Assembly: GCA_028708605.1 (NCBI GenBank)
Contig: JAQVYS010000006.1
Location: 1-59,402 of the forward strand
Source: Bacillota bacterium
GTDB taxonomy: Bacteria > Bacillota > DTU065
DNA: 59,402 nucleotides
Direction: 5' to 3'
The notes under the pieces: generated by a model
Databases searched by the model: none
Seen by the model: only the letters and a program-made list of their open reading frames with translations
Told to the model about the DNA's origin: nothing
Part shown: in pieces, positions 1 through 59,402 of the stretch
Numbering within the stretch: position 1 is the first letter of the stretch
How the letters are laid out: each line of letters begins with the position of its first letter
Translations under genes and position numbers: made by a program

Positions 1-741
1 GCAATTAGCCACAATAATTTTCTCTCCAGATTTCTCCTTAAAATCTGCCCATTTTTCGCCTGTTAAACGGTTTGAAAAACCGCTTCTTCCTCTTAGACCA
101 GATTCCTTAAGGCTATCAATAATGTTCGCTATTTGGCCGTTTTGAAAATACTTGAACGCAATATTAAAGGCGGACATGCCACCAGCTTTTAAATACTCCT
201 CAAAAGAATGCGGGTCAACTAAACCTGCATTTTTTAAAACCACGCGGGATGCTAAATTAATCGGGAATTTTTGGTTATCCTTAATCTCATTATCTTTATT
301 TATAAGCCCTAATACACCTTCTTCTGGCAAAAGATCATTTTTGACGTAAAGATTAAGGATCTCAGTTGCTTTTTCAATATTTACGTTTTCAAAAAAGACA
401 AGCTTGTTAGCCTTTTCTACGCTAACTATAACCTCATGGCTACAAAGACCAATACAACCCGTTTTCTTTAAGAGCACTTGACCGTTAAAATCGTCGTTTT
501 TTGCGAGTGAACTTTTAAAGAAGTTGTAGACCTTTTTAGCTCCTGCACTAATTCCACAACTACCTAAGCCTACCCTAATAATTGTAGAATCTGAAGCTGG
601 ACTTGAGGCCAGAAAACTTCTCTTGTGCTCTGACAACTGACAAAGAGGCTTTGCACTTTTTAAACAATCTAGAACCTTAAGGCACGGGGTTATATCAGAG
701 TGGGTGCAAAAACCACGCTCTAGTATTATACTCTCAGTCAT
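1..741 (-). CDS. NuoF-like NADH-binding flavoprotein subunit, partial (C-terminus beyond window)
   Basis: This gene is cut by the left edge; 247 codons are visible from an ATG at 741 preceded by GGTGAC. The visible part has a Cys-rich N-terminal extension, a thioredoxin-like [2Fe-2S] segment (GLGSCGISAGA, then TGCIGLCS), and the start of the NuoF domain (LVDPHSFEEYLKAGGMSAF, SGLRGR). Such proteins pass electrons from NAD(P)H through FMN and Fe-S centres in Complex I-like or electron-bifurcating hydrogenase modules. It follows the NuoE-like gene by 25 bp, as expected for such a pair. The glycine-rich loop is unusual: instead of GRGGAGFPTGLKW it reads GRSGFSNRLTGEKW. Family assignment is firm, but the exact complex cannot be told from this end. 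Confidence 0.85.
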   Translation of the reverse strand, partial: MTESIILERGFCTHSDITPCLKVLDCLKSAKPLCQLSEHKRSFLASSPASDSTIIRVGLGSCGISAGAKKVYNFFKSSLAKNDDFNGQVLLKKTGCIGLCSHEVIVSVEKANKLVFFENVNIEKATEILNLYVKNDLLPEEGVLGLINKDNEIKDNQKFPINLASRVVLKNAGLVDPHSFEEYLKAGGMSAFNIAFKYFQNGQIANIIDSLKESGLRGRSGFSNRLTGEKWADFKEKSGEKIIVANC

Positions 742-766
742 ATTGTCACCTCATTTAACTAGATAT

Positions 767-1270
767 CTATAGCATTATTTCGTACTCTTTGATGATCTTT
801 AATACATCCTTTGGCTCTAATTTACCATAAAGGTGCCCATTTACGCGAATTGCAGGAGCTAAGGCACATGCATCTATACAGCTCCTTTGAAACAGCGTAA
901 AAAGTCCGTTTTGTGTGGTCTGGCCGGCTTTAATACCGAGTTCTGCTTCCAAGACGGCTAAAATATCCGTACCATCCTTAACCTTACATCCAGCTCCACT
1001 ACAGACCTCGATAACGTATTTTCCCGGTGGTGAAAACTTAAACTGTTTTGAAAACGTCGCAACACTATAAACTCTTCCTAGAGGAATCCCAAAGTGGTCA
1101 CTGGCAAGATGTAAAACTTCAGTGCTTATATAACCTATGTTTTGTTGAATATCATTAAGTAGCGGCAGTAAATAGTGGGGATCTTTTTTATAGCGTTCAA
1201 AGATCTCTAATACCTGCTGCTTTTTTTCTTTGGCGGCTAATGGCCGAGGAAACTGCACCAAATCCTCCAT
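767..1270 (-). CDS. NuoE-like [2Fe-2S] subunit (HydC/HndA type)
   Basis: This 167-aa protein is a thioredoxin-like [2Fe-2S] ferredoxin subunit that partners NuoF-type flavoproteins. The four ligands have the classic spacing: C90-x4-C95 (CSGAGC) and C131-x3-C135 (CIDAC). The N-terminal helical region (LLPLLNDIQQNIGYIS) and GRVYSVATFSKQF are also typical of the family. A strong AGGTGGCAG ribosome site precedes the ATG. It is the first visible gene of an operon running off the left edge. In clostridia this pair usually belongs to an NAD-linked [FeFe] hydrogenase or formate dehydrogenase; the catalytic subunit lies outside the window. Confidence 0.9.
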   Translation of the reverse strand: MEDLVQFPRPLAAKEKKQQVLEIFERYKKDPHYLLPLLNDIQQNIGYISTEVLHLASDHFGIPLGRVYSVATFSKQFKFSPPGKYVIEVCSGAGCKVKDGTDILAVLEAELGIKAGQTTQNGLFTLFQRSCIDACALAPAIRVNGHLYGKLEPKDVLKIIKEYEIML

Positions 1271-1391
1271 ACTGCCACCTCCTTATCTCTATTTAGTTAG
1301 AAGTTCGCTAAAAATATGTCAATAACCTTTCCTTGTTGACAAAGTTCTCTAAAATGCTAAAATTCAGGGTTCTCACAACTAAAAGTACAAT

Positions 1392-1418
1392 TCTGAAAGA
1401 GGAGGGCTTTCGCCCTCC
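1392..1418 (-). terminator. hairpin after the EEP-family gene
   Basis: A 7-bp perfect GC-rich stem (GGAGGGC/GCCCTCC) with a GAAA loop lies just after the stop at 1426. The downstream tract is only TCTTTC, so termination may be modest. Confidence 0.6.
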
Positions 1419-1425
1419 AAGTAGT

Positions 1426-2289
1426 CTATTTTGCAAGAGTTATTGTAGCCACTATCGGATTATGGTCTGACGCCCCTGACTCTTCGACGATCACGCTTGC
1501 GTCTTTAATTTCCCACTCTCTAGATAGCAAGATATAGTCTATAGCAATAGTTGATTTAGAACCATTTGGATAGGTTGCTCTTAGATGGCTAGGAGTTTCT
1601 TTGGCATCTAAAACGTCTCTGTATCTGCGAAGAATATTTTTCATCTCAGGATCATCCGGCTCTGCGTTAAAATCTCCCATTAAAATCTTTGGACCTCTAG
1701 TTTGTGAAAGCAACGTAGTTATTTCAGCGGTCTGATGCTCTCTTTGGTCCTGTGTTGTAGACAGGTGAGTCGAATAAACATGGACGGTTGTACCGTTTAC
1801 ATCAATCTTTGTTTCTAAAATCGATCTTTTTTCTATTACCCAATTAGCCTCACCTGGCTCTAGCTTACCCCGTCTATAGAGTGTATGAGGATACTGGCTT
1901 ACAATCGGATACTTTGACAAGATAGCGTTACCATACATACCTCTCCCGTGAGTTGTTTCCACATCAAAATACGACGGGGAATACGCCCAGTACATACCCA
2001 ACTTTTCTGCCAGCTCTCCTACTTGATCAGCATAGCCACTTCTGCTTCTTAGGCGGTCTACCTCTTGTAAAGCAATAATATCTGGGTCTTGTTCGCTAAT
2101 CACAGCTGCGACTTTGTCAAGATCAAAGTTTGCAACAACCCAGCCTGGATTATTAGTTGTTGCTCCAATTTGAATATTATAAGTCATAACCTTTAGTGTA
2201 AGACCATCCGCCTCTTCTTCTGCAAAAATTGCACCTGAAAAGACCACAACAACCAAGACTACAACTGCAAGCATTTGCTTAGAAAACAC
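1426..2289 (-). CDS. secreted endonuclease/exonuclease/phosphatase-family hydrolase
   Basis: This 287-aa protein starts with a signal peptide (hydrophobic core residues 7-22, ending near Ala23). The mature part carries the full EEP fold signature: TYNIQ (N38), LQEVD (E76), STHL (H175), MGDFNAEPDDPE (D206, N208), AIDYI (D251) and SDHNP (D275, H276). These residues bind Mg2+ and cleave phosphodiester bonds. Relatives include extracellular nucleases and sphingomyelinase-like or phosphatase enzymes, and the substrate cannot be read from sequence. It stands alone between the Nuo operon and a tRNA gene. Export suggests scavenging of nucleic acid or phosphoesters outside the cell. Confidence 0.85.
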   Translation of the reverse strand: MFSKQMLAVVVLVVVVFSGAIFAEEEADGLTLKVMTYNIQIGATTNNPGWVVANFDLDKVAAVISEQDPDIIALQEVDRLRSRSGYADQVGELAEKLGMYWAYSPSYFDVETTHGRGMYGNAILSKYPIVSQYPHTLYRRGKLEPGEANWVIEKRSILETKIDVNGTTVHVYSTHLSTTQDQREHQTAEITTLLSQTRGPKILMGDFNAEPDDPEMKNILRRYRDVLDAKETPSHLRATYPNGSKSTIAIDYILLSREWEIKDASVIVEESGASDHNPIVATITLAK

Positions 2290-2561
2290 CTATATCCTCC
2301 CCTTTTCCAAGTATTTCACCTAGTTACATTCTATGGCGTAAGAGTAGTTCCCTTCTGTCAGTTCTTGTTTTTCACTCTTTAATCATAACACAGGGAAACT
2401 ATTCTCTTTCTTATTTTCCTACATCATTTTACACTAGCAATTAAGACTTATTTACTACAGGAGACTTCTTAATCCTAGCTTTACATATTGTGGCTATGGC
2501 AGTTAAGACTCGTTTCCACCGTCTCTTTTTGTGTTTTATTCCACTGCAATAAAAAATGGCA
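2290..2561. other. intergenic stretch without recognised gene
   Basis: AT-rich spacer between the EEP-family gene and the tRNA terminator. No open frame with a ribosome site and no RNA motif was recognised. The promoter of the EEP gene presumably lies here. Confidence 0.5.
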
Positions 2562-2599
2562 CAAAAAAACAGAGTAGAAATCTTAAAATCTCTACTCTG
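2562..2599 (-). terminator. intrinsic terminator of the tRNA-Pro gene
   Basis: A stem CAGAGTAGA/TCTACTCTG is followed on the minus strand by seven T residues. It lies about 75 bp after the encoded CCA end of the tRNA. Confidence 0.85.
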
Positions 2600-2673
2600 A
2601 TCATATCTAACTTTTTAGTATTACCTTAAAAAAGCTTCCCATAGATTTGGTTTAAACATGCTTTGAGTTAAAA

Positions 2674-2751
2674 TGGTCGGGCTGACTGGATTTGAACCAG
2701 CGACCTCTTCCACCCCAAGGAAGCGCGCTAGCCAAGCTGCGCCACAGCCCG
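2674..2751 (-). tRNA. tRNA-Pro (anticodon GGG)
   Basis: The minus strand folds into a complete cloverleaf. The acceptor stem is CGGGCTG/CAGCCCG, the D arm starts GCGC, the anticodon stem CTTCC/GGAAG encloses the loop TTGGGGT (anticodon GGG), and the T arm is GCTGG-TTCGAAT-CCAGT. Discriminator A is followed by an encoded CCA. GGG decodes CCC and CCU proline codons. It is a lone tRNA gene with its own terminator. Confidence 0.95.
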
Positions 2752-2836
2752 AAACTCAAAGAAAAACCTTTCACGCTACAAAGTATATTTTAGCACAAAC
2801 CATTATAAAATCAAGAGACAAACCAATAATAGTGAC

Positions 2837-3718
2837 TTAATTCTCTGCAATGATTTTTGTGCTATTTGTTCCAAGGATTATATGCACGACCTCGTTTTGC
2901 AGGTGGTGCTTAGATGACCAGATCTCTGATAGCTCTTTTACGTCACGCTCTGCCTCTTGTATTCCAGAATTTTTCAAATACAAAAGTGTTGGACCTGAAC
3001 CTGAAATGATAAGCTTCCCGTCTCGCTTTTTGGCTTCTTTAGAGAGATCTTTGTACCCTGGGATCAACTCTCCTCTATACGGTTCATGAATTTTGTCGGA
3101 CAGCGCATCCAAAAACATCTCACTGTCTCCACGCTCTAAAGCTATGACAAGCTGAGCTAAAAGACCACTGTTTCCTACAGCTACATCCCTTGAAACAGTA
3201 CTAGGAAGCACCTTTCTTGCAGCTTTTGTGGATATCTTATAGTCAGGAACTAAAGCAAAGCTTTCTACAAAAGGCGCAGGGAGCTTAATAAACGTTGTAG
3301 CGGTTGAAAGTATTACCCCTCCTAATAAAGCTGGCGCAACATTGTCAGGATGTCCCTCGATTTCAATCGCTTTTTGAAGAAGCTCGTGTGTAGTCAATGG
3401 CTTCTTGCAGAGCTCGTTTGCAAGTACTAATGCCCCTACAATTGCCGCAGAGGAAGAACCCAAACCTCGTGCAAAAGGTATGCGATTCAGTGTTTTTAGG
3501 GCAAACGGCCTTTCTATGCCATGCTCTTTTAAGAACTCTACCATTACCTTAAAGACTAGATGGTCTTTCATCGAGGCGTCTTCTGTATACCCTGTCTCAT
3601 TAAGAGAATAGTCTTCTGCAAACTCCGCCTCAACTTCCATCTCTAAATCTAGACTTGCTCCAACAAGGTCAAAGCCTGGTCCAAGATTTGCAGTGGTAGC
3701 TGGCACTAAAGCTCTCAT
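2837..3718 (-). CDS. thrB: homoserine kinase
   Basis: This 293-aa cytosolic GHMP-family kinase phosphorylates L-homoserine with ATP, the step before threonine synthase. It shows the GHMP signatures: an N-terminal substrate motif ([12 protein letters not shown]), the ATP-binding loop [12 protein letters not shown] (residues 81-92), [13 protein letters not shown], and a C-terminal SGSGPTLL. Length fits the family. Its ATG overlaps the end of thrC (3715-3718), so it is translationally coupled as the last gene of hom-thrC-thrB. Confidence 0.97.
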
Positions 3719-4758
3719 AGCACAACCTCTTCTATAGCTGTAATATCGTTTTGAACATGGAAGATCTCAGGGGCCTGTTTAATTGCATTATCGGGGTCTT
3801 TAAGGCCATTTCCTGTTAAGACCATTACTACTTTACTCCCAGTTTCTATACCTTTTCCATATTTCAAAAAGCCAGCAACTGAAGCTGCTGAAGCAGGTTC
3901 GCAAAATACACCGCAATTCTTAGCAATAAGTTTGTATGCTTCCAAAATCTCTTCATCGCTAACCTTTTCAATACGACCTTTAGATTGGTCTCTAGCATTT
4001 ACAGCTTTGTCCCAGCTTGCTGGGTTGCCTATTCTAATAGCAGTTGCAACAGTCTCTGGATTTTCAAAAACTCTGTTTTCTACAATTGGAGCTGCCCCTG
4101 CAGCCTGCATACCCCACATCTTTGGTAACTTGGTTGAAATGCCTTCTTTTAGATATTGGTTAAAGCCCATAAAATAGGCACTGATATTGCCAGCATTGCC
4201 TACTGGAATTAGAAGATAGTCAGGAGCATCTGAAAGATCATCAACGATCTCAAAAGCAGCAGTTTTCTGTCCTTCGAGTCTATATGGATTAATAGAGTTC
4301 ACTAGAGCTATCGGGTGCTTTTGACAAAGCTCCCGTACATACTTTAGGCAGTCATCAAAGTTTCCATCAACAGCTACAACTTTGGCGCCATAGATCATTG
4401 ACTGAGCTAACTTACCTAAGGCAATATTGCCATCTGGAATAAGCACTACTGACTTCATTCCACACCTTGCAGCGTAAGCGGCAGCAGAGGCTGAGGTATT
4501 TCCGGTCGAAGCGCACATTACCACTTGCATGCCATCTTCTTTAGCTTTAGTTACCGCCATAGTCATCCCTCGGTCTTTAAAAGATCCAGTAGGGTTTAAA
4601 CCTTCATATTTTACATAAATCTCTCCTTTAAAACCTGCTATTTTTGCGAGTTCTGGTACAGGTATTAAAGGTGTGTTACCTTCATATAGAGTTACAACCT
4701 CTGTGTTTTCATTTACTGGTAAGTATTTTTTATAACGATCTATTAACCCTTTATACAT
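3715..4758 (-). CDS. thrC: threonine synthase
   Basis: This 347-aa PLP enzyme converts O-phosphohomoserine to L-threonine. The Schiff-base lysine is K61 in GSFKDRGM; the Asn-binding segment [19 protein letters not shown] and the phosphate-loop-like [10 protein letters not shown] are present. The length matches the short bacterial threonine synthases. It starts directly behind hom and overlaps thrB by 4 bp, so the three enzymes are made from one message. Confidence 0.97.
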
Positions 4759-4759
4759 C

Positions 4760-6067
4760 CTACTTCCCTCTTTCTACTCTGATAACATTGGCAACATCCT
4801 TGACACAAGAGAGACCACCGATTGTCTTAAGTCCTTGGCAAAGTCCACCGTAATTTACTTCGTGAGTTACAAAGACAAGTGGTACTTGGTCTTGCGCTCT
4901 ACCTTCTTGGATAACAGAAGCTACGCTAACCCCGTTTTTTCCTAGGATGTTAGCTATCTCTCCCAAAACGCCAGGTCGATCCTCAACCATGAGACGTACA
5001 TAAAAGCTTCCTGCTGTTTCAGTTACAGGCACAGCTTTCCCTTTAACAAATTTACGTGGCAGAAGTGTCTTTGAACCAGAGAGAACTCTAGCTGCTGAAA
5101 CTATATCTCCAACTACCGCACTAGCAGTAGGATATCTTCCCGCTCCGCGCCCATAGAGCATTAACTCACCAACTTCTTCACTTTCAACAAAGACAGCATT
5201 AAAGACATTGTTTACTGAGGCCAAAGGATGATTTAAAGGAATTAAAGTCGGATGAACCCTTGCTTCGATACCTAATTCAGTCTTTTTGCCAACTGCAAGC
5301 AATTTAATAGCATAGCCAAGGTCTTTAGCGAAGCAGATATCCATCGTATCGATCTTTCTAATGCCTTCACAGTGCAAATCAGAAAGCTGGATATGAGTAT
5401 CAAAGGCAAGCGCAACTAAAACTGTAAGCTTATGAGCAGCATCTAAGCCATCTACATCGGCGGTAGGATCTGCTTCTGCATAGCCTAGACTTTGAGCCTC
5501 ATCTAAGACTTCTGCAAAGGATCTTCCTTCAGTGGTCATCTTGGTGAGAATGTAGTTAGTAGTTCCGTTAATAATCCCCATTACGCTAGTAATAGTGTTA
5601 CCAACTAAAGACTCTGTTAGCGGGGTAATCAAGGGGATCCCTCCCCCAACACTTGCTTCGTAATAAAGAGGCACTTCATTTTTTCTAGCTAAATCAAAAA
5701 GCTCTGCACCAAAGTGTGCAAGGACAGCTTTATTAGCTGTTACAACAGCCTTTTTTGCCTCAAGGGCTTTAACAATATACTCTTTCGCAACTTCTAGCCC
5801 GCCAATTAACTCAACTACTATATCAATATCTTGATCCTGCAGGATCTCCTCAAGATCCTTGGCATACATCTCAGGGCTTAAATCGATGTCACGTTTTTTG
5901 TTAGGGTTTCTGACTAACACCTTTTTAACTTCTAAATCAACGCCACTGCGATTAAAGATCATTGCTCTATTTTTAGAAAGAATGTCTACGACTCCTATAC
6001 CTACTGTACCAAGACCTAAAATAGCTACTCCGATTTTGCCTTCTTTCAATTTATTTAGACAACACAA
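4760..6067 (-). CDS. hom: homoserine dehydrogenase with C-terminal ACT domain
   Basis: This 435-aa enzyme reduces aspartate semialdehyde to homoserine. Visible parts are the Rossmann motif GLGTVGIG, the linker TANKAVLA, the catalytic region GGGIPLI...[11 protein letters not shown], and a C-terminal ACT domain ([16 protein letters not shown]) that usually gives threonine feedback inhibition. The start is uncertain. The open frame begins at a TTG at 6067 with AGGTGG about 17 nt upstream, and a second TTG five codons later is possible. It heads hom-thrC-thrB. Confidence 0.95.
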
Positions 6068-6124
6068 TAAGTGCTGTCTGCACCACCTTTCCTATATCCT
6101 TACCCAATGGCTAATGTTTTTCCT

Positions 6125-6154
6125 ATTCTACCACAGATTAAATCATTTGGTAAA
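6125..6154 (-). promoter_or_regulatory. candidate sigma-A promoter for hom-thrC-thrB
   Basis: On the minus strand TTTACC and TAGAAT are separated by 18 bp, about 60 bp before the hom start. This is close to the housekeeping consensus. No T-box or threonine attenuator was recognised between it and the gene. Confidence 0.45.
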
Positions 6155-6290
6155 CGATGTTCGCATAAATTAACGTTCCTTTTCAAAAAGATCGGCAAAA
6201 GTATGTAAATATCTATGCAATTCTGCTCTTTCGCAGGGCTTGACTTGAGCTAATACAATTTAAATCAAACTTCATTGCTCAAAATTATCT

Positions 6291-6324
6291 AAAAAAGGGG
6301 CTGTCCACTTGTAGGACAGCCTCT
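6291..6324 (-). terminator. intrinsic terminator after HU gene
   Basis: An 11-bp stem (AGAGGCTGTCC paired with GGACAGCCCCT) is followed by a T-run on the minus strand, about 35 bp after the HU stop codon. Confidence 0.85.
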
Positions 6325-6357
6325 AATTTCCTAAACCTCTTTTAGGAGTTTCAAAAG

Positions 6358-6645
6358 TTACTTAACAGCTTCTTTCAAAGCCTTACCAGGTTTGAAAGCA
6401 GGGACGTCGCGAGCAGGAATTTCGATTGTTTTACCTGGATCACGTGGGTTGCGACCAGTCCTAGCTTGGCGATGCCGTACCTCGAATGTACCAAAACCTA
6501 CTAATTGAACTCTTCTTCCATTTGCCAAAGCCTCAGTAATGCTCTCTAACACAGCGTTTAAAACTTTCTCCGCATCCTTTTTAGATACCCCAGCTTTTTC
6601 TGCTATGTTCCCTACCAACTCACCCTTGGTCATACCTTTGGACAT
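6358..6645 (-). CDS. hup: HU-family DNA-binding protein
   Basis: This small basic nucleoid protein dimerises and bends DNA. The ATG at 6645 is chosen because GGGAGGTG lies just upstream; it gives 95 aa, the normal HU size. A longer open frame to 6762 has no such site. Typical features are the N-terminal helical half (MTKGELVGNIAEKAGVSKKD), GFGTFEVRHRQARTGRNP in the beta arm, and the FKPGKALKEAV end. It has its own terminator and follows spoIVA, an arrangement common in clostridia. Confidence 0.96.
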   Translation of the reverse strand: MSKGMTKGELVGNIAEKAGVSKKDAEKVLNAVLESITEALANGRRVQLVGFGTFEVRHRQARTGRNPRDPGKTIEIPARDVPAFKPGKALKEAVK

Positions 6646-6770
6646 ATAGTTCACCTCCCAAATCTCACCTAACCTCTCAGAACTCTCGTCCCTAGTAGCC
6701 TCCTTGTTAGGTGGTCTTGCTAATAAATTCGCACAAATTAAAGTTTTTCCTTCTTTTTCCAATAAAATTC

Positions 6771-6795
6771 TAGGAAGAGCTTTTTGCTCTTCCTA
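6771..6795 (-). terminator. terminator overlapping the spoIVA stop codon
   Basis: A perfect 10-bp stem (TAGGAAGAGC/GCTCTTCCTA) with an AAAAA loop starts at the TAG stop itself and is followed by GAATTTT. Confidence 0.65.
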
Positions 6796-8274
6796 AAAAA
6801 TGATACATATTAACCCGCCACTACCATCATTTATGATGCGCTCAAGGGTCTCCTGAAGCTTTTCTTGAGCGTTAAACGGCATACGATAAAGCTTCCCTTC
6901 AATACCACCAAGCATCATGTCAGACAGAGATTTTCCCAAAAAGTCTTTTTCCCAAATTGCTCCAGGATCTGCAGCAAAGTCAGATTCTAGTTGGCTCACA
7001 AACTCTTCTCCTTGTCTTTCGGTGCCAACAAATGGGGTGACCTCTGCATAGATATCTGCTTTGATAATATGGTACGACGGAGCAGAAGCTTTTAATCTGA
7101 TCCCAAATCTGCTACCTTGTTTAATCGCTTCAGGCGACTCAAGCACAATATCGTCTTTGCCAGGCTTAACGATTCCATATCCTTTGTTTCTAACTTCTTG
7201 CATTGCAATTGCAACCTTATCGTATTCCTTCTTAGAACTACCAAGCTCTATTAAGAGACTAAACAGACTTGCTTCGTCTTCGACTATAAAGCCGGTGATT
7301 TCCTCTAAGATGTCATAAAAGACTTTGGCTTTAACGTTTAGCTGGATTCTAGCTCTGCCTTGGCCTAAATCTAGATCCGTAGTTACTACCGACTCAAGTT
7401 CTACAATATCGGCAAGAAGCTTTTCTTTCGACCAGCCTACTTGTTTTGCTTTAGTAATACCTGCAACATTTTCAAAGATAGCCTCTTCAAATGTCTCTCT
7501 TAGCTCATGGTCAAAAGGTAATTCACTTACCCATTCAGGCAAATCAACAGCGATCTCCCTAAGTGGGAACTCAAATAGAAGACTAGAAAGAATATCACCA
7601 ATCTGTGATTCTGTTAAATGGAGGCAATCAACAGGTACTACACTCACCTCATAACGAGCAGACAACTCTTGTGCTAAGGTAATTGTATTCTCATTATTTG
7701 GAGTCATGGAGTTTAATAACACAATAAATGGCTTACCTAATTCTTTTAACTCTCTAACAACGCGCTCTTCAGCATCTAGATAATTATCTCTTGGTAGATC
7801 GGTGATTGAACCATCTGTAGTTACAACTAGACCAATGTTAGAATGATCTTGGATAACTTTGCGTGTACCAATCTCAGCAGCTTTTTCAAAGCTAATCTCT
7901 TCCTCGTTCCATGGTGTGCGAACTAACCTTAGTCCTTCGTCGTTAAAATACCCTAAAGCTCCAGAAACTGTGTAACCAACACAATCAACCAACCTTAGAC
8001 TTGCTTTCATTCCTTCCTGAAGTTCCACTGTTACTGCCTCATCTGGTACAAACTTAGGTTCTGTGGTCATAATCATTTTCCCTGAACCACTTTGAGGTAA
8101 TTCATCACGGGTACGTTTTCTTAGCTGTTCATCTTTAATTAGTGGTAATACCATGAGGTCTACAAATCTTTTTATAAAAGTGGATTTACCTGTACGAACC
8201 GGGCCGACAACTCCGATATAGATATCGCCCCGGGTACGGGCTACTATGTCTTTAAATACTGCTGTAGCTTCCAT
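6793..8274 (-). CDS. spoIVA: stage IV sporulation protein A, coat morphogenetic ATPase
   Basis: This 493-aa protein polymerises with ATP hydrolysis on the forespore surface to form the base layer of the spore coat. The Walker A loop GPVRTGKST lies at residues 24-32; RLVDCVGY is the switch-like segment. The C-terminus ends GGLICIIF, as in other SpoIVA proteins, a hydrophobic tail needed for membrane targeting. Length matches the family (about 492 aa). The ATG at 8274 follows GGGAGGGGAG. It is transcribed alone; a sigma-E promoter is expected upstream but I could not place it with confidence. Confidence 0.97.
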   Translation of the reverse strand: MEATAVFKDIVARTRGDIYIGVVGPVRTGKSTFIKRFVDLMVLPLIKDEQLRKRTRDELPQSGSGKMIMTTEPKFVPDEAVTVELQEGMKASLRLVDCVGYTVSGALGYFNDEGLRLVRTPWNEEEISFEKAAEIGTRKVIQDHSNIGLVVTTDGSITDLPRDNYLDAEERVVRELKELGKPFIVLLNSMTPNNENTITLAQELSARYEVSVVPVDCLHLTESQIGDILSSLLFEFPLREIAVDLPEWVSELPFDHELRETFEEAIFENVAGITKAKQVGWSKEKLLADIVELESVVTTDLDLGQGRARIQLNVKAKVFYDILEEITGFIVEDEASLFSLLIELGSSKKEYDKVAIAMQEVRNKGYGIVKPGKDDIVLESPEAIKQGSRFGIRLKASAPSYHIIKADIYAEVTPFVGTERQGEEFVSQLESDFAADPGAIWEKDFLGKSLSDMMLGGIEGKLYRMPFNAQEKLQETLERIINDGSGGLICIIF

Positions 8275-8506
8275 ACTTTTCTCCCCTCCCAGGCTTGAAA
8301 TAACTCTAAAAGACAGATCTCTTTCTCTTAAAAAGTATGCAACTTAGGATACAAGAAGAACAAAAACCTAGTTTAAAAAGATGATATAAATAGTCCTCAG
8401 AATAAACATCTGCTGACTATTTATATTATTCTAGACCCAAACAAAGACCAATTATAGAAGTTTTCCTTTGGTTTTTCCAAAAGTTGGCGCCAATTATTGG
8501 TTTTTT

Positions 8507-8719
8507 CTATAGCTTTCTTACTATAATCGCGAGGTCTTTACCCACTACATCGAGCTTGTCAGCGCTTATTGTTGTAACGCTACTAATACCTAAAAAGCCA
8601 ATTTTTCTAATATCTATCGTCCATTTCAAATTGCTAGGTTGTAGGTGAAGAGTAGTCTCCTCTTCTAAGCTGCAATCTAGACAGCCTTTTTGCCTTCCAA
8701 AAGACCAATTAGCCCCTTT
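8507..8719 (-). pseudogene. orphan coding-like fragment
   Basis: A 70-codon open stretch on the minus strand has protein-like composition (includes GCLDCSLEEET and LKWTIDIRKIGFLG) but no start codon or ribosome site. It may be the tail of a decayed gene. I do not recognise the family. Confidence 0.25.
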
Positions 8720-8790
8720 TCAGTATATTTAAGAGTCGACTTATGGATGCAAATTTAATCATCGTAAGTCTTAAGTATTGCTGGAATCCT

Positions 8791-9344
8791 TTAGTTCCAA
8801 AACGGCGGATAATACACGGATTTGTAAGCGTTTATAGACTGATAAGCATACTTAAAAACCGAATGCTTGCAGTTTTCAAGCGTATTAGGACTTGCCATAA
8901 ACTCTAGATCGATTTCATTTTTCAAATGAAGCTTTTCTTTATAATGATCTAGAGACACTATCTTATCTTTTGACCTTACTTTTTGATAAATCCCGATGAA
9001 ACTAGTTGAAACCCTAAATGTTTAGAAGCATTTTTAAGCTTTGCATGAAGATAAAAAACCTTGGTCATCATTATGCCATTCTTTAATTTGCTAGTAATAG
9101 GTTGTCCAATAAGTTGCTTAAGAAACGGCCTTAAGTCAATACTTCTAATAGTCCAACGAAATTTTAGTTTTTGCCATAAAAAAAGACCCTTAAGGTGAAG
9201 GATGTTAAGCCTGAACTTTGTTTTCAGTTCTATCTTCTTATACACATTCTTAGCTTCTTTTAATATTTCTGTTAATTTTATTGGCTTTTCTAAATACTCA
9301 TCTTTTTTTCTTTTCAGAAATCTTGACGATCTTACAAATCTCAA
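8791..9344 (-). pseudogene. probable frameshifted remnant of an unrecognised gene
   Basis: The first part (9344 to 8976, 122 codons, very basic) is followed without a gap by a second coding-like stretch in another frame that ends YYPPFWN at 8791. The switch falls in a run of A residues (GFIKK to VRSKDK), which suggests a single-base slip. No ribosome site was seen before the ATG at 9344. I do not recognise the family; an old mobile-element or phage gene is possible. Surrounding DNA for about 1.4 kb contains no intact gene. Confidence 0.3.
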
Positions 9345-9658
9345 TTCTCATGCCATCTGTGCGATAAATAAGCGCCGTTTAAGTTTATAGCCTATAAGTA
9401 AGTTCAGAAAGGAGCTTAGAACGCAGTGCCTTTTCTATTTGTAGTGTGTAGAACCCATTTATTTGTACGATGTCTTAGTTGATCAGCTAGTTAACCTCTG
9501 TTTCTGTAGCAGAGCAGTCAAAAGCTCTCTTTCACAGTGTGTTCTTAATGTTTCTTTTACTGACCTCTGACATGGATGTGGAGAAGAATAAAACCTGTTT
9601 TTATTTCACTCATTATTTAGCATTCTCTTTGGGGCTTGGTTTTGTTAAAGTTATGATC
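9345..9658. other. intergenic stretch without recognised gene
   Basis: No supported open frame, RNA gene or repeat was seen. Together with the two fragments to its left it forms the largest gene-poor stretch outside the intron regions. Confidence 0.5.
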
Positions 9659-9697
9659 AAAAAAAGACCATCTTCCTTTTTTGCCGATGGTCTTTTT
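9659..9697 (-). terminator. intrinsic terminator after plsY
   Basis: A 12-bp stem AAAAAGACCATC/GATGGTCTTTTT is T-rich at both ends. It lies just after the plsY stop and could also work on the plus strand. Confidence 0.8.
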
Positions 9698-9703
9698 GTA
9701 AGG

Positions 9704-10297
9704 CTATTTTTTGTTTTTTAAGCTAAACTTTGATTCAGTTCTTTTTCTAAGTCGATCAATATTACTTTTATGTCTATAAATAGCAAAAAGCGACGCTAAA
9801 ACACTAATTACAACATAAGGGGTTGAATAACCAAAGAGAAAAACAGCAAAAGGCAGAACAACCGCGCAGACTACAGACGCAAGCGACACGTAACGAGTTA
9901 ACAAAAGCACTCCAAACCAAAGAGGGAGTAGGACTACAAAACTTTTTGGAAAAAGAAACAAGGTAATTCCTGCTGTTGTCGCTACACCTTTGCCACCTGC
10001 AAACTTTAAATAAAACGACCAGTTATGCCCAGCAACTGAAGCTATCCCACCTAAAATTGCACCATATTCACCAGCTAACTTGAAGCCAATCCAGGCACTT
10101 ACAAAGCCTTTTAATAGATCAAAAGCAAGTACAATTAAACCGTAGATTGTGTTAGTATTTCGTTGAACATTTGTAGCCCCTATATTGCCGCTACCACGCT
10201 GTCTAATATCAATACCAAAAACATATCGGCAAAGCAAAAGACCAAAGGGTATAGAACCCACTAGATAGCCGATTAACACACTGAGGACAATTAGCAT
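9704..10297 (-). CDS. plsY: acyl-phosphate:glycerol-3-phosphate acyltransferase
   Basis: This 197-aa polytopic membrane enzyme moves an acyl chain from acyl phosphate to glycerol-3-phosphate, the first step of phospholipid synthesis. The conserved loops are visible: GSIPFG and IRQRGSGNIGATN (substrate site), GHNWSFYLKFAGGKGVAT, and a third loop IYRHKSNIDRLRKRTE. About five hydrophobic segments are seen. It lies 20 bp after der, the usual der-plsY pairing in Firmicutes. Confidence 0.96.
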   Translation of the reverse strand: MLIVLSVLIGYLVGSIPFGLLLCRYVFGIDIRQRGSGNIGATNVQRNTNTIYGLIVLAFDLLKGFVSAWIGFKLAGEYGAILGGIASVAGHNWSFYLKFAGGKGVATTAGITLFLFPKSFVVLLPLWFGVLLLTRYVSLASVVCAVVLPFAVFLFGYSTPYVVISVLASLFAIYRHKSNIDRLRKRTESKFSLKNKK

Positions 10298-10316
10298 ATT
10301 CTATATGCTTCCCCTT

Positions 10317-11648
10317 TCATCGCTTTTCATAAGCGTCAGTATCAGAACGAGCTTTGTATGAAAGCATAATCTTCGATCCTAGAAAACCAAATGCCTCTCT
10401 CAGGCGGTTTTCTAGATACCTTTCGTATGAAAAATGCATTAACTTAGGATCGTTTACAAACAAAGTAAACTTAGGGGGCTGAGATCCAGTTTGCAGCCCA
10501 TAATAAATTCTGAGTCTAATTCCTTTATCAGTAGGTGGCTCTTGCATCCTGATGGCATCTCTAATAATCTCATTAACCCTGCTAGTTGGAACTTTCTTTT
10601 TAGCCTCTAAATCAACCTCTTTAATCAATTCTAAAACATCAAGAATCCTCTGCTTGGTTATAGCTGAGATGAGAGTAATCGGTGCATAGGTTGCATACGC
10701 TAGCTTGTTTCTAATATCTTTAACTGTTTTTTCGAAGGTACCGGTCTCTTTTTCAATTAAGTCCCATTTGTTGCCCGCGAAGATCAAGGCTTTACCTTGA
10801 TCATGGGCATAGCCTACTATTTTCGTGTCTTGTTCCGTTACTCCTTCTACTAAATCAATTATATGCAAAACTACATCTGCTTCATCAATAGCGCGCAACG
10901 ACCGGATAACACTATAACGCTCTACAGACTCCCATATTCTTCCTTTTTTTCGAAGACCAGCAGTATCTACTAAAACGTAATCCTGTCCATCAAAGAAGAA
11001 GGGGACATCGATAGCGTCTCTAGTAGTGCCAGCAATCTCACTGACAATTACCCTTTCTTCGCCAAGAAGGTTGTTAACAAGTGAAGATTTACCTACATTG
11101 GGTTTCCCCACGATAGCCACTTTAATTGCATTAGGATATTCATTTTCTTTAACCTCAGGCAGTAGCTCTACTACGCTATCTAGAAGATCACCTGTGCCAA
11201 TACCGTGCTCTGATGAGATCCTAATTACTTCACCAAGGCCTAGTGAATAGAAATCCCAGATCTCAGTTCCAGTAGCACTTTCTAGCTTGTTAGCTGCTAT
11301 TACAATCTTTTTGCCCTTAGATCTTAAGATATCTGCGATCTCTCTGTCTGTAGAAGTAATACCATCTCTTCCGTCTACCACAAAGATAATAACATCTGCT
11401 TCCTCTACAGCTAGTTCCGCTTGCATTCGAATTTCTTTAATAAAAGGCTGGTTTTCACCTAAAACTATACCACCTGTATCAATCACTGTAAATTCTTTGC
11501 CGTTCCAATCTGTATGACCATATAAACGATCTCTAGTTACCCCTGGGTAGTCTTCGACAATCGCTTTTCTTTGACCACAAAGTCTGTTAAATAACGTTGA
11601 TTTGCCAACATTAGGTCTTCCTACTATTGCCACAATTCCTTTTTGCAT
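10317..11648 (-). CDS. der: ribosome biogenesis GTPase Der (EngA)
   Basis: This 443-aa protein has two tandem GTPase domains and a KH-like C-terminus, the Der hallmark, and acts in 50S subunit assembly. The first domain starts GRPNVGKST (residues 10-18) with DTGG; the second has GKPNVGKSS (near 182), DTAGLRKKG and NKWDL. The tail (YGLQTGSQPPKFTLFVNDP) is the KH-like region. It lies directly upstream of plsY. Confidence 0.97.
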   Translation of the reverse strand: MQKGIVAIVGRPNVGKSTLFNRLCGQRKAIVEDYPGVTRDRLYGHTDWNGKEFTVIDTGGIVLGENQPFIKEIRMQAELAVEEADVIIFVVDGRDGITSTDREIADILRSKGKKIVIAANKLESATGTEIWDFYSLGLGEVIRISSEHGIGTGDLLDSVVELLPEVKENEYPNAIKVAIVGKPNVGKSSLVNNLLGEERVIVSEIAGTTRDAIDVPFFFDGQDYVLVDTAGLRKKGRIWESVERYSVIRSLRAIDEADVVLHIIDLVEGVTEQDTKIVGYAHDQGKALIFAGNKWDLIEKETGTFEKTVKDIRNKLAYATYAPITLISAITKQRILDVLELIKEVDLEAKKKVPTSRVNEIIRDAIRMQEPPTDKGIRLRIYYGLQTGSQPPKFTLFVNDPKLMHFSYERYLENRLREAFGFLGSKIMLSYKARSDTDAYEKR

Positions 11649-11759
11649 ATCTGAAGATTATATTGCTCCTTTTTTTAAAATGCATACTTTATTAAAGTTA
11701 TCATTTCCTTTGCAAAGAAGCAATACATCAATTTCCTCCCCTCTGCCATTTCTAAACTT

Positions 11760-12212
11760 TCACTTACAACTGTCTAAGATCTCATTCACTTTTTTTCGTA
11801 TATTAGGTAATATTTCCAAAGTACCTATGGCAGTAAGAGGTCTGCCAAGATAGACAAAACCTAAGTGTCTTGAAAGAAAACCACCTATTCGCATCTTCAT
11901 ATTAACATAAGGCAGGGTATCAATAAAGACAACTTCCTTAATTGTTCCCTCTGGACAAACTTCCAATAGGCTTTGGTAAAACATCTCTATGAGTTTAAAT
12001 CTTTTCCCCCTACCCATAGTATAAACCAAATTACCGTAACAGTCTTTGCCATGATAAAAAAGGCGGCCCCAATCGGCCGCGTTAACCTTATCAAAAAGAG
12101 GTAATTTAAGAAGATCATTTGCTGTAGGGTTTTGATGTAGTTTTTTTAAATGCAAAGCTGCGGCTGTAACTGACGAATGAGTTCCGCCATAGCAGTGATA
12201 GACTATAATCAA
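11760..12212 (-). CDS. DUF3189 family protein
   Basis: This 150-aa protein matches DUF3189, a family of unknown function found mainly in spore-forming clostridia. It starts MIIVYHCYGGTHSSVTAAALHL, where the CYGGTHSS loop is the most conserved part, and continues with GKDCYGN and VYTMGRG. There is no signal peptide or membrane segment. It sits 13 bp after spoIIP, so it is probably co-transcribed with a sporulation gene. Function is not known. Confidence 0.8.
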   Translation of the reverse strand: MIIVYHCYGGTHSSVTAAALHLKKLHQNPTANDLLKLPLFDKVNAADWGRLFYHGKDCYGNLVYTMGRGKRFKLIEMFYQSLLEVCPEGTIKEVVFIDTLPYVNMKMRIGGFLSRHLGFVYLGRPLTAIGTLEILPNIRKKVNEILDSCK

Positions 12213-12225
12213 ATTCCTCTCCGCC

Positions 12226-13272
12226 TTACTTATTCTCTTTAGTTTTTTTTCTTGTTCTAAATGAGTGAGTAAACCGCTGTGCGAAGTTTTTAAAACTCTC
12301 TAGACCATTCTTGTTAATAAGCAGAAAAATCCCAAGAGCTGCAAGTGCAATAACTATTACCCAAACTACACCAGAACTTGCTGCTGACCTTTCAGCTCGC
12401 CCGCCGCCTACAGGAAGGGATGCTGAGATCACCTCTGCATATCTTTCTGCTGCAGCTTGAGCTTCCTCTAGGGTCAAAACGTGTGTGCCAAATTCCAGAA
12501 GAATCATTCTCGGACCTAAATCCTGATTGTAGTTGCCTTTAGCCCAAAATATACCTTCTGTAATACCAGGTTGCGCCTCGTCAGCTTGGGCTTTCATCGC
12601 TTTGGCAAACTCAAAGTTGCTGTCCCTATTTTGGTTTTGTTTGCCTGTAACAATTCTCACCTTTGCTACAGATTTTCCATCAATTTCGGTGGAATAAAAC
12701 TCCCTGTCCGGAACAGCATCTCTATGAACATCGATAACTGCAATAGGCTTGTCTTGGAGTAACTTTGCAGCTGTATCTCTTGAGCGGATATAGGCTGAAC
12801 CATCATGAGGATTGTGATTTGCCTGAGACCAATTTACCTTAAAACCTTGCTCTTCCAAGGCATTCTTTAATGTCTCCCCAACCTGATAGATCTCGCCTGG
12901 GTAGGGCTGGCTATACTCCCCTGGTGCATATGACTCGCTACTATGTGTATGATAAATACCTATAACTGGCTGAGAGCCATCAGCTTGAATCTCTATTTCA
13001 AGCGGTTTAGTTAAATACACACTTAAATCTAAAACGCCATTTTTTTTAACTATATACTTGCCTTCTTCTTTTCCTGAAATCTCCCATTCTGTATTGTTTG
13101 CTGAGATATAGATATCTCCATTTGTAAGAGTCAGGGAAGTCTTTGTTACAAGATTACCATCCTCGTCAACGACATCAAAGACTTCGTTTTGGTGATAGGC
13201 AAAAACAGGTATGCTAAAACAAAGAAAAGTAAGAAGTAGTGTTAAAAGGAGTCTTTTGTATAATAGATTCAT
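12226..13272 (-). CDS. spoIIP: stage II sporulation protein P, peptidoglycan hydrolase
   Basis: This 348-aa protein is the amidase/endopeptidase of the SpoIIDMP engulfment machine that thins septal peptidoglycan. It has an N-terminal signal/anchor (residues 5-25), the metal-site motif GIYHTHSSESY (H108, H110, E113), VIDVHRDA, and MILLEFGTH near the end of the catalytic domain. An unusual extra hydrophobic segment lies near residues 304-321 (VVWVIVIALAALGIFLLI), followed by a basic tail. Its ATG overlaps the stop of the DUF1614 gene (13269-13272). Confidence 0.9.
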   Translation of the reverse strand: MNLLYKRLLLTLLLTFLCFSIPVFAYHQNEVFDVVDEDGNLVTKTSLTLTNGDIYISANNTEWEISGKEEGKYIVKKNGVLDLSVYLTKPLEIEIQADGSQPVIGIYHTHSSESYAPGEYSQPYPGEIYQVGETLKNALEEQGFKVNWSQANHNPHDGSAYIRSRDTAAKLLQDKPIAVIDVHRDAVPDREFYSTEIDGKSVAKVRIVTGKQNQNRDSNFEFAKAMKAQADEAQPGITEGIFWAKGNYNQDLGPRMILLEFGTHVLTLEEAQAAAERYAEVISASLPVGGGRAERSAASSGVVWVIVIALAALGIFLLINKNGLESFKNFAQRFTHSFRTRKKTKENK

Positions 13273-14030
13273 GGAGCATTCTCCTCTAAAAAAACTTTGA
13301 CATCGCCTGACTCACCAACTTCTAAAACTAAGGTTGGCTTACTTACTCTAAATGCATGTGTGGCTCTAGCTTCGATCTCTTTAGGAGCGTTGCCTTTTTT
13401 AAGTCCACTGGGATAATTATCGCCCTTTTTAGGTCCACCCTGCATCATTTCGCGAGTTTCTCCTACAACCTCAGCTAAGAAGATCGCGACTAAACCTGCA
13501 ATTATGGCACCGGTAAAAAATCCTGCCGTACCCAAATTTGCTGGACCTCCTTCTGTGAATTGGTGATAGATAATACTTGCCGCTTCAACTAACAGGATAC
13601 TGCCAATACCACCGATAAAAGCTGCTCTTCTTGATCTACCCATTAGATAAGCTACTACACCAGCTAAGGCCCCATAAAGATACAAAGGGTCAATAAAGGT
13701 ATAGCTACCTACCTCAGGTCCAAAATCAAAGATCCGGCTTGTTAAGTAAATTACGCCGGCACTAATAAAGATCGCTAGCACTCCTCTGAATCTTTCTTGA
13801 TTGCTAGATGCTTTGGAGAGCAGATAGATAATTAAAAGCGTCGGGATAATAAAACCACCAACATTAACACTAACTCGGCCTATAGGAATATCCAAAAATC
13901 CACCGACCCATATAAGACCTATCACAACTAGCGCTTGTTTGTCAGTAAGACCAGTACGATCTAGTGCGCGATGGCCTAATATTATAACGAGTAAGGCTGT
14001 GACCACCAAGAGAATCGTTACACTTGTCAT
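13269..14030 (-). CDS. DUF1614 family integral membrane protein
   Basis: This 253-aa membrane protein has about seven hydrophobic segments and contains the DUF1614 core (GFLDIPIGRVSVNVGGFIIPTLLIIYLL). The ATG at 14030 is chosen because GGAGGTGAG stands 5 nt upstream; an earlier ATG at 14066 lacks this. The soluble C-terminal tail (about residues 195-253) includes LVLEVGESGDVKVFLEE. The family is typical of clostridia with no proven function. Overlap with spoIIP hints at a role near the sporulation septum, but that is inference. Confidence 0.75.
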   Translation of the reverse strand: MTSVTILLVVTALLVIILGHRALDRTGLTDKQALVVIGLIWVGGFLDIPIGRVSVNVGGFIIPTLLIIYLLSKASSNQERFRGVLAIFISAGVIYLTSRIFDFGPEVGSYTFIDPLYLYGALAGVVAYLMGRSRRAAFIGGIGSILLVEAASIIYHQFTEGGPANLGTAGFFTGAIIAGLVAIFLAEVVGETREMMQGGPKKGDNYPSGLKKGNAPKEIEARATHAFRVSKPTLVLEVGESGDVKVFLEENAP

Positions 14031-14101
14031 AGACTCACCTCCACTTTCTCTTGCTAGATTCCCCATATTTGGTGGGTAGTATACTCTATGTAAAAAAGAT
14101 C

Positions 14102-14128
14102 AAAAAAAAGGCCGCATTAAGCGGCCTT
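14102..14128 (-). terminator. intrinsic terminator of the aro-ispH operon
   Basis: An 8-bp stem AAGGCCGC/GCGGCCTT is followed by eight T residues on the minus strand, right after the ispH-rpsA stop at 14137. Confidence 0.92.
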
Positions 14129-14136
14129 AAAAGACT

Positions 14137-16236
14137 TTAGTTGCCTTCAAGTTTCTTTTTTAATTCCTCTAATTGGCTAAATTGCGAGCCAATTGTAGTA
14201 CCAAAAGTTTCTTCTTTGCTTTCTTCTCTTACATTTTGTCTAGCTTCTTTCCTTTTAGAACTAACTGGTTTTACAGGTTTTTCTGATTCAGGAAGAGCAT
14301 CACGAATAGAAAGACCAATGCGGCGTTTCTCTGCATCGACGTTTAAGATCTTAACTTTAACTACATCACCAGGTTTTACAACTTCAGAAGCTGTTGCTAC
14401 ACGGTGATGTGCTAACTGAGAAATGTGCACTAATCCTTCAATTCCATCTTCAATCTTGACAAAACAACCAAAATCAACTACACGTGTTACGGTACCTTCA
14501 ATGATTTCACCGACTTGGTACTTGTTTTCTACCTCAGTCCATGGATCAGCTTTAGTCTGTTTTAAACCAAGGGAGATTCGATCTCTTTCTTTGTCCATGC
14601 TCAAAATCTTAACATTAACCGTATCACCCTCTGCGACAACATCGCTTGGATGATCAACGCGGCTCCATGCCATTTCGCTTACATGCAAGAGACCTTCAAC
14701 ACCACTTCCGATATCAACAAAGGCGCCAAAATCTGTGATACGTCTAACAATACCTTCTACGATCTGACCGGCTTCAAGATTATCGAAGACCTCTTTTTTC
14801 TTGGCTTCGAGTTCATCCTCTTCAACAAGCCTATGAGAAAGCACAACGTTTTTGCGCTCGGTTTCTAGCTCTAAAACTTTAAAGTCCATCGTTTGACCAA
14901 CAAACTGGTCTAAATCTTCAACGAATTGACGTGACACGTGGCTTGCGGGAACAAAACCTCTGACTCCTATATCGACTAAAAGACCACCTTTTACCTTTTC
15001 AACGACAGATGCAGAAAAGACTTTATTCTCTTCTTTAGCCTCGGTGAGAAATTTCCATGCCGTCTGTTGATCAGCATCCTTTTTGGAGAGGTAAATTTTG
15101 CCTTCTTCCACTTTATCTACCACTACATTAACCTTTTGACCAATCTCAACAACAGCATCTGGAGACTCTATATAGCGATAGCTTAGTTCTCTAAGTGGAA
15201 TGAATCCCTCTTCTTTCTGTCCTACATCGACGTAGACTCCTTCTTTGTCGATGCTCACAACTGTAACTTCGAGAACTTCGCCTTTTTTTAATTGGCTTTG
15301 CTCTAGATCTTGCATCATAACCTCTTGATCTTCTTCTGAAACTTCGTCTGTCACAGGTGCTGAATTTTCCTCTGTCACAGGTACATTCTCCTGTAACTCC
15401 TGTTTTTCCATCTCGCTCATTCTCTCGACAACCCCCTCAATAACCCAGTCGGGCGTGGAAGCTCCAGCTGTTAATCCTACGTTATCTGTAGGATTAAACC
15501 AATCAGCTTCAAGCTCGTCTGGCCTTTCTATAAGATACACTCTCGGGATCACATCTAGACATAGCTCATAGAGCCGCCTTGTATTCCCGCTTTCTTTGCC
15601 ACCTACAACAACCATGACATCAACTCTTTTGGCCAGCTCTATCGCTGAACTCTGCCTTGATTCTGTAGCTTGGCATATCGTTGGAAAAACCCGGATCTCC
15701 CGAGCTGTATCAACTAAATACGCTACGCAGTCTTTTAAGATTTTTTGAGACTGAGTAGTCTGGGCCACCACGCCTACCTTGTCAAACCTTTTTCCCTCGA
15801 AATCTTCAGGACCTAGAACCACTATTCCTTGATTATCAATAGCTCCTAAAAGTCCCTGAACCTCAGGATGGTTTTTTTCTCCTACAATAACTACTAAATA
15901 TCCTTGCTCTAATAATAGTTTTGCAAACTCATGCACTCTTTTGACATACGGACATGTGGCATCAACAACAGTAAGGCCAGCTGCTTTGGCCTTTTTGATA
16001 ATCTTTGGATCAACGCCATGGGACCGAATAACAATTGTCCCTTTATCTACTTCGGACACAGAATCAACAATCTCTGCTCCACTTTTTTTTAACTGTTCAA
16101 TCACTTGCGGGTTGTGAATTAGAGGGCCTAGTGTATATACATTAGGACCATTTTTCTTTATTGCTGTTTCTGTCTTTTTTAAAGCTCTTTCTACACCAAA
16201 GCAAAAACCTGCATACTCAGCAATAAAAATCTTCAC
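14137..16236 (-). CDS. ispH-rpsA: fused HMBPP reductase (IspH) and ribosomal protein S1-type domains
   Basis: This 699-aa fusion joins two activities. Residues 1 to about 280 are IspH, the [4Fe-4S] enzyme making IPP and DMAPP in the MEP pathway; its three cluster cysteines are C12 (AGFCFGV), C95 (VDATCPYV) and C188 (PTICQATESRQ), and HPEV carries the catalytic glutamate. After an acidic linker, four S1 RNA-binding repeats follow (about residues 315-640; e.g. EGFIPLRELS, GVEGLLHVSEMAW, GIEGLVHISQLAHHR). The tail is basic then charged. Such fusions are known from clostridia. Its start overlaps plsC by 4 bp. Confidence 0.96.
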   Translation of the reverse strand: MKIFIAEYAGFCFGVERALKKTETAIKKNGPNVYTLGPLIHNPQVIEQLKKSGAEIVDSVSEVDKGTIVIRSHGVDPKIIKKAKAAGLTVVDATCPYVKRVHEFAKLLLEQGYLVVIVGEKNHPEVQGLLGAIDNQGIVVLGPEDFEGKRFDKVGVVAQTTQSQKILKDCVAYLVDTAREIRVFPTICQATESRQSSAIELAKRVDVMVVVGGKESGNTRRLYELCLDVIPRVYLIERPDELEADWFNPTDNVGLTAGASTPDWVIEGVVERMSEMEKQELQENVPVTEENSAPVTDEVSEEDQEVMMQDLEQSQLKKGEVLEVTVVSIDKEGVYVDVGQKEEGFIPLRELSYRYIESPDAVVEIGQKVNVVVDKVEEGKIYLSKKDADQQTAWKFLTEAKEENKVFSASVVEKVKGGLLVDIGVRGFVPASHVSRQFVEDLDQFVGQTMDFKVLELETERKNVVLSHRLVEEDELEAKKKEVFDNLEAGQIVEGIVRRITDFGAFVDIGSGVEGLLHVSEMAWSRVDHPSDVVAEGDTVNVKILSMDKERDRISLGLKQTKADPWTEVENKYQVGEIIEGTVTRVVDFGCFVKIEDGIEGLVHISQLAHHRVATASEVVKPGDVVKVKILNVDAEKRRIGLSIRDALPESEKPVKPVSSKRKEARQNVREESKEETFGTTIGSQFSQLEELKKKLEGN

Positions 16237-16853
16237 ATTTCATCCTCCAAAGTTTGGCGAATCCGATCCATAATCTCATTACTTATGATATCCAACTTTT
16301 GGTGTTTATCCAAATCTTTTTTACTGTTTATCTTTTGAATCTCTTCAACTGTAATCGGTTTTCCAAATACTACAGCCATTTTTATTTTGCCCAAAAACAA
16401 CCCTTTAAATCCTAGTTCAGTCCCAGATACTGCAACTGGAACAATAGGCACTTTTGCTTGGGTTGCCAAAAAGGCAGCTCCGTTTAAGGGCTTACCCATA
16501 GCTGCGCCTTTTACCCTTGTTCCTTCTGGAAAGATCCCTAAAACTTTATCCTCTTTTAACACTGTCAAGGCCCTTTTTATAGCAGCAAGATCACCTTTCG
16601 ATCTATCCAAAGGGTAAGCTTTAAAAGCCCTTAAGATTGCCCCAATTACGGGGTTTTTAAACAATTCTTTTTTGGCAAGAAAATAGACCGGTCTTTTTGA
16701 TGCACAAGCCAAAACCGGTGGATCAAGGTTACTAATATGATTGCCTGCCAGAATAACTCCACCCTCAGGCATTGGATAGTTATATTTAATCTTTAGTCTG
16801 CCAAAAAGTTTGAACACAAATAAAGCGATAGCCTTGACAATAGCATAAATCAT
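16233..16853 (-). CDS. plsC: 1-acyl-sn-glycerol-3-phosphate acyltransferase
   Basis: This 206-aa membrane-associated enzyme adds the second acyl chain to make phosphatidic acid. It has the family blocks NHISNLDPP (NHx4D catalytic motif), the FPEGTR substrate block and VPIVPVAVSGTE. A short N-terminal hydrophobic stretch (IVKAIALFVFKLFG) is the likely membrane anchor. It lies between cmk and ispH-rpsA and overlaps the latter by 4 bp. Confidence 0.94.
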   Translation of the reverse strand: MIYAIVKAIALFVFKLFGRLKIKYNYPMPEGGVILAGNHISNLDPPVLACASKRPVYFLAKKELFKNPVIGAILRAFKAYPLDRSKGDLAAIKRALTVLKEDKVLGIFPEGTRVKGAAMGKPLNGAAFLATQAKVPIVPVAVSGTELGFKGLFLGKIKMAVVFGKPITVEEIQKINSKKDLDKHQKLDIISNEIMDRIRQTLEDEM

Positions 16854-16863
16854 GATAGTACTC

Positions 16864-17517
16864 CTAATCTATTCTACATTTTCTAACAATTTCCTGCACT
16901 ACTTCGTCAATTGTTAAGCCCGTAGTATCTAAAATATATGCACCTTCTGGAACTCTAAGCGGTGCAACTTCTCTTTCAGAGTCTATTTTATCACGTGCAA
17001 TAATATTGTGTTTTACCTCATCAAAACTTACGATAATCCCTTTTTGTTCTAGTTCTGCATGGCGCCTTCTTGCTCTCTCTTCAACACTAGCTGTAAGAAA
17101 TATCTTGTAATCGGCGCTTGGGAAAACAACACTTCCCATATCGCGCCCATCAAGCACCACTCCACCATTTGATGCCATCTCTCTTTGGAGTTTTGTCATG
17201 ATCTCGCGCACTGATCTCTGGCGAGCGACAAACGAAACCTTGTCGGAGACCTCTGGTTTTCTGATGTCTTCAGATACATCCTCTCCATTGAGGTAGACTC
17301 TACCACCTGTAAGCTTTAGACTAATGTCTTCTGCTAGTCTTTTTAACAACAAGTCATCGTTTACATCAACACCGGTTCTTTGAGCTAAAAGAGTTACGGC
17401 TCTATACATCGCTCCTGTATCTAGATAAGTCAGGCCTAGACTAGTTGCAACTCTCTTAGCAACTGTACTCTTTCCAGCGCCTGCGGGTCCGTCTATGGTA
17501 ATAACTGGTAGTGCCAC
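16864..17517 (-). CDS. cmk: (d)CMP kinase
   Basis: This 217-aa kinase phosphorylates CMP and dCMP. The P-loop IDGPAGAGKSTVAKR is at the N-terminus; YLDTGAMYRAVT and the block VVLDGRDMGSVVFPSADYKIFLTAS are characteristic. The size is typical. It lies between aroA (12 bp) and plsC (10 bp), an arrangement common in Firmicutes (aroA-cmk-plsC-ispH-rpsA). Confidence 0.96.
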   Translation of the reverse strand: MALPVITIDGPAGAGKSTVAKRVATSLGLTYLDTGAMYRAVTLLAQRTGVDVNDDLLLKRLAEDISLKLTGGRVYLNGEDVSEDIRKPEVSDKVSFVARQRSVREIMTKLQREMASNGGVVLDGRDMGSVVFPSADYKIFLTASVEERARRRHAELEQKGIIVSFDEVKHNIIARDKIDSEREVAPLRVPEGAYILDTTGLTIDEVVQEIVRKCRID

Positions 17518-17528
17518 TATATCACTCC

Positions 17529-18842
17529 TTACTCCTTTATCTCCGCACCAAGCTTTTGAAGTTGACAGTAAAACTCAGGCTGCGAGACTTTAGCACACTC
17601 ACTATCTTTTATAGTGATGCCATCTGTGCTATTTATCCCAGCTATAGCAGCAGCCATTGCTAGGCGGTGATCGAGTCTTGGATCATATTCTCCGCCACTA
17701 AAGCTACCTAAAACCCCTTTAATAGTAAGGGTTAAATCCTTACCTTCGCCTGATACATAACTTTCTCTACCTAAAAGGCTAAGTAGTTCTATCGTGCCAC
17801 TTAGTCGATCTGATTCTTTAACAGTCAGCTCGAAAACCCCATTGATAACCGTCTCTCCTTCTGCAGCTGCGCAAATAACTGCTAGAAGAGGTATCTCATC
17901 TATAAGAGTAGGAATCTCAAAGCTCTCTACAGTTGTGCCGAAAAGCTTTTGACTTGTGATATAGATATTACCATTTGGCTCGATATCAGCGTTTTTATCT
18001 ATAGTAATTTTTGCGCCCATTCTTTCTAAAACCTTAATTAACCCTGTTCTTGTCGGATTTAAGTTAACATCCTCTAAAGTTATTTCGCTCTTTTCACTTA
18101 AAAGACCTGCCCCAATAAAAAACGCTGCGGAAGAAAAGTCGCCTCCAACTCTTACTCTTATGCCAGAAAGCTTTTTCTTAGGCTCTATCGTGATTAAAGA
18201 TCCACTTTTTTTGATACCTGCTCCCATTTTTAACAGGATTCGTTCTGAGTGGTCTCTTGAAGGAGTATTTTCTATAATAGTGCTAGTGCCTTCACTATTT
18301 AACGTTGCAAGTAAAATTGCTGTTTTTAGCTGAGCTGAAGCTACTGGCAAGGTGTAGTTTATACCTTTTAGCTTTGTGCCTTTAATAGCCAAAGGGGCAA
18401 AACCTTGGGTGCGAGAGAAAATCTCTGCACCCATACTCTTTAATGGATCTGCAATTCTTGCCATCGGTCTCTTATTTAAGGACTCGTCGCCCGTTAATAC
18501 AGCGAAGATATCGCTGGGAGCAAGAAGCCCCATTAAAAAGCGCATCAACGTCCCAGAGTTACCACAGTAAACTGGAACACTTGGCTCTTGAAGACTTCTA
18601 AAACCAGGCCCTTTAGTAATTAAGGTATCCCCCTCAAGCTTGTACTCAAGGCCAAAAAGAGAGGCCGCGATCAAAGCTGATTTTGGATCTAATGCCCTGC
18701 TGATCTTTTCGAAGACACATTCCTCATTTGTTAAAAGGCTAAACAAAATAAGACGCTGCGAGATCGATTTATCGCTTTCAGGGCGAAGGGGGCCCATTAA
18801 TGGTTTATTAGTCTTTTTTATTGTTAAATTCATATTTACCAC
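17529..18842 (-). CDS. aroA: 5-enolpyruvylshikimate-3-phosphate synthase
   Basis: This 437-aa enzyme joins shikimate-3-phosphate and PEP in the sixth shikimate step. Seen are GPLRPESDKSISQR (substrate lysine), CGNSGTLMRFLMGLLA, SAQLKTAILLA and DEIPLLAVICAAAEG. The start overlaps the tyrA stop by 7 bp; the ORF begins [10 protein letters not shown] and the internal Met is an alternative start. The SAQLKTA form in the active-site region suggests a class II type enzyme; this is a family-level guess. Confidence 0.95.
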   Translation of the reverse strand: MVNMNLTIKKTNKPLMGPLRPESDKSISQRLILFSLLTNEECVFEKISRALDPKSALIAASLFGLEYKLEGDTLITKGPGFRSLQEPSVPVYCGNSGTLMRFLMGLLAPSDIFAVLTGDESLNKRPMARIADPLKSMGAEIFSRTQGFAPLAIKGTKLKGINYTLPVASAQLKTAILLATLNSEGTSTIIENTPSRDHSERILLKMGAGIKKSGSLITIEPKKKLSGIRVRVGGDFSSAAFFIGAGLLSEKSEITLEDVNLNPTRTGLIKVLERMGAKITIDKNADIEPNGNIYITSQKLFGTTVESFEIPTLIDEIPLLAVICAAAEGETVINGVFELTVKESDRLSGTIELLSLLGRESYVSGEGKDLTLTIKGVLGSFSGGEYDPRLDHRLAMAAAIAGINSTDGITIKDSECAKVSQPEFYCQLQKLGAEIKE

Positions 18843-19870
18843 CTAGCTTCTAGAGTGTAACCTAATTCTTTTAAGAGATTATAGGCCTCTAAAGCTTTCT
18901 TAGAAGAAGAAAAGCCCAACCTTAGTGGTCCTGTTTCTCCTTCTCGTTGTTTTAAAATCTCTATTTCCTTAATGTTTATATGTTTTTTAGCCAAAATAGA
19001 TGTGATCTCTCCAATTTCTCCAGGCTTATCTTCTACTTTAATTACCAGTGAAAAGACTTCGCCAACAACACCTTTTCCTCTAAACGGTAGTTTTTCACGA
19101 ATCGTACAGGCCTCTTTAAGGTATGGAGTTAGTTCTTCTTCTTTGCAAAGCTTATTAAATATCTCAGCAAAGGCTGACGCAGCATCTTTCAGATAAGGAC
19201 TTTGCGAGAGAATCTGCTGCCAAAGCTTTGGGTCACCACTTGCAATTCTTGTAGTATCCCTAAAGCCTCCAGCTGCCATTAAAAAGAGTCTGTCATCCCC
19301 ACCTGAAATCTTTTCCGCAGCTAATGTCAATGCTACAGCAACAAGGTGTGGCAAGTGAGAAACAGCAGCGACCATCTGGTCATGTGAGTCTGGATCTATT
19401 AAAAACGTGTATGCTCCCAAAGCTTCGATGTAGGGTGTAACCTTCTCAATCACAGCTGTAGGACGCGTTGAGTCTACCATCCACAGAGCATTTTCAAAGA
19501 GAGATTGGTCGGAGGCGCTTATGCCTCCTTTTTCTCTGCCAGCCATAGGATGAGTACCTACAAAATTGGGAATATCATTTAGCGAATTTGCTAGATCAAG
19601 CTTTAAACTACCAACATCAGCAATTACCATATCGTACTGGCTTAAGGACTTGACGACACCTGCAACACTGTTTATAGGAACTGCAACAAAAACCACTTCA
19701 ACACCATTTAGATCTAAAAGGCTATCTGAGACCTTTTGACAGATGCCTTTTTCTTTTGCAATTTCAAGTGTTTTTGGGTCTAAATCAACACCTATTACCT
19801 CATATTTATCCCTAAGGCCAAGCGCAATGCTCCCTCCAATAAGACCTAATCCTACAACTCCTACACTCAT
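18836..19870 (-). CDS. tyrA: prephenate dehydrogenase with ACT domain
   Basis: This 344-aa enzyme oxidatively decarboxylates prephenate to 4-hydroxyphenylpyruvate for tyrosine. The N-terminal NAD loop is [30 protein letters not shown] and [11 protein letters not shown] are catalytic-domain blocks. The C-terminus (from about residue 265, [19 protein letters not shown]) is an ACT domain, as expected for tyrosine feedback. It overlaps both aroF upstream and aroA downstream. Confidence 0.95.
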
Positions 19871-20877
19871 TTTAATTTGAAGAATCCTTTTAAAACATCG
19901 ATTTCTCTTGCAAGATCATCGAATTCAGCAGGTGTCAAGGATTGAGGACCATCTGAGAGAGCCTTTTCAGGATCAGGGTGAACTTCAACTATTAAGCCGT
20001 CTGCCCCAGCTGCAACAGCTGCAAGGGAGAGAGGCCTTACATATTGTCTGTGACCACCGCTATGGCTAGGATCGATGATAATAGGTAAATGGGACAACTC
20101 TTTAACAACAGGCACAGCGCTAATATCTAAGGTATTGCGTGTTGCTGTTTCAAAAGTACGAATACCTCTTTCACACAAAATCACGTTATGGTTTCCTTCG
20201 CTCATAATGTATTCTGCAGCCATCAACCACTCAGAGATTGTAGCTGATAAGCCTCTCTTTAGAATAATCGGTTTTTTGATCCTGCCTACTGCCTTAAGCA
20301 AAACGAAGTTTTGCATATTTCTGGCGCCAATTTGTAAAACATCCACATATTCTGCAACCATATCTACATCATCTGGATCGATCACCTCTGTAACTACCCC
20401 AAGGCCAGTTAGCTTTGAGGCTTCTCTGAGAATCTTTAAACCCTCTTCTTCAAGACCTTGGAACGAATATGGCGATGTGCGCGGTTTAAATGCTCCACCG
20501 CGAATAAGGGAGGCTCCAGATGCCTTAACCGCCTTTGCTGCTGCAAGTAACTGCTCGTGGCTTTCAACCGCACAAGGCCCAGCAATAATCCCAAAATGCC
20601 CTCCTCCGAATTTGGCGTCTCCTACCTCAATAACTGACGGTTCAGCATGAAACTCTTTTCCGCCTAATTTATAAGGAGAACGAATTGGTACCACACGCTC
20701 GACCCCAGGGAAAGTCTCGATGTTGGCGGCAAGCAAAGCATCTCGATTGCCAAGTGCTCCAATAATTGTTCTTTCAACACCTTCTGAAAGGTGAATACCA
20801 AACCCTAAATCCTCTAAACGTTCTTGGACCTTTTTGACTTCATCTGCGTTTGCTTTAGCTTTCATTACGATAATCAT
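19867..20877 (-). CDS. aroF: DAHP synthase (first enzyme of the shikimate pathway)
   Basis: This 336-aa enzyme condenses PEP and erythrose-4-phosphate. The N-terminal 70 residues form the ferredoxin-like regulatory domain ([21 protein letters not shown]) seen in type I-beta enzymes. The barrel shows [44 protein letters not shown] and [10 protein letters not shown]. It overlaps the upstream aroH-hisC gene and downstream tyrA by 4 bp each, so the pathway enzymes are made in close ratio. Confidence 0.96.
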
Positions 20878-22337
20878 TTGCTAATTCCTCCGTCTCTTAT
20901 CTCAGTGAATAGGTTCCAGAATTTTTCCATTTGCTGTTTTGTTCCAAGACTGACTCTAATATAATCATCTAGACCAAAAGAGGCAGCACTTCGGACAATA
21001 ACACCCTTCTTTAACATTTCTTGGACTATGTCTTTAGCACGTTCTACTCTGATTAAAACAAAGCTAGCTTCACTTTCGACATATTCAATGCCTTCTGCTT
21101 TACATTTGTTGTAAAACTCTCTTTTCATAGAGGCGTTTTCTCTAAAACAAAAATCTCTATGGCCAATGTCTTCTAAGCTGCTTATAGCCGCAGCTTGGGC
21201 CAACAGGTTTACGTTAAATGGCTCTCTCGTCTTTTCAATGCTACTAATAATATTTTCGCCTGCTATACCTACCCCAACTCTTAAGCCTGCAAGACCGTAA
21301 ATCTTTGAAAAGGTCCTTAGCACAATAAGAGGATAGCTATCTATCAGTTTTTTAAAATCAGGATATTTTGGGTTTTCGGCGTACTCTGCGTAGGCTTCGT
21401 CAAGAACAACTAAAACGTTTGTGGGTAGTCTATCTAGAAACCCTTCAAGTTCCTGATGAGTTACTATAGTACCTGTAGGGTTATTAGGATTACAGATATA
21501 ACACAACTTGGTCCTCTCATCTATCTCTCTTAAAAAGCCATCTAAGTCATGGGTGAAACTTTTAAGTGGTACTTTTTTTACACCAGCTCCCATAAGGCGA
21601 GCGCCAAATTCGTACTCGCTAAAGGTGATGTCAGCTATGACTATATTGTCTTCTTCATCTAGGTAAGTTTCACTAATCAGCTTAATTAGCTCATCTGAGC
21701 CGTTTCCAACGATAAACTGAGAAAAATCCAACCCATAAAATGAGGCTAACTTACTTTTAAAGTCGTAGTTTGCGCCGTCTGGATATAGACTTACCGATTG
21801 TAGCTTTTTAGCCATAGTCTCTAAGGCTTTTTTGGATGGACCAAAGGGATTCTCATTTGAGGCAAGCTTAATTACGTCTTCTAAACTATACTCTCTCTTA
21901 ACCTCGTCAATAGGCTTTCCTGGGACATATGGTTTTATCTTGGAAAGTGCACCTCTTGGCTTTGGCGATCTTTTTTCTTCTATTGCTTTTTCCACAGGCC
22001 ATCCCCACTCCGGTCTAAGCTTTGTAGCTTTTCTTAAGTACAAGTTTCTACCTGGTTTTGTTGTGTAGATTAATAGTCTGATACAAAGAGGAATCTGGTT
22101 AGCGATATTTAACTGAGTAACATCCAAAAGTGCTACGTTTTCATAGCCTTTTAGACGGATAAAAGATGCAGGGTATGCAGCCTTTATATCTTCTGTACTA
22201 GATACAATAACACTAATAATATCTCTTTCTCTAAAGCTATTTAGTTCTGTAAAAGATAACCACAGTTCATCCATAGCCTCTTTGATCTTTTCTTTAGTAT
22301 TTTCTTCAACTGTGGTAGCTGCTCTTAATGCGTACAT
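20874..22337 (-). CDS. fusion: AroH-class chorismate mutase + HisC-like aminotransferase
   Basis: This 487-aa fusion couples two enzymes. Residues 1 to about 112 match the monofunctional AroH chorismate mutase fold: R5 (=B. subtilis R7), R61 region (R63), CIR (R90), [11 protein letters not shown] (Y108). At the key Glu78 site it has Gln, and Asp replaces Cys75. From about residue 130 it is a class I/II PLP aminotransferase of the HisC family: [29 protein letters not shown], and Schiff-base lysine in [15 protein letters not shown]. Joined to chorismate mutase and heading aroF-tyrA-aroA, it more likely makes Tyr/Phe from their keto acids than histidinol phosphate; that is inference. Confidence 0.9.
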
Positions 22338-22365
22338 CTTTTTACCTCCAAGTCTCTTTGCTTAC

Positions 22366-22390
22366 GAAAAAACTCCCGTTTTCTGGGAGT
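22366..22390 (-). terminator. intrinsic terminator after the flavoprotein gene
   Basis: A 6-bp stem ACTCCC/GGGAGT is followed by TTTTTT on the minus strand, close after the stop at 22407. It separates this unit from the aro operon. Confidence 0.8.
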
Positions 22391-22406
22391 ATTTATCGTA
22401 TTTTAC

Positions 22407-23666
22407 TTATTTTACTACTGAGTGAGACAATTTACAAGCGCTAGAAAAACCAGCTAAATTTCCTGTGCTAAAAGCGGCTTGCAAATTGTAACCACCTGTA
22501 ATGCCACTAACATCGATCATTTCACCGCAAACAAAGAGTCCTGGAACGATCTTAGACTCCATTGTTTTGGGGTTAATTTCTTTTAGATTTAGACCACCAA
22601 GTGTTACAATCGCCTCGTCAATTGGTCTTTTCCCAGTTACCTGAAGCCTAAAGTCTTTTAGCAGATTGACAAGAAATTGACGCTCTTTCTTAGTTATAGA
22701 ATTGACTTTCTGCCTAGGATCGATCCCAGAAAGCTCTACAATAGTAGGGATGAGCTTTTGAGGAAGTAGATCATCTAGAGCATTTAGAAAATCCTTGTTT
22801 ATATACTTGTTAAAGTCTCGCTGGATTCTTTTATCAAGCTTTTCATGATCTAGAGCAGGTTTTAAGTCTAAAGAGATTTCAGCCTTTGTAAAGTCGTTAT
22901 TACTCATCGACAGAATAATCGGACCTGAAACGCCAAAATGAGTAAAGACCATTTCTCCTAACTCTTTAAAAACTTTTTTCCCGTCTACATAACAGGTGGC
23001 CTCGACATTGATTAGACTAAGACCTTGAAGATCCTTTATAAAGTAATTAGAGCACTCAAGAGGCACTAAACCTGCTCTTAGAGGACTAAAAGAGTGGCCT
23101 AAAGGAGTAAGCAGACCTATTCCGTCTCCGGTTGACCCAGTTCGGGGGTATGAAGCTCCTCCAACCGCAACGATAACTGTTTTTGTAAACGTAGTATGCC
23201 CAGAGGCCGAATGGACCAGAAATCCTTCGGGCTGACCTTCTAGATTTTCCATTACTTCGATTTTTTTTACTGCTCCTTTAGTTTTAATCTTGAAATTAGA
23301 ACTTGAACTCTTTATTAGTGCATCTAGCACATCTCGTGCTTTTTCGCTTTTTGGAAAAACTCTACCGCCTTGCTCTACTACATACTCTAAGCCTTGGCGT
23401 TTAAAAAAGTCTAAGGTGTCATTTGGAGTAAAGTGGCTAAAGGCACTATATAGAAAACGTCCACCAAGGCTGTAATTACTTAAAAAATCTGCTGTTGATG
23501 AGTAGCGATTGTTAGTAATATTGCAGCGCCCTTTGCCAGTTATTAATAGCTTTAGACCTGGTTTTGCAGACTTTTCCCAGATCTCTCCTTTTACATTTTG
23601 TTTAGTTAAGGCAAAAGCCGCCATTAGACCTGCTGGCCCAGCCCCGATTATTAAACAATCAATCAA
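22407..23666 (-). CDS. HI0933-like FAD-dependent oxidoreductase (BaiN/RdsA-type family)
   Basis: This 419-aa flavoprotein has the N-terminal FAD loop IIGAGPAGLMAA, the family block GKGRCNITNN, VAVGGASYPRTGSTGDG, and the C-terminal FAD contact FVCGEMIDVSGITGGYNLQAAFSTG. The family (YhiN/HI0933) is widespread and its physiological substrate is generally unknown; a few members reduce unsaturated ring compounds or uridine in rRNA. It starts inside the end of the pseudouridine synthase gene (4-bp overlap), consistent with a link to RNA modification but not proof. Confidence 0.9.
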   Translation of the reverse strand: MIDCLIIGAGPAGLMAAFALTKQNVKGEIWEKSAKPGLKLLITGKGRCNITNNRYSSTADFLSNYSLGGRFLYSAFSHFTPNDTLDFFKRQGLEYVVEQGGRVFPKSEKARDVLDALIKSSSSNFKIKTKGAVKKIEVMENLEGQPEGFLVHSASGHTTFTKTVIVAVGGASYPRTGSTGDGIGLLTPLGHSFSPLRAGLVPLECSNYFIKDLQGLSLINVEATCYVDGKKVFKELGEMVFTHFGVSGPIILSMSNNDFTKAEISLDLKPALDHEKLDKRIQRDFNKYINKDFLNALDDLLPQKLIPTIVELSGIDPRQKVNSITKKERQFLVNLLKDFRLQVTGKRPIDEAIVTLGGLNLKEINPKTMESKIVPGLFVCGEMIDVSGITGGYNLQAAFSTGNLAGFSSACKLSHSVVK

Positions 23667-24373
23667 TCTCTGGCACTCTCCTTGAGTAGTCTGACTTCAT
23701 CTTTAGAAAGACTGCGATACTGACCTAGCTGTAGTTTTCCAAGATCCAAAGGTCCAAACTTCTGTCTATGAAGTGTTAAAACAGGATATCCTAAAGCCTT
23801 TAACATGCGTTTTACTTGTCTTTTACGCCCCTCACTAATTGTCAAGGAAATAACTGTCCAGTCTCGGCCACTTTTTATATAGTTTGCTTTAGCAGGTAAC
23901 GTAATCCCGTCTTCAAGCTGAATACCGATTTCAAGACGCCTATAGTCCTCAGGTTTAATTTTGCCTGCTACCTTGACCAAATAGGTCTTTTTTACATGGT
24001 ATCTAGGATGCAAAAGCTGATTAGAAAGATCCCCATCGTTTGTTAGAAGCAGAGCACCTGTTGTATCAGCGTCTAGCCTTCCAACTGGAAAAACACGTGG
24101 CTCTTTAGGTACTAAATCAATGACTTTTGCTCTGTTGTAAGGATCTTTAACAGTACATAAAAAACCTTCGGGTTTATTTAAAAGGTAATAGACTTTTTCG
24201 TTTATAGAGACAGCTTTGCCTAATACTCTAATGTCATCCTTTTTACTGTCGGCTTTTTGTCCGAGCTCTGCAACCTCACCGTTTACAGTTACAATACCCT
24301 TTTTTATTAATTCTTCTACTTTACGCCTGGAGCCAAATCCCGCTTCGGCTAATATTTTTTGTAGTCTCTCCAA
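23663..24373 (-). CDS. rluB: RluB/RsuA-family 23S rRNA pseudouridine synthase
   Basis: This 236-aa protein isomerises uridine in rRNA. The TTG at 24373 is chosen as start because AGGAGG stands 11 nt upstream; a longer frame to 24403 lacks this. An N-terminal S4 RNA-binding domain (ERLQKILAEAGFGSRRKVEELI) is followed by the synthase domain with PVGRLDADTTGALLLTNDG, whose Asp is catalytic, and EGRKRQVKRMLKALGYPV. RluB acts at the 2605 region in E. coli; the target here is inferred. Confidence 0.92.
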   Translation of the reverse strand: MERLQKILAEAGFGSRRKVEELIKKGIVTVNGEVAELGQKADSKKDDIRVLGKAVSINEKVYYLLNKPEGFLCTVKDPYNRAKVIDLVPKEPRVFPVGRLDADTTGALLLTNDGDLSNQLLHPRYHVKKTYLVKVAGKIKPEDYRRLEIGIQLEDGITLPAKANYIKSGRDWTVISLTISEGRKRQVKRMLKALGYPVLTLHRQKFGPLDLGKLQLGQYRSLSKDEVRLLKESARD

Positions 24374-24424
24374 AATAAAAAAGCCTCCTAAATCATTATA
24401 CAAATTTAATACTTATAATAACTT

Positions 24425-25018
24425 CTAATCTAACAAGCTGTCTTTTAATTCCCCGCTTTGCACATAACGTACTAGGTTTTTGGCTTCATTTAGTGCCCGA
24501 TTTTTGGCCTTAGGATTTTTGTACCAAATTCCTGGCAGAGTGTTTAAGTCTTTAACAGGACAAGACGTATAGGTATAATTTGCGGGAAAGAATGTTTCTG
24601 CAGAAAGGATGCACCTTCTCATGTGGAACATTGTTGTAACAAGTAAAATATGTAGTTTTTGCTTAGAAAACGTGTTCTTTAAGATCTCTAATGAAAAAAG
24701 GATGTTCTCTTTCGTATTAGTGGATCTATCCTCTATCAGAATTGCACTTTCTGGTACTTTAAGAGAGATGGCTTTTTGTTTCATAATCTCAGCTTCAGAG
24801 ATCATGCCTTTTACCGTCCCTCCTGAAAGGAGCAGATAAGGTGCTCTTTTTTTGTGATATAGCTTTATTGCACCAGGAAGCCTGTAGGAAAGACTGTTTG
24901 TGCTTCCAAAGACTAAAATACAATCACCGATTTTTTCATCATCAAAGATACCTGTAAAAAGTAGTCTTTCTACTTGGTCTTGAGTGAGAGATTCAGGGTT
25001 TAGATCAGAGATTCTCAA
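24425..25018 (-). CDS. YdcF/SanA-like DUF218 protein
   Basis: This 197-aa protein matches the DUF218 (YdcF/ElyC/SanA) superfamily: DCILVFGSTNS, RAPYLLLSGG, SEAEIMKQKAISLKVPESAILIEDRSTNTKENI, and LVTTMFHMRRC. Unlike many members it has no N-terminal membrane segment, so it is probably cytosolic. Function in the family is poorly known (cell-envelope or nucleotide binding have been suggested). It stands alone with a short gap to the gene after it. Confidence 0.85.
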   Translation of the reverse strand: MRISDLNPESLTQDQVERLLFTGIFDDEKIGDCILVFGSTNSLSYRLPGAIKLYHKKRAPYLLLSGGTVKGMISEAEIMKQKAISLKVPESAILIEDRSTNTKENILFSLEILKNTFSKQKLHILLVTTMFHMRRCILSAETFFPANYTYTSCPVKDLNTLPGIWYKNPKAKNRALNEAKNLVRYVQSGELKDSLLD

Positions 25019-25113
25019 CTAAAACCACCTACTTTTGTACTCACTGTAGTTTTGTTAGCTAGATAATACCACATTTACTCCTCATATGCCATTTTCTGTA
25101 ACTAGTCTAAGAA

Positions 25114-25155
25114 CGAAAAGGCCTTAAAGGAAGTGCTTTTACCCTTAAGGCCTTT
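25114..25155 (-). terminator. intrinsic terminator after gerW
   Basis: An 11-bp stem (AAAGGCCTTAA paired with TTAAGGCCTTT) closes just after the gerW stop at 25160 and is followed by TTCG on the minus strand. It marks the end of the lysA-scpAB-gerW run. Confidence 0.75.
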
Positions 25156-25159
25156 CAAA

Positions 25160-25558
25160 TCAAAACATTGTAGTATTATTATCCATGGCACCTGTAACTG
25201 AATTTGAAGCCATGCGATCCATTAAATTAGGTACTAAATCAAATACCCGATCAATAAATGCTTCAGTGCCAACTGGAAGCAACTTCACCTTACCCTGACT
25301 CACAACTAAAAACGCTACAGGTCTGAGAGAGATTCCTGCACCGCTTCCACCGCCAAAGGGAGCTTTAGTTTGTTCAGTAGGTTCTCCGAATTCGCTTCCA
25401 CCGGCAGCAAAACCCATAAATACTCTAGACACTGGTATAATAAGACTTCCGTCTATTGATTCAACTGGGTCGCCTAGAATAGTATTTACATCTATCATTT
25501 CCTTGAGGCTTTGCATGGCAGTATCCATTAAACCTTCCACTGGATGCTTATCTGGCAT
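25160..25558 (-). CDS. gerW: GerW/YtfJ-family sporulation protein
   Basis: This 132-aa protein belongs to the YtfJ (GerW) family, spore proteins needed for normal germination in Bacillus. The ATG at 25558 is chosen because GGAGAG lies about 6 nt upstream. It has the typical blocks VDVNTILGDPVES-like start, IIPVSRVFMGFAAGGSEFG, a Gly-rich loop FGGGSGAGISLRP, and KLLPV. It overlaps the DUF2953 gene by 11 bp. The scpA-scpB-DUF2953-gerW order is common in Firmicutes. Confidence 0.92.
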   Translation of the reverse strand: MPDKHPVEGLMDTAMQSLKEMIDVNTILGDPVESIDGSLIIPVSRVFMGFAAGGSEFGEPTEQTKAPFGGGSGAGISLRPVAFLVVSQGKVKLLPVGTEAFIDRVFDLVPNLMDRMASNSVTGAMDNNTTMF

Positions 25559-26150
25559 ATTTACTCTCCTTCCACAAAGCCCAGTATCTTTTTCCGGCTT
25601 CATGTATAACTTGACCTAGGCTGAAGGTGATTATACAGGTCAAAGCAAATCCTGCAAGGTCCTTTTTAAAGGAAATTTCAGGCACAAATCCCTTATTGTT
25701 ATAATAAATAAAACCAAATGCTGGGTAAAGGAGCGCAATCAAGATACCAAACAAGAAAGTTGCTTCTCCACTTACTGTTCCCTTTACTCCCATCTCAACG
25801 CTGATTTTTTGAATACGAAGGCTTCTTAAAACTACGTTGTCCCAAAAATCAGCCTTTTTTGATGGAGATGCTTTGGTTTTCTTAAAACTAGCATAAATCA
25901 GCTTTCCAAAGAGATCTCTAAAATAAACGATAAACAACCTATCTAAGCCAATAAAGTGATCGCTTATATCAAACTTACCGTCCTGATAGCTTCCTTTAAA
26001 AGTCCGAAAGGGTATTTTCGTCGTCATCACCCAATTTCTACCGTAGGCGTCAGTGTTTATGGCAAAGTTCATGGAAAAAGGCCAACTAAGTAGTACAGCT
26101 AAAGCTATAATAAGTATGCTTATCCCTAAAATCCACCACAAAGAAAACAC
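25548..26150 (-). CDS. DUF2953 family membrane protein
   Basis: This 200-aa protein has an N-terminal transmembrane helix (residues 3-24), a soluble part with VSVEMGVKGTVSGEA-like sequence (IQKISVEMGVKGTVSGEATF), and a second membrane region around 125-145. These traits and its place between scpB and gerW match DUF2953, a family of unknown function usually linked with gerW (ytfI-ytfJ in Bacillus). It is probably expressed with gerW in sporulation; this is inferred from overlap. Confidence 0.75.
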   Translation of the reverse strand: MFSLWWILGISILIIALAVLLSWPFSMNFAINTDAYGRNWVMTTKIPFRTFKGSYQDGKFDISDHFIGLDRLFIVYFRDLFGKLIYASFKKTKASPSKKADFWDNVVLRSLRIQKISVEMGVKGTVSGEATFLFGILIALLYPAFGFIYYNNKGFVPEISFKKDLAGFALTCIITFSLGQVIHEAGKRYWALWKESKYAR

Positions 26151-26163
26151 CTCCTACCTTGCT

Positions 26164-26733
26164 TTATTCTACCAAGGAGGGAGGGTTTGTATTCTCAATA
26201 TCATCTGGCTCCTTAAACTCTGAGAGCTCAGGCAGCTCAGTTAGATCTTTAAGACCAAAGTAGACTAAAAAAGCTTTGGTTGTGGCAAACAAAATAGGAC
26301 GTCCCGGCGCTTCTTTCCTGCCAACTTCGGCTATCAGTCCACGATCTAAAAGAGTCCCTATAGAGCTTTCAGAGGAGACGCCACGAATTTCATCGATCTC
26401 AGTCCTAGTTATTGGCTGCATATAGCTGATAATTGCCAAAACCTCTAGAGCAGCCGGAGAAAGTGGGTTGCGTTTTTGACCTTGACTAAGCTCTAGTAAG
26501 TAAGGCTCTGCTTCTTTGCAGGCTACAAAGCGCACTCCTCCTGCAATTGTTTCTAGTCTTACTCCTCTGTCATGATCGATTAGGTCTTGTTCTATATCTT
26601 TTAAAAAGCTACTGACCTCATTTTCCGTAAGGCTTGTCAATTCCGAGAGTTTGCCTGTAGATAAAGGCTCAGGCGCCATGAAAAGTACTGCTTCTAAGAT
26701 TTTTTTTGCTTTACTTGGAGACAAACCTATCAT
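26164..26733 (-). CDS. scpB: segregation and condensation protein B
   Basis: This 189-aa winged-helix protein is the kite subunit of the SMC-ScpAB condensin that helps separate chromosomes. Diagnostic parts are KKILEAVLFMAPEPLS, SPAALEVLAIISYMQPITRTEIDEIRGVSS and the second winged helix LIAEVGRKEAPGRPILFATT. It overlaps scpA by 4 bp. Length is in the normal range. Confidence 0.95.
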   Translation of the reverse strand: MIGLSPSKAKKILEAVLFMAPEPLSTGKLSELTSLTENEVSSFLKDIEQDLIDHDRGVRLETIAGGVRFVACKEAEPYLLELSQGQKRNPLSPAALEVLAIISYMQPITRTEIDEIRGVSSESSIGTLLDRGLIAEVGRKEAPGRPILFATTKAFLVYFGLKDLTELPELSEFKEPDDIENTNPPSLVE

Positions 26734-27479
26734 TCCTCCTCCACCGTTAGTGAGGCAACTCCTAGATAATTGACATAGATCTCCGAACTATCAGTCTGAC
26801 TAACCCCTAAAACACCTCTGTGTACTAACTCTAGTAAGGCCATAAAGGTTACCACAATTAAAACCTTGCTTTTTAATAAGCCAAACAGCTCGCTAAAGAG
26901 TAGATCTCTTTTTTCCTCAAGGTACAACTCTAACCAATTTATCTGGTCTTCTATCGTAATCTGTTCTCTTGGAAGAGATGAGATCTCATCTTCATCTCTT
27001 TTTGCCTCTAAGACCACTTTTAAGGCGCTAAGGAGCTCAGTCATGGAGACCTCAAGATTTCTTAGATCATGGTCTGGCCTAAGTTCCTCTAAAAGTATCT
27101 GGTTGATATTGTCCCTAGCAAAAACCCTCGACTGGTCTTCGAAATTTTCGTATAGATACCCAGCAGCTTCTTTAAACTGTTTATAGAGTATCAGCCTATT
27201 AACTAGTTCTGTCCTAGGATCCTCTTGCTCTTCATCCTCTTCGAGTTGGGGCTTTGGCAGTAGCATCTTGGCTTTTATCTCCATTAATGTTGCTGCCATC
27301 ACTATAAACTCTGTTGCCACCTCATACTCAGAGTCTTCCATATGTTTTACTTCCTCAAGATATGCTTTCGTTATCTCTGAGATTGGAATATCGTAAATGT
27401 CAATACGTTTTTCCTTGATTAAACTAAGCAAAAGATCTAGAGGACCTTCAAAGGCTTTGACAGATATATCAATGCTCAT
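26730..27479 (-). CDS. scpA: segregation and condensation protein A
   Basis: This 249-aa protein is the kleisin that bridges Smc heads. The N-terminus has the conserved KAFEGPLDLLLSLIKEKRIDIYDIPISEIT; the middle is charged and flexible (EEDEEQEDPRTEL), and the C-terminal winged helix contains VVTFMALLELVHRG. It lies directly upstream of and overlaps scpB. Confidence 0.96.
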   Translation of the reverse strand: MSIDISVKAFEGPLDLLLSLIKEKRIDIYDIPISEITKAYLEEVKHMEDSEYEVATEFIVMAATLMEIKAKMLLPKPQLEEDEEQEDPRTELVNRLILYKQFKEAAGYLYENFEDQSRVFARDNINQILLEELRPDHDLRNLEVSMTELLSALKVVLEAKRDEDEISSLPREQITIEDQINWLELYLEEKRDLLFSELFGLLKSKVLIVVTFMALLELVHRGVLGVSQTDSSEIYVNYLGVASLTVEEE

Positions 27480-27490
27480 AAAAAGCCCTC

Positions 27491-28039
27491 CTAATTTAAC
27501 GAGTCTGCATCTTTTAATAGTCTTTCAAAGCGGCTTTTGGGCATCTCGTGATGGTTTCTAATTAACTCGACAACTGTCTCTGACACACCAAAGGTTTCTA
27601 GCATATAAGCACCGCGACTTGGATGAGTTGCATAAACAAAAACCGCATTAGCTAAGGTTCCTTTTGGTTTGTTATCTTTTAACAGTAGCCTCTGATAAAT
27701 CTTAGGCATAAACTTATTTATTAGCTTTACCAGCACTCTTTGAGTAACGGTAAAGTCTCCTTTTATTTTGCCAATATCATGTAAAAGAGCCGCTTTTACA
27801 ACGACTTTTCTTTCATTGTCATTTTGAATGCGAGGATCTTCATTAACTGTTTTTGCTACTTCTAAAGCGTGCCTTTGATCTACAAAATCCATCTGAAAAT
27901 ACAACACTCTTTCCATCTCAGTAAGGTTTTCTTCTACAAAAGCCAATTCTTTGTCAGAAAACTTGGGGTCTTTTTTATAACGATGAGCCATAAACCACTT
28001 TATTGACAAAACTCTGATGTTTTCCGCTTTTCCGCCCAT
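27491..28039 (-). CDS. HD-domain phosphohydrolase
   Basis: This 182-aa protein has an HD metal site: H in QRHALEVAK, the HD pair in ALLHDIGKIKGD, and later H residues in ATHPSRGAYML and IRNHHEMPKS. The family hydrolyses nucleotides or phosphodiesters. The ATG follows a good AGGTGA site. It lies between lysA and scpA, in the same direction with gaps of 11-21 bp. The substrate is unknown. Confidence 0.85.
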   Translation of the reverse strand: MGGKAENIRVLSIKWFMAHRYKKDPKFSDKELAFVEENLTEMERVLYFQMDFVDQRHALEVAKTVNEDPRIQNDNERKVVVKAALLHDIGKIKGDFTVTQRVLVKLINKFMPKIYQRLLLKDNKPKGTLANAVFVYATHPSRGAYMLETFGVSETVVELIRNHHEMPKSRFERLLKDADSLN

Positions 28040-28060
28040 CTTTTCACCTCAAATTTGCGA

Positions 28061-29344
28061 TTACTCCTTTATTGCTAAATCTCTTAGAAGTAAATCCTCG
28101 TAGGTCTCTCTGCGGACAACTAGCTCTTTTTTCCCTTCTGAGACAAATACCATAGCTGGTCTTGGTAAAAGATTATAATTACTTGCCATGGAGTAGTTGT
28201 ATGCACCTGTTGAAAATATAGCTAAAATATCTCCTGCTTTGAGCTTTGGCAGATCGATATCATAAATTAACATATCCCCTGTTTCGCAGCATCTACCGGC
28301 AATGGAAACCTTTTCTTCACTTGGGGCATTAGGTCGATTTGCAACTATTGCATGGTATTTTGCATCATACAGTGCAACTCGAGGGTTGTCTGACATACCA
28401 CCATCAACTGCAACATACTTTCTAATGCCAGGAATGTCTTTACTAGAGCCTACAGTATAAAGCGTAATTCCAGCTTCGCCAACCAAATAACGTCCTGGTT
28501 CTACTCTTAGTTTAAGACTAGAGTCAGGGAGCGCTTTGTAGATAGCTTTAATGTACTCTTCTGGGCTGATAGAGAGGTCTCCTGGCAAGTACGAAATTGC
28601 TAGGCCTCCACCTAAGTCTAATTCTTCAAGTTTAAAATTAAAAGGATCTAATTCCGCTTCTATATCGGTTTTGATTTTGTCCATAATTTTCGCAGTATGG
28701 TAAAACGAATCTAAATTGGTAATTTGGCTGCCCACATGGCAGTGAATTCCCTTTAATAGCAGATTGCTACTTTGGACTGCCTTCTTGGCAGCTGCTTTTA
28801 CATCATCTTTAGTAAATCCGAACTTAGAGTCTTCTTGGCCTGTTTGGATATGCACATGGGTATTAGCGTTAACTCCTGGCGCAATCCTAAGATAGATCCG
28901 TTGTTTTTTTTCGAGCCTATCTGCTACACTATTTAAGAGTAAGAGCTCATGCCAGTTATCGACAACAATTGTACCAAGATTGTTCTTAACTGCCATTTCC
29001 AGCTCAAATTCGGATTTGTTGTTGCCATGGAAAAAGATTCTTTCAGCTGGAAATCCCGCTTTTAGAGCCACAAATAGCTCTCCACCACTTACAACATCAA
29101 TACAAAGGTCAGTCTCATTTAGTAGCTTTGCTAAAGCGCCACAAAAAAGAGCCTTGCTTGCATAGATAACTTCACCATTTGGGTAATACTTTTTCAGAGC
29201 TTTTTTAAATTCTAAAGCTCTGTTTGTGACCATACCTTTATCTAATACATATAGCGGAGTGCCATATTCGTTTGCAAGACTTACAGCATCACACCCGCCA
29301 ATTAATAAATGTCCTCTTTCATTTACAGCGAAATTTTCCAACAA
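28061..29344 (-). CDS. lysA: diaminopimelate decarboxylase
   Basis: This 427-aa PLP enzyme makes L-lysine from meso-diaminopimelate. The Schiff-base lysine is in VIYASKALF, the PLP-phosphate loop includes LDLGGGLAISY, and the opposite-subunit site is GRCCETGDML. The reading frame begins at a TTG (29344) preceded by GGTGAAATGA. The approx. 300-bp leader was searched by eye for a lysine riboswitch and none was seen. Confidence 0.96.
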   Translation of the reverse strand: MLENFAVNERGHLLIGGCDAVSLANEYGTPLYVLDKGMVTNRALEFKKALKKYYPNGEVIYASKALFCGALAKLLNETDLCIDVVSGGELFVALKAGFPAERIFFHGNNKSEFELEMAVKNNLGTIVVDNWHELLLLNSVADRLEKKQRIYLRIAPGVNANTHVHIQTGQEDSKFGFTKDDVKAAAKKAVQSSNLLLKGIHCHVGSQITNLDSFYHTAKIMDKIKTDIEAELDPFNFKLEELDLGGGLAISYLPGDLSISPEEYIKAIYKALPDSSLKLRVEPGRYLVGEAGITLYTVGSSKDIPGIRKYVAVDGGMSDNPRVALYDAKYHAIVANRPNAPSEEKVSIAGRCCETGDMLIYDIDLPKLKAGDILAIFSTGAYNYSMASNYNLLPRPAMVFVSEGKKELVVRRETYEDLLLRDLAIKE

Positions 29345-29640
29345 TCATTTCACCACTTTCAATTCAGGTGTATGAATATCTTAAATAATAATAATGATAC
29401 CACAATTATCGAAGGCTATCTTATTTAATTGGCACTTTTAGTGTAGAAATCCTGCTAATTTTTCGGTAGCTGTGTTTATTCTAATTTTTATTTGAACTCT
29501 TAGGTGTAATAATTGTATAGATTTCGGAGAATCTAAAATGTAGGTAAAAGAACCGATAGCGTTAGCTTGAATTTCTTCGGAATTTACCCTGTTGTATTTT
29601 CCTACCTTGTACTGTAAACAATAAGATTAAGGCTCAAGGG
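29345..29640. other. divergent intergenic region between lysA and the holin-like gene
   Basis: About 300 bp, AT-rich, holding the start signals of both divergent genes. No riboswitch, tRNA or repeat was recognised. Confidence 0.5.
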
Positions 29641-29650
29641 GGGTGAGTTT

Positions 29651-29986
29651 TTGGGCGATTGGTTAAAACATGCTATACGTCTTGTTGTATCTGCGATTGT
29701 TCTAGTGCTTCTAAGTCCTTTCGTTCCAGGATTCTCTGTAGCAAACTTCGGCCAGGCACTTCTTGCTGCGGTGGTTATAACAATTTTAGGCTACATCATT
29801 GAAAGTGCCGTAGGTCGCAATATCTCACCATATGGCAGGGGTATTGTAGGATTTTTAGTTTCTGCAGTTGTCCTATATGCAACGCAATATATCGTAGCCG
29901 GCTTCTCCGTCACTATCTTTGGCGCTTTAATTGCTGCGTTTCTAATTGGTCTAGTTGATATTTTTGTTCCTACAACCTTAAGGTAA
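29651..29986 (+). CDS. phage-holin-family (4-TM) small membrane protein
   Basis: This 111-aa protein has four hydrophobic segments separated by short loops (GYIIESAVGRNISPYGRGIVGF in the middle) and matches the widespread '4-TMS phage holin, superfamily IV' group. Many members are chromosomal with unknown roles, so it should not be taken as evidence of a prophage. The start is a TTG after GGGGGGTGAG. It is the only plus-strand gene in the left 53 kb, convergent with spoVAE. Confidence 0.75.
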   Translation: MGDWLKHAIRLVVSAIVLVLLSPFVPGFSVANFGQALLAAVVITILGYIIESAVGRNISPYGRGIVGFLVSAVVLYATQYIVAGFSVTIFGALIAAFLIGLVDIFVPTTLR

Positions 29987-30035
29987 TTAAAGCCTTACAA
30001 CTCTACCTTAAAGGCAACATAAATTAGGTTTAAAT

Positions 30036-30069
30036 AAAAACAAGGAAGCGAAATTCGCTCCTTGTTTTT
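30036..30069. terminator. bidirectional terminator between holin-like gene and spoVAE
   Basis: A 14-bp stem AAAAACAAGGAAGCG/CGCTCCTTGTTTTT with an A-run on one side and a T-run on the other lies between convergent genes. Confidence 0.9.
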
Positions 30070-30076
30070 GACTTAC

Positions 30077-30427
30077 TTATCCTTTTGGTCTAAAAAGTAG
30101 ACCTGCAAAAAAACCAAAGATAATAGAAGCACCTAAAACTGCAGCAGCTTTTGCCATTCCACCTTGTAGTACTCCAAAAAATCCGTTTTCCTGATAGCCC
30201 TCTATTACACCTTGGGTAAGAACATGCCCAAAGTTAGATACTGGTGCACTAGCACCTGCTCCAAACATATCAACAAGTGGCTTATATAATCCCAGCGCTG
30301 ACGCCAAACTGCCAAAGATGACAAGAATTACCATTAAATCTGCTTGGGTGAGTTTACTCTTGTCCAAGATAACTTGTCCAATTGCGCAGATTACCCCACC
30401 AAAGAGGAATGCTAAAAGATAATTCAT
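30077..30427 (-). CDS. spoVAE: stage V sporulation protein AE
   Basis: This 116-aa membrane protein has four hydrophobic segments and the family pattern FLFGGVICAIGQVILDKSKL and GAGASAPVSNFGHVLTQGV. With SpoVAC and SpoVAD it forms the channel that moves Ca-dipicolinate into the forespore and out at germination. It overlaps spoVAD by 4 bp. Only C, D and E are present, the minimal set typical of clostridia. Confidence 0.95.
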   Translation of the reverse strand: MNYLLAFLFGGVICAIGQVILDKSKLTQADLMVILVIFGSLASALGLYKPLVDMFGAGASAPVSNFGHVLTQGVIEGYQENGFFGVLQGGMAKAAAVLGASIIFGFFAGLLFRPKG

Positions 30428-31416
30428 TGATCACTCACCCTTTCAAAACAGACCGCGTGTGCAATAGATGGTATACTTTCTTTTTGCTGTGCAGTTGTTT
30501 GGCCAAACAAAGCACCAGTTGCAATCAACAAAAGCCTATTTATATGTCCCTTGACTAAAAGAGGAAAGAAATGGCTTGAAAAGACGCAAGCGGAAGCTCC
30601 ACAACCGCTAGCTCCGGCATGAGTATCCTGGCGCGTATCGTAGATTAAAAGGCCACAATCGGTTAAATTTCCAGAACCTAAAGATTTGTCTCCCATCAGG
30701 TGTTTTAGCATTATATGCCCTACGCTACCTAAATCACCAGTTGCAATTAGATCGTAATCCTCTGGTTTTTTACCTAAATTAGTTAAATGACGATTTAATG
30801 TGTCAAAGGCCGCAGGAGCCATGGCAGCTCCTAAATGATTAGCATCTTTTAATCCATAGTCAACCACTCTGCCAAAGGTAACCTCGGAAACTCTTACAGG
30901 ACCTACTCCTCCAAGAATGACTGTCCCTGCTCCTGACATTGTCCAAGTAGCCGTAGCTTTTCTTTGAACACCAAGCTCTGTCGGGAAACGAAAAGTCTTT
31001 TCCGCAGTTTCATGATGAGAACTAGCTCCTGCTAAAACTCTGTTCATAAAGCCGCTTTCGACCAAGAGAGAGCCTAGACCTATTGATAGTGTAAAAGTTG
31101 AACAAGCACCAAAGACTCCAACAAAAGGTATTAACAGGTCCCGAGCTGCAAAATTAGCACTAATTAGTTGCCCTAGGAGGTCGCCTGCAAGAATCATGTC
31201 AAAATCCTCAGTCTGGTAATTTGACTTATTCATACACAAACCCATACTCTCCAAAAGCATCTTACGCTCTGCTTTTTCCCAGGAGTTTTCACCGTATATG
31301 TCATCTGGAATTACCACATCAAAAAGATCCCCAAGAGGTCCTGCGCCTTCGGTAGGCCCTACAACACTTGCTGTATTTTCGACGTAAACATTCTTAAGTG
31401 TAAAGGTTTTATTCAC
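30424..31416 (-). CDS. spoVAD: stage V sporulation protein AD
   Basis: This 330-aa soluble protein has a thiolase-like fold and binds dipicolinic acid. It carries GACSTFTLSIGLGSLLVESG, ASSHHETAEKTFRFPTELG, and TGDLGSVGHIMLKHLM, all usual for SpoVAD. It overlaps both spoVAC and spoVAE by 4 bp. Length is normal. Confidence 0.96.
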   Translation of the reverse strand: MNKTFTLKNVYVENTASVVGPTEGAGPLGDLFDVVIPDDIYGENSWEKAERKMLLESMGLCMNKSNYQTEDFDMILAGDLLGQLISANFAARDLLIPFVGVFGACSTFTLSIGLGSLLVESGFMNRVLAGASSHHETAEKTFRFPTELGVQRKATATWTMSGAGTVILGGVGPVRVSEVTFGRVVDYGLKDANHLGAAMAPAAFDTLNRHLTNLGKKPEDYDLIATGDLGSVGHIMLKHLMGDKSLGSGNLTDCGLLIYDTRQDTHAGASGCGASACVFSSHFFPLLVKGHINRLLLIATGALFGQTTAQQKESIPSIAHAVCFERVSDQ

Positions 31417-31865
31417 AAAAGAACACTCCTTATTAACCCAAAAACGGTTGCCGATATTAGCCCATAAACTATTACTGGTCCAGCTATCACAAACATCCTA
31501 GCTGCAAGACCAAGTATCGCTCCTTCGCTACGAAACTCCATAGCAGGAGCTACTATTGAGTTAGCAAAACCGGTTATCGGAATAGCACTTCCTGCTCCGC
31601 CAAAACGCGCAATTTCATCATATACCCCAAGACCTGTTAGTAATGCACTTAAAAAGATTAACGAGATAGACATCCAGATACCAGCAGTTTCAACTGACAT
31701 CCCATAGCTTATTAAATAGGTTTTAATCGTCTCTCCGACTAGACAGATGCTGCCACCAACTAAAAAGGCCCGAAGAATATTAAATCCTAAAGATACTCTA
31801 GGCTTTTCCTGTTCAACTAGCCTAGCATAACGTTTTGCTTGCGGACTTTCTCTCTCTTTTAACAT
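31413..31865 (-). CDS. spoVAC: stage V sporulation protein AC
   Basis: This 150-aa membrane protein is the mechanosensitive-type channel subunit for dipicolinate. The ATG at 31865 is chosen because GGGAGGTGG lies just upstream; a longer frame to 31922 would run into a terminator. Seen are NILRAFLVGGSICLVGE, LLTGLGVYDEIARFGGAGSAIPITGFANS and GAILGLAARMF. A weak sigma-G-like -10 (AATACTA) about 20 bp before the ATG may drive the operon. Confidence 0.95.
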   Translation of the reverse strand: MLKERESPQAKRYARLVEQEKPRVSLGFNILRAFLVGGSICLVGETIKTYLISYGMSVETAGIWMSISLIFLSALLTGLGVYDEIARFGGAGSAIPITGFANSIVAPAMEFRSEGAILGLAARMFVIAGPVIVYGLISATVFGLIRSVLL

Positions 31866-31903
31866 GGTTCCACCTCCCTTGGATAGTATTACCACTAATA
31901 TAA

Positions 31904-31944
31904 AAAAATAGCACAACCTCAAATTTGAGACTGTGCTATTTTTG
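31904..31944. terminator. terminator between dipeptidase gene and spoVA operon
   Basis: An AAAATAGCACA/TGTGCTATTTT stem sits after the dipeptidase stop (31971) and just before spoVAC. It insulates the spoVA operon from read-through, and has T-runs in both directions. Confidence 0.85.
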
Positions 31945-31970
31945 TAATATCTCTATTTCAAATAAAAGAT

Positions 31971-32879
31971 TTATAAAACCTGGCGTAATACTCTAGCGAA
32001 GTTGCCACCTAAAATGGCTTCTTTTTCAGACTTTGTAAAGCCCTCTCTCTCTAATTCGTTGGCTAAATTCATCCATTTACCGATATTTTCAAGTCCATCT
32101 GGCACTTTGTCTATTCCTAAATAGTCAGAACCAATAGCTACATGCTCTACGCCAATTGCGTCTGCTAGGTATTTGATTTGCTCTATTACCGCTTTTAAAT
32201 CTGGGCTTTGCAAAAATTCCGGAAAAAAGTTAACCCCTACTACTCCCTTAGATTCTGCGATTTTCTTAAGTGCATCATCTTTAAGGTTTCTTGGATGAGG
32301 TTTTAACCTATAGCAATTAGAATGAGAGGCTATTAGAGGCATATTTGTAGAGCTGGCAATCTCCCAAAAGGCGCCTTCACTTAGATGAGAAACATCAAGC
32401 AGTATCCCGAGCTCATTTGCTTTTTTTAGAAGCTCTTTGCCTTTAAGTGTAAGCCCGCCCAAATAAGTTTCGTAGCAACCTGTTGCAAGGTGATTTTGGA
32501 AGTTCCAACAAAGTGAGATCATCCTTACACCTAGCCTGTAAAAAGCGTAGAGATCCTCCACGTTCTCAAGTGGCTCCCCGCCTTCTATCCCTAACAAAGC
32601 TTTCTTACCGGAACGATAAAGGTCTTCCTTTTTAAGAACAGGCGTAAAATCTCCCTTTGAAGCAAGCTGCCAGAAAATACCAGCCATTTTCAATGCCTGT
32701 GCTTCTTTTTGTTGAGGCAGGTATTTTTTCGACACATAAATTGCTGTCACTAAAAGATCGGGCCCTCCAGAGTTCCAGAGGTCTCTGGTAATCTGGCCTT
32801 GCTCTTTACTATAAAAAACATCGGTACCTTTTTCATTTAGAAATGCGAGTAAGTCACAATGTAAATCTATTGTAATCAT
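31971..32879 (-). CDS. membrane dipeptidase (peptidase family M19)
   Basis: This 302-aa zinc enzyme hydrolyses dipeptides, and members often accept D-amino acids at the C-terminal side. The metal site is visible as DLHCD at the N-terminus, GIEGGEPLE, LDVSHLSE and ASHSNC, with IGSDYLG near the C-terminus. There is no signal peptide, so it should act in the cytosol. It has its own terminator and lies between spoVS and spoVA; a role in recycling wall peptides during sporulation is possible but unproven. Confidence 0.92.
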   Translation of the reverse strand: MITIDLHCDLLAFLNEKGTDVFYSKEQGQITRDLWNSGGPDLLVTAIYVSKKYLPQQKEAQALKMAGIFWQLASKGDFTPVLKKEDLYRSGKKALLGIEGGEPLENVEDLYAFYRLGVRMISLCWNFQNHLATGCYETYLGGLTLKGKELLKKANELGILLDVSHLSEGAFWEIASSTNMPLIASHSNCYRLKPHPRNLKDDALKKIAESKGVVGVNFFPEFLQSPDLKAVIEQIKYLADAIGVEHVAIGSDYLGIDKVPDGLENIGKWMNLANELEREGFTKSEKEAILGGNFARVLRQVL

Positions 32880-33040
32880 CTAGCTACTGCCCTTAAGCAG
32901 GCTCACCTCCTTAATATTTAAACTTTTTTTAGTAAAACACCTAGGAAGGCTAGCGTCGTCAAAGAAGTCTCCCAATAAAAGCAAGCTCTTAAAGATCCCA
33001 TCCCTAAGATTGTATGCCCTAAAGTATTTGACATACACAA

Positions 33041-33076
33041 ATTAAAGAGACAGGTAAAAATACCTGTCTCTTTAAT
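33041..33076. terminator. perfect palindromic terminator after spoVS
   Basis: A 16-bp perfect inverted repeat ATTAAAGAGACAGGTA/TACCTGTCTCTTTAAT with an AAAA loop follows the spoVS stop at 33087. Confidence 0.85.
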
Positions 33077-33086
33077 TGTCGTTTTT

Positions 33087-33353
33087 TTACCTTGGCTCCA
33101 CAATCAATTTCATTGCAGTACGCTCTTCACCATCGATTGAGATGTCTGCAAATGCTGGAATACATACTAGATCCATACCAGTTGGTGCAACAAAGCCTCG
33201 ACAAATAATCATAGCCTTAATAGCTTGATTCACAGCTCCGGCACCTACAGCTTGAATCTCAGCAGAACCTTTTTCTCTGAGAACACCAGCCAAAGCACCA
33301 GCTACTGCGTTCGGGTTAGACTTAGAAGATACTTTGAGTATTTCAACTGCCAC
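33087..33353 (-). CDS. spoVS: stage V sporulation protein S
   Basis: This 88-aa protein is SpoVS, a highly conserved Alba-like small protein needed at stage V in Bacillus and also found in non-sporulating bacteria. It begins MAVEILKVSSKSNPNAVAGALAGVLRE and contains VGAGAVNQAIKAMIICRGFVAP. A GGGGGGC site precedes the ATG. It is downstream of ymdB as in most Firmicutes. Confidence 0.97.
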   Translation of the reverse strand: MAVEILKVSSKSNPNAVAGALAGVLREKGSAEIQAVGAGAVNQAIKAMIICRGFVAPTGMDLVCIPAFADISIDGEERTAMKLIVEPR

Positions 33354-33447
33354 TAAAAAGCCCCCCTAGTTCCATATATTACTTATATTTTCCATTATTA
33401 GGAAATATCCTTTTAGAACATAGATTAATTTCAATATTTGTACAAAT

Positions 33448-34254
33448 TTAATTTTGCCACGGAATATTATCTTTCTCGAATTCAATGCGTACTCTTTCAA
33501 GACTTAAAGCCCTACCAGTAGTCTCATCCGCCTCAATAATCAAGCCACACAACCAAAGCGCTCCTTTTGCAATGTCAAAACGTTTAGGGGTTGCTTCTAA
33601 AAATTTAGAGATGATTATGTCTTTATCTACACCTAGAACACCGTCTCTAGGTCCAGTCATACCAAGGTCGGTCTGATAAGCAGTGCCACCTTCTAAGACT
33701 CGCTCGTCTCCTGTAGGTACATGGGTATGCGTTCCAACTACAGCTGTCACATCGCCATCTAAGAAAAAACCCATGGCCTCTTTTTCACTGGTAGCTTCTG
33801 CGTGCATATCTACAAACACTAATTTAACTCCAGAGTCTTTCATCTGTAAAACTAGTTCTTTTGCTTTTCGAAAAGGGCAATCTAAGGCATCCATAAAAAT
33901 TCTACCAGCCAAATTTATGACGCCCACTTTAACTCCTTTAACATCAACTACAACACTGCCAGTGCCAAAAACCCCTGGAGGATAGTTAGCAGGCCGAAGG
34001 AGCCTAGGCTCTGAATCAATCAATTCTCCTGAATCTCTTTTATCCCAAATGTGGTTGCCGCTAGTTACAACATCCACTCCAGCTCTTTTAAGTTCCTTAA
34101 AAGTTTCAGAGGTAATGCCAAATCCTCCAGCTGAATTCTCTCCGTTAGCAATAACAAAATCCAGTTGTTTTTCTTTACTAAGCTTAGGCAAACAGTAATT
34201 TAACATCTTTCTTCCTGGGCGTCCTACAACATCTCCTACCATTAAAACCCGCAA
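33448..34254 (-). CDS. ymdB: YmdB-family metallophosphoesterase
   Basis: This 268-aa enzyme is a calcineurin-like phosphoesterase with 2',3'-cyclic nucleotide activity in Bacillus. The di-metal site shows VGDVVG (D-x-V), ANGENSAGG, SGNHIWD, DMHAEATSEK and GTHTHVPT. It is downstream of rny (ymdA) and upstream of spoVS, the standard order. In Bacillus it influences biofilm and motility decisions; that is from family knowledge. Confidence 0.95.
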   Translation of the reverse strand: MRVLMVGDVVGRPGRKMLNYCLPKLSKEKQLDFVIANGENSAGGFGITSETFKELKRAGVDVVTSGNHIWDKRDSGELIDSEPRLLRPANYPPGVFGTGSVVVDVKGVKVGVINLAGRIFMDALDCPFRKAKELVLQMKDSGVKLVFVDMHAEATSEKEAMGFFLDGDVTAVVGTHTHVPTGDERVLEGGTAYQTDLGMTGPRDGVLGVDKDIIISKFLEATPKRFDIAKGALWLCGLIIEADETTGRALSLERVRIEFEKDNIPWQN

Positions 34255-34422
34255 GTTATTTCCTCCCTAAAACTATTCGTTTATCTAGATTTACTTTATT
34301 CTATCACTAAAAGTATCACCAAGTTAATAATCATCTTGTGAAAATAACTTGAAGTTTTGTCTTATGCTCTAAAAGATTCCTTGTTTCGTTTTTATGTAAA
34401 CCAAATTACGCAATCCTAATTG

Positions 34423-34453
34423 AAAATTAAGCGGAAGGAAGACCTCCCGCTTA
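34423..34453 (-). terminator. intrinsic terminator after rny
   Basis: An 11-bp stem TAAGCGGGAGG/CCTTCCGCTTA (one G-U pair) is followed by ATTTTC on the minus strand, right after the rny stop at 34457. Confidence 0.75.
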
Positions 34454-34456
34454 GTT

Positions 34457-36007
34457 TTATTTTGCATATTCAACAGCGCGCGTCTCTCGAATAACAGTGA
34501 TCTTAATCTGTCCTGGATATTCGAGTTCTTCTTCAATCTTTTTGGAAATATCTCTTGCGAGTAATGTGCTATGAACATCATCGACACGATCAGGCTTAAC
34601 AATAATCCTGATTTCACGTCCAGCTTGGATAGCGTAAGATTTGTCAACACCATCAAAACCGTCGGCAATTGCCTCAAGTTTCTCTAGACGTTTAATATAT
34701 GATTCAAGTGTCTCTCTTCTGGCACCTGGTCTGGCAGCACTAATTGCATCAGCTGCTGCAACTAATACTGCTTCAACTGTCTTGGCTTCAACATCACCGT
34801 GGTGAGCCAAGATCGCATGAACTACTTCGGGAGATTCCTTATAACGTTTTGCTAAATCAGCACTGATTTGATGATGTGTTCCTTCTACATCCTGGTCAGC
34901 AGCTTTGCCAATATCGTGTAATAGACCAGCACGTTTTGCTATATTTACGTCGACTCCGAGATCTGCGGCCATAAGAGCAGCAAGATGCGCAACCTCAACA
35001 GAATGCTTGAGAACATTCTGTCCATAACTGGTTCTATAATAGAGTCTACCAACATAGCGGATTAGTTCAGGATGAATACCGTGAACACCTACCTCAAATG
35101 TTGCTTGTTCACCTTGCTCGCGAATAGTAGTGTCAATCTCTTTACGCGACTTTTCTACCATCTCTTCAATACGGGCAGGGTGTATTCTACCATCTTGAAT
35201 AAGCTTTTCAAGAGCAAGACGAGCAGTTTCTCTTCTTATTGGATCAAAGCCTGATAAAATAACTGCTTCAGGAGTATCATCGATAATAAGGTTAATACCA
35301 GTTAACGATTCTAAAGCTCTGATATTACGCCCTTCTCGTCCAATAATACGTCCCTTCATCTCGTCATTTGGCAGATTAACTACAGAAACTGTAGTTTCCG
35401 CCACATGATCTGCAGCACAGCGTTGAATAGCTACGGAAATAATCTCTTGAGCTTTCTTTTCGCTCTCGTCTTTAGTTTTTTCCTCAGCATCTCTAATGAT
35501 GCGAGCCATATCGGTTTCGACTTCATCTCTTACCTGGTTCAAGAGCAATTCTCTAGCCTCATCACTAGTGAGACTTGCTAGTCTCTCTAACTCTTTGAGT
35601 TGCTTGTCATACAGCTCTTGGAGCTCAGCCTTTTGTTTCTTAAGATCTGTTTCTTTGCGAGCAATGTTTTCTTCTTTACGCTCTAAGTTTTCAGTACGTC
35701 TATCTAAGACCTCTTCCCTTTGTAAGAGACGTCTTTCGGTTTGCTGAGATTCTAAGCGTCTTTCTTTGATTTCTTGATTGAGCTCTGCTCGCATCTTTTG
35801 TACTTCTTCTCTGGCTTCGACTAAAGCTTCTCTCTTTGTATTATCAGCTGCCCTCTTGCCTTCTTCAACTATTTTTACGGCTTCTTCTTCGGCTGATTTA
35901 ATTTTTGCTTCTGCAGTTGATTTTCTAAAGAGGTAACCTAAGATGGCACCAATTAGGAGACTAATAATAGCTGTAATTATCGTTAATAACATATATCCAG
36001 TTTTCAC
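34457..36007 (-). CDS. rny: ribonuclease Y
   Basis: This 516-aa membrane-anchored endoribonuclease starts bulk mRNA decay in Firmicutes. An N-terminal transmembrane helix (residues 5-27) is followed by a long coiled coil (about 30-200, rich in E, K and R), a KH domain ([39 protein letters not shown]) and an HD domain ([25 protein letters not shown]). It lies between recX and ymdB. Size matches the family. Confidence 0.97.
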
Positions 36008-36121
36008 CCCCTCTCCGGGGACCTTTCCTTATATTTCTAAATTCATCATTTGGACTTGACACTTGTCCGTCTTTATTTATTAACCAAAGATAGCCAAATA
36101 ATATTATATTCCTTTATCTTT

Positions 36122-36592
36122 TTATGTGTCAAGGTTTACCACATCTTTAGCCACATGGTAAACTAATTCATCAGGAAATCCCCGGCGTAGAAGATAGCCA
36201 CAGAGCTTTATATAGGTCTTTTCATTATCTCTCTGTAATAACTTAGTATATTTTTGAGCCACTCGAAAAGCTAGCTCTTCTTCAAGCTCTTTTGGATACT
36301 CCTCTTGAAGTACTTTTTCTATGAGTGTGCCCTGAATACCTTTTTTACGTAACTTGCTAAATACTAATCTTTTTCCTTGCGGATTTAGAAGCAGTGTGTC
36401 ATGAATAAAGGCTCTGCAAAACCGGATATCATCAATAAAGCCTTGCTCTTTTGCCCATGCAATTGCTTCGTCTGTTACCTCAACGGAAAACTTGGCCAAT
36501 TTAGTTCTTATTTCATGTTCGCTATAGAATCGTTTGGATATTAGATTTGCTATCCTTTTCTTAGCGAGAGGCAAAGATGAACTATCATTCAT
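36122..36592 (-). CDS. recX: regulatory protein RecX
   Basis: This 156-aa protein of three-helix repeats ([63 protein letters not shown]) restrains RecA filaments. Its ATG overlaps the last 8 bp of recA. If it is translated by coupling to recA, its yield could depend on ribosomes crossing the spliced recA message. Confidence 0.92.
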
Positions 36593-36980
36593 CTAAAGAA
36601 TCCTTTCCATCATTTTCATCTTCCATACGACCTTTATATCCAGGTAAAGAGGTTTGTTCTCTTATTTTGTGCTCGATCTCGTTACATATCTCTGTATTTT
36701 GTTTTAAAAATTCTCTACAGTTTTCTCGTCCTTGTCCAAGTCTCATATCTCCATAGGAAAACCACGAACCGCTCTTTGTTACAATTCCTAGTTCTACAGC
36801 CACATCTAAAATGCATCCTTCTTGAGAAATACCTAAGCCATAGATAATGTCAAATTCTGCGACTAAAAATGGTGGTGCTACTTTATTTTTTACAACCTTA
36901 ACACGAGTACGGTTTCCTATAAACTCACTACCTACTTTTAGTGATTCAATCCGCCTTATATCAAGACGTACAGAAGCATA
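36585..36980 (-). CDS. recA: recA exon 5 (396 nt)
   Basis: Codes for the last 131 residues, from [17 protein letters not shown] to the acidic tail [13 protein letters not shown]. The acidic C-terminus is normal for RecA. Overlaps the recX start. Confidence 0.93.
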
Positions 36981-39900
36981 GTAGGATAGGGAGATGTCGC
37001 CTTGCTGAGTTGCCCCAGTAGGTTTACTTCGCCCCTCCTCCGAACCGTACGTACACCTTTCGATGTATACGGCTCTCTAATTGTCAAACCAAGTCCTTGA
37101 AGATATCGCTATACAGTTTTAAGTAAAAAATGTTTTAACTGGACAAATATCTCTAGACTTCTGTCATGTTTCCACTTTTTGATATGTTATTTACATAAAC
37201 CTTCTATTGAACCAAGACAGAATTTTGCAAAGCTAAAATCACTTATAGCTAATCTCCATTTTGGACTCAATTATTCCTAACACTATTTCAGAATTTTGTA
37301 TGGCCTTTGCCACATCCTGTTTAGTTTTAGGAATATGACAATCTGTTTCCCTTCGCCATGTAATGGGCTTTCCCTTGAGGTCGTTACTCTCGTTCAGATG
37401 TTTTACATCCTACCATCTCTGACTACTACGGAAACTCCGTTACCATATCCGATATTCAGGTTCTTTAACCATAGCTGTGTAAATTTTTGTATATCACCAC
37501 AGCTTTCGGACTTAGGTAATCCCCGTTTAGCGTATCGTAGACAATTCTTAACTTTACTTAGGTTCCCGTTCGACCATTTTCTCCAGAGGAGATGAGAGGA
37601 ATCCTTCCATCTAGCATAATGCCAAATTCTAAGACATCTGCGTGATTCCTTCATACCATACTAACATCAATTAAGATATGAGCCGCACTTTCTAGCCTCT
37701 GATCTGGGTTTAAAGCAGTTTAGCTTTGACCTTATAAAGTATTTTTGGACTCGACATTCAGTTGCAGGGGTGATGTTCCTCCCGACTTATGCCTTTCCAA
37801 GCATGCTACTTTCCCCTTCAAGTTTCCCATCTAGGTCAGCTTGGTGTCCACAAGAGGATGGTTCTCTTGGTTGTCACGTTTTTGCGGAACAACATTCTAC
37901 GATGCACCACAAATAGATAACCACCTATTTTTACGGGCGCACGAACTTTAGTGCTCTACCACCTGGTGTTGTGTGGAGTCGAGATTAGTTTCCCGCTCCC
38001 CGAACCGTGCGTGCGAGTTTCCCCGCACACGGCTCTCCAACCGGACGCGTTGACGGAATCGTAATTCCTTCAAGCGTTGGATAGCCTAGCATAAAACGTT
38101 GGTAGACTTCTTTTTTGCCAGCTTTATCATATTTTTTTAGTAAAAAAAGGTAAACTCGTTCTCTAACGTAGCTATCTAAGTAGCGACTAAGTCTGCTGTC
38201 AGTACAAAAGCCAAAATCCGTATGCCAAGCAGAGATTGTCTTTGAAATCTCAATTGCTGTATACCGCGCACTAAACCCTGTTTTGCTACGTTCTGTTAGA
38301 TGCTTAACGCTTTTTTTAAACATTTCGATAGCTGACTTTGCAGGTAGTACTTTACAGATAGGATCAAGTTTTATCAGATAACCTGCAAAACTTAGATCAG
38401 AGTTTTCTGGTAGACCATCGATCTTTTTACTTAAGCTAAGCATCTGACCGTCTTTAATAAATACTGCAGTGTTTTTTAGTTTGAGAAGTGGTGCAAGTTT
38501 TATTAAGACATCTCTTTCCTTGATTTTTGCAGCTTTCCAGACGAGATCAATAAGTTCATTCTCTACTAAAACTAGTTTAAGTAGCCCAAAAAGTTCCTTT
38601 TTCAAAATCCCAAGATCTAGCTTTTCTACTTCAAGCTTAACTAGCTTTAAATCTGTAGCCTTTAATGCCTTATAAACCTCCAATCCAGTATCTTCTTTAA
38701 CTATTGCTTCGATTATTTCTAAAACAGTATCCACTAATAGAGAATCTACTTCATTACCGTCTAGAGGTCTATATGTCTGATTTAAAAGAGACTTGGAAAG
38801 AGTCCTTGCTGAGTTCTCACTGATTCTTAAAGCTTTCGCTTTTTTTACTAAATAATCATAATTGGCTATGGCTTGAAAAAGTCTACCTTCGCTTGCTAGT
38901 CTTTTCAACCACTCCTGCTTTCGTAAGGACACAGGTCATTCCTCCCTACTATTTGCGAGTGACCGGTCTGTCTCCCTTCGCAGAAACTTCCTACTACTAC
39001 GAAGACTCCGCCCCTTCTGCCCTTTGCAGAAGGTTCCTTTGTTCTCCTCTTTTGCTCTATTAACGATGGATTTAGGCTCCGCCTATGTCCGTCCCTTGCC
39101 CTGTTAAGGCATCCAAAACCATACCGGAGGGTAAGTTTTGAAAACGGGTGTTTTTTGGCATTCTACGGACCTCAAACAGCGATTCCTCTCGTAGCCATGT
39201 CCATCAGAGGCTAGCAGTTTTAACCACATTCCCGCCCAGCTCCATGCATTGTTACATGTGGGTTTGGCCTTTAGCATTAGATACTCTAACGCCTCTACAA
39301 AAGAGAAGCTTCAAAGCGCACCTCCGGATTGCCAAACATTATTCCAACTTTCTCCCGAATCTGATTGATGAAAATTACCAAACATTTTGTCTTGCCAACT
39401 ACACCTGTTAGTTTTCTAAGAGCCTGAGACATTAGCCTTGCTTGAAGACCAACGTGGGTATCACCCATTTCACCTTCAATTTCAGCTCTTGGCACTAACG
39501 CAGCAACTGAGTCAATAACAACGATATCGACAGCTCCACTTCTTACTAAAGCTTCTGTAATCTCTAATGATAGTGATAGGTAACGCTTTGTTTGTACTCT
39601 GCGTTTTCCCCCACTCCACACCGTGCGTGCAAGTTTCCTCGCACACGGCGTTCCATCGAAAAGGAATTTCCAAGATTCTAGGTGTGTTCTTTCTACACCA
39701 CAAAGATAAGTATCAATTCCTCTCCGACTCGTCCCCTTCACTCCTACTAGTTTTTCTCTTTCTAAGCTTACATGGCATATTAGAGCTAGTGCTCATCGCT
39801 ACTATGGGACGGCTGACTCCCAGTTAGATCTCATAGAAATCGTCCTTCTCCCTCTAACGGGCCTCACACGTTCCCTTAACCATATCCCTTGTTTTACGAT

Positions 39901-41532
39901 TCCTTAGGTGCCCTCTCTACTCGGCCAAATCCTTTATCTGATAAAGTCCATACTCATTAAAGGCAGTAACAAATAGATGATCCATTTATTAAAGTAACTT
40001 CCGCAAACAAGAAACGGTTGTTAATTTGATTCTGCCGTACCAGGCATTTTTAAACACCGAGCTTTATGCAAGGGTTCCTATGCGTCACCATAGATTCGTT
40101 TTTAAGGAGTCCCGCATCACTTGTGCCAAAGCATTTGCTTAGGCTACTTGGATTACGACCTCTCCTAGCTTCGTACAACCTAATTGAACGATAAATAAAG
40201 CTGCACGTAGGGGTATTAGACACTTAAACTTGGACTAAAATTTAAGGAAAGGACTCTCACCTTTCAGTTCTGGTTAAGAGTTGTTCTAGATTAAACATAG
40301 CCTTCGCTTTCCTGCTTTAAGCAGTTATACGAAAACGTGTCGCACCTTGCTCTCCAGTATCAGGCTGAGATACAAGAAGATTGTCGATATCTACGCCAAG
40401 ATTCTTTGCATACGCTGGATTTAATGATAGTGATAGGTAAACGTCATCCTCGTCTATGTTCATAAATAAATCCATTTATACGTTAGGAGCGTTTTTCCCC
40501 CACTTCACACCGTACGTGCAAGTTTCCCTGCATACGGCGTTCCATCGGAACAAGCAAATCTTTTGAAAAGTCTTTGTTCCGACTATGCCCCTTTGCTAAA
40601 GGTAGTTTTCTCCTCCTTCGCACATTACTGTACGTAGTAACTAGCGGCTACCTCTAAACGCTACTACGGGCTGCTGCCCCTCATCTGAAACAGTCATTTC
40701 CTACTGTTTAGAACCATCAGATTTCACTCTCTTTAACATGCTCTGATGAGGTTCACTTGTACCGCATCTCCTATCCTTACATAGCTCCCTTAGACTTCCT
40801 CTCTAACCCGTCAGCCGTCTTTTTGCCTTGGTTGGTGAACTAAAGACAGAAAACCTTTGTTGGGTTTAATTCAGTTAATGTAAACACGAATACAATAACT
40901 GAGACTGAACCTCCCATTAGAAGGCGTGAGCCTTTTTTTTGCACTCACTATGCTTTACGAGCCGTAATTTAAGGATTCATTTTCTTAGTCATAGAAGCTT
41001 TCTGGACTCCCGACTACTTCTCTAACCTCTTTTCAGGTCTGATTTTCGCCGACCTCTCCGAACTTCGCACGGTAATACAGTGAAATATTACCACACGTCG
41101 GGGGATTAGAGCGTGTGACCCAACTTTGTCACAGGGCTAGCACTTCCCCAGCCATTTCGAAGATGCAGTTAGGACAATTTTGTCCTGCTAGATTTAGATA
41201 GTGTTTCCACTAAGTTTGCTCTAGCAACAAGTCGTACCGTGTTCAGCATCGATAAAGGCGGCAACTCCGCCTAATTTTTGTGCCTCTGCGATTGCATGCA
41301 AAGCAACTGTAGTTTTTCCAGAACTCTCTGGTCCAAAAACCTCGATCACTCTACCTCTTGGCAATCCCCCAACACCCAAAGCTAAATCTAATGAAAGAGC
41401 TCCTGTTGGAATAGTTTCTACATCCATTGTGTGGTTTTCACCAAGACGCATAATTGAGCCTTTGCCAAAGTCTTTTTCTATTGATGTGATAGCACTTTGT
41501 AAGGCTCTTTCCTTAGCCTTAATGTCTGACAT
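36585..41532 (-). CDS. recA: recombinase A, split into five exons by four group II introns
   Basis: RecA drives homologous recombination and SOS induction. The gene is a join on the minus strand of 41532-41238, 40426-40346, 39569-39322, 37972-37943 and 36980-36585 (1050 nt, 349 aa). I set junctions by reading the conserved protein across each gap. The joins give [38 protein letters not shown] and KF/YASVRLD, with no residue missing. Walker A (GPESSGKTT), [11 protein letters not shown]1 and L2 are intact, and the length equals ordinary RecA. Each gap starts GTGCG (GTACG in the first), contains a group II domain V and ends in AT or AC. ThpR lies upstream, recX overlaps the end. Splicing itself is inferred. 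Confidence 0.92.
36981..37942 (-). mobile_element. group II intron 4 in recA (962 nt, no ORF)
   Basis: Starts GTGCGCCCGT and ends TATCCTAC. Domain V is at about 37042-37075 (GAGCCGTATACATCGAAAGG then ACGTACGGTTC), followed by a domain VI-like hairpin with GGAGGGG/CTCCC. No credible protein is encoded. Domain V resembles that of intron 3 more than those of introns 1 and 2. Confidence 0.86.
37943..37972 (-). CDS. recA: recA micro-exon 4 (30 nt)
   Basis: Ten codons, [10 protein letters not shown], exactly fill the L2 region missing between exons 3 and 5. It begins right after an intron end CCAC and is followed at once by GTGCGC of intron 4. Confidence 0.9.
37973..39321 (-). mobile_element. group II intron 3 in recA (1349 nt, encodes a maturase-like ORF)
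   Basis: Starts GTGCGCTTTG and ends CTCCAC. Domain V is at about 37999-38036 (GAGCCGTGTGCGGGGAAAC then CGCACGGTTC). It carries the 315-aa ORF at 38932-37985, which reads through domain V and stops 12 nt before the 3' splice site. Confidence 0.87.
37985..38932 (-). CDS. degenerate group II intron reverse transcriptase/maturase without the YADD palm motif
   Basis: This 315-aa intron-encoded protein starts at GTG 38932, 7 nt after GGGAGGA. It resembles group II intron proteins in order: the N-terminal RT part ending [12 protein letters not shown], a domain-2-like [21 protein letters not shown], then AGYLIK...[16 protein letters not shown] (thumb-proximal) and a maturase X-like region [10 protein letters not shown]...[21 protein letters not shown]. 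The stretch that should hold the GTPQGG and YADD motifs is shortened to about 40 residues with no YADD. No HNH endonuclease is present. It probably kept RNA binding/splicing and lost cDNA synthesis. The last 16 or so codons overlie domain V. The homology is judged by eye. Confidence 0.7.
   Translation of the reverse strand: MSLRKQEWLKRLASEGRLFQAIANYDYLVKKAKALRISENSARTLSKSLLNQTYRPLDGNEVDSLLVDTVLEIIEAIVKEDTGLEVYKALKATDLKLVKLEVEKLDLGILKKELFGLLKLVLVENELIDLVWKAAKIKERDVLIKLAPLLKLKNTAVFIKDGQMLSLSKKIDGLPENSDLSFAGYLIKLDPICKVLPAKSAIEMFKKSVKHLTERSKTGFSARYTAIEISKTISAWHTDFGFCTDSRLSRYLDSYVRERVYLFLLKKYDKAGKKEVYQRFMLGYPTLEGITIPSTRPVGEPCAGKLARTVRGAGN
39322..39569 (-). CDS. recA: recA exon 3 (248 nt)
   Basis: Codes from [20 protein letters not shown] through the Walker B-like DSVAALVP and loop L1 to [16 protein letters not shown] at the start of loop L2. 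Confidence 0.93.
39570..40345 (-). mobile_element. group II intron 2 in recA (776 nt, no ORF)
   Basis: Starts GTGCGACACG and ends CTATCACTAT. Domain V is at about 39617-39652 (CGCCGTGTGCGAGGAAAC then ACGCACGGTG). The domain V-VI part is close to that of intron 1, and both are inserted at G^CATTA, so the two appear to be sister copies. Confidence 0.86.
40346..40426 (-). CDS. recA: recA exon 2 (81 nt)
   Basis: Codes for [20 protein letters not shown] then QPDTGEQ, the helix-strand region after the Walker A domain. The first two bases (CA) complete the Ala codon begun by the last G of exon 1; the final G starts the next Ala codon. Confidence 0.92.
40427..41237 (-). mobile_element. group II intron 1 in recA (811 nt, no ORF)
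   Basis: Starts GTACGAC (third base differs from the usual GTGYG) and ends CTATCACTAT. Domain V lies at about 40509-40544, with the CGCCGT...ACGGTG helix and a GGAAAC loop region. It has no reverse transcriptase ORF, so it would need a maturase from elsewhere. Its 3' end nearly matches intron 2. Confidence 0.85.
41238..41532 (-). CDS. recA: recA exon 1 (295 nt)
   Basis: Codes for residues 1-98 plus one base, from [11 protein letters not shown] through Walker A to FIDAEH. The ATG follows AAAGGAGG. Unspliced, the frame runs only five codons into intron 1 before a stop at 41221. Confidence 0.93.
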
Positions 41533-41549
41533 TTACTGACCTCCTTTAG

Positions 41550-41563
41550 CGAACATTTGTTCT
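41550..41563. promoter_or_regulatory. LexA/DinR SOS box of recA
   Basis: CGAACATTTGTTCT is a near-perfect GAAC-N4-GTTC palindrome like the Firmicute LexA (DinR) site. It lies between the -10 box and the ribosome site of recA, where repressor binding would block transcription. Confidence 0.85.
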
Positions 41564-41568
41564 CTTTC

Positions 41569-41597
41569 AGTATACTATATTACTTTATCTCAATCAA
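41569..41597 (-). promoter_or_regulatory. sigma-A promoter of recA
   Basis: TTGATT and TATACT are separated by exactly 17 bp on the minus strand, a strong housekeeping promoter. The -35 box lies partly over the last codons of thpR. The SOS box is about 5 bp downstream of the -10. Confidence 0.75.
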
Positions 41598-42129
41598 CAA
41601 GCTTCCACTGGGCCTCAGCCTTATAGACTGGGCCTGAAGGTCGCAGGTTGCTTGAAAACAAAATCACCTTGTCCACTTTAAAACTGCCAAACTCTTTAGA
41701 TTTGTATTGTTCAAGTAGCTCTTCTAAAGCTCTTTTATTGACATCTTCTTTTAGCCTACTTACTGTAAGATGAGGTTTAAAAGGCTTGTCCCTTTTGTAA
41801 AAAGGCAGAGATGATGCCACAATCTTTTCTAATTCACAAAGCTGCTTCGAGCCTTCTTCAACCTTGATATAAAGAACCTTAGGAGTTGTTCTGCTAAAAA
41901 AAGCACCTAACCCTCTTAATCTTAGCACAAAAGGTTTTTTATCTCGTAGCGCTTCATCTAAATAGCCAAAAATTTGACTTGGACTTTCAAAGCGTTCACC
42001 AAGAAAGTATAAGGTAAAGTGCAGGTTTTCTGCTTCGACTTTTTTCCCAGGCAGATTAACTTCCCTACTCCACTTTTTAATCTCATTTGCAACATCATAA
42101 GCTACTTTGACAGCTATAAACAGACGCAT
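41590..42129 (-). CDS. thpR: RNA 2',3'-cyclic phosphodiesterase
   Basis: This 179-aa LigT/2H-phosphoesterase protein has both catalytic HxT motifs, NLHFTLYFLGE (near residue 42) and PHLTVSRL (near 128). It opens 2',3'-cyclic phosphates at RNA ends. It lies just upstream of recA as in several clostridia. Given four intron splicing events next door, an RNA-end enzyme is an interesting neighbour, but the family is widespread and no link is shown. Confidence 0.92.
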   Translation of the reverse strand: MRLFIAVKVAYDVANEIKKWSREVNLPGKKVEAENLHFTLYFLGERFESPSQIFGYLDEALRDKKPFVLRLRGLGAFFSRTTPKVLYIKVEEGSKQLCELEKIVASSLPFYKRDKPFKPHLTVSRLKEDVNKRALEELLEQYKSKEFGSFKVDKVILFSSNLRPSGPVYKAEAQWKLVD

Positions 42130-42155
42130 TTTTTAATCTCCTATTCACTTTATTG

Positions 42156-42182
42156 ATAAAAAGTGAGCCTAAGGCTCACTTT
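42156..42182 (-). terminator. intrinsic terminator of the secreted CBM-like gene
   Basis: A 10-bp stem AAAGTGAGCC/GGCTCACTTT with a TTA loop and trailing T residues overlaps the stop codon at 42176. Confidence 0.85.
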
Positions 42183-42751
42183 GCTTCTATCATCTTTATG
42201 CTGTCTAACCATATGGTGCCTGTTCCAGGATAAGCAAAAAAAGCTAGTCTTAATGCTTGCGTCTTAGAAGGAATCGTGATTGTAGCTTTAATCTCACGCC
42301 AATTAAAGGCTCCGGTAATTGGCTCTGTAAGATCCTCACGATTTCCCCACTGTTTATTTGTTCCCTGTAACCAGTAGGAGATATTAAAGCCTGCAGGATC
42401 TTGTTTCTCTGAGACCTGCCAATCAGCTTTGACCCACATTGAGATCTCATAGGTTTTACCTGATACTACAGGTATGTCCTGGTAGACTCTCCCTCCAAAG
42501 TTATTGGGAACTTCTAATGAACTCACTTCGATTCTCAAACTACTATTTCCATCAACGTTTTCACTTTGATCCATAACAACCTTATTAGGGCTAGCAGAAA
42601 ATAACCAAGTTATCGACCAATAATCTGGCAGGCTGTTCTTATCCCAATCCATCCCTAAATCGCCATTAACTACCATATTTGAGTCTGTCCAAGCATAAGA
42701 GCTAATGGCTAACAAGGAGATCAGTAGTACCACTTGTAGCCTTTTTAGCAT
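42176..42751 (-). CDS. secreted carbohydrate-binding-like (galactose-binding fold) protein
   Basis: This 191-aa protein has a signal peptide (hydrophobic residues 8-19, likely cleavage near SSYA-W) followed by one beta-sandwich domain of the CBM_4_9 type: NMVVNGDLGMDWDKNSLPDYWSI at the start, VYQDIPVVSGKTYEISMWVKA in the middle and GTIWLDSIKMIEA at the end. There is no catalytic domain. It could bind a glycan at the cell surface; the ligand is unknown. Confidence 0.75.
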   Translation of the reverse strand: MLKRLQVVLLISLLAISSYAWTDSNMVVNGDLGMDWDKNSLPDYWSITWLFSASPNKVVMDQSENVDGNSSLRIEVSSLEVPNNFGGRVYQDIPVVSGKTYEISMWVKADWQVSEKQDPAGFNISYWLQGTNKQWGNREDLTEPITGAFNWREIKATITIPSKTQALRLAFFAYPGTGTIWLDSIKMIEAK

Positions 42752-42894
42752 AGATTATTCACTCCTCGTATTTTAAGTCTACCCATTAACTAAACTACTT
42801 ATATTTTTCTACTTATTTTATTTTAATCCTCTATCTTAAGAGAAGTCTTCTTTGGCCCTTTCAGAGAAGAATCTGCCAGATGACAAAGAAAATC

Positions 42895-42917
42895 AAAAAG
42901 GCCCCAAAAAGGGGCCT
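42895..42917 (-). terminator. intrinsic terminator of the SASP gene
   Basis: A GC-rich stem AGGCCCC/GGGGCCT with a TTTTT loop is followed by TTTTTGATTTTC on the minus strand, about 10 bp after the stop at 42927. Confidence 0.9.
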
Positions 42918-42926
42918 AGAGGTTAT

Positions 42927-43280
42927 TTAGTTTGTGATTTGATTCATGATCTGGTTTGCGTTAGGTCCTTGACGGTTTGCAGCGTTTGCATACTGGTTAA
43001 GGTCTTGAGCTAACTGCTGTTTGTAAGGAGTACCTACGCTAGGTGTTCTACCACTTTGATACTGCGAAAGCAGCTGCTCTTCTGCAAGCTGAATCATGCG
43101 TCTTACCATGTTCCCACCAACAGCACCACAATCGCGAGAAGTCATGTAACCCCAATAACCGTTTTGAATCTGGTTGGTGTCGATATTAAGTTCATTGGCC
43201 ACTTCATATTTGAATTGATCCAATGCTGACTTTGCTCCAAGAACTACAGGGTTGTTAGAAGAATTGCTTCCTGCACCCAT
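42927..43280 (-). CDS. sspA-like: alpha/beta-type small acid-soluble spore protein
   Basis: This 117-aa protein coats and protects spore DNA. The ATG at 43280 is chosen because GGGAGGTGAT lies about 9 nt upstream. The family core is clear: ALDQFKYEVANELNI (with the EVA germination-protease site), YWGYMTSRDCGAVGGNMVRRMI. From residue 70 an extra tail follows that is rich in Q, N and P (YQSGRTPSVGTPYKQQLAQD, NANQIMNQITN), which makes it longer than usual (about 60-90 aa). Confidence 0.95.
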   Translation of the reverse strand: MGAGSNSSNNPVVLGAKSALDQFKYEVANELNIDTNQIQNGYWGYMTSRDCGAVGGNMVRRMIQLAEEQLLSQYQSGRTPSVGTPYKQQLAQDLNQYANAANRQGPNANQIMNQITN

Positions 43281-43363
43281 TCTTATATCACCTCCCGGCA
43301 TCAATTATTCTGCCCGGTGACTAAAGAATGATGTTACTTTATTTCTTCTAATGTTGGAAAAAC

Positions 43364-43804
43364 CTAACCAATGACAGAACTAAGTTCCTGCGCTTTATTA
43401 TTCCTGACTTTAACTAAAATAACACGACCTTTAAGAAGTATTTTGTCGTTTTGAGTTACTTCAACTGCAACTTCAATGTGTCTTCTACCAATTAACACAA
43501 TTTCAGCACTAGAGGTTAGAAGACCTTGAGGCTGTATAGGGTTTTCCAAATCAAAGCTCATAGCCTTTAGAGTATCTACTCCTGTTAAGTCGCTAGCTGC
43601 AGCTTCAGTTGCCGCGTCAATAGCTACGCCACATGGAACCGTTGTCATAGGGTGGAGATCTTTGCCTAAAGCCCTCTCGCCATTTTCAGCTTCCATTAGA
43701 TGATTGTATACATCCGTTCCCATGTATACTGTTGCTTTATCGCCGACACTGATTTTACCTTCTGACTTGAGCATTCTAATAATCTCTCTTGCACCTTTTT
43801 CCAC
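43364..43804 (-). CDS. PaaI-like hotdog-fold protein, probable thioesterase
   Basis: This 146-aa protein ends like a hotdog thioesterase: a helix with VPCGVAIDAATEAAA, then LENPIQPQGLLTSSAEIVLIG and RRHIEVAVEVTQNDKILLKGRV. The first 40 residues are not typical. The substrate is unknown. It lies between the dehydrogenase and SASP genes in the same direction. Confidence 0.5.
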   Translation of the reverse strand: MEKGAREIIRMLKSEGKISVGDKATVYMGTDVYNHLMEAENGERALGKDLHPMTTVPCGVAIDAATEAAASDLTGVDTLKAMSFDLENPIQPQGLLTSSAEIVLIGRRHIEVAVEVTQNDKILLKGRVILVKVRNNKAQELSSVIG

Positions 43805-43832
43805 TTTCGAACCCTCATTCCTTAGTTTTGAA

Positions 43833-44855
43833 TCAGTACTTTAATATGACGCCAATATGGTCTTGGTTACCGCTTTGGATCATCTGATAAGCTTCCTTGG
43901 CATCTTCAAATTTATACCTGTGAGTAATCAACTCTTTGGTGCTTATCCTGCCCTTTTCAAGCATTCTGATAAACTCTTGCATATTCCGCCCTTCAGTCCA
44001 ACGTACATACTGCAGAGGAAAGTCGTGAGCATTAAGCTCATAGTCTCTATTGTATCTTCCAGGTCCGCCTGCTCTAGTTACCATAACTTCACTTTCTAAA
44101 TCGAACATGATATCTCTGTTTAGATTAAGCGGCGACACACCAACCATGACATATCTACCGCCAGGTCGTAAAGCGGTTAATGAGTCGTTAACTAAATTCT
44201 CAGATTTGCTTCCAGCTGTCATGACAACTGCATCTACACCTTGACCTAAAAATTCTTTGATGACCTTAGGTGTTATTTCATCTGCACGTCCTGCAAGATC
44301 AGCTCCAGCTTTTTTCACCAAAGAAACTTTCTTCTCATCTAAATCAGTAGCAATAACCTGGTAACCTGCGTTTAGGGCGATCTGAGAAGTCAATTGTCCA
44401 ATTACACCAAGGCCAATAACCCAAACACTTTCGCCAAACTCCATCTTTGCTGCTCTTAGACCATGAATGCTAATTGCACCTAAGCCTACAAAAGCTGCCT
44501 CTTCTGAATCAGTATCTTCTTTGATTGGAACTAATAGATGCTTAGGGACTGCTAGATACTGGTGATGGGCAACGTAAGGTCCACCATACACTGCCACTCT
44601 AGTACCAATCTCATAGGGAACGTTAATGCCTTTATCAACAATTACACCTGCTCCTTGATAACCTAAATTAGTAAGGTTAAGCCCTTTTTGAGCAGCGTTT
44701 TCAATCATAAAGATCTCTGTGCCCGCAGAAATTAGCGAGCACTCAAGTTTGACTAAGGCCTGCACATCATTTATAGCAGGGAGAGGATAATCTTTAATTT
44801 CAACCTGTTTTCTTTCGCTTGAATAATAGATTCCTCGCATAGTTTTTCCTGACAT
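43833..44855 (-). CDS. zinc-type alcohol dehydrogenase-like (MDR superfamily) oxidoreductase
   Basis: This 340-aa protein starts at the ATG at 44855 after GGGGGT; a longer frame to 44954 overlaps addA and lacks a site. The NAD(P) loop VIGLGVIGQLTSQIA and the following acidic ATDLD suggest NAD. The GroES-like N-terminus includes LISAGTEIFMIE. The usual zinc-ligand cysteine motif is not obvious, so it may be a non-zinc MDR member. The substrate is unknown (polyol or sugar alcohol is a guess). Confidence 0.75.
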   Translation of the reverse strand: MSGKTMRGIYYSSERKQVEIKDYPLPAINDVQALVKLECSLISAGTEIFMIENAAQKGLNLTNLGYQGAGVIVDKGINVPYEIGTRVAVYGGPYVAHHQYLAVPKHLLVPIKEDTDSEEAAFVGLGAISIHGLRAAKMEFGESVWVIGLGVIGQLTSQIALNAGYQVIATDLDEKKVSLVKKAGADLAGRADEITPKVIKEFLGQGVDAVVMTAGSKSENLVNDSLTALRPGGRYVMVGVSPLNLNRDIMFDLESEVMVTRAGGPGRYNRDYELNAHDFPLQYVRWTEGRNMQEFIRMLEKGRISTKELITHRYKFEDAKEAYQMIQSGNQDHIGVILKY

Positions 44856-44871
44856 TTTAATACCCCCAATT

Positions 44872-47800
44872 CTAAATTGAGCTATCTTTACAAAGTGAAT
44901 AATACTGACAAGCAGAAACACAATCTTCACTAGGATCAGGTAGCTTATCCTCATCTAACACTTTAGAGATTCTTTCTAAAACCTTATAGAATTTAGCTAA
45001 AGCTTTTTTGGTGTCAATCTCATATGCTTGATCGGGATAAGGGAAATAAACAAAAGCTTTAACTGGTCTTTTGTAACTTTCCTCTAAAACCTTACTGTAA
45101 ACAGCGAGCTGGAGCTCGTATTGTTTAGCTTTTTTAGCAAAATCGCCTCGTAACTGAGTTTTAAAATCAACTACTGTAACTAGCTCTGGCTCGACAATTA
45201 CCTTATCAGCAAAACCAATTATACGTAAGTTGTACTCCGGCAAATACCATGAAAGTGCGACTTCTCTCTCACCTTTTTTGTGGAAGAACTCTGCAGCAAA
45301 AAAGTTTTGTATAATTGGTAAATAATCGCTTTGTAGGTTGTTTACGTTAAATATTTGAAAAGCCTCATCAAAGCTTTCTGCGGTAGCAAAGATCTTATGC
45401 AAAACTGTACCAATTGTAGCTTTGCTATTGTTGCCTTCTTCAAAGGTTATTTCTGAGTCTTTAAATTCTGACCCTAATTCCAATTTAGTCAATTCTTTTG
45501 AGGTAACTAAATCGGTACTTGGTACTTTTAGCCTTTGTTCTAAATAAAAAAGTCTAGGGCAAAGGTCGAATTGCACTAACGCAGTTGGTGATAGAGCCCT
45601 GTATCTTGGTGGTAAAGAAACTTTACCTATTTTTACTGGTGGAATACCAATTTTTATTGTAGTCTGGTAGTTAATATAATCATAGGCAGTAAAGTCGCTA
45701 TAAAAGTTTTTAATTCTAACGTTTTTTTCATTAAAGTCCCAGTCAAACATCTCTAAAAGAGGACTCGTTAAGCTTTCATTTTTATTGACTATTTTCCCTG
45801 CAAAAACTAGATACAGCTTTTCTATCGCCCTTGTAAATGCTACATAGAGAAGACGCTGGTCTTCATAACTATCTTCGTCTATTTCCTTATCTAAATAACG
45901 ATAAAACCTTGGATCTGTGCAAGGTACATATTTCTTTAGATCAGACAAAAAACTTGGAAGCGAGACTAAAAGACCTTCGTTCTTATCAAAATGAAACATC
46001 GAATTCTTATATGAGGAGCTTCGAAGATAAATAAGTCCTGCAACTATGACATTTTTAAACTCCAAACCTTTTGAAGCATGAATGGTCATGATTTTCACAC
46101 GATCTTGATCTTCTGCAATTACCTGCGCGTCTGAAGCATCTTTTTCTCTTTGGACTTTTAAAATTTCAACGATCTCATTGTTGGATTTGCCCTTTTGTAC
46201 CTCTAGAGATATTACTTCAAGAAGCTTCTCCACATTTGCTAATCTCTCTTTTCCCATGTTTTGAGCAAGAAGCACTAAGTTAAACTGAGATTTTTTGATC
46301 TCGTCAGCTAAAATATCGTCTAGATTCTTGTATCCGTAATATCTACATAGTTCCGCTAGTTTCTTAGCTAAGTCCTCGAAACTATTATCATCTATGTCCT
46401 GTATGCCAAATTTCTGTTGTTCACTTTTTACAAGAAAGCTGTTTCCACCGTAGCGTAAAATTGTAGCATAGATGTTTGGTAAATTCTCTTTCTTTGTCTT
46501 CTGAAAAATCTCATACAGCTTTTGATCTGTAATGCCAAAAAAAGGACCTTTAAGGGTAGCCGCAAGAACTAGATCATCTGTAGGATTGCTTAGAAAATCA
46601 ATCAAAGCAAGACACTCTCTAATCTCTTCCCTTTGGTAGAAAGCCAGACTATTGCCTGAAACAAACGGAATTCCACTTTGGCTGAACTCTTCTTCTAATT
46701 CAGAAAGACCTGTACTTCTTTTTGCAAACAGTACTGCATAATCTCCGTACTTTGCCTTCTCCTCTTTAACGGCTTCACCAATTAACCTGGCTATTGCTTT
46801 AGCTTGCCACACTCTATAAGGAATGGTCTCCGGGTCTTCTCGACAATTGTAATGACAAGCTATAATGTTAAAAGCATCATTGTCTGGATCTTCTTTGGGA
46901 CTTTTAGCGTTTTCATACCCTATAGCATAAGGCTTATTATCTTCGCCTGGCATAAATTCACTAAAAAAATCGTTATAAAAATCAATTAAAGTACTATTGG
47001 AACGGAAATTATGGCTTAATTTGACTTTTTTTCCAGATTTTTTCTCGATTTCTAAGCTTGTATCTTCAAATAACGCCACTTCAGCTCCGCGAAATCGATA
47101 AATCGACTGCTTAGGATCTCCAACAATAAAAAGATTCGTGTTATCCTGCCACAGCTCATCGACTATCTGTTGCTGAAGGTAGTTCGTATCTTGATATTCG
47201 TCTATCATAATATAAAGATATTCTTTTTTTAACTGCTGCTTTACATCAGGATTCTTAATTATTTCTAAGGCTTTTTGTTGCAAGTCTATAAAATCTAGAC
47301 TACTTAACTCTTTCTTTAGTTCATTATAGCGAGTGTCAATATCTTTAAGTAATTGAGAAAATCTCAAGATAACGTTTTTTTGATCTTTTTCTGTAAAGAA
47401 AAATGGAATCATTTTTGATTGATTAATTATTACATCCTTATACTCTTCATAAGCTTTGCCTAGTGAAGAAAGACCATGTAAAGACTCTAAGTATAAAATA
47501 AGCTCTTCTTTCTCATGCAAGGCCAACTTTTCGTCTTTTTGAAGCCTCTTAAATAAAACCCCAATGTCGCTCCACTGTGGAAGTAGATCCTCAGCAAAGA
47601 AAGAACGCGAAATTTCATTAGCATCATAAGCTCTTTCCATTGTGCTAATAAAATTTGCTAAGTTTTCTTTAGCGTAAGCTTTGGCAGTAAAAAAACTCTC
47701 CTTAGAAATATCTACCGCTTCATCTAATCTATAACCAAACTCGCGCATTTTATTGTAGGCATATTCAAGATTCTCCTTTAAGTTATAGGCTTTTGCCTTA

Positions 47801-48270
47801 AAACGTATAAAAACAGGATCATTGATGTTTTCGTTAGCTTCTAAAACCTCTGTAATACTCTTTAACAACAATCTTGAGGAATCTTCTTGATCAAGTACAG
47901 TAAACTCAGGTACATACCCAATAGTTAATGCGAACCTTCTAATGATATTACTGCAGAAGCCATGAATTGTTGAGATCAAAGCAGTCGGCGCCTTAGAGAG
48001 TTTGTTTTTTAAAAGAGGATTGAGTTTTATTTGATTTGAAGCTTCCTTTCGTAGCTTAACCTTCATTTCAGCTGCTGCTTTTTCTGTAAAGGTAATAGCT
48101 ACGATATTGTTAAAATCAGCCTTGTCATTTAGGACAATATTTAGGATGCGATAGATTAACACTCTAGTTTTACCTGCACCTGCCCCAGCTACTACAGCAA
48201 CGTCACTATCTAAGCAGTTTATAGCCTTAGCTTGCTCAGGTGTTGGCTCAAAATCATATCTAATCTGCAT
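44872..48270 (-). CDS. addA: AddA helicase-nuclease subunit
   Basis: This protein of about 1132 aa starts at ATG 48270 (AAAGGTGAAG upstream), overlapping addB by 11 bp. It processes double-strand breaks for RecA. SF1 helicase motifs: FEPTPEQAKAIN (Q motif), VAGAGAGKTRVL (Walker A), MIDEYQDTNYLQQ (Walker B), VGDPKQSIYRFRGA, VKIMTIHASKGLEF, LLYVAFTRA. The C-terminal RecB nuclease has VTVVDFKTQ and YELQLAVYSKVL. Oddly, the nuclease is bordered by cysteines (FDLCPRLFYLE and a final C-x3-C-x5-C), a pattern normally found in AddB as a 4Fe-4S clamp. Confidence 0.93.
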   Translation of the reverse strand: MQIRYDFEPTPEQAKAINCLDSDVAVVAGAGAGKTRVLIYRILNIVLNDKADFNNIVAITFTEKAAAEMKVKLRKEASNQIKLNPLLKNKLSKAPTALISTIHGFCSNIIRRFALTIGYVPEFTVLDQEDSSRLLLKSITEVLEANENINDPVFIRFKAKAYNLKENLEYAYNKMREFGYRLDEAVDISKESFFTAKAYAKENLANFISTMERAYDANEISRSFFAEDLLPQWSDIGVLFKRLQKDEKLALHEKEELILYLESLHGLSSLGKAYEEYKDVIINQSKMIPFFFTEKDQKNVILRFSQLLKDIDTRYNELKKELSSLDFIDLQQKALEIIKNPDVKQQLKKEYLYIMIDEYQDTNYLQQQIVDELWQDNTNLFIVGDPKQSIYRFRGAEVALFEDTSLEIEKKSGKKVKLSHNFRSNSTLIDFYNDFFSEFMPGEDNKPYAIGYENAKSPKEDPDNDAFNIIACHYNCREDPETIPYRVWQAKAIARLIGEAVKEEKAKYGDYAVLFAKRSTGLSELEEEFSQSGIPFVSGNSLAFYQREEIRECLALIDFLSNPTDDLVLAATLKGPFFGITDQKLYEIFQKTKKENLPNIYATILRYGGNSFLVKSEQQKFGIQDIDDNSFEDLAKKLAELCRYYGYKNLDDILADEIKKSQFNLVLLAQNMGKERLANVEKLLEVISLEVQKGKSNNEIVEILKVQREKDASDAQVIAEDQDRVKIMTIHASKGLEFKNVIVAGLIYLRSSSYKNSMFHFDKNEGLLVSLPSFLSDLKKYVPCTDPRFYRYLDKEIDEDSYEDQRLLYVAFTRAIEKLYLVFAGKIVNKNESLTSPLLEMFDWDFNEKNVRIKNFYSDFTAYDYINYQTTIKIGIPPVKIGKVSLPPRYRALSPTALVQFDLCPRLFYLEQRLKVPSTDLVTSKELTKLELGSEFKDSEITFEEGNNSKATIGTVLHKIFATAESFDEAFQIFNVNNLQSDYLPIIQNFFAAEFFHKKGEREVALSWYLPEYNLRIIGFADKVIVEPELVTVVDFKTQLRGDFAKKAKQYELQLAVYSKVLEESYKRPVKAFVYFPYPDQAYEIDTKKALAKFYKVLERISKVLDEDKLPDPSEDCVSACQYYSLCKDSSI

Positions 48271-51124
48271 CTTCTTCACCTTTTCTTGTAGGTCTTTGGC
48301 AAAGATCCATGAAAGAGCAGTATCTACAGGTAGTGCTAGTGTAGTTTGGTGCATAGACTCCATTAAGCAGCTCTATAGCCTTTTCTTCCGCTCTCTTTAA
48401 GCGATCTCTAATATCATTTTCAAAGTCTTCCTGCGTTTTTGTGCGAAAACCTCTTCGGTTAAAAAGCTTACATGCAATCTTACTCCATAAATGAGTTTCA
48501 TCTCCGGTTAAACATTGGAATTTTGCCCCAAGTATTGGCAGAGATCCTGCCTCTTTTAAGGCTAAAATATAGGCAACAAGTTGAAAATTATTACTAGCTT
48601 TAGCGCTTTCAAGACTGCTTTGAGAACGCTTATAGTCGGTTATAAAATAGCCTTCTAAATAGCCGTCGTTTTCAACTTCTCCGTAGATAAAATCGACCCT
48701 GTCGATCATGCCTTTTAAAATGTACGGTCCTACTTGCAGAACTGGCTGTTTTTTATCGCCAAAGCGAACCTCTAACAATTTAGGTGTAAAATTCGTTCTA
48801 TTTAAATCATCCTTAATATAGCGTTTGACGTTTTCATAATACTTTTCCATCTCTACTTTTTGATAAAACTCACTTGCAGTACTTTTTTCAAACACATTGT
48901 AAACAATATTGTCATATCTTTCAGTATCAAATCGATACGGGGGAGTTTGGTCTAAAAGGTCTTTATAGTAGAGTTCAAGTACCTTATGCCAAAGACTTCC
49001 TCCTTCAAGGCTAGAGACTTCTTCGCTGAGAATCTCCTCTTTCCGAAGACCAAGAAGGTTGTGAACAAAAAACCTGTAAGGACAGTCTAGGTATTCGTCA
49101 AATGCCGTTACCGAAAGAGTTTTCTTGTATGCCCCTTTCTGGTATCCTAATTTGGCGCAAGTGTATTTCTCGTTGGCATAGTTTTGATAGTCTAATATGC
49201 TGTCTTGAAGCGCTTGAGGCAGTGTTTTAAGGTTTTTAGGATCTTGTACAACGTACTCCATGTATTCATTTTGGGTAGTTATTAAAGGTTCTACTTGAGG
49301 CTCTTCAGGCAGCTCTTCTAAGCCAAATTCATAAAGTTCGTCAATATATCTTGATTTTTCTTTATAATGACCGTTACTTTCTGCTGGGCTAGATAAATAT
49401 ACTCCGCTGCCGCACCTTATGCTTTCCCAGTAGAGATAGTCCTGCAGCTTTTCTTGATCCTTTGAAAGCGACATACGGTATATGTTATCTTGGTTTAGAA
49501 GTTCTCTTTCTTCATCTTTAAAACTCCACTTTTCAAGTGCTTTAGCTGGGAATTCATCTTCAGATAAACCAACTACAAAGACGTACTTACTCTCAATTAA
49601 TGGGGCTTCGTTAATGCTATGAACACTGATGCCATCTTTGGTTACGGTTAGACGACTATAATCTAAACTATAGCTCCATGATTTCAAAAATTCGCTAACT
49701 GTAAAGGTCTCATCTTGAACTTGCTCTGCTAGGTTAAGTAGGTGTTCTTTCGCTTCTACAAATGCTCGTAATTCCAAGATTTGGTAGGGATCGAAGCTTG
49801 CAGTTAAAAATAAGTTATCATATACCTTAAGTTTCTCTAATAGTTCTAAGAACGATTGAGCAATGCTACTTGCTTGAAGCTTCTTTTGACCCCAATCTAC
49901 GATCTCTTGGAGCGCCTCAAGTGCCTTTAAGAGTTGCTTAGATTCTATCGATTTATTCTGTAGTCTTTTTAGTCTCCTAGACCAAAGATCACTTGTCCCA
50001 TTTAATCTTATCTGATTAAGAAATGTTACAATCTCAACTTGGGAGATCTCTTTAAGAAAATACTCAAAATCAAAGTACTTGCTTAAAAGCAAAGCTCGAA
50101 ATTCTTCTTTTTCAAGAGGTCTTGTAAGATATGCTATTAGGGTGTTTATTTCCTTTACGACTGCTGTTTGGTTTAAGCTAACAGGCCCTGGCCTAAAATC
50201 AATCTCTTCAGCCTCACACATTCTAGCAAAAATCGGTCTATAGATTTTAGGATTGTTAGTGAGTATTACAATATCGTCTGCATGGGTTATTTTTTGTTCC
50301 CAAAACAATTTTTTGATAGTTTTAAGAACATATTGAGCCTCTTGTTTTGGAGTTTGTGCTTGAAAAACTTTTACGTCGCCTATTTGCCTTGGACTCGATA
50401 CTAAGACTTTCCCTGCTTGCTTTTTTAAGAACCTATAGCCTGTCTCTAAAGCCTCAAAAGCTTCTGAATCTGCTACATAAGGATAGTTGATGTAAAGATC
50501 AACATTTAGTGTTAACAGTTTTTGAATCAAAGCCTCGTCAAACGGATCTAGGTTGTAAAAGCCATCAAGAATAACTGTTTCGTCGCTAGAAAAATACAGA
50601 GTATCTAAAGCCTTCCACAAAACCTCTTCCACTTCTCTAAAGCCTTTGGTTTTTACAAAATCTGTATAAGCCTTGTAGAGAAGGTGCAAGTCGTGGTTCT
50701 TTGGTGTTTTTAGCCTTCCGTTAAGATTTTCCTTAAACGCTTCAGGACTGATTCTAGCTACCCTGAGCTCCCTAAAAAACCTACTGACTGAAGATACCAA
50801 GCTTCCGATACTTAATTCATTTAATAGTTCAAGATTCTCTCTCTCTTTCTCAATTATCTGCAGCAAATAAAGATCTTGTAGAGCAGGATGCAACGACTCT
50901 TCTTTGCCCCTAAAAATTACATCCCTGGTTAAAATTGGATTTGGGGCTAATGCAAAAATGCCTTTTCTTGTTAGTAATTCTTGAATTTTTGTTCTTAAGA
51001 GCGGCTCTTTGACTATGTATTTTACCTTTGGGTCTTCTTTGTTTAGTCTGTCGCAGAGCAAATCTACAAGTTTTTCACGATTTTTCACTGCATCTCCAAC
51101 TAAAAGAGTCAACATTTCTATCAC
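48260..51124 (-). CDS. addB: AddB nuclease subunit
   Basis: This 954-aa partner of AddA has a helicase-like fold without a working N-terminal Walker A (LLVGDAVKNREKLVD rather than GxxGxGKT) and a C-terminal RecB-family nuclease with ITDYKRSQ and FQLVAYILALKE. The 4Fe-4S cysteines are seen: YLDCPYRFF, then TTCRYCSFMDLCQ near the end. It is shorter than the Bacillus protein (about 1166 aa). It precedes addA as usual. Confidence 0.9.
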   Translation of the reverse strand: MIEMLTLLVGDAVKNREKLVDLLCDRLNKEDPKVKYIVKEPLLRTKIQELLTRKGIFALAPNPILTRDVIFRGKEESLHPALQDLYLLQIIEKERENLELLNELSIGSLVSSVSRFFRELRVARISPEAFKENLNGRLKTPKNHDLHLLYKAYTDFVKTKGFREVEEVLWKALDTLYFSSDETVILDGFYNLDPFDEALIQKLLTLNVDLYINYPYVADSEAFEALETGYRFLKKQAGKVLVSSPRQIGDVKVFQAQTPKQEAQYVLKTIKKLFWEQKITHADDIVILTNNPKIYRPIFARMCEAEEIDFRPGPVSLNQTAVVKEINTLIAYLTRPLEKEEFRALLLSKYFDFEYFLKEISQVEIVTFLNQIRLNGTSDLWSRRLKRLQNKSIESKQLLKALEALQEIVDWGQKKLQASSIAQSFLELLEKLKVYDNLFLTASFDPYQILELRAFVEAKEHLLNLAEQVQDETFTVSEFLKSWSYSLDYSRLTVTKDGISVHSINEAPLIESKYVFVVGLSEDEFPAKALEKWSFKDEERELLNQDNIYRMSLSKDQEKLQDYLYWESIRCGSGVYLSSPAESNGHYKEKSRYIDELYEFGLEELPEEPQVEPLITTQNEYMEYVVQDPKNLKTLPQALQDSILDYQNYANEKYTCAKLGYQKGAYKKTLSVTAFDEYLDCPYRFFVHNLLGLRKEEILSEEVSSLEGGSLWHKVLELYYKDLLDQTPPYRFDTERYDNIVYNVFEKSTASEFYQKVEMEKYYENVKRYIKDDLNRTNFTPKLLEVRFGDKKQPVLQVGPYILKGMIDRVDFIYGEVENDGYLEGYFITDYKRSQSSLESAKASNNFQLVAYILALKEAGSLPILGAKFQCLTGDETHLWSKIACKLFNRRGFRTKTQEDFENDIRDRLKRAEEKAIELLNGVYAPNYTSTTCRYCSFMDLCQRPTRKGEEDAD

Positions 51125-51256
51125 CTCCCACTTACGATTAAATTCATGAAAATCAAGTTCAAATCCTTTAGTTTTTTGTCTTCTGTTTAAAAAACAAAGT
51201 AAAAGTTAATCGAGTAGGTAGCCTCTAGGTGATCAGCCTAGCAGTTTTCCTCTCAT

Positions 51257-51287
51257 AAAACGGCACATACGAGCCGCGTATACCGCT
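51257..51287 (-). other. domain V remnant of a decayed group II intron
   Basis: AGCGGTATACGCGGCTCGTA to GTGCCGTT forms a domain V-like hairpin and is followed by GAGAGG. It lies 3' of the broken reverse transcriptase at 51297-52292, in the place where domain V should be. Its sequence differs from the domain V copies in recA. Confidence 0.6.
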
Positions 51288-51296
51288 TTTTAAGAT

Positions 51297-52292
51297 CCTC
51301 AGGCAGTTATTTCATAAACCTGCCACAAAACCCCAACATTGTATTTTTCTAAGTCGATTAGACCTATTTCGTCAAACCACTTATTCGGTAAGGCTAGACT
51401 GAGTAAGGAGATCGCTGAGTTTCTCCATCGATTCATGGAGATTTTCACAAAATTACCTTTGTAGCCTCTTTGCCTTATTGTACAGTGGAGAGATTTCCAA
51501 CTTTTCCACTCACGCATTTTTTATCCTAAGTCTTCGACAAATCCAACCCAACATTACTCTCAACAAGATTTTACAGTTCGTAATTGAAAGTAACCACTCC
51601 ATCCCCTGAGAAATTGGTTTAGTTCCTCTACACTTCTCCCGCTGTTTCGCGGAGTTAGTTTCCTAACTCGGTTTTTAAACCGTTTGATGCGTTTGGGATG
51701 TACTGCAATATACTTTCTGTGTACGACTACGCCTAGAAAAGGTACTCCCTTATCTAGGCTAGTGATGTGAGTATTGGTTTTATTTACCACAAGCTTTAAG
51801 TCATTCGCTAGCATTTGTTCTGCTAGTTACTGATATCTATTCGCCTCATTATCATTTCGGGCAAAGTTAAAATATCGTCCGCATAACGCACGATTCTTAT
51901 CCCTTGAGCTTTCATCTTCTGATCAAATTCATCTAGATAGATATTCGCCAATAACAGAGAGATCACTCCACCTTGTAGACTACCTATCGCTATATCTTCA
52001 AAAGCTCCATCTGTAATTACACCTACCGTCAATGATGCCTTGATCAGGCTGAGGATTCTTCCATCACTAATATTCCTGTGTACTCCCTGGATAATTAGTA
52101 CATGATCTAGGCTGTCAAAACACTTCGATAGGTCCATGTCTACTACATAGGTGAAGTTGAACCTTTTAAGGAACAGCTCTGCTTTTGCGATCGCATGTTG
52201 ACATGAACGATTTGGACGGTAGCCGTAGCTCGATGGGTGAAAGAAAGTTTCAAAGATAGGCTCAATCACTTGACGCAGAACCTGCTGAGCAC
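51297..52292 (-). pseudogene. broken, 5'-truncated group II intron reverse transcriptase/maturase
   Basis: Three fragments in different frames make one RT. The first (from 52292) has QQVLRQVIEPIFETFFHPSS, YGYRPNRSCQHAIAKAELFL, DLSKCFDSLDH, GSLQGGVISLLLANIYL and RYADDI, then shifts frame. The second has LKLVVNKTNTHITSLDKG..FLG and LNQFLRGWSGYFQL. The third holds the maturase/C-terminal part (WKSWKSLHCTIRQRGYKG to LPNKWFDEIGLIDLEKY). At least two frameshifts and one stop are seen. The first 70 or so residues and all upstream intron domains are missing; the copy begins beside the ald terminator. It keeps YADD but is clearly dead. Confidence 0.88.
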
Positions 52293-52294
52293 AC

Positions 52295-52320
52295 TAAAAA
52301 GCAGGCCAAATGGCCTGCTT
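52295..52320 (-). terminator. intrinsic terminator of ald
   Basis: A near-perfect stem AAGCAGGCC/GGCCTGCTT followed by TTTTAG lies directly behind the ald stop at 52322. The decayed group II intron sequence starts immediately after it. Confidence 0.88.
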
Positions 52321-52321
52321 A

Positions 52322-53398
52322 CTAAATTGTTCTAAGTCCTGGATGCATCAACTGACCATCTGCTGTATTGACTCCTCTTGCAAGAGGTCTATTAGCTTCA
52401 ATTGCCTGCTCGAAGCCTTTATCTGCCAAGAGCAAAACATAAGGTAATGTGGCATTAGTTAACGCAAAGGTCGAAGTGCGAGGCACAGCTCCAGGCATAT
52501 TGCTTACGCAGTAGTGAGTCACATCGTTTAAAATAAAGGTAGGTTTTGAGTGCGTAGTAGGTCTAGAAGTCTCAAAGCAACCACCTTGGTCGATGGCAAC
52601 ATCAACGATAACGCTACCTGGTTGCATCTTAGAGATCATTTCCCTGCTGACAAGATGTGGCGATTTTGCACCAGGAACTAAAACTGAGCCAATGACAAGG
52701 TCAGAGTACATTATCGCTTCTTCTATATTATAGGCGTTGCTAGCCAAGGTCTGAATCTTACCCCAATAAATATCGTCTAAGTTTCTCAGTCTTTCTAGAT
52801 TAATGTCTATAACAGTGACCTGGGCTCCCATGCCCATAGCCACCTTTGCAGCATTGGTACCGACGGTACCTGCCCCAAGTATTGTAACGTTTGCAGCTGG
52901 AACTCCAGATACTCCTCCTAGTAGAATACCTCTGCCTTTTCTGACCTTCTCTAAATAAAGAGCTCCCTCTTGAACTGCCATTCTACCTGCGATCTCACTC
53001 ATTGGAGAAAGTAGCGGCAATGCTCCAGAATCTAATTGAACTGTTTCGTAACCGATGGAGTTTACCTTGTAACGCAATAGAGCTTCGGCTAGCTCTGGTA
53101 CAGTAGCTAGATGCAGGTAGGTAAAGAGCAGAAGGCCTTCATGCATCATTGCTAGTTCCTCTCCTATCGGTTCTTTTACTTTAAGCATTAACTCAGCTCT
53201 GTCCCATAGCTCTTTGACATCATCTACTAACCTAGCACCTTCTTTTTCATAGTCACTATCTGGGATGCCACTACTGAGGCCAGCGTTTTTTTCGACTAAA
53301 ACCTCATGCCCTCTTGCAGTTAATGCTCTTACACCTGCAGGTGTTATAGCTACGCGCCATTCAGAATCTTTTATCTCTTTAACAACACTAATTCGCAA
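52322..53398 (-). CDS. ald: alanine dehydrogenase
   Basis: This 358-aa NAD enzyme interconverts alanine and pyruvate plus ammonia. It has VVKEIKDSEWRVAITPAGV, the catalytic lysine in LKVKEP, SEIAGRMAVQEGA, the NAD loop ILGAGTVGTNAAKVA, and the His-containing THYCVSNMPGAVPRTST. The C-terminus (GVNTADGQLMHPGLRTI) is about a dozen residues shorter than usual (near 371 aa). Sporulating Firmicutes often use it for alanine catabolism in sporulation. Confidence 0.95.
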   Translation of the reverse strand: MRISVVKEIKDSEWRVAITPAGVRALTARGHEVLVEKNAGLSSGIPDSDYEKEGARLVDDVKELWDRAELMLKVKEPIGEELAMMHEGLLLFTYLHLATVPELAEALLRYKVNSIGYETVQLDSGALPLLSPMSEIAGRMAVQEGALYLEKVRKGRGILLGGVSGVPAANVTILGAGTVGTNAAKVAMGMGAQVTVIDINLERLRNLDDIYWGKIQTLASNAYNIEEAIMYSDLVIGSVLVPGAKSPHLVSREMISKMQPGSVIVDVAIDQGGCFETSRPTTHSKPTFILNDVTHYCVSNMPGAVPRTSTFALTNATLPYVLLLADKGFEQAIEANRPLARGVNTADGQLMHPGLRTI

Positions 53399-53862
53399 AT
53401 ATAGTCACAACCTCTACTAAAAGCAAAAGTTGCTTCCTCCCTTCATTATCAGGCTAAACAAGAGTAACTAAATCTTCTTTGAGTGCTATTTTCTTCTCTC
53501 TTTCTCTAAACTTCCCCAAAGCGATTTTATAGACATTATAATTTTCTTTACAGTTCCACTTGTAACTGTAGTTAAACGCTGTAGGGTTTATAACAGGGTT
53601 TCCCTTTTAATACTAAATAGAACCCTAAAATTCCTGCTTTTGTTTTAATAAGTATACACCTATCCCAGTGAAAGCTATACATCAATCTTTAGCAGGTTTT
53701 TAGCTTCTATGTCACGCAATCTTATTTTAAAACTTGGAAAAATTTTCACTTAAATTTTAGAGGCAATCTAACTAACTACAAGAAATAAACATTAGGGCTG
53801 TTTTATTATTTTACCATGTCTTTTAGAATTTTAAAATGCAAGGATAATTTGGAGGGAAAAAC
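53399..53862. other. divergent intergenic region between ald and the large phosphoesterase
   Basis: About 460 bp of AT-rich DNA holding both divergent promoters. GGAGGG lies before the plus-strand ATG at 53863. No repeat, RNA or reading frame was recognised. Confidence 0.5.
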
Positions 53863-56800
53863 ATGTCGTCATTTAGGAAATTAGCATTTACTCTACTTAT
53901 TTTTTCTACATTTACTTTTGTCTTAGCCTCTGCAAATCAGAGTCTCGATGGCTATGCTCTGAATTTAAAAGAAGGCGAAAACCTTAAAGGAACTGCAAAT
54001 ATCTATGTAAAAGGCAACGAAGGTGACTTTTTCACCCTAAAGGTAGATGGCAACGAATATAAACCGGCAGATAAAAAACCACAAATCCTTATTATTTACC
54101 AAGGTGGCGATGGTACGCCTGACCGGGATATTAAAACAGATAGTACCTATAATGCCAGTAACACAATCGGTCTAAACGGCAAAAGCCTTGGTCGTTTTCC
54201 AAGTGATGGCGCTAAAGGCTATGCGATAAATGCAAGTCTTTTTAGAGAAGGCGAAAACGCTGTATCTGTGATCGTAGGCGGCTATTGGGGAAATGGTCCC
54301 TATAATGAAAAAAGACCCCACGGACAAGCAACAAACCATCAAGGACAAACTAAAGACGATTTTTTGTTAAGTCACGTTAAGTTTGTCTTACCTGATGGCT
54401 CCATCGTAGAGCCTGATGGTTTTGTCTCTTATAAAGCAAAAGCTGTGGGTTCAACAGAAAAGGTCGTTACAAGATACGTTCCGTATCCATTTAGTGAAGA
54501 CGAACTCTTCTGGCTTGGCGATGGATGGGGAAATCATGACACTTGGGCTGGAAACAACACTGATAGAACCAAGCTTAACTCTGTAGATATGGGACGCTAC
54601 GATATACCATACAAAGTCGAATTTCTCCTTAACTACCAAAGACCTGGCTCTGAGGCAGTCTTTGAGATTGATACTACAAAACTTAATGATGGTAACCACC
54701 TAATTGAAGCTTATGCTGGAGAAAACTTGATTTTTAAAGGTGATATCCTAGTAGACAACTCTCCACCTCAAATTGTAACAAATCTGAAAAATAACCAGTT
54801 AGTTACAAATGGCTTTATGATTGAAGGTAGCTTCACTGATGAATGTTCTGGTCTTAAGATAAGTAATATTCTTTTAGAAGGAAAGCAAATTGCTCGGGGT
54901 AAAGACTTTACCTACACTCTCAAAAACCTTAAGCCCGGTTCATATTCTCTAATCTTTGAAGCTAGCGATAAAGCAGATAACACAGTCTATCAGAGTGTTT
55001 ACTTTATAGTTACAGATGATGTAACCCCAGATTATCAACTCTTAGAAAACGAAGATGGGGCATTCGATTTAACAGTAAAAGAAGGGTCGCCTAAGGTTAC
55101 TCTTTATAACATTGATACACTGGATTATAAAGCCTCCTATGGAACAACACCTGATCTACAAGACTTTTCTATAGTAGAGGCTGTTCCAGAGCCTAACCTG
55201 CAGCTATTCCGAAACAAAGAAGGTATTTTTACCACTACCTCAGTATCTGGTATACCATATCACTTATTTGAAGTTGATGTTTCTAAAGTCAAAAATAAGA
55301 CCCTCTTTCTCTCCTTTCATGGCAAGACTTTAGAGGACGAACGTTTAGCACTTAAGGTCTATAATCAGAAGACATCGTCCTTTGACCGTGTTGCCTTTGG
55401 TTATGGAGAAGTCGAGTTACAAGCTGAAGTAGATATTCAAACTTACAACATGGATGGTAAAATCTATGTTATTGCTATGCCTGACTACGTGACAAACGGC
55501 AGTAATACAATGCTTTGGATCACTGATCCTCAACACTATACCAAGTTTGAGGATTTGCACGACTTTTACTACAGAAGCTACCAATTTGCCGGGGCTGAGT
55601 ATGAAGCTGGAAGAGCCGGCTATCTAATTACTACCGGTGACCTAGTTGACGACTCTCCAGAAAGTGCACTTGCTCCTGACCAGTGGGTAATCGCAGACAA
55701 AGCCTTTAGTTATGTCGATAAGGCGGATCTTCCAAATGGCGCTGTTTCCGGTAATCACGATACGGGAAACTACCCAAGTGCAGACTACAGCCTGTACTCC
55801 GAGTACTTTGGAGCCAGTCGCTACCGCAATAAGGCTTTTTACGGAGGTAGCCTAAACGACAATGCATCTCATTTTGATCTAATTACAATAGGAAATACTG
55901 ACTTTGTCATTTTGTACCTTGGCTATGGTGTCGAGGGCACTCCTGAGACTGTAGAATGGGCCAATCAAGTTCTAAAAAGATATAGCCATCGCAATGCAAT
56001 TATCTGTACTCATCAGTATCTAAGAGCTACTACAGCGACCTGGGATGAGACTTCCCGCGCTGAAGTAATCTTCAACGAAATTGTTGTACCAAACGAAAAT
56101 GTCAAAATGCTCCTTTGTGGTCATAGCGATGGAGCTGTTACTCTAAAAAAACAGATTGCCTCTCGCACTTTCTACGAAATACTATCCGACTATCAATTCG
56201 TCCAACTAGAGCCAGACTCTTATTATAATGGCAACAAACATTACATTGGTAATGTCCCTTACTGTAATGGTGAAGGATATATGCGCTCGATGTCTTTTTG
56301 TGGCAATACTGTATCTACGAAAACCTTCTCCCCTATTACAGGCGGAAAAAACCCTCACGGAAACCGTGACGAATTCACAATTAGCATTGACTTTATACCT
56401 CCAAAAAGGGAGATCACAACAGCTTTCTTTAGTGCAGCTGTAACAAAAACTGAAATTGCAGCTAAAAAGCTAAAGAAAGGTCAAACCTTGAAGGTCTCAC
56501 AAGATTCCTCCCCACTTATGGCCGTTATCTCAAATGCAAATAAAGTAGCCTTTACCTTCCCCATCTTTCTAGAAGAAAAAGCTCTTAATCTTTCAGACGC
56601 TTTTATAAGACCAGTTGATTTACAAAACCTAGAAGCACTTGTCTGTGAGTCTAACCTGCTCGAAAAAGAAGACTATTTGACTGCGTCTTTTAATGAATTT
56701 AGTTCTGCCTTAAAAGTAGCAACAAAAACCTTGAAAACAGACTTCCCTAGTGATTTAGAGGTCCTTAAAGCATATATTGATTTAAGTAATGCAATCTATA

Positions 56801-57351
56801 ACCTTCGAAAAAAATCCGAAGACGCGATCGATCCTGCTGATTTAAAGCTACTCTATACTTTCGATTTAGCTTTAGATGCCTGGGAAAACTCAGCAGGCCC
56901 TGCTAGCATAAAAGATGAACGATCTTATCTGAAAGCTACGCCTACTAATGGAAGCGGAATCACCATTGAAAAAACCGCATATGCCCCAAACAGTTGGCCC
57001 CAAATGAAATACCTAACTGTAAACATTCCTCTTCATCTTGAAGGTGGCAAAATCTATCTAGAATTAGATGTAAATGCTGGAAGCGGTTGGGTCATTTATC
57101 CCCTAGTCAAACAAGAACGTAAACGTCGATCTTTCCGCATCAACTATGTCATTGAAGGCATTGCACGGAAGGATTCAGACGGTGGTCCTGGTCTCTTTAC
57201 GGGCGTATATGATATTACTCAGGCCTTACTCGATAACGGTTTTGATCTTACAAAACCTCTTGAGTTTACCATGATGATCAATGCTGTCCCAGGTCCTGTA
57301 ACTATTAATAGGTTAGCGATTTTGACTGACAAACCAAACGATGAAAACTAA
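53863..57351 (+). CDS. large secreted calcineurin-like metallophosphoesterase
   Basis: This 1162-aa protein has a signal peptide (residues 1-24, ending near ASA). Residues about 25-390 form a beta-rich region (Ig/lectin-like, with DGNHLIEAYAGENLIFKGDI and PGSYSLIFEASDKADN). The phosphoesterase domain runs from about 545 to 800: ITDPQHY, TTGDLVDD (near 591), SGNHDTG (near 628), CTHQY (near 714) and CGHSDG (near 751). The C-terminal part (from about 1005, LYTFDLALDAWENSAG) looks like a galactose-binding domain. It probably hydrolyses an extracellular phosphoester, but the substrate is unknown. Confidence 0.85.
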   Translation: MSSFRKLAFTLLIFSTFTFVLASANQSLDGYALNLKEGENLKGTANIYVKGNEGDFFTLKVDGNEYKPADKKPQILIIYQGGDGTPDRDIKTDSTYNASNTIGLNGKSLGRFPSDGAKGYAINASLFREGENAVSVIVGGYWGNGPYNEKRPHGQATNHQGQTKDDFLLSHVKFVLPDGSIVEPDGFVSYKAKAVGSTEKVVTRYVPYPFSEDELFWLGDGWGNHDTWAGNNTDRTKLNSVDMGRYDIPYKVEFLLNYQRPGSEAVFEIDTTKLNDGNHLIEAYAGENLIFKGDILVDNSPPQIVTNLKNNQLVTNGFMIEGSFTDECSGLKISNILLEGKQIARGKDFTYTLKNLKPGSYSLIFEASDKADNTVYQSVYFIVTDDVTPDYQLLENEDGAFDLTVKEGSPKVTLYNIDTLDYKASYGTTPDLQDFSIVEAVPEPNLQLFRNKEGIFTTTSVSGIPYHLFEVDVSKVKNKTLFLSFHGKTLEDERLALKVYNQKTSSFDRVAFGYGEVELQAEVDIQTYNMDGKIYVIAMPDYVTNGSNTMLWITDPQHYTKFEDLHDFYYRSYQFAGAEYEAGRAGYLITTGDLVDDSPESALAPDQWVIADKAFSYVDKADLPNGAVSGNHDTGNYPSADYSLYSEYFGASRYRNKAFYGGSLNDNASHFDLITIGNTDFVILYLGYGVEGTPETVEWANQVLKRYSHRNAIICTHQYLRATTATWDETSRAEVIFNEIVVPNENVKMLLCGHSDGAVTLKKQIASRTFYEILSDYQFVQLEPDSYYNGNKHYIGNVPYCNGEGYMRSMSFCGNTVSTKTFSPITGGKNPHGNRDEFTISIDFIPPKREITTAFFSAAVTKTEIAAKKLKKGQTLKVSQDSSPLMAVISNANKVAFTFPIFLEEKALNLSDAFIRPVDLQNLEALVCESNLLEKEDYLTASFNEFSSALKVATKTLKTDFPSDLEVLKAYIDLSNAIYNLRKKSEDAIDPADLKLLYTFDLALDAWENSAGPASIKDERSYLKATPTNGSGITIEKTAYAPNSWPQMKYLTVNIPLHLEGGKIYLELDVNAGSGWVIYPLVKQERKRRSFRINYVIEGIARKDSDGGPGLFTGVYDITQALLDNGFDLTKPLEFTMMINAVPGPVTINRLAILTDKPNDEN

Positions 57352-57387
57352 AAGAAAAAACAAAAATTAACAACTAAAGTGGTAAAC

Positions 57388-57426
57388 GAAAAGAGCCTTG
57401 CATTAATTGGTGCAAGGCTCTCTATT
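57388..57426. terminator. bidirectional terminator between the phosphoesterase and glycosidase genes
   Basis: A 10-bp perfect stem GAGCCTTGCA/TGCAAGGCTC lies between the convergent genes, with A- and T-rich flanks. Confidence 0.85.
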
Positions 57427-59106
57427 TTAGTAAGTTATTGCCACTAAATCAAATGGTCTTGTAGTGTATTCAAGAGGTGTAATAAGACTCTTTAGCTGGC
57501 TTAAATCGTTTTTCAACCTTTGTTTTTTCGGTCCTTCAAGTTTATCAGTTTTTGCAGACAGACTATTTATCTCTTCTAGCACCTTGTTCCAATAGTCGTT
57601 ATCCTCGGGAACGTGGGCTCTTAAATCCCTAGTTCCATACTTTGGGCCAGGGAAATTCTCAATCATGTCGCTGATTCTGTTAAAATCAGCTAGCCACAAG
57701 TTTTTTTCTTCCACTGAAAAACCAGCATAACTACCTAAGGCCTCTACACGTTGACTTAACCAGTCTAGGAATATAACTGCTGCGTTTGCAGGATCGCGGA
57801 ATGTAGGATACGCTTTATCTCTAAAGAGGCCGTTTCTTAAGATCTGATAATATGGTGTTTTAATGTGTAAGAGCGAAAATAACGTCTGTCCTGTCATCGG
57901 CGCATTTTGTCCCACTAACCATTCTTCTGCCATGACTTCAGGTGTAAAGGAGTACAGGGTCATGCCTGGGTAAGCATAAGTGCGTCCACCAATACGGTTA
58001 AGATCAAAATCAAGAAGCTCTTTGTATTCTTTGGGGTCTGCAGAGTAACTCATCGGTAAGACAAAGTGCAAGCTTCTATTGTCGATCCAGTTATGCCAAT
58101 CCTGTCCCAGTGAGTTTTTACCCCAGGTTCTTGGAGCTGTAGCTGCTGAGACCATTATATGGGGATCTAATCTTAACATCTCAACTCTTACTAGTTCCAC
58201 AAAGCTTGCGATAAACTGGGCTTTAAACTCTCTGAAGTGGTTATAATAGACTGAAGACATTGAAAGCTCACGGGGATCACGTCCGAAAAGTTCTTGATAC
58301 AACCCTACGGCGTAATCTCCATAGCCAAACCCGTCTTTGTACCTAATATTATCTAAATGGATACCATCAATATCGTATTTGGCGACTTCTAACATAATAG
58401 AAAGAAGATGATCTCTTGCTTCAGGGTGAGCAGGAGAAAAGAAATAATCTGTATGAGCAGTGTCATTGTACTCGCCTTTAATGTTTCGATCAAGCAAATC
58501 TAACCTATCCAAAAAAGGCTCTATGTTGCCTTGTAAGCCATAGACCATAACCCAAGGATGGACTTCCATTCCATATTTATGTGCCTCCTCGATGATAATG
58601 TCAAGAGGATCTTCATCTGGGAAGCAGAGTTTGTACCAAAGTCCTTGTTCAACTATATCAGATTCATAGATAGCCTCTCCTGCAAAATAAACACAAGGCA
58701 GTATAATGTTGACATTTAAATCATTTAACCAACTAATAAGGTTTCTTAGTTCCATTGGAGAGCTAATCTTAGCTAAAGCTTGGTCATCAAGCCATACTGC
58801 ACGAGTCTCTACTGGGCGTGATTCTGTAAGATCTGCTCTCACTTCTTTCAAAAGTGCAAAAGCTTCTGCTCTGTCTTTATCTTCTGTGCTTGAGGCAAGA
58901 GATTCTATTCTATTTATTTTATCCTCTACAGTATCGTAATCTAAAAGTGCCATTTCTTGCTTTTTTTGTTCCATCTCTTGTCTCATAAGTTGATTCTCCT
59001 CAAAGACAGAATTCTGAGCAAAAACACTTGCAGTCAAACTCAAAAAAAACGTAAGACAAATTGTGATACAAAACGTGGATCTTACCTTTCTTCTTATTAA
59101 GCGCAA
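57427..59106 (-). CDS. secreted glycosyl hydrolase-like protein (GHL10/DUF187 family)
   Basis: This 559-aa protein has an N-terminal signal peptide (hydrophobic residues 12-30, ending near VFAQ) and a short coiled coil (about 35-90). The GHL10 barrel runs from about residue 100 (RPVETRAVWLDDQALA) with VNIILPCVYFAGEAIYES, EAHKYGMEVHPWVMVYG, DIDGIHLDNIRY, and VSAATAPRTWG. These TIM-barrel enzymes cleave polysaccharides or wall glycans. DGIHLDNIRY holds the likely catalytic Asp. The gene is convergent with the phosphoesterase. Confidence 0.85.
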   Translation of the reverse strand: MRLIRRKVRSTFCITICLTFFLSLTASVFAQNSVFEENQLMRQEMEQKKQEMALLDYDTVEDKINRIESLASSTEDKDRAEAFALLKEVRADLTESRPVETRAVWLDDQALAKISSPMELRNLISWLNDLNVNIILPCVYFAGEAIYESDIVEQGLWYKLCFPDEDPLDIIIEEAHKYGMEVHPWVMVYGLQGNIEPFLDRLDLLDRNIKGEYNDTAHTDYFFSPAHPEARDHLLSIMLEVAKYDIDGIHLDNIRYKDGFGYGDYAVGLYQELFGRDPRELSMSSVYYNHFREFKAQFIASFVELVRVEMLRLDPHIMVSAATAPRTWGKNSLGQDWHNWIDNRSLHFVLPMSYSADPKEYKELLDFDLNRIGGRTYAYPGMTLYSFTPEVMAEEWLVGQNAPMTGQTLFSLLHIKTPYYQILRNGLFRDKAYPTFRDPANAAVIFLDWLSQRVEALGSYAGFSVEEKNLWLADFNRISDMIENFPGPKYGTRDLRAHVPEDNDYWNKVLEEINSLSAKTDKLEGPKKQRLKNDLSQLKSLITPLEYTTRPFDLVAITY

Positions 59107-59220
59107 ATTTTTCCAACTCCCATCGGATTAAAGATAAATAAGACTATACACTACTAGATTACATGTGCGCTTTCAATCTCCTCTAAGATTTAAATATCTA
59201 GCAAAACTTCAGTTTCAAAG

Positions 59221-59402
59221 GGATAGTGTAAAATATTTTGTGTAAATAAAAGGAGAAGTCCTTTAGTTCGGGTATAAGTTTTGTGACAAAAAACCAAACC
59301 CCGAAGGAGGACCTCTCATGATTAATAATACTCAAAAACTTAAAGAAATCCTCTCCTCAAATTCAATTTTGGAAGATTTTATCTTATCTCTAATCAAATC
59401 AA
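59221..59402 (+). mobile_element. possible left end of an insertion sequence with an open frame running off the window
   Basis: A TGTAAAATATTTTGTGTAAA motif is followed by an AAGGAGG ribosome site and an ATG at 59319 whose frame stays open to the window edge. The motif is reminiscent of IS256-family termini. The visible protein MINNTQKLKEILSSNSILED has too little information to name. This is a weak call. Confidence 0.35.
59319..59402 (+). CDS. unidentified partial CDS at right edge, possible transposase
   Basis: 28 codons are visible, starting MINNTQKLKEILSSNSILED and ending at the window edge. The AAGGAGG site 7 nt upstream is strong, so the frame is probably translated. The sequence is too short to place in a family. 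A transposase fits the adjacent terminal-repeat-like motif but is only a suggestion. Confidence 0.45.

Follow-up and report, generated by a model that had tools for sequence, protein, structure and literature searches.

A natural AroH-type chorismate mutase with aspartate at the Cys75 site and glutamine in place of the catalytic Glu78

An AroH-HisC fusion gene among genes for aromatic amino acid synthesis

The window, by which we mean the whole stretch of 59,402 nucleotides from a Bacillota bacterium that was analyzed, carries at positions 20874-22337 of its reverse strand an uninterrupted reading frame for a bifunctional AroH-HisC fusion protein of 487 amino acids. The first 111 residues (22005-22337, reverse strand) were assigned as an AroH-type chorismate mutase domain by profile matches and by the predicted fold: PF07736 (CM_1) covers residues 1-111 with an E-value of 1e-28 and 100.5 bits (cut-off 27), and TIGR01796 gives 86.1 bits for the AroH part of the fusion (cut-off 82). 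The HisC-type aminotransferase domain (20898-21950, reverse strand) is recognized by PF00155 (residues 154-473; E-value 1.4e-60) and by the NCBIfam HisC model TIGR01141 with 339.6 bits (cut-off 276.55). It is the sole HisC above the curated cut-off in the genome and may have a role in both histidine and aromatic amino acid metabolism.

The end of the fusion gene overlaps a gene on the same strand that profiles identify as a DAHP synthase with a ferredoxin-like domain (19867-20877). Two further reverse-strand open reading frames, judged from their sequences and from the conserved gene order, encode a TyrA-like prephenate/arogenate dehydrogenase with a C-terminal ACT-like region (18836-19870) and, next in the operon, an EPSP synthase (AroA)-like protein (17529-18842). 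The order aroH-hisC-tyrA-EPSP synthase is known from Bacillus and Listeria (PMC1173090). While the aroH-hisHb(hisC)-tyrA operon of these bacteria likewise places aroH and hisC beside tyrA and the EPSP synthase gene (PMC1173090), the locus described here differs from it in that aroH and hisC form one frame and that hisC and tyrA are separated by the DAHP synthase gene.

Among the five genomes of the family (that of the window and the L268-L271 set), aroH and hisC are fused in three and are separate, adjacent genes in two; the fusion is thus a merger of neighboring genes. Many AroH domains of the phylum are held by long open frames of 300-720 amino acids (L008/L067 from G040, and others including those of G215, G019, G070, and G310); in L008, the residues past the AroH domain resemble the start of a cytidylate kinase. 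Repeated fusion of AroH to neighboring genes in the phylum is thus suggested by the reading frames.

Active-site residues of the AroH domain and their covariation in the phylum

Chorismate mutase is an enzyme of phenylalanine and tyrosine synthesis. AroH enzymes, which convert chorismate into prephenate, are trimers with their active sites located between the subunits, and the B. subtilis enzyme is a standard test case for electrostatic theories of catalysis. The predicted fold of the window's AroH domain (pLDDT 95.8) lies within 1.0-2.1 Å of solved AroH structures (best 1xho with an rmsd of 1.0 Å; 2cht with 1.2 Å), and every one of the 28 solved matches at E ≤ 0.001 is either an AroH structure or a design based on AroH. 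The best solved matches by sequence and fold are the AroH proteins of Clostridium thermocellum (1XHO) and Thermus thermophilus (1ODE, 1UFY), and the fold of B. subtilis AroH (1COM, 2CHT, 1DBF, 3ZO8) is matched over about 113 residues with an rmsd of 1.2-1.8 Å. Its profile matches, its fold, and the residues at four of five catalytic positions tested make the window protein a member of the AroH family.

The exception among these five positions is Glu78, which is listed as a catalytic residue of B. subtilis chorismate mutase (PMC11796326) and is a glutamine in the window domain. HMMER and MAFFT align the B. subtilis segment Cys75-Met-Gln-Glu78-Met-Asp with Asp72-Val-Thr-Gln75-Leu-Asn; Asp72 (codon GAT, 22122-22124, reverse strand), the proposed catalytic carboxylate, occupies the Cys75 site and Gln75 (codon CAG, 22113-22115, reverse strand) the Glu78 site. 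In the following, we use the B. subtilis numbering. The initial annotation of this DNA had read the change of CMQEMD into DVTQLN in the same way, and the two alignment programs and the codons agree with it. It was likewise correct that Arg7, Arg63, Arg90, and Tyr108 are retained (as R5, R61, R87, and Y100); Cys88 and Leu115 of the B. subtilis enzyme are conserved as well. Further differences from B. subtilis AroH are Gly8 to Ala, Phe57 to Tyr, His106 to Asn, a loop preceding Tyr108 that is five residues shorter, and the fusion to HisC; within our sample, the exchange at Gly8 is restricted to the five members of the window genome's family. The serine noted earlier at the Lys60 site is indeed present, but a part for it in the rearrangement of the active site did not hold up, since only 38 of 250 AroH domains have Lys60 and a change at so variable a site is uninformative.

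An alignment shift that masks a glutamate was ruled out: the alignments against solved AroH chains (HMMER) and those made with MAFFT were free of gaps between positions 75 and 78 in every method, and the surrounding stretch of 16 residues is devoid of Glu. Neither program produced an alignment with Glu at the Glu78 site, the outcome that the initial annotation had named as speaking against its proposal. For the script alignments, the B. subtilis reference sequence was entered by hand; the alignments with PDB chains position the same residues independently. A sequencing error was excluded because four further genomes of the same genus and family share the Asp/Gln pair. Unlike the window domain, 1XHO (with Cys75) and 1ODE/1UFY (with Ser75) retain Glu78, and the Asp/Gln type was not found among the nearest solved relatives whose alignments were compared.

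To place this pair within the family, 249 distinct AroH domains from one phylum were combined with that of B. subtilis (250 domains in all). They were drawn from 80 relatives, from an even draw of 399 genomes (289 of them with CM_1), and from 68 previously unsampled genomes with mostly weaker scores. In this sample, which covers a single phylum and in which Asp/Gln types are partly oversampled, the residues at positions 75/78 were Cys/Glu in 174 domains, Asp/Gln in 26, Gly/Glu in 19, Asp/Glu in 16, and Ser/Glu in five; Asp/Val (three), Asp/Ala (two), Asp/His (two), and Asn/Glu, Thr/Glu, and Cys/Asp (one each) were rarer. All 250 domains have an acid at 75 or 78, and 16 of them have both (Asp75 and Glu78). 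An acid at position 78 is missing from 33 domains (Gln in 26, Val in three, Ala in two, His in two), each of which carries Asp75, as compared with 16 of the 217 others (Fisher p 2e-29, uncorrected for kinship); none of the 201 domains without Asp75 has lost the acid at 78. The rule already held for 29 of 29 such cases among the first 191 domains, and by corrected mutual information the 75-78 pair ranks seventh among 6670 column pairs. The covariation of D75 and Q78, for which the initial annotation had proposed a survey, is thus present: Glu78 is lost solely alongside Asp75, in 33 of 33 domains.

Arg7 (where covered) and Arg63 are invariant across the survey, and Arg90 is Arg in 248 of 250 domains; L222 (from G088), one of the two exceptions, has Lys at this site in the motif LVKVL. 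One search of genome contigs for the nearest relatives returned a single distant locus with Ser75/Glu78. Since 33 of 250 family members have no acid at 78, Glu78 is not a defining feature of the AroH family, and annotating activity by its presence would miscall about one in eight AroH proteins of the sample as inactive.

The order of the changes was assessed on three trees (two from IQ-TREE, one from FastTree) that were built without the columns in question. By parsimony, there were 15 changes for Asp75 and 9-10 losses of the acid at 78. Many forks in a tree of the short AroH domain are weakly supported, and an independent-pairs sign test found 1-2 pairs on strongly supported branches, too few for significance; for this reason, a Pagel-type likelihood test was used on the three trees. 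The dependent model beat the independent one on each of them, with likelihood ratios of 45.7, 44.8, and 50.4 (4 df; p 3e-9, 4e-9, and 3e-10). On the IQ-TREE trees, the fitted rate for loss of the acid at 78 lay at the lower bound without Asp75 and at about 1 in its presence; the FastTree tree gave a rate about six-fold lower in domains lacking Asp75 than in those with it. For loss of Asp75 itself, the fitted rate was close to zero on all three trees. In about nine to ten lineages, the gain of Asp75 came first and the loss of Glu78 followed.

As a compact example, close relatives within one family contain Asp/Glu (L070, L076), Asp/Ala (L014), Asp/Gln (L090), and Asp/His (L097). The codons (Cys TGY, Gly GGN, Asp GAY; Glu GAR, Gln CAR) would allow a stepwise path from Cys TGY through Gly GGY to Asp GAY, followed by a change of Glu GAR to Gln CAR, and glycine may have been the actual intermediate between Cys75 and Asp75. 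We consider it fairly probable that the path is gated, such that Glu78 could give way to Gln, Ala, His, or Val only after Asp had replaced Cys75, perhaps often through Gly, and that this happened some 9-10 times in one phylum.

In selections at Glu78 of B. subtilis AroH by Hilvert and Kast (JACS 1996), an acid at position 75 is said to have rescued the loss of Glu78. Those variants are laboratory mutants of the B. subtilis enzyme, whereas the gene in the window is a natural one. If the gated path is true, nature has moved a textbook catalytic residue again and again along the same two steps that are said to have emerged from laboratory selection. Within the collection of papers that was searched, no pairing of C75D, C75E, Asp75, or E78Q with chorismate mutase turned up. 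The protein is a natural variant inside the known AroH family, and specialists may already be aware of Asp75 from alignments. For them it is of interest as a clear-cut example, provided by nature, of epistasis in a model enzyme. Natural enzymes that carry the acid at either of the two positions or at both can be used to test how strongly the placement of a catalytic charge counts, in what order epistasis lets mutations occur, and whether the Asp75/Glu78 combination is a genuine bridge.

Function of AroH enzymes that lack an acid at position 78

The window genome (93% complete) contains one CM_1, one prephenate dehydratase, and one chorismate synthase, and a profile search found no match to AroQ (CM_2, PF01817) in it. 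A second mutase that covers for a dead domain was thereby ruled out for CM_1 and CM_2 in this genome, and for CM_2 in the other 32 genomes whose AroH has no acid at 78. None of these 33 genomes, 31 of which are at least 90% complete, has a CM_2, and 30 of them possess a prephenate dehydratase. For this reason, the AroH enzymes with a relocated acid are, judging from gene content, very probably working mutases that make the prephenate. The view of the initial annotation that the gene is a natural case of a compensating swap is thus upheld, in that Glu78 is lost only with Asp75 present and the profile searches detected no further chorismate mutase in the genome. In three genomes of the Asp75/Gln78 type (G002, G040, and G250, one of them a single contig) no prephenate dehydratase was found; these organisms either use another dehydratase or take up phenylalanine.

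We favor the reading, with a probability of roughly three in four, that the window domain is a working AroH mutase in which position 75 has taken over the catalytic carboxylate from position 78. The C4-OH oxygen of the substrate is contacted in B. subtilis AroH by Glu78 as well as by the Cys75 amide (PMC10782440), and an acid at the 4-OH group is held to be critical in AroQ and AroH enzymes alike (PMC12329711); a carboxylate on residue 75 would therefore be well placed to take over. Asp75 would accept a hydrogen bond from chorismate's C4-OH and would stabilize the positive charge building up on the ring in the transition state, a role assigned to Glu78 in B. subtilis AroH, with Arg90, Arg7, Arg63, and Tyr108 acting in their usual roles and Gln78 serving as a neutral polar partner, possibly for Arg90. 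What the data show directly are the residues, their strict covariation, the order of the two changes, the fold, and the lack of a second detectable mutase in the genome; that Asp75 touches the substrate and that the enzyme is active are what we infer. Against relocation, the side chain of Asp is shorter than that of Glu and belongs to a residue three places away in the backbone, and there is no guarantee of the same contact. The weakly supported forks of the tree, the restriction of the sample to one phylum, and the three genomes in which prephenate dehydratase was not found also weigh on this side.

In the chief alternative, Asp75 is needed for charge balance or positioning, mainly by holding Arg90, and not for a direct bond to the substrate hydroxyl; the covariation would then be real but mirror the electrostatics of the pocket. 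The salt bridge between Glu78 and Arg90 in B. subtilis AroH (PMC5458464) suits this explanation, since conservation may act on the presence of an acid close to Arg90, and so does the tolerance of Ala and Val at position 78 given Asp75. We nevertheless regard it as unlikely: in the two mutase classes alike, the acid is credited with contacting the 4-OH (PMC12329711), and Cys75 is located at that very hydroxyl (PMC10782440). The two roles are not mutually exclusive. Considerably less probable is a domain that is weak alone and boosted by a partner, either the fused HisC or the neighboring DAHP synthase, in the manner of the M. tuberculosis mutase with its DAHP synthase. The fusion to HisC and the overlap with the DAHP synthase gene would fit such a dependence, for which there is a known precedent in the unrelated AroQ class (PMC7762937), but two members of the family with the Asp/Gln pair are unfused and other Asp/Gln lineages have AroH in short stand-alone frames of ~120-150 amino acids. 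That the domain is devoid of mutase activity or acts on a different substrate, as the absence of the usual catalytic Glu might suggest, is hardly credible for the genome's only detectable mutase, whose gene lies alongside a TyrA-like one in an aromatic operon, with prephenate dehydratase and chorismate synthase genes elsewhere in the genome, and which keeps the remaining tested catalytic residues in five genomes.

The recA region of the window

On the reverse strand, recA is present in several coding pieces between positions 36588 and 41532, namely an N-terminal piece at 41224-41532 and others near 40320-40475, 39310-39566, and 36588-36985. This region contains four matches to group II intron domain V (40427-40542, 39570-39653, 37973-38037, and 36981-37077), two D1-D4 matches, and an open reading frame with a maturase domain (37985-38932); recA is thus apparently a housekeeping gene that carries up to four group II introns. 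Away from these introns, a fragment of an RVT_1 reverse transcriptase of 148 amino acids is encoded at 51823-52269 on the reverse strand.

Follow-up and report, generated by a model that had tools for sequence, protein, structure and literature searches.

The recA gene in the window, a stretch of 59,402 nt from a Bacillota bacterium of the DTU065 lineage, is divided into five exons by four group II introns. The genome to which the window belongs (G000) is a metagenome-assembled genome (MAG) of 2.16 Mb in 141 contigs, 92.9% complete. Very probably, these introns are vertically inherited and immobilised, and are spliced with maturases lacking a reverse transcriptase (RT), probably acting in trans, as a counterpart of the MatK arrangement.

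Structure of the split recA gene

The recA gene runs on the minus strand from 41532 to 36585, and all recA features below lie on this strand. Following splicing in silico, its frame was uninterrupted only once segments of 811, 776, 1349, and 962 nt had been removed, confirming the original prediction to the base; the exons (295, 81, 248, 30, and 396 nt) rejoined to the predicted 349-aa RecA with zero residues lost. Left unspliced, the reading frame meets a stop 17 nt inside the first intron.

Exon 1 (41238–41532; 295 nt) carries codons 1–98 and the first base of codon 99, and gave in-frame RecA matches of 93–100%. It is followed by intron 1 at site p98 (40427–41237; 811 nt, GUACG...CACUAU), which has no ORF and gave Rfam matches for domain V/VI (40542–40427) and D1–D4 (41173–40999); its EBS1, CGUGUUU (40888–40882), complements the exon sequence GAACACG. 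After exon 2 (40346–40426; 81 nt), intron 2 at site p125 (39570–40345; 776 nt, GUGCG...CACUAU), similarly without ORF, was matched for domain V/VI (39653–39570) and D1–D4 (40285–40101), and its EBS1, CUUGUUU (40011–40005), complements GAGCAAG. Exon 3 (39322–39569; 248 nt) precedes intron 3 at site p208 (37973–39321; 1349 nt, GUGCG...CUCCAC, domain V/VI 38037–37973), in which EBS1 CUCCGG (39129–39124) complements CCGGAG and EBS2 UGCCAA (39160–39155) complements UUGGCA. This intron encodes an RT-less maturase of 315 aa (37985–38932, minus) with a GTG start behind a conserved GGAGGA. A 30-nt microexon, exon 4 (37943–37972), separates it from the ORF-less intron 4 at site p218 (36981–37942; 962 nt, GUGCG...UCCUAC, domain V/VI 37077–36981), of which EBS1 GAAUUU (37629–37624) complements AAGUUC with one G-U pair. 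Exon 5 (36585–36980; 396 nt including the stop) overlaps the start of recX.

The domain V hairpins that had been noticed in the bare sequence, along with GTGCG or GTACG starts and AY ends, were recovered with covariance models. Using Rfam RF00029, which spans domain V to the 3′ end and has a cut-off of 40 bits, all four introns were found within 36981–41237 at 56.9–68.9 bits, with matches ending on the 3′ splice sites. The 5′ end reads GUGCG in three of the four and GUACG in intron 1, in both species having it; 3′ ends are AU or AC. The D1–D4 model (RF02004) matched introns 1 and 2 only, so no firm class is given to introns 3 and 4. None of the tests in this analysis assigned an intron to class IIA, and group IIC, marked by a short IBS1, no IBS2 and insertion behind terminators, was ruled out by the 6–7 nt IBS1, the IBS2 in intron 3 and the location of sites inside coding motifs. 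The domain V triad is CGC in introns 1 and 2 and AGC in introns 3 and 4. In domain VI, a putative bulged branch-point A was located by eye 7–8 nt before the 3′ end (CU-A-YYYNAY), and also appears in the consensus fold of the parA introns described below.

EBS1–IBS1 pairing of 6–7 nt with 0–2 G-U pairs was present in all four window introns. Across the family, 18 of the 28 introns contain within nt 101–380 a perfect complement to the last six exon bases; in a control in which exon ends were exchanged among sites, the rate was 4.3%. At p125 and p168, the EBS1 match is 7 nt long, lies in a hairpin loop and covaries with synonymous exon changes, the pairs being GAGCAGG/CCUGCUC in G004, GAACAGG/CCUGUUC in G002, and GAACAAG/CUUGUUU in G001. 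Clear IBS2–EBS2 pairing was seen among family introns only in recA intron 3 (UUGGCA/UGCCAA) and nrdJ intron 1.

Covariation was analyzed for recA intron 3 and the parA intron. Of the predicted-structure cells, 98.4% are paired over the first 390 nt of intron 3, and 24–25 pairs were changed on both sides versus 8.8 after shuffling and 2–4 after sliding, counts that are favored by the structure having been taken from the same alignment. The parA introns (n = 5, 507–527 nt) share a common fold with 32 compensatory pairs. Judged by these conserved parts, all four recA segments are group II introns.

Distribution in the family and introns of nrdJ and parA

RecA was searched in 101 genomes, comprising five of the family (G000–G004, four genera) and 96 other members of the phylum. 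The relatives include Clostridia bacterium DTU065, UBA4881, SL1-B34.1, and AS05jafATM_29, and the family MAGs are 85–96% complete. DTU065 represents the class of the same name, sister to Limnochordia within 'Firmicutes G' (PMC11456536). Split recA genes were present in all five family species, mostly out of separate metagenome studies, and uninterrupted recA genes in 94 of the 96 other genomes, the remaining two giving no match.

Five recA sites are used in the family. Site p208 is filled in all five genomes, and the other four are filled in some species and vacant in sisters: p98 and p218 are filled only in G000 and G001, which belong to the same genus, p125 in all except G003, and p168 in G002, G003, and G004. 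At these four of the five sites, the codons of other family genera run on without a break, as expected; since vacant sites read straight through, the intron boundaries are independently confirmed. The spliced RecA proteins of the five species measure 348–350 aa and are 82–89% identical. Introns at sites common to all five species are 64–88% identical, and those of G000 and G001 cluster as in the RecA tree.

The introns at p98, p125, and p168 (window 41237–40427 and 40345–39570; loci L034–L037) are ORF-less and have sequence, 3′ ends and the CGC triad in common. Because they form one sequence subfamily with this triad, they probably spread within recA. Between p125 and p168 of G004, the domain V stretches share 96% identity.

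Domain V searches of the family placed all matches above 54 bits in recA, nrdJ, or parA/soj; in G001, all six domain V matches are inside these genes. The nrdJ gene, encoding B12-dependent ribonucleotide reductase, has an intron after SPTLM in four species and a second after NPCGEQ in three, G001 being uninterrupted at the latter site; these counts leave out G003, of which the contig is too short. In G000, the two nrdJ group II introns lie on contig C9 (3473–7811; locus L038), and the first encodes the second RT-less maturase of this genome (255 aa; L038:6310–7077, minus). The parA/soj gene is interrupted inside its Walker A motif, between KGGVG and KST, in all five family genomes, in G000 by an ORF-less group II intron of 516 nt (contig C96, 755–1270; locus L039). 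Intron sites in nrdJ and parA are identical across the family species, and splicing of both genes in silico yields full-length proteins, with the exception of the G003 parA, the contig of which ends early.

In all 28 family introns, the first in-frame stop was located 12–32 nt past the 5′ splice site. From a random intron position, a stop would be met inside 36 nt with probability 0.53, corresponding to approximately 0.006 over eight sites. TAA, TAG, and TGA interchange between species at one position of parA. The early stops would reflect selection against ribosomes entering the ribozyme.

RT-less maturases, splicing and mobility

Species-conserved intron ORFs were found only at p208 (recA intron 3) and in nrdJ intron 1. 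The recA maturase measures 304–315 aa in the family and carries a GIIM (maturase, X) domain on its C-terminal side, with a conserved domain X; in the window protein, Pfam GIIM covers residues 204–279. Its PDB profile match was 7uim_D (E 2e-6), and its AlphaFold model (pLDDT 78) gave group II intron RTs as best Foldseek matches, with a low TM of 0.41. The nrdJ maturase measures 253–258 aa and matched Intron_maturas2 above the Pfam cut-off in two of four species and just below it in the other two. Its AlphaFold model was poor (pLDDT 65) and Foldseek matches were non-significant, the best (E 0.1) being to a group II RT. No RVT_1 match was obtained by Pfam search in the intron-encoded proteins (IEPs) of recA and nrdJ, and motifs of the [YF]xDD type, YADD included, were absent from all nine family IEPs. 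By their sequence, both proteins are RT-degenerate maturases that have kept the conserved domain X and lost the RT motifs. Identity with MatK itself was rejected, as the protein is encoded in a bacterial recA rather than a plastid trnK and has no RT motif match. Outside the family, no full-length homologues of the recA maturase were found; of 394 genomes sampled from the rest of the phylum, 12 showed similarity, confined to domain X. The recA maturase is the sole GIIM protein of G001 and of G003.

The proposed course of events is as follows. The introns are old residents of the uncultured DTU065-class lineage, inherited vertically, with gain and loss at the five recA sites. RNA polymerase would transcribe the entire pre-mRNA, introns included, and ribosomes on the exon would meet the in-frame stop 12–32 nt into the intron, leaving the ribozyme free for folding. 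Judging from the conserved parts, EBS1 and EBS2 would then grip the 5′ exon for attack by the bulged A of domain VI, after which the exons would be joined. The intron 3 maturase, translated from its own ribosome-binding site, would assist its host intron and probably acts in trans on several others, because the other recA introns and the parA introns have no ORF. The probable targets of the nrdJ-borne maturase are the introns of nrdJ, with recA intron 4 as a possible further one; the assignment of introns to maturases by sequence type (profile scores of 24–66 between types) is suggestive only. The number of ORF-less introns beside so few maturases points to probable trans action of at least one of them.

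It is unlikely that the introns splice by themselves and that both ORFs are decaying relics without a role. Degenerate IEPs are mostly relics, the intron RNAs retain every catalytic part tested, and C.te.I1, an ORF-less bacterial intron, self-splices without any related IEP (PMC4424553). However, both ORFs are open in every species that has them, over four to five genera, at 53–62% identity to the G000 versions; pN/pS is 0.29–0.53, even omitting the C-terminal part overlapping domain V, and domain X and GGAGG-like ribosome-binding sites upstream of both ORFs are conserved. These features argue for maturase-assisted splicing.

A wider form of maturase-assisted splicing, which in our judgment could go either way, is that obligatory splicing has been domesticated in the whole class. 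Immobile introns in recA, nrdJ, and parA would then be served by two RT-less maturases, each acting in trans on several of them, with ribosome-clearing stops, in a MatK-like state reached independently. DNA repair, dNTP supply, and chromosome partition might in that case be regulated at the level of splicing.

That the introns are currently mobile retroelements which recently invaded recA, relying for RT on intact copies elsewhere that act in trans, is very unlikely. RVT_1 was found in G000 alone, which also holds RT-bearing intron copies on contigs C86 and C93 and a relic at 51.2–52.3 kb; in G002 and G004, surplus domain V matches lie close to contig ends. Because of the RT-bearing copies of G000 and the contig-end domain V of G002, mobile multicopy introns may be absent from the assemblies. 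Yet no RT was found in G001–G004 (four of the five family genomes), the extra domain V copies score 36–50 bits versus 55–74 bits for the resident introns, and orthologous introns occupy identical sites in several genera, with the degree of identity and the tree-like clustering given above. An IEP with an active RT and YADD, the mark of a mobile retroelement, was found in neither the recA nor the nrdJ introns. Recent invasion of recA was rejected on the lack of RT in G001–G004 and on the orthologous introns at identical sites; the introns are probably immobilised and no longer moving.

Two further observations concern these additional copies. The relic in the window (51209–52290, minus) is a decayed, 5′-truncated, RT-bearing group II element between the genes for alanine dehydrogenase and addB, with a frameshift after YADD and a weak domain V (35.8 bits), and is unlike the recA introns in kind. 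The extra domain V matches lie just inside contig ends, near base 130 of contigs C8, C56, and C37 in G002 and near base 300 of contig C23 in G004, where mobile introns in several copies would be expected to break an assembly.

An assembly artefact or a dead recA is scarcely credible: G000 is a fragmented MAG, but a split recA recurs in five genomes that differ in their contigs and in the origin of their records, nonsynonymous change in the exons is extremely low with synonymous sites near saturation, and no other recA was found. Over the family, pN of the RecA exons is 0.07–0.12 versus pS of 0.61–0.90, and this very strong purifying selection indicates that recA works. On that pattern, the split recA is a functional gene, long under strong purifying selection. 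A whole-genome RecA search of the G000 assembly returned, besides the exons, one weak distant match (27% identity, contig C135) and no second recA, and a silent second recA was rejected on this result and on the selection on the exons. Two of the ways in which the original prediction might have failed, an intact recA elsewhere and segments that are assembly artefacts, are thus answered by the five split relatives, the missing second copy and the strong exon selection.

Comparison with known systems

Four introns in one recA had been called exceptional from the window sequence, and the four are real; beyond that prediction, they are old and family-wide, accompanied by introns in nrdJ and parA, carry a single RT-less ORF and look immobile. 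In the open-access literature, no reports of introns in class DTU065 were found, and against that literature a family-wide orthologous intron set in three genes with two RT-less maturases is new.

A single group II intron in the recA of Geobacillus kaustophilus, correctly mentioned in the original prediction, was described by Chee and Takami (2005), as cited in PMC4424553 and PMC3522654. It likewise lies inside a bacterial recA; as these citing accounts present it, however, it is one active, host-adapted intron, whereas the DTU065 family has up to four, over five sites, immobile-looking and common to several genera. In Trichodesmium erythraeum, RIR is reported to carry four inteins besides three group II introns, and a maturase to act on several introns; 17 introns splice there, of which ten are ORF-less (PMC4649490 and references therein). 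Several group II introns per core gene and ORF-less introns are found in both systems, and the trans-acting maturase is reported there and predicted here. That organism belongs to another phylum and its twintron was reported within one genus only, whereas the DTU065 family has orthologous introns in four genera and maturases without RT motifs.

Bacterial group II introns have been reviewed as short-lived retroelements mostly avoiding housekeeping genes, and organelles as the place where such introns turned stable, splicing-only and maturase-dependent (PMC4424553, PMC3522654); ORF-less group II introns are rare in bacteria (PMC4424553, a 2015 review). The same 2015 review names O.i.I2 of Oceanobacillus iheyensis, located in radC and with an IEP lacking YADD, as the sole known bacterial degenerate IEP (PMC4424553). 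It resembles the present introns in being a bacterial intron in a DNA-repair gene with an RT-defective IEP kept open, but it is a single intron, whereas two distinct RT-less IEP families are maintained over several genera in the DTU065 family.

The DTU065 lineage would represent an organelle-like state, otherwise typical of chloroplasts and mitochondria, in free bacterial genomes, with old orthologous introns in essential-type genes, an exon of 30 nt and site-wise gain and loss. The transition of a mobile element into a host-dependent intron, also proposed en route to spliceosomal introns, would thereby become directly testable in bacteria, and the small maturases lend themselves to biochemistry. 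MatK, encoded in the plastid trnK intron, is RT-degenerate with domain X kept and RT motifs 5–7 alignable, and accompanies ORF-less introns in housekeeping genes. The DTU065 family shares with it an intron-encoded, RT-degenerate protein with domain X, ORF-less introns in housekeeping genes and vertical inheritance; it differs in being bacterial, in its N-terminal remnant, in its host genes recA and nrdJ, in an intron class that no test assigned to IIA, and in a trans action that is as yet predicted from sequence.
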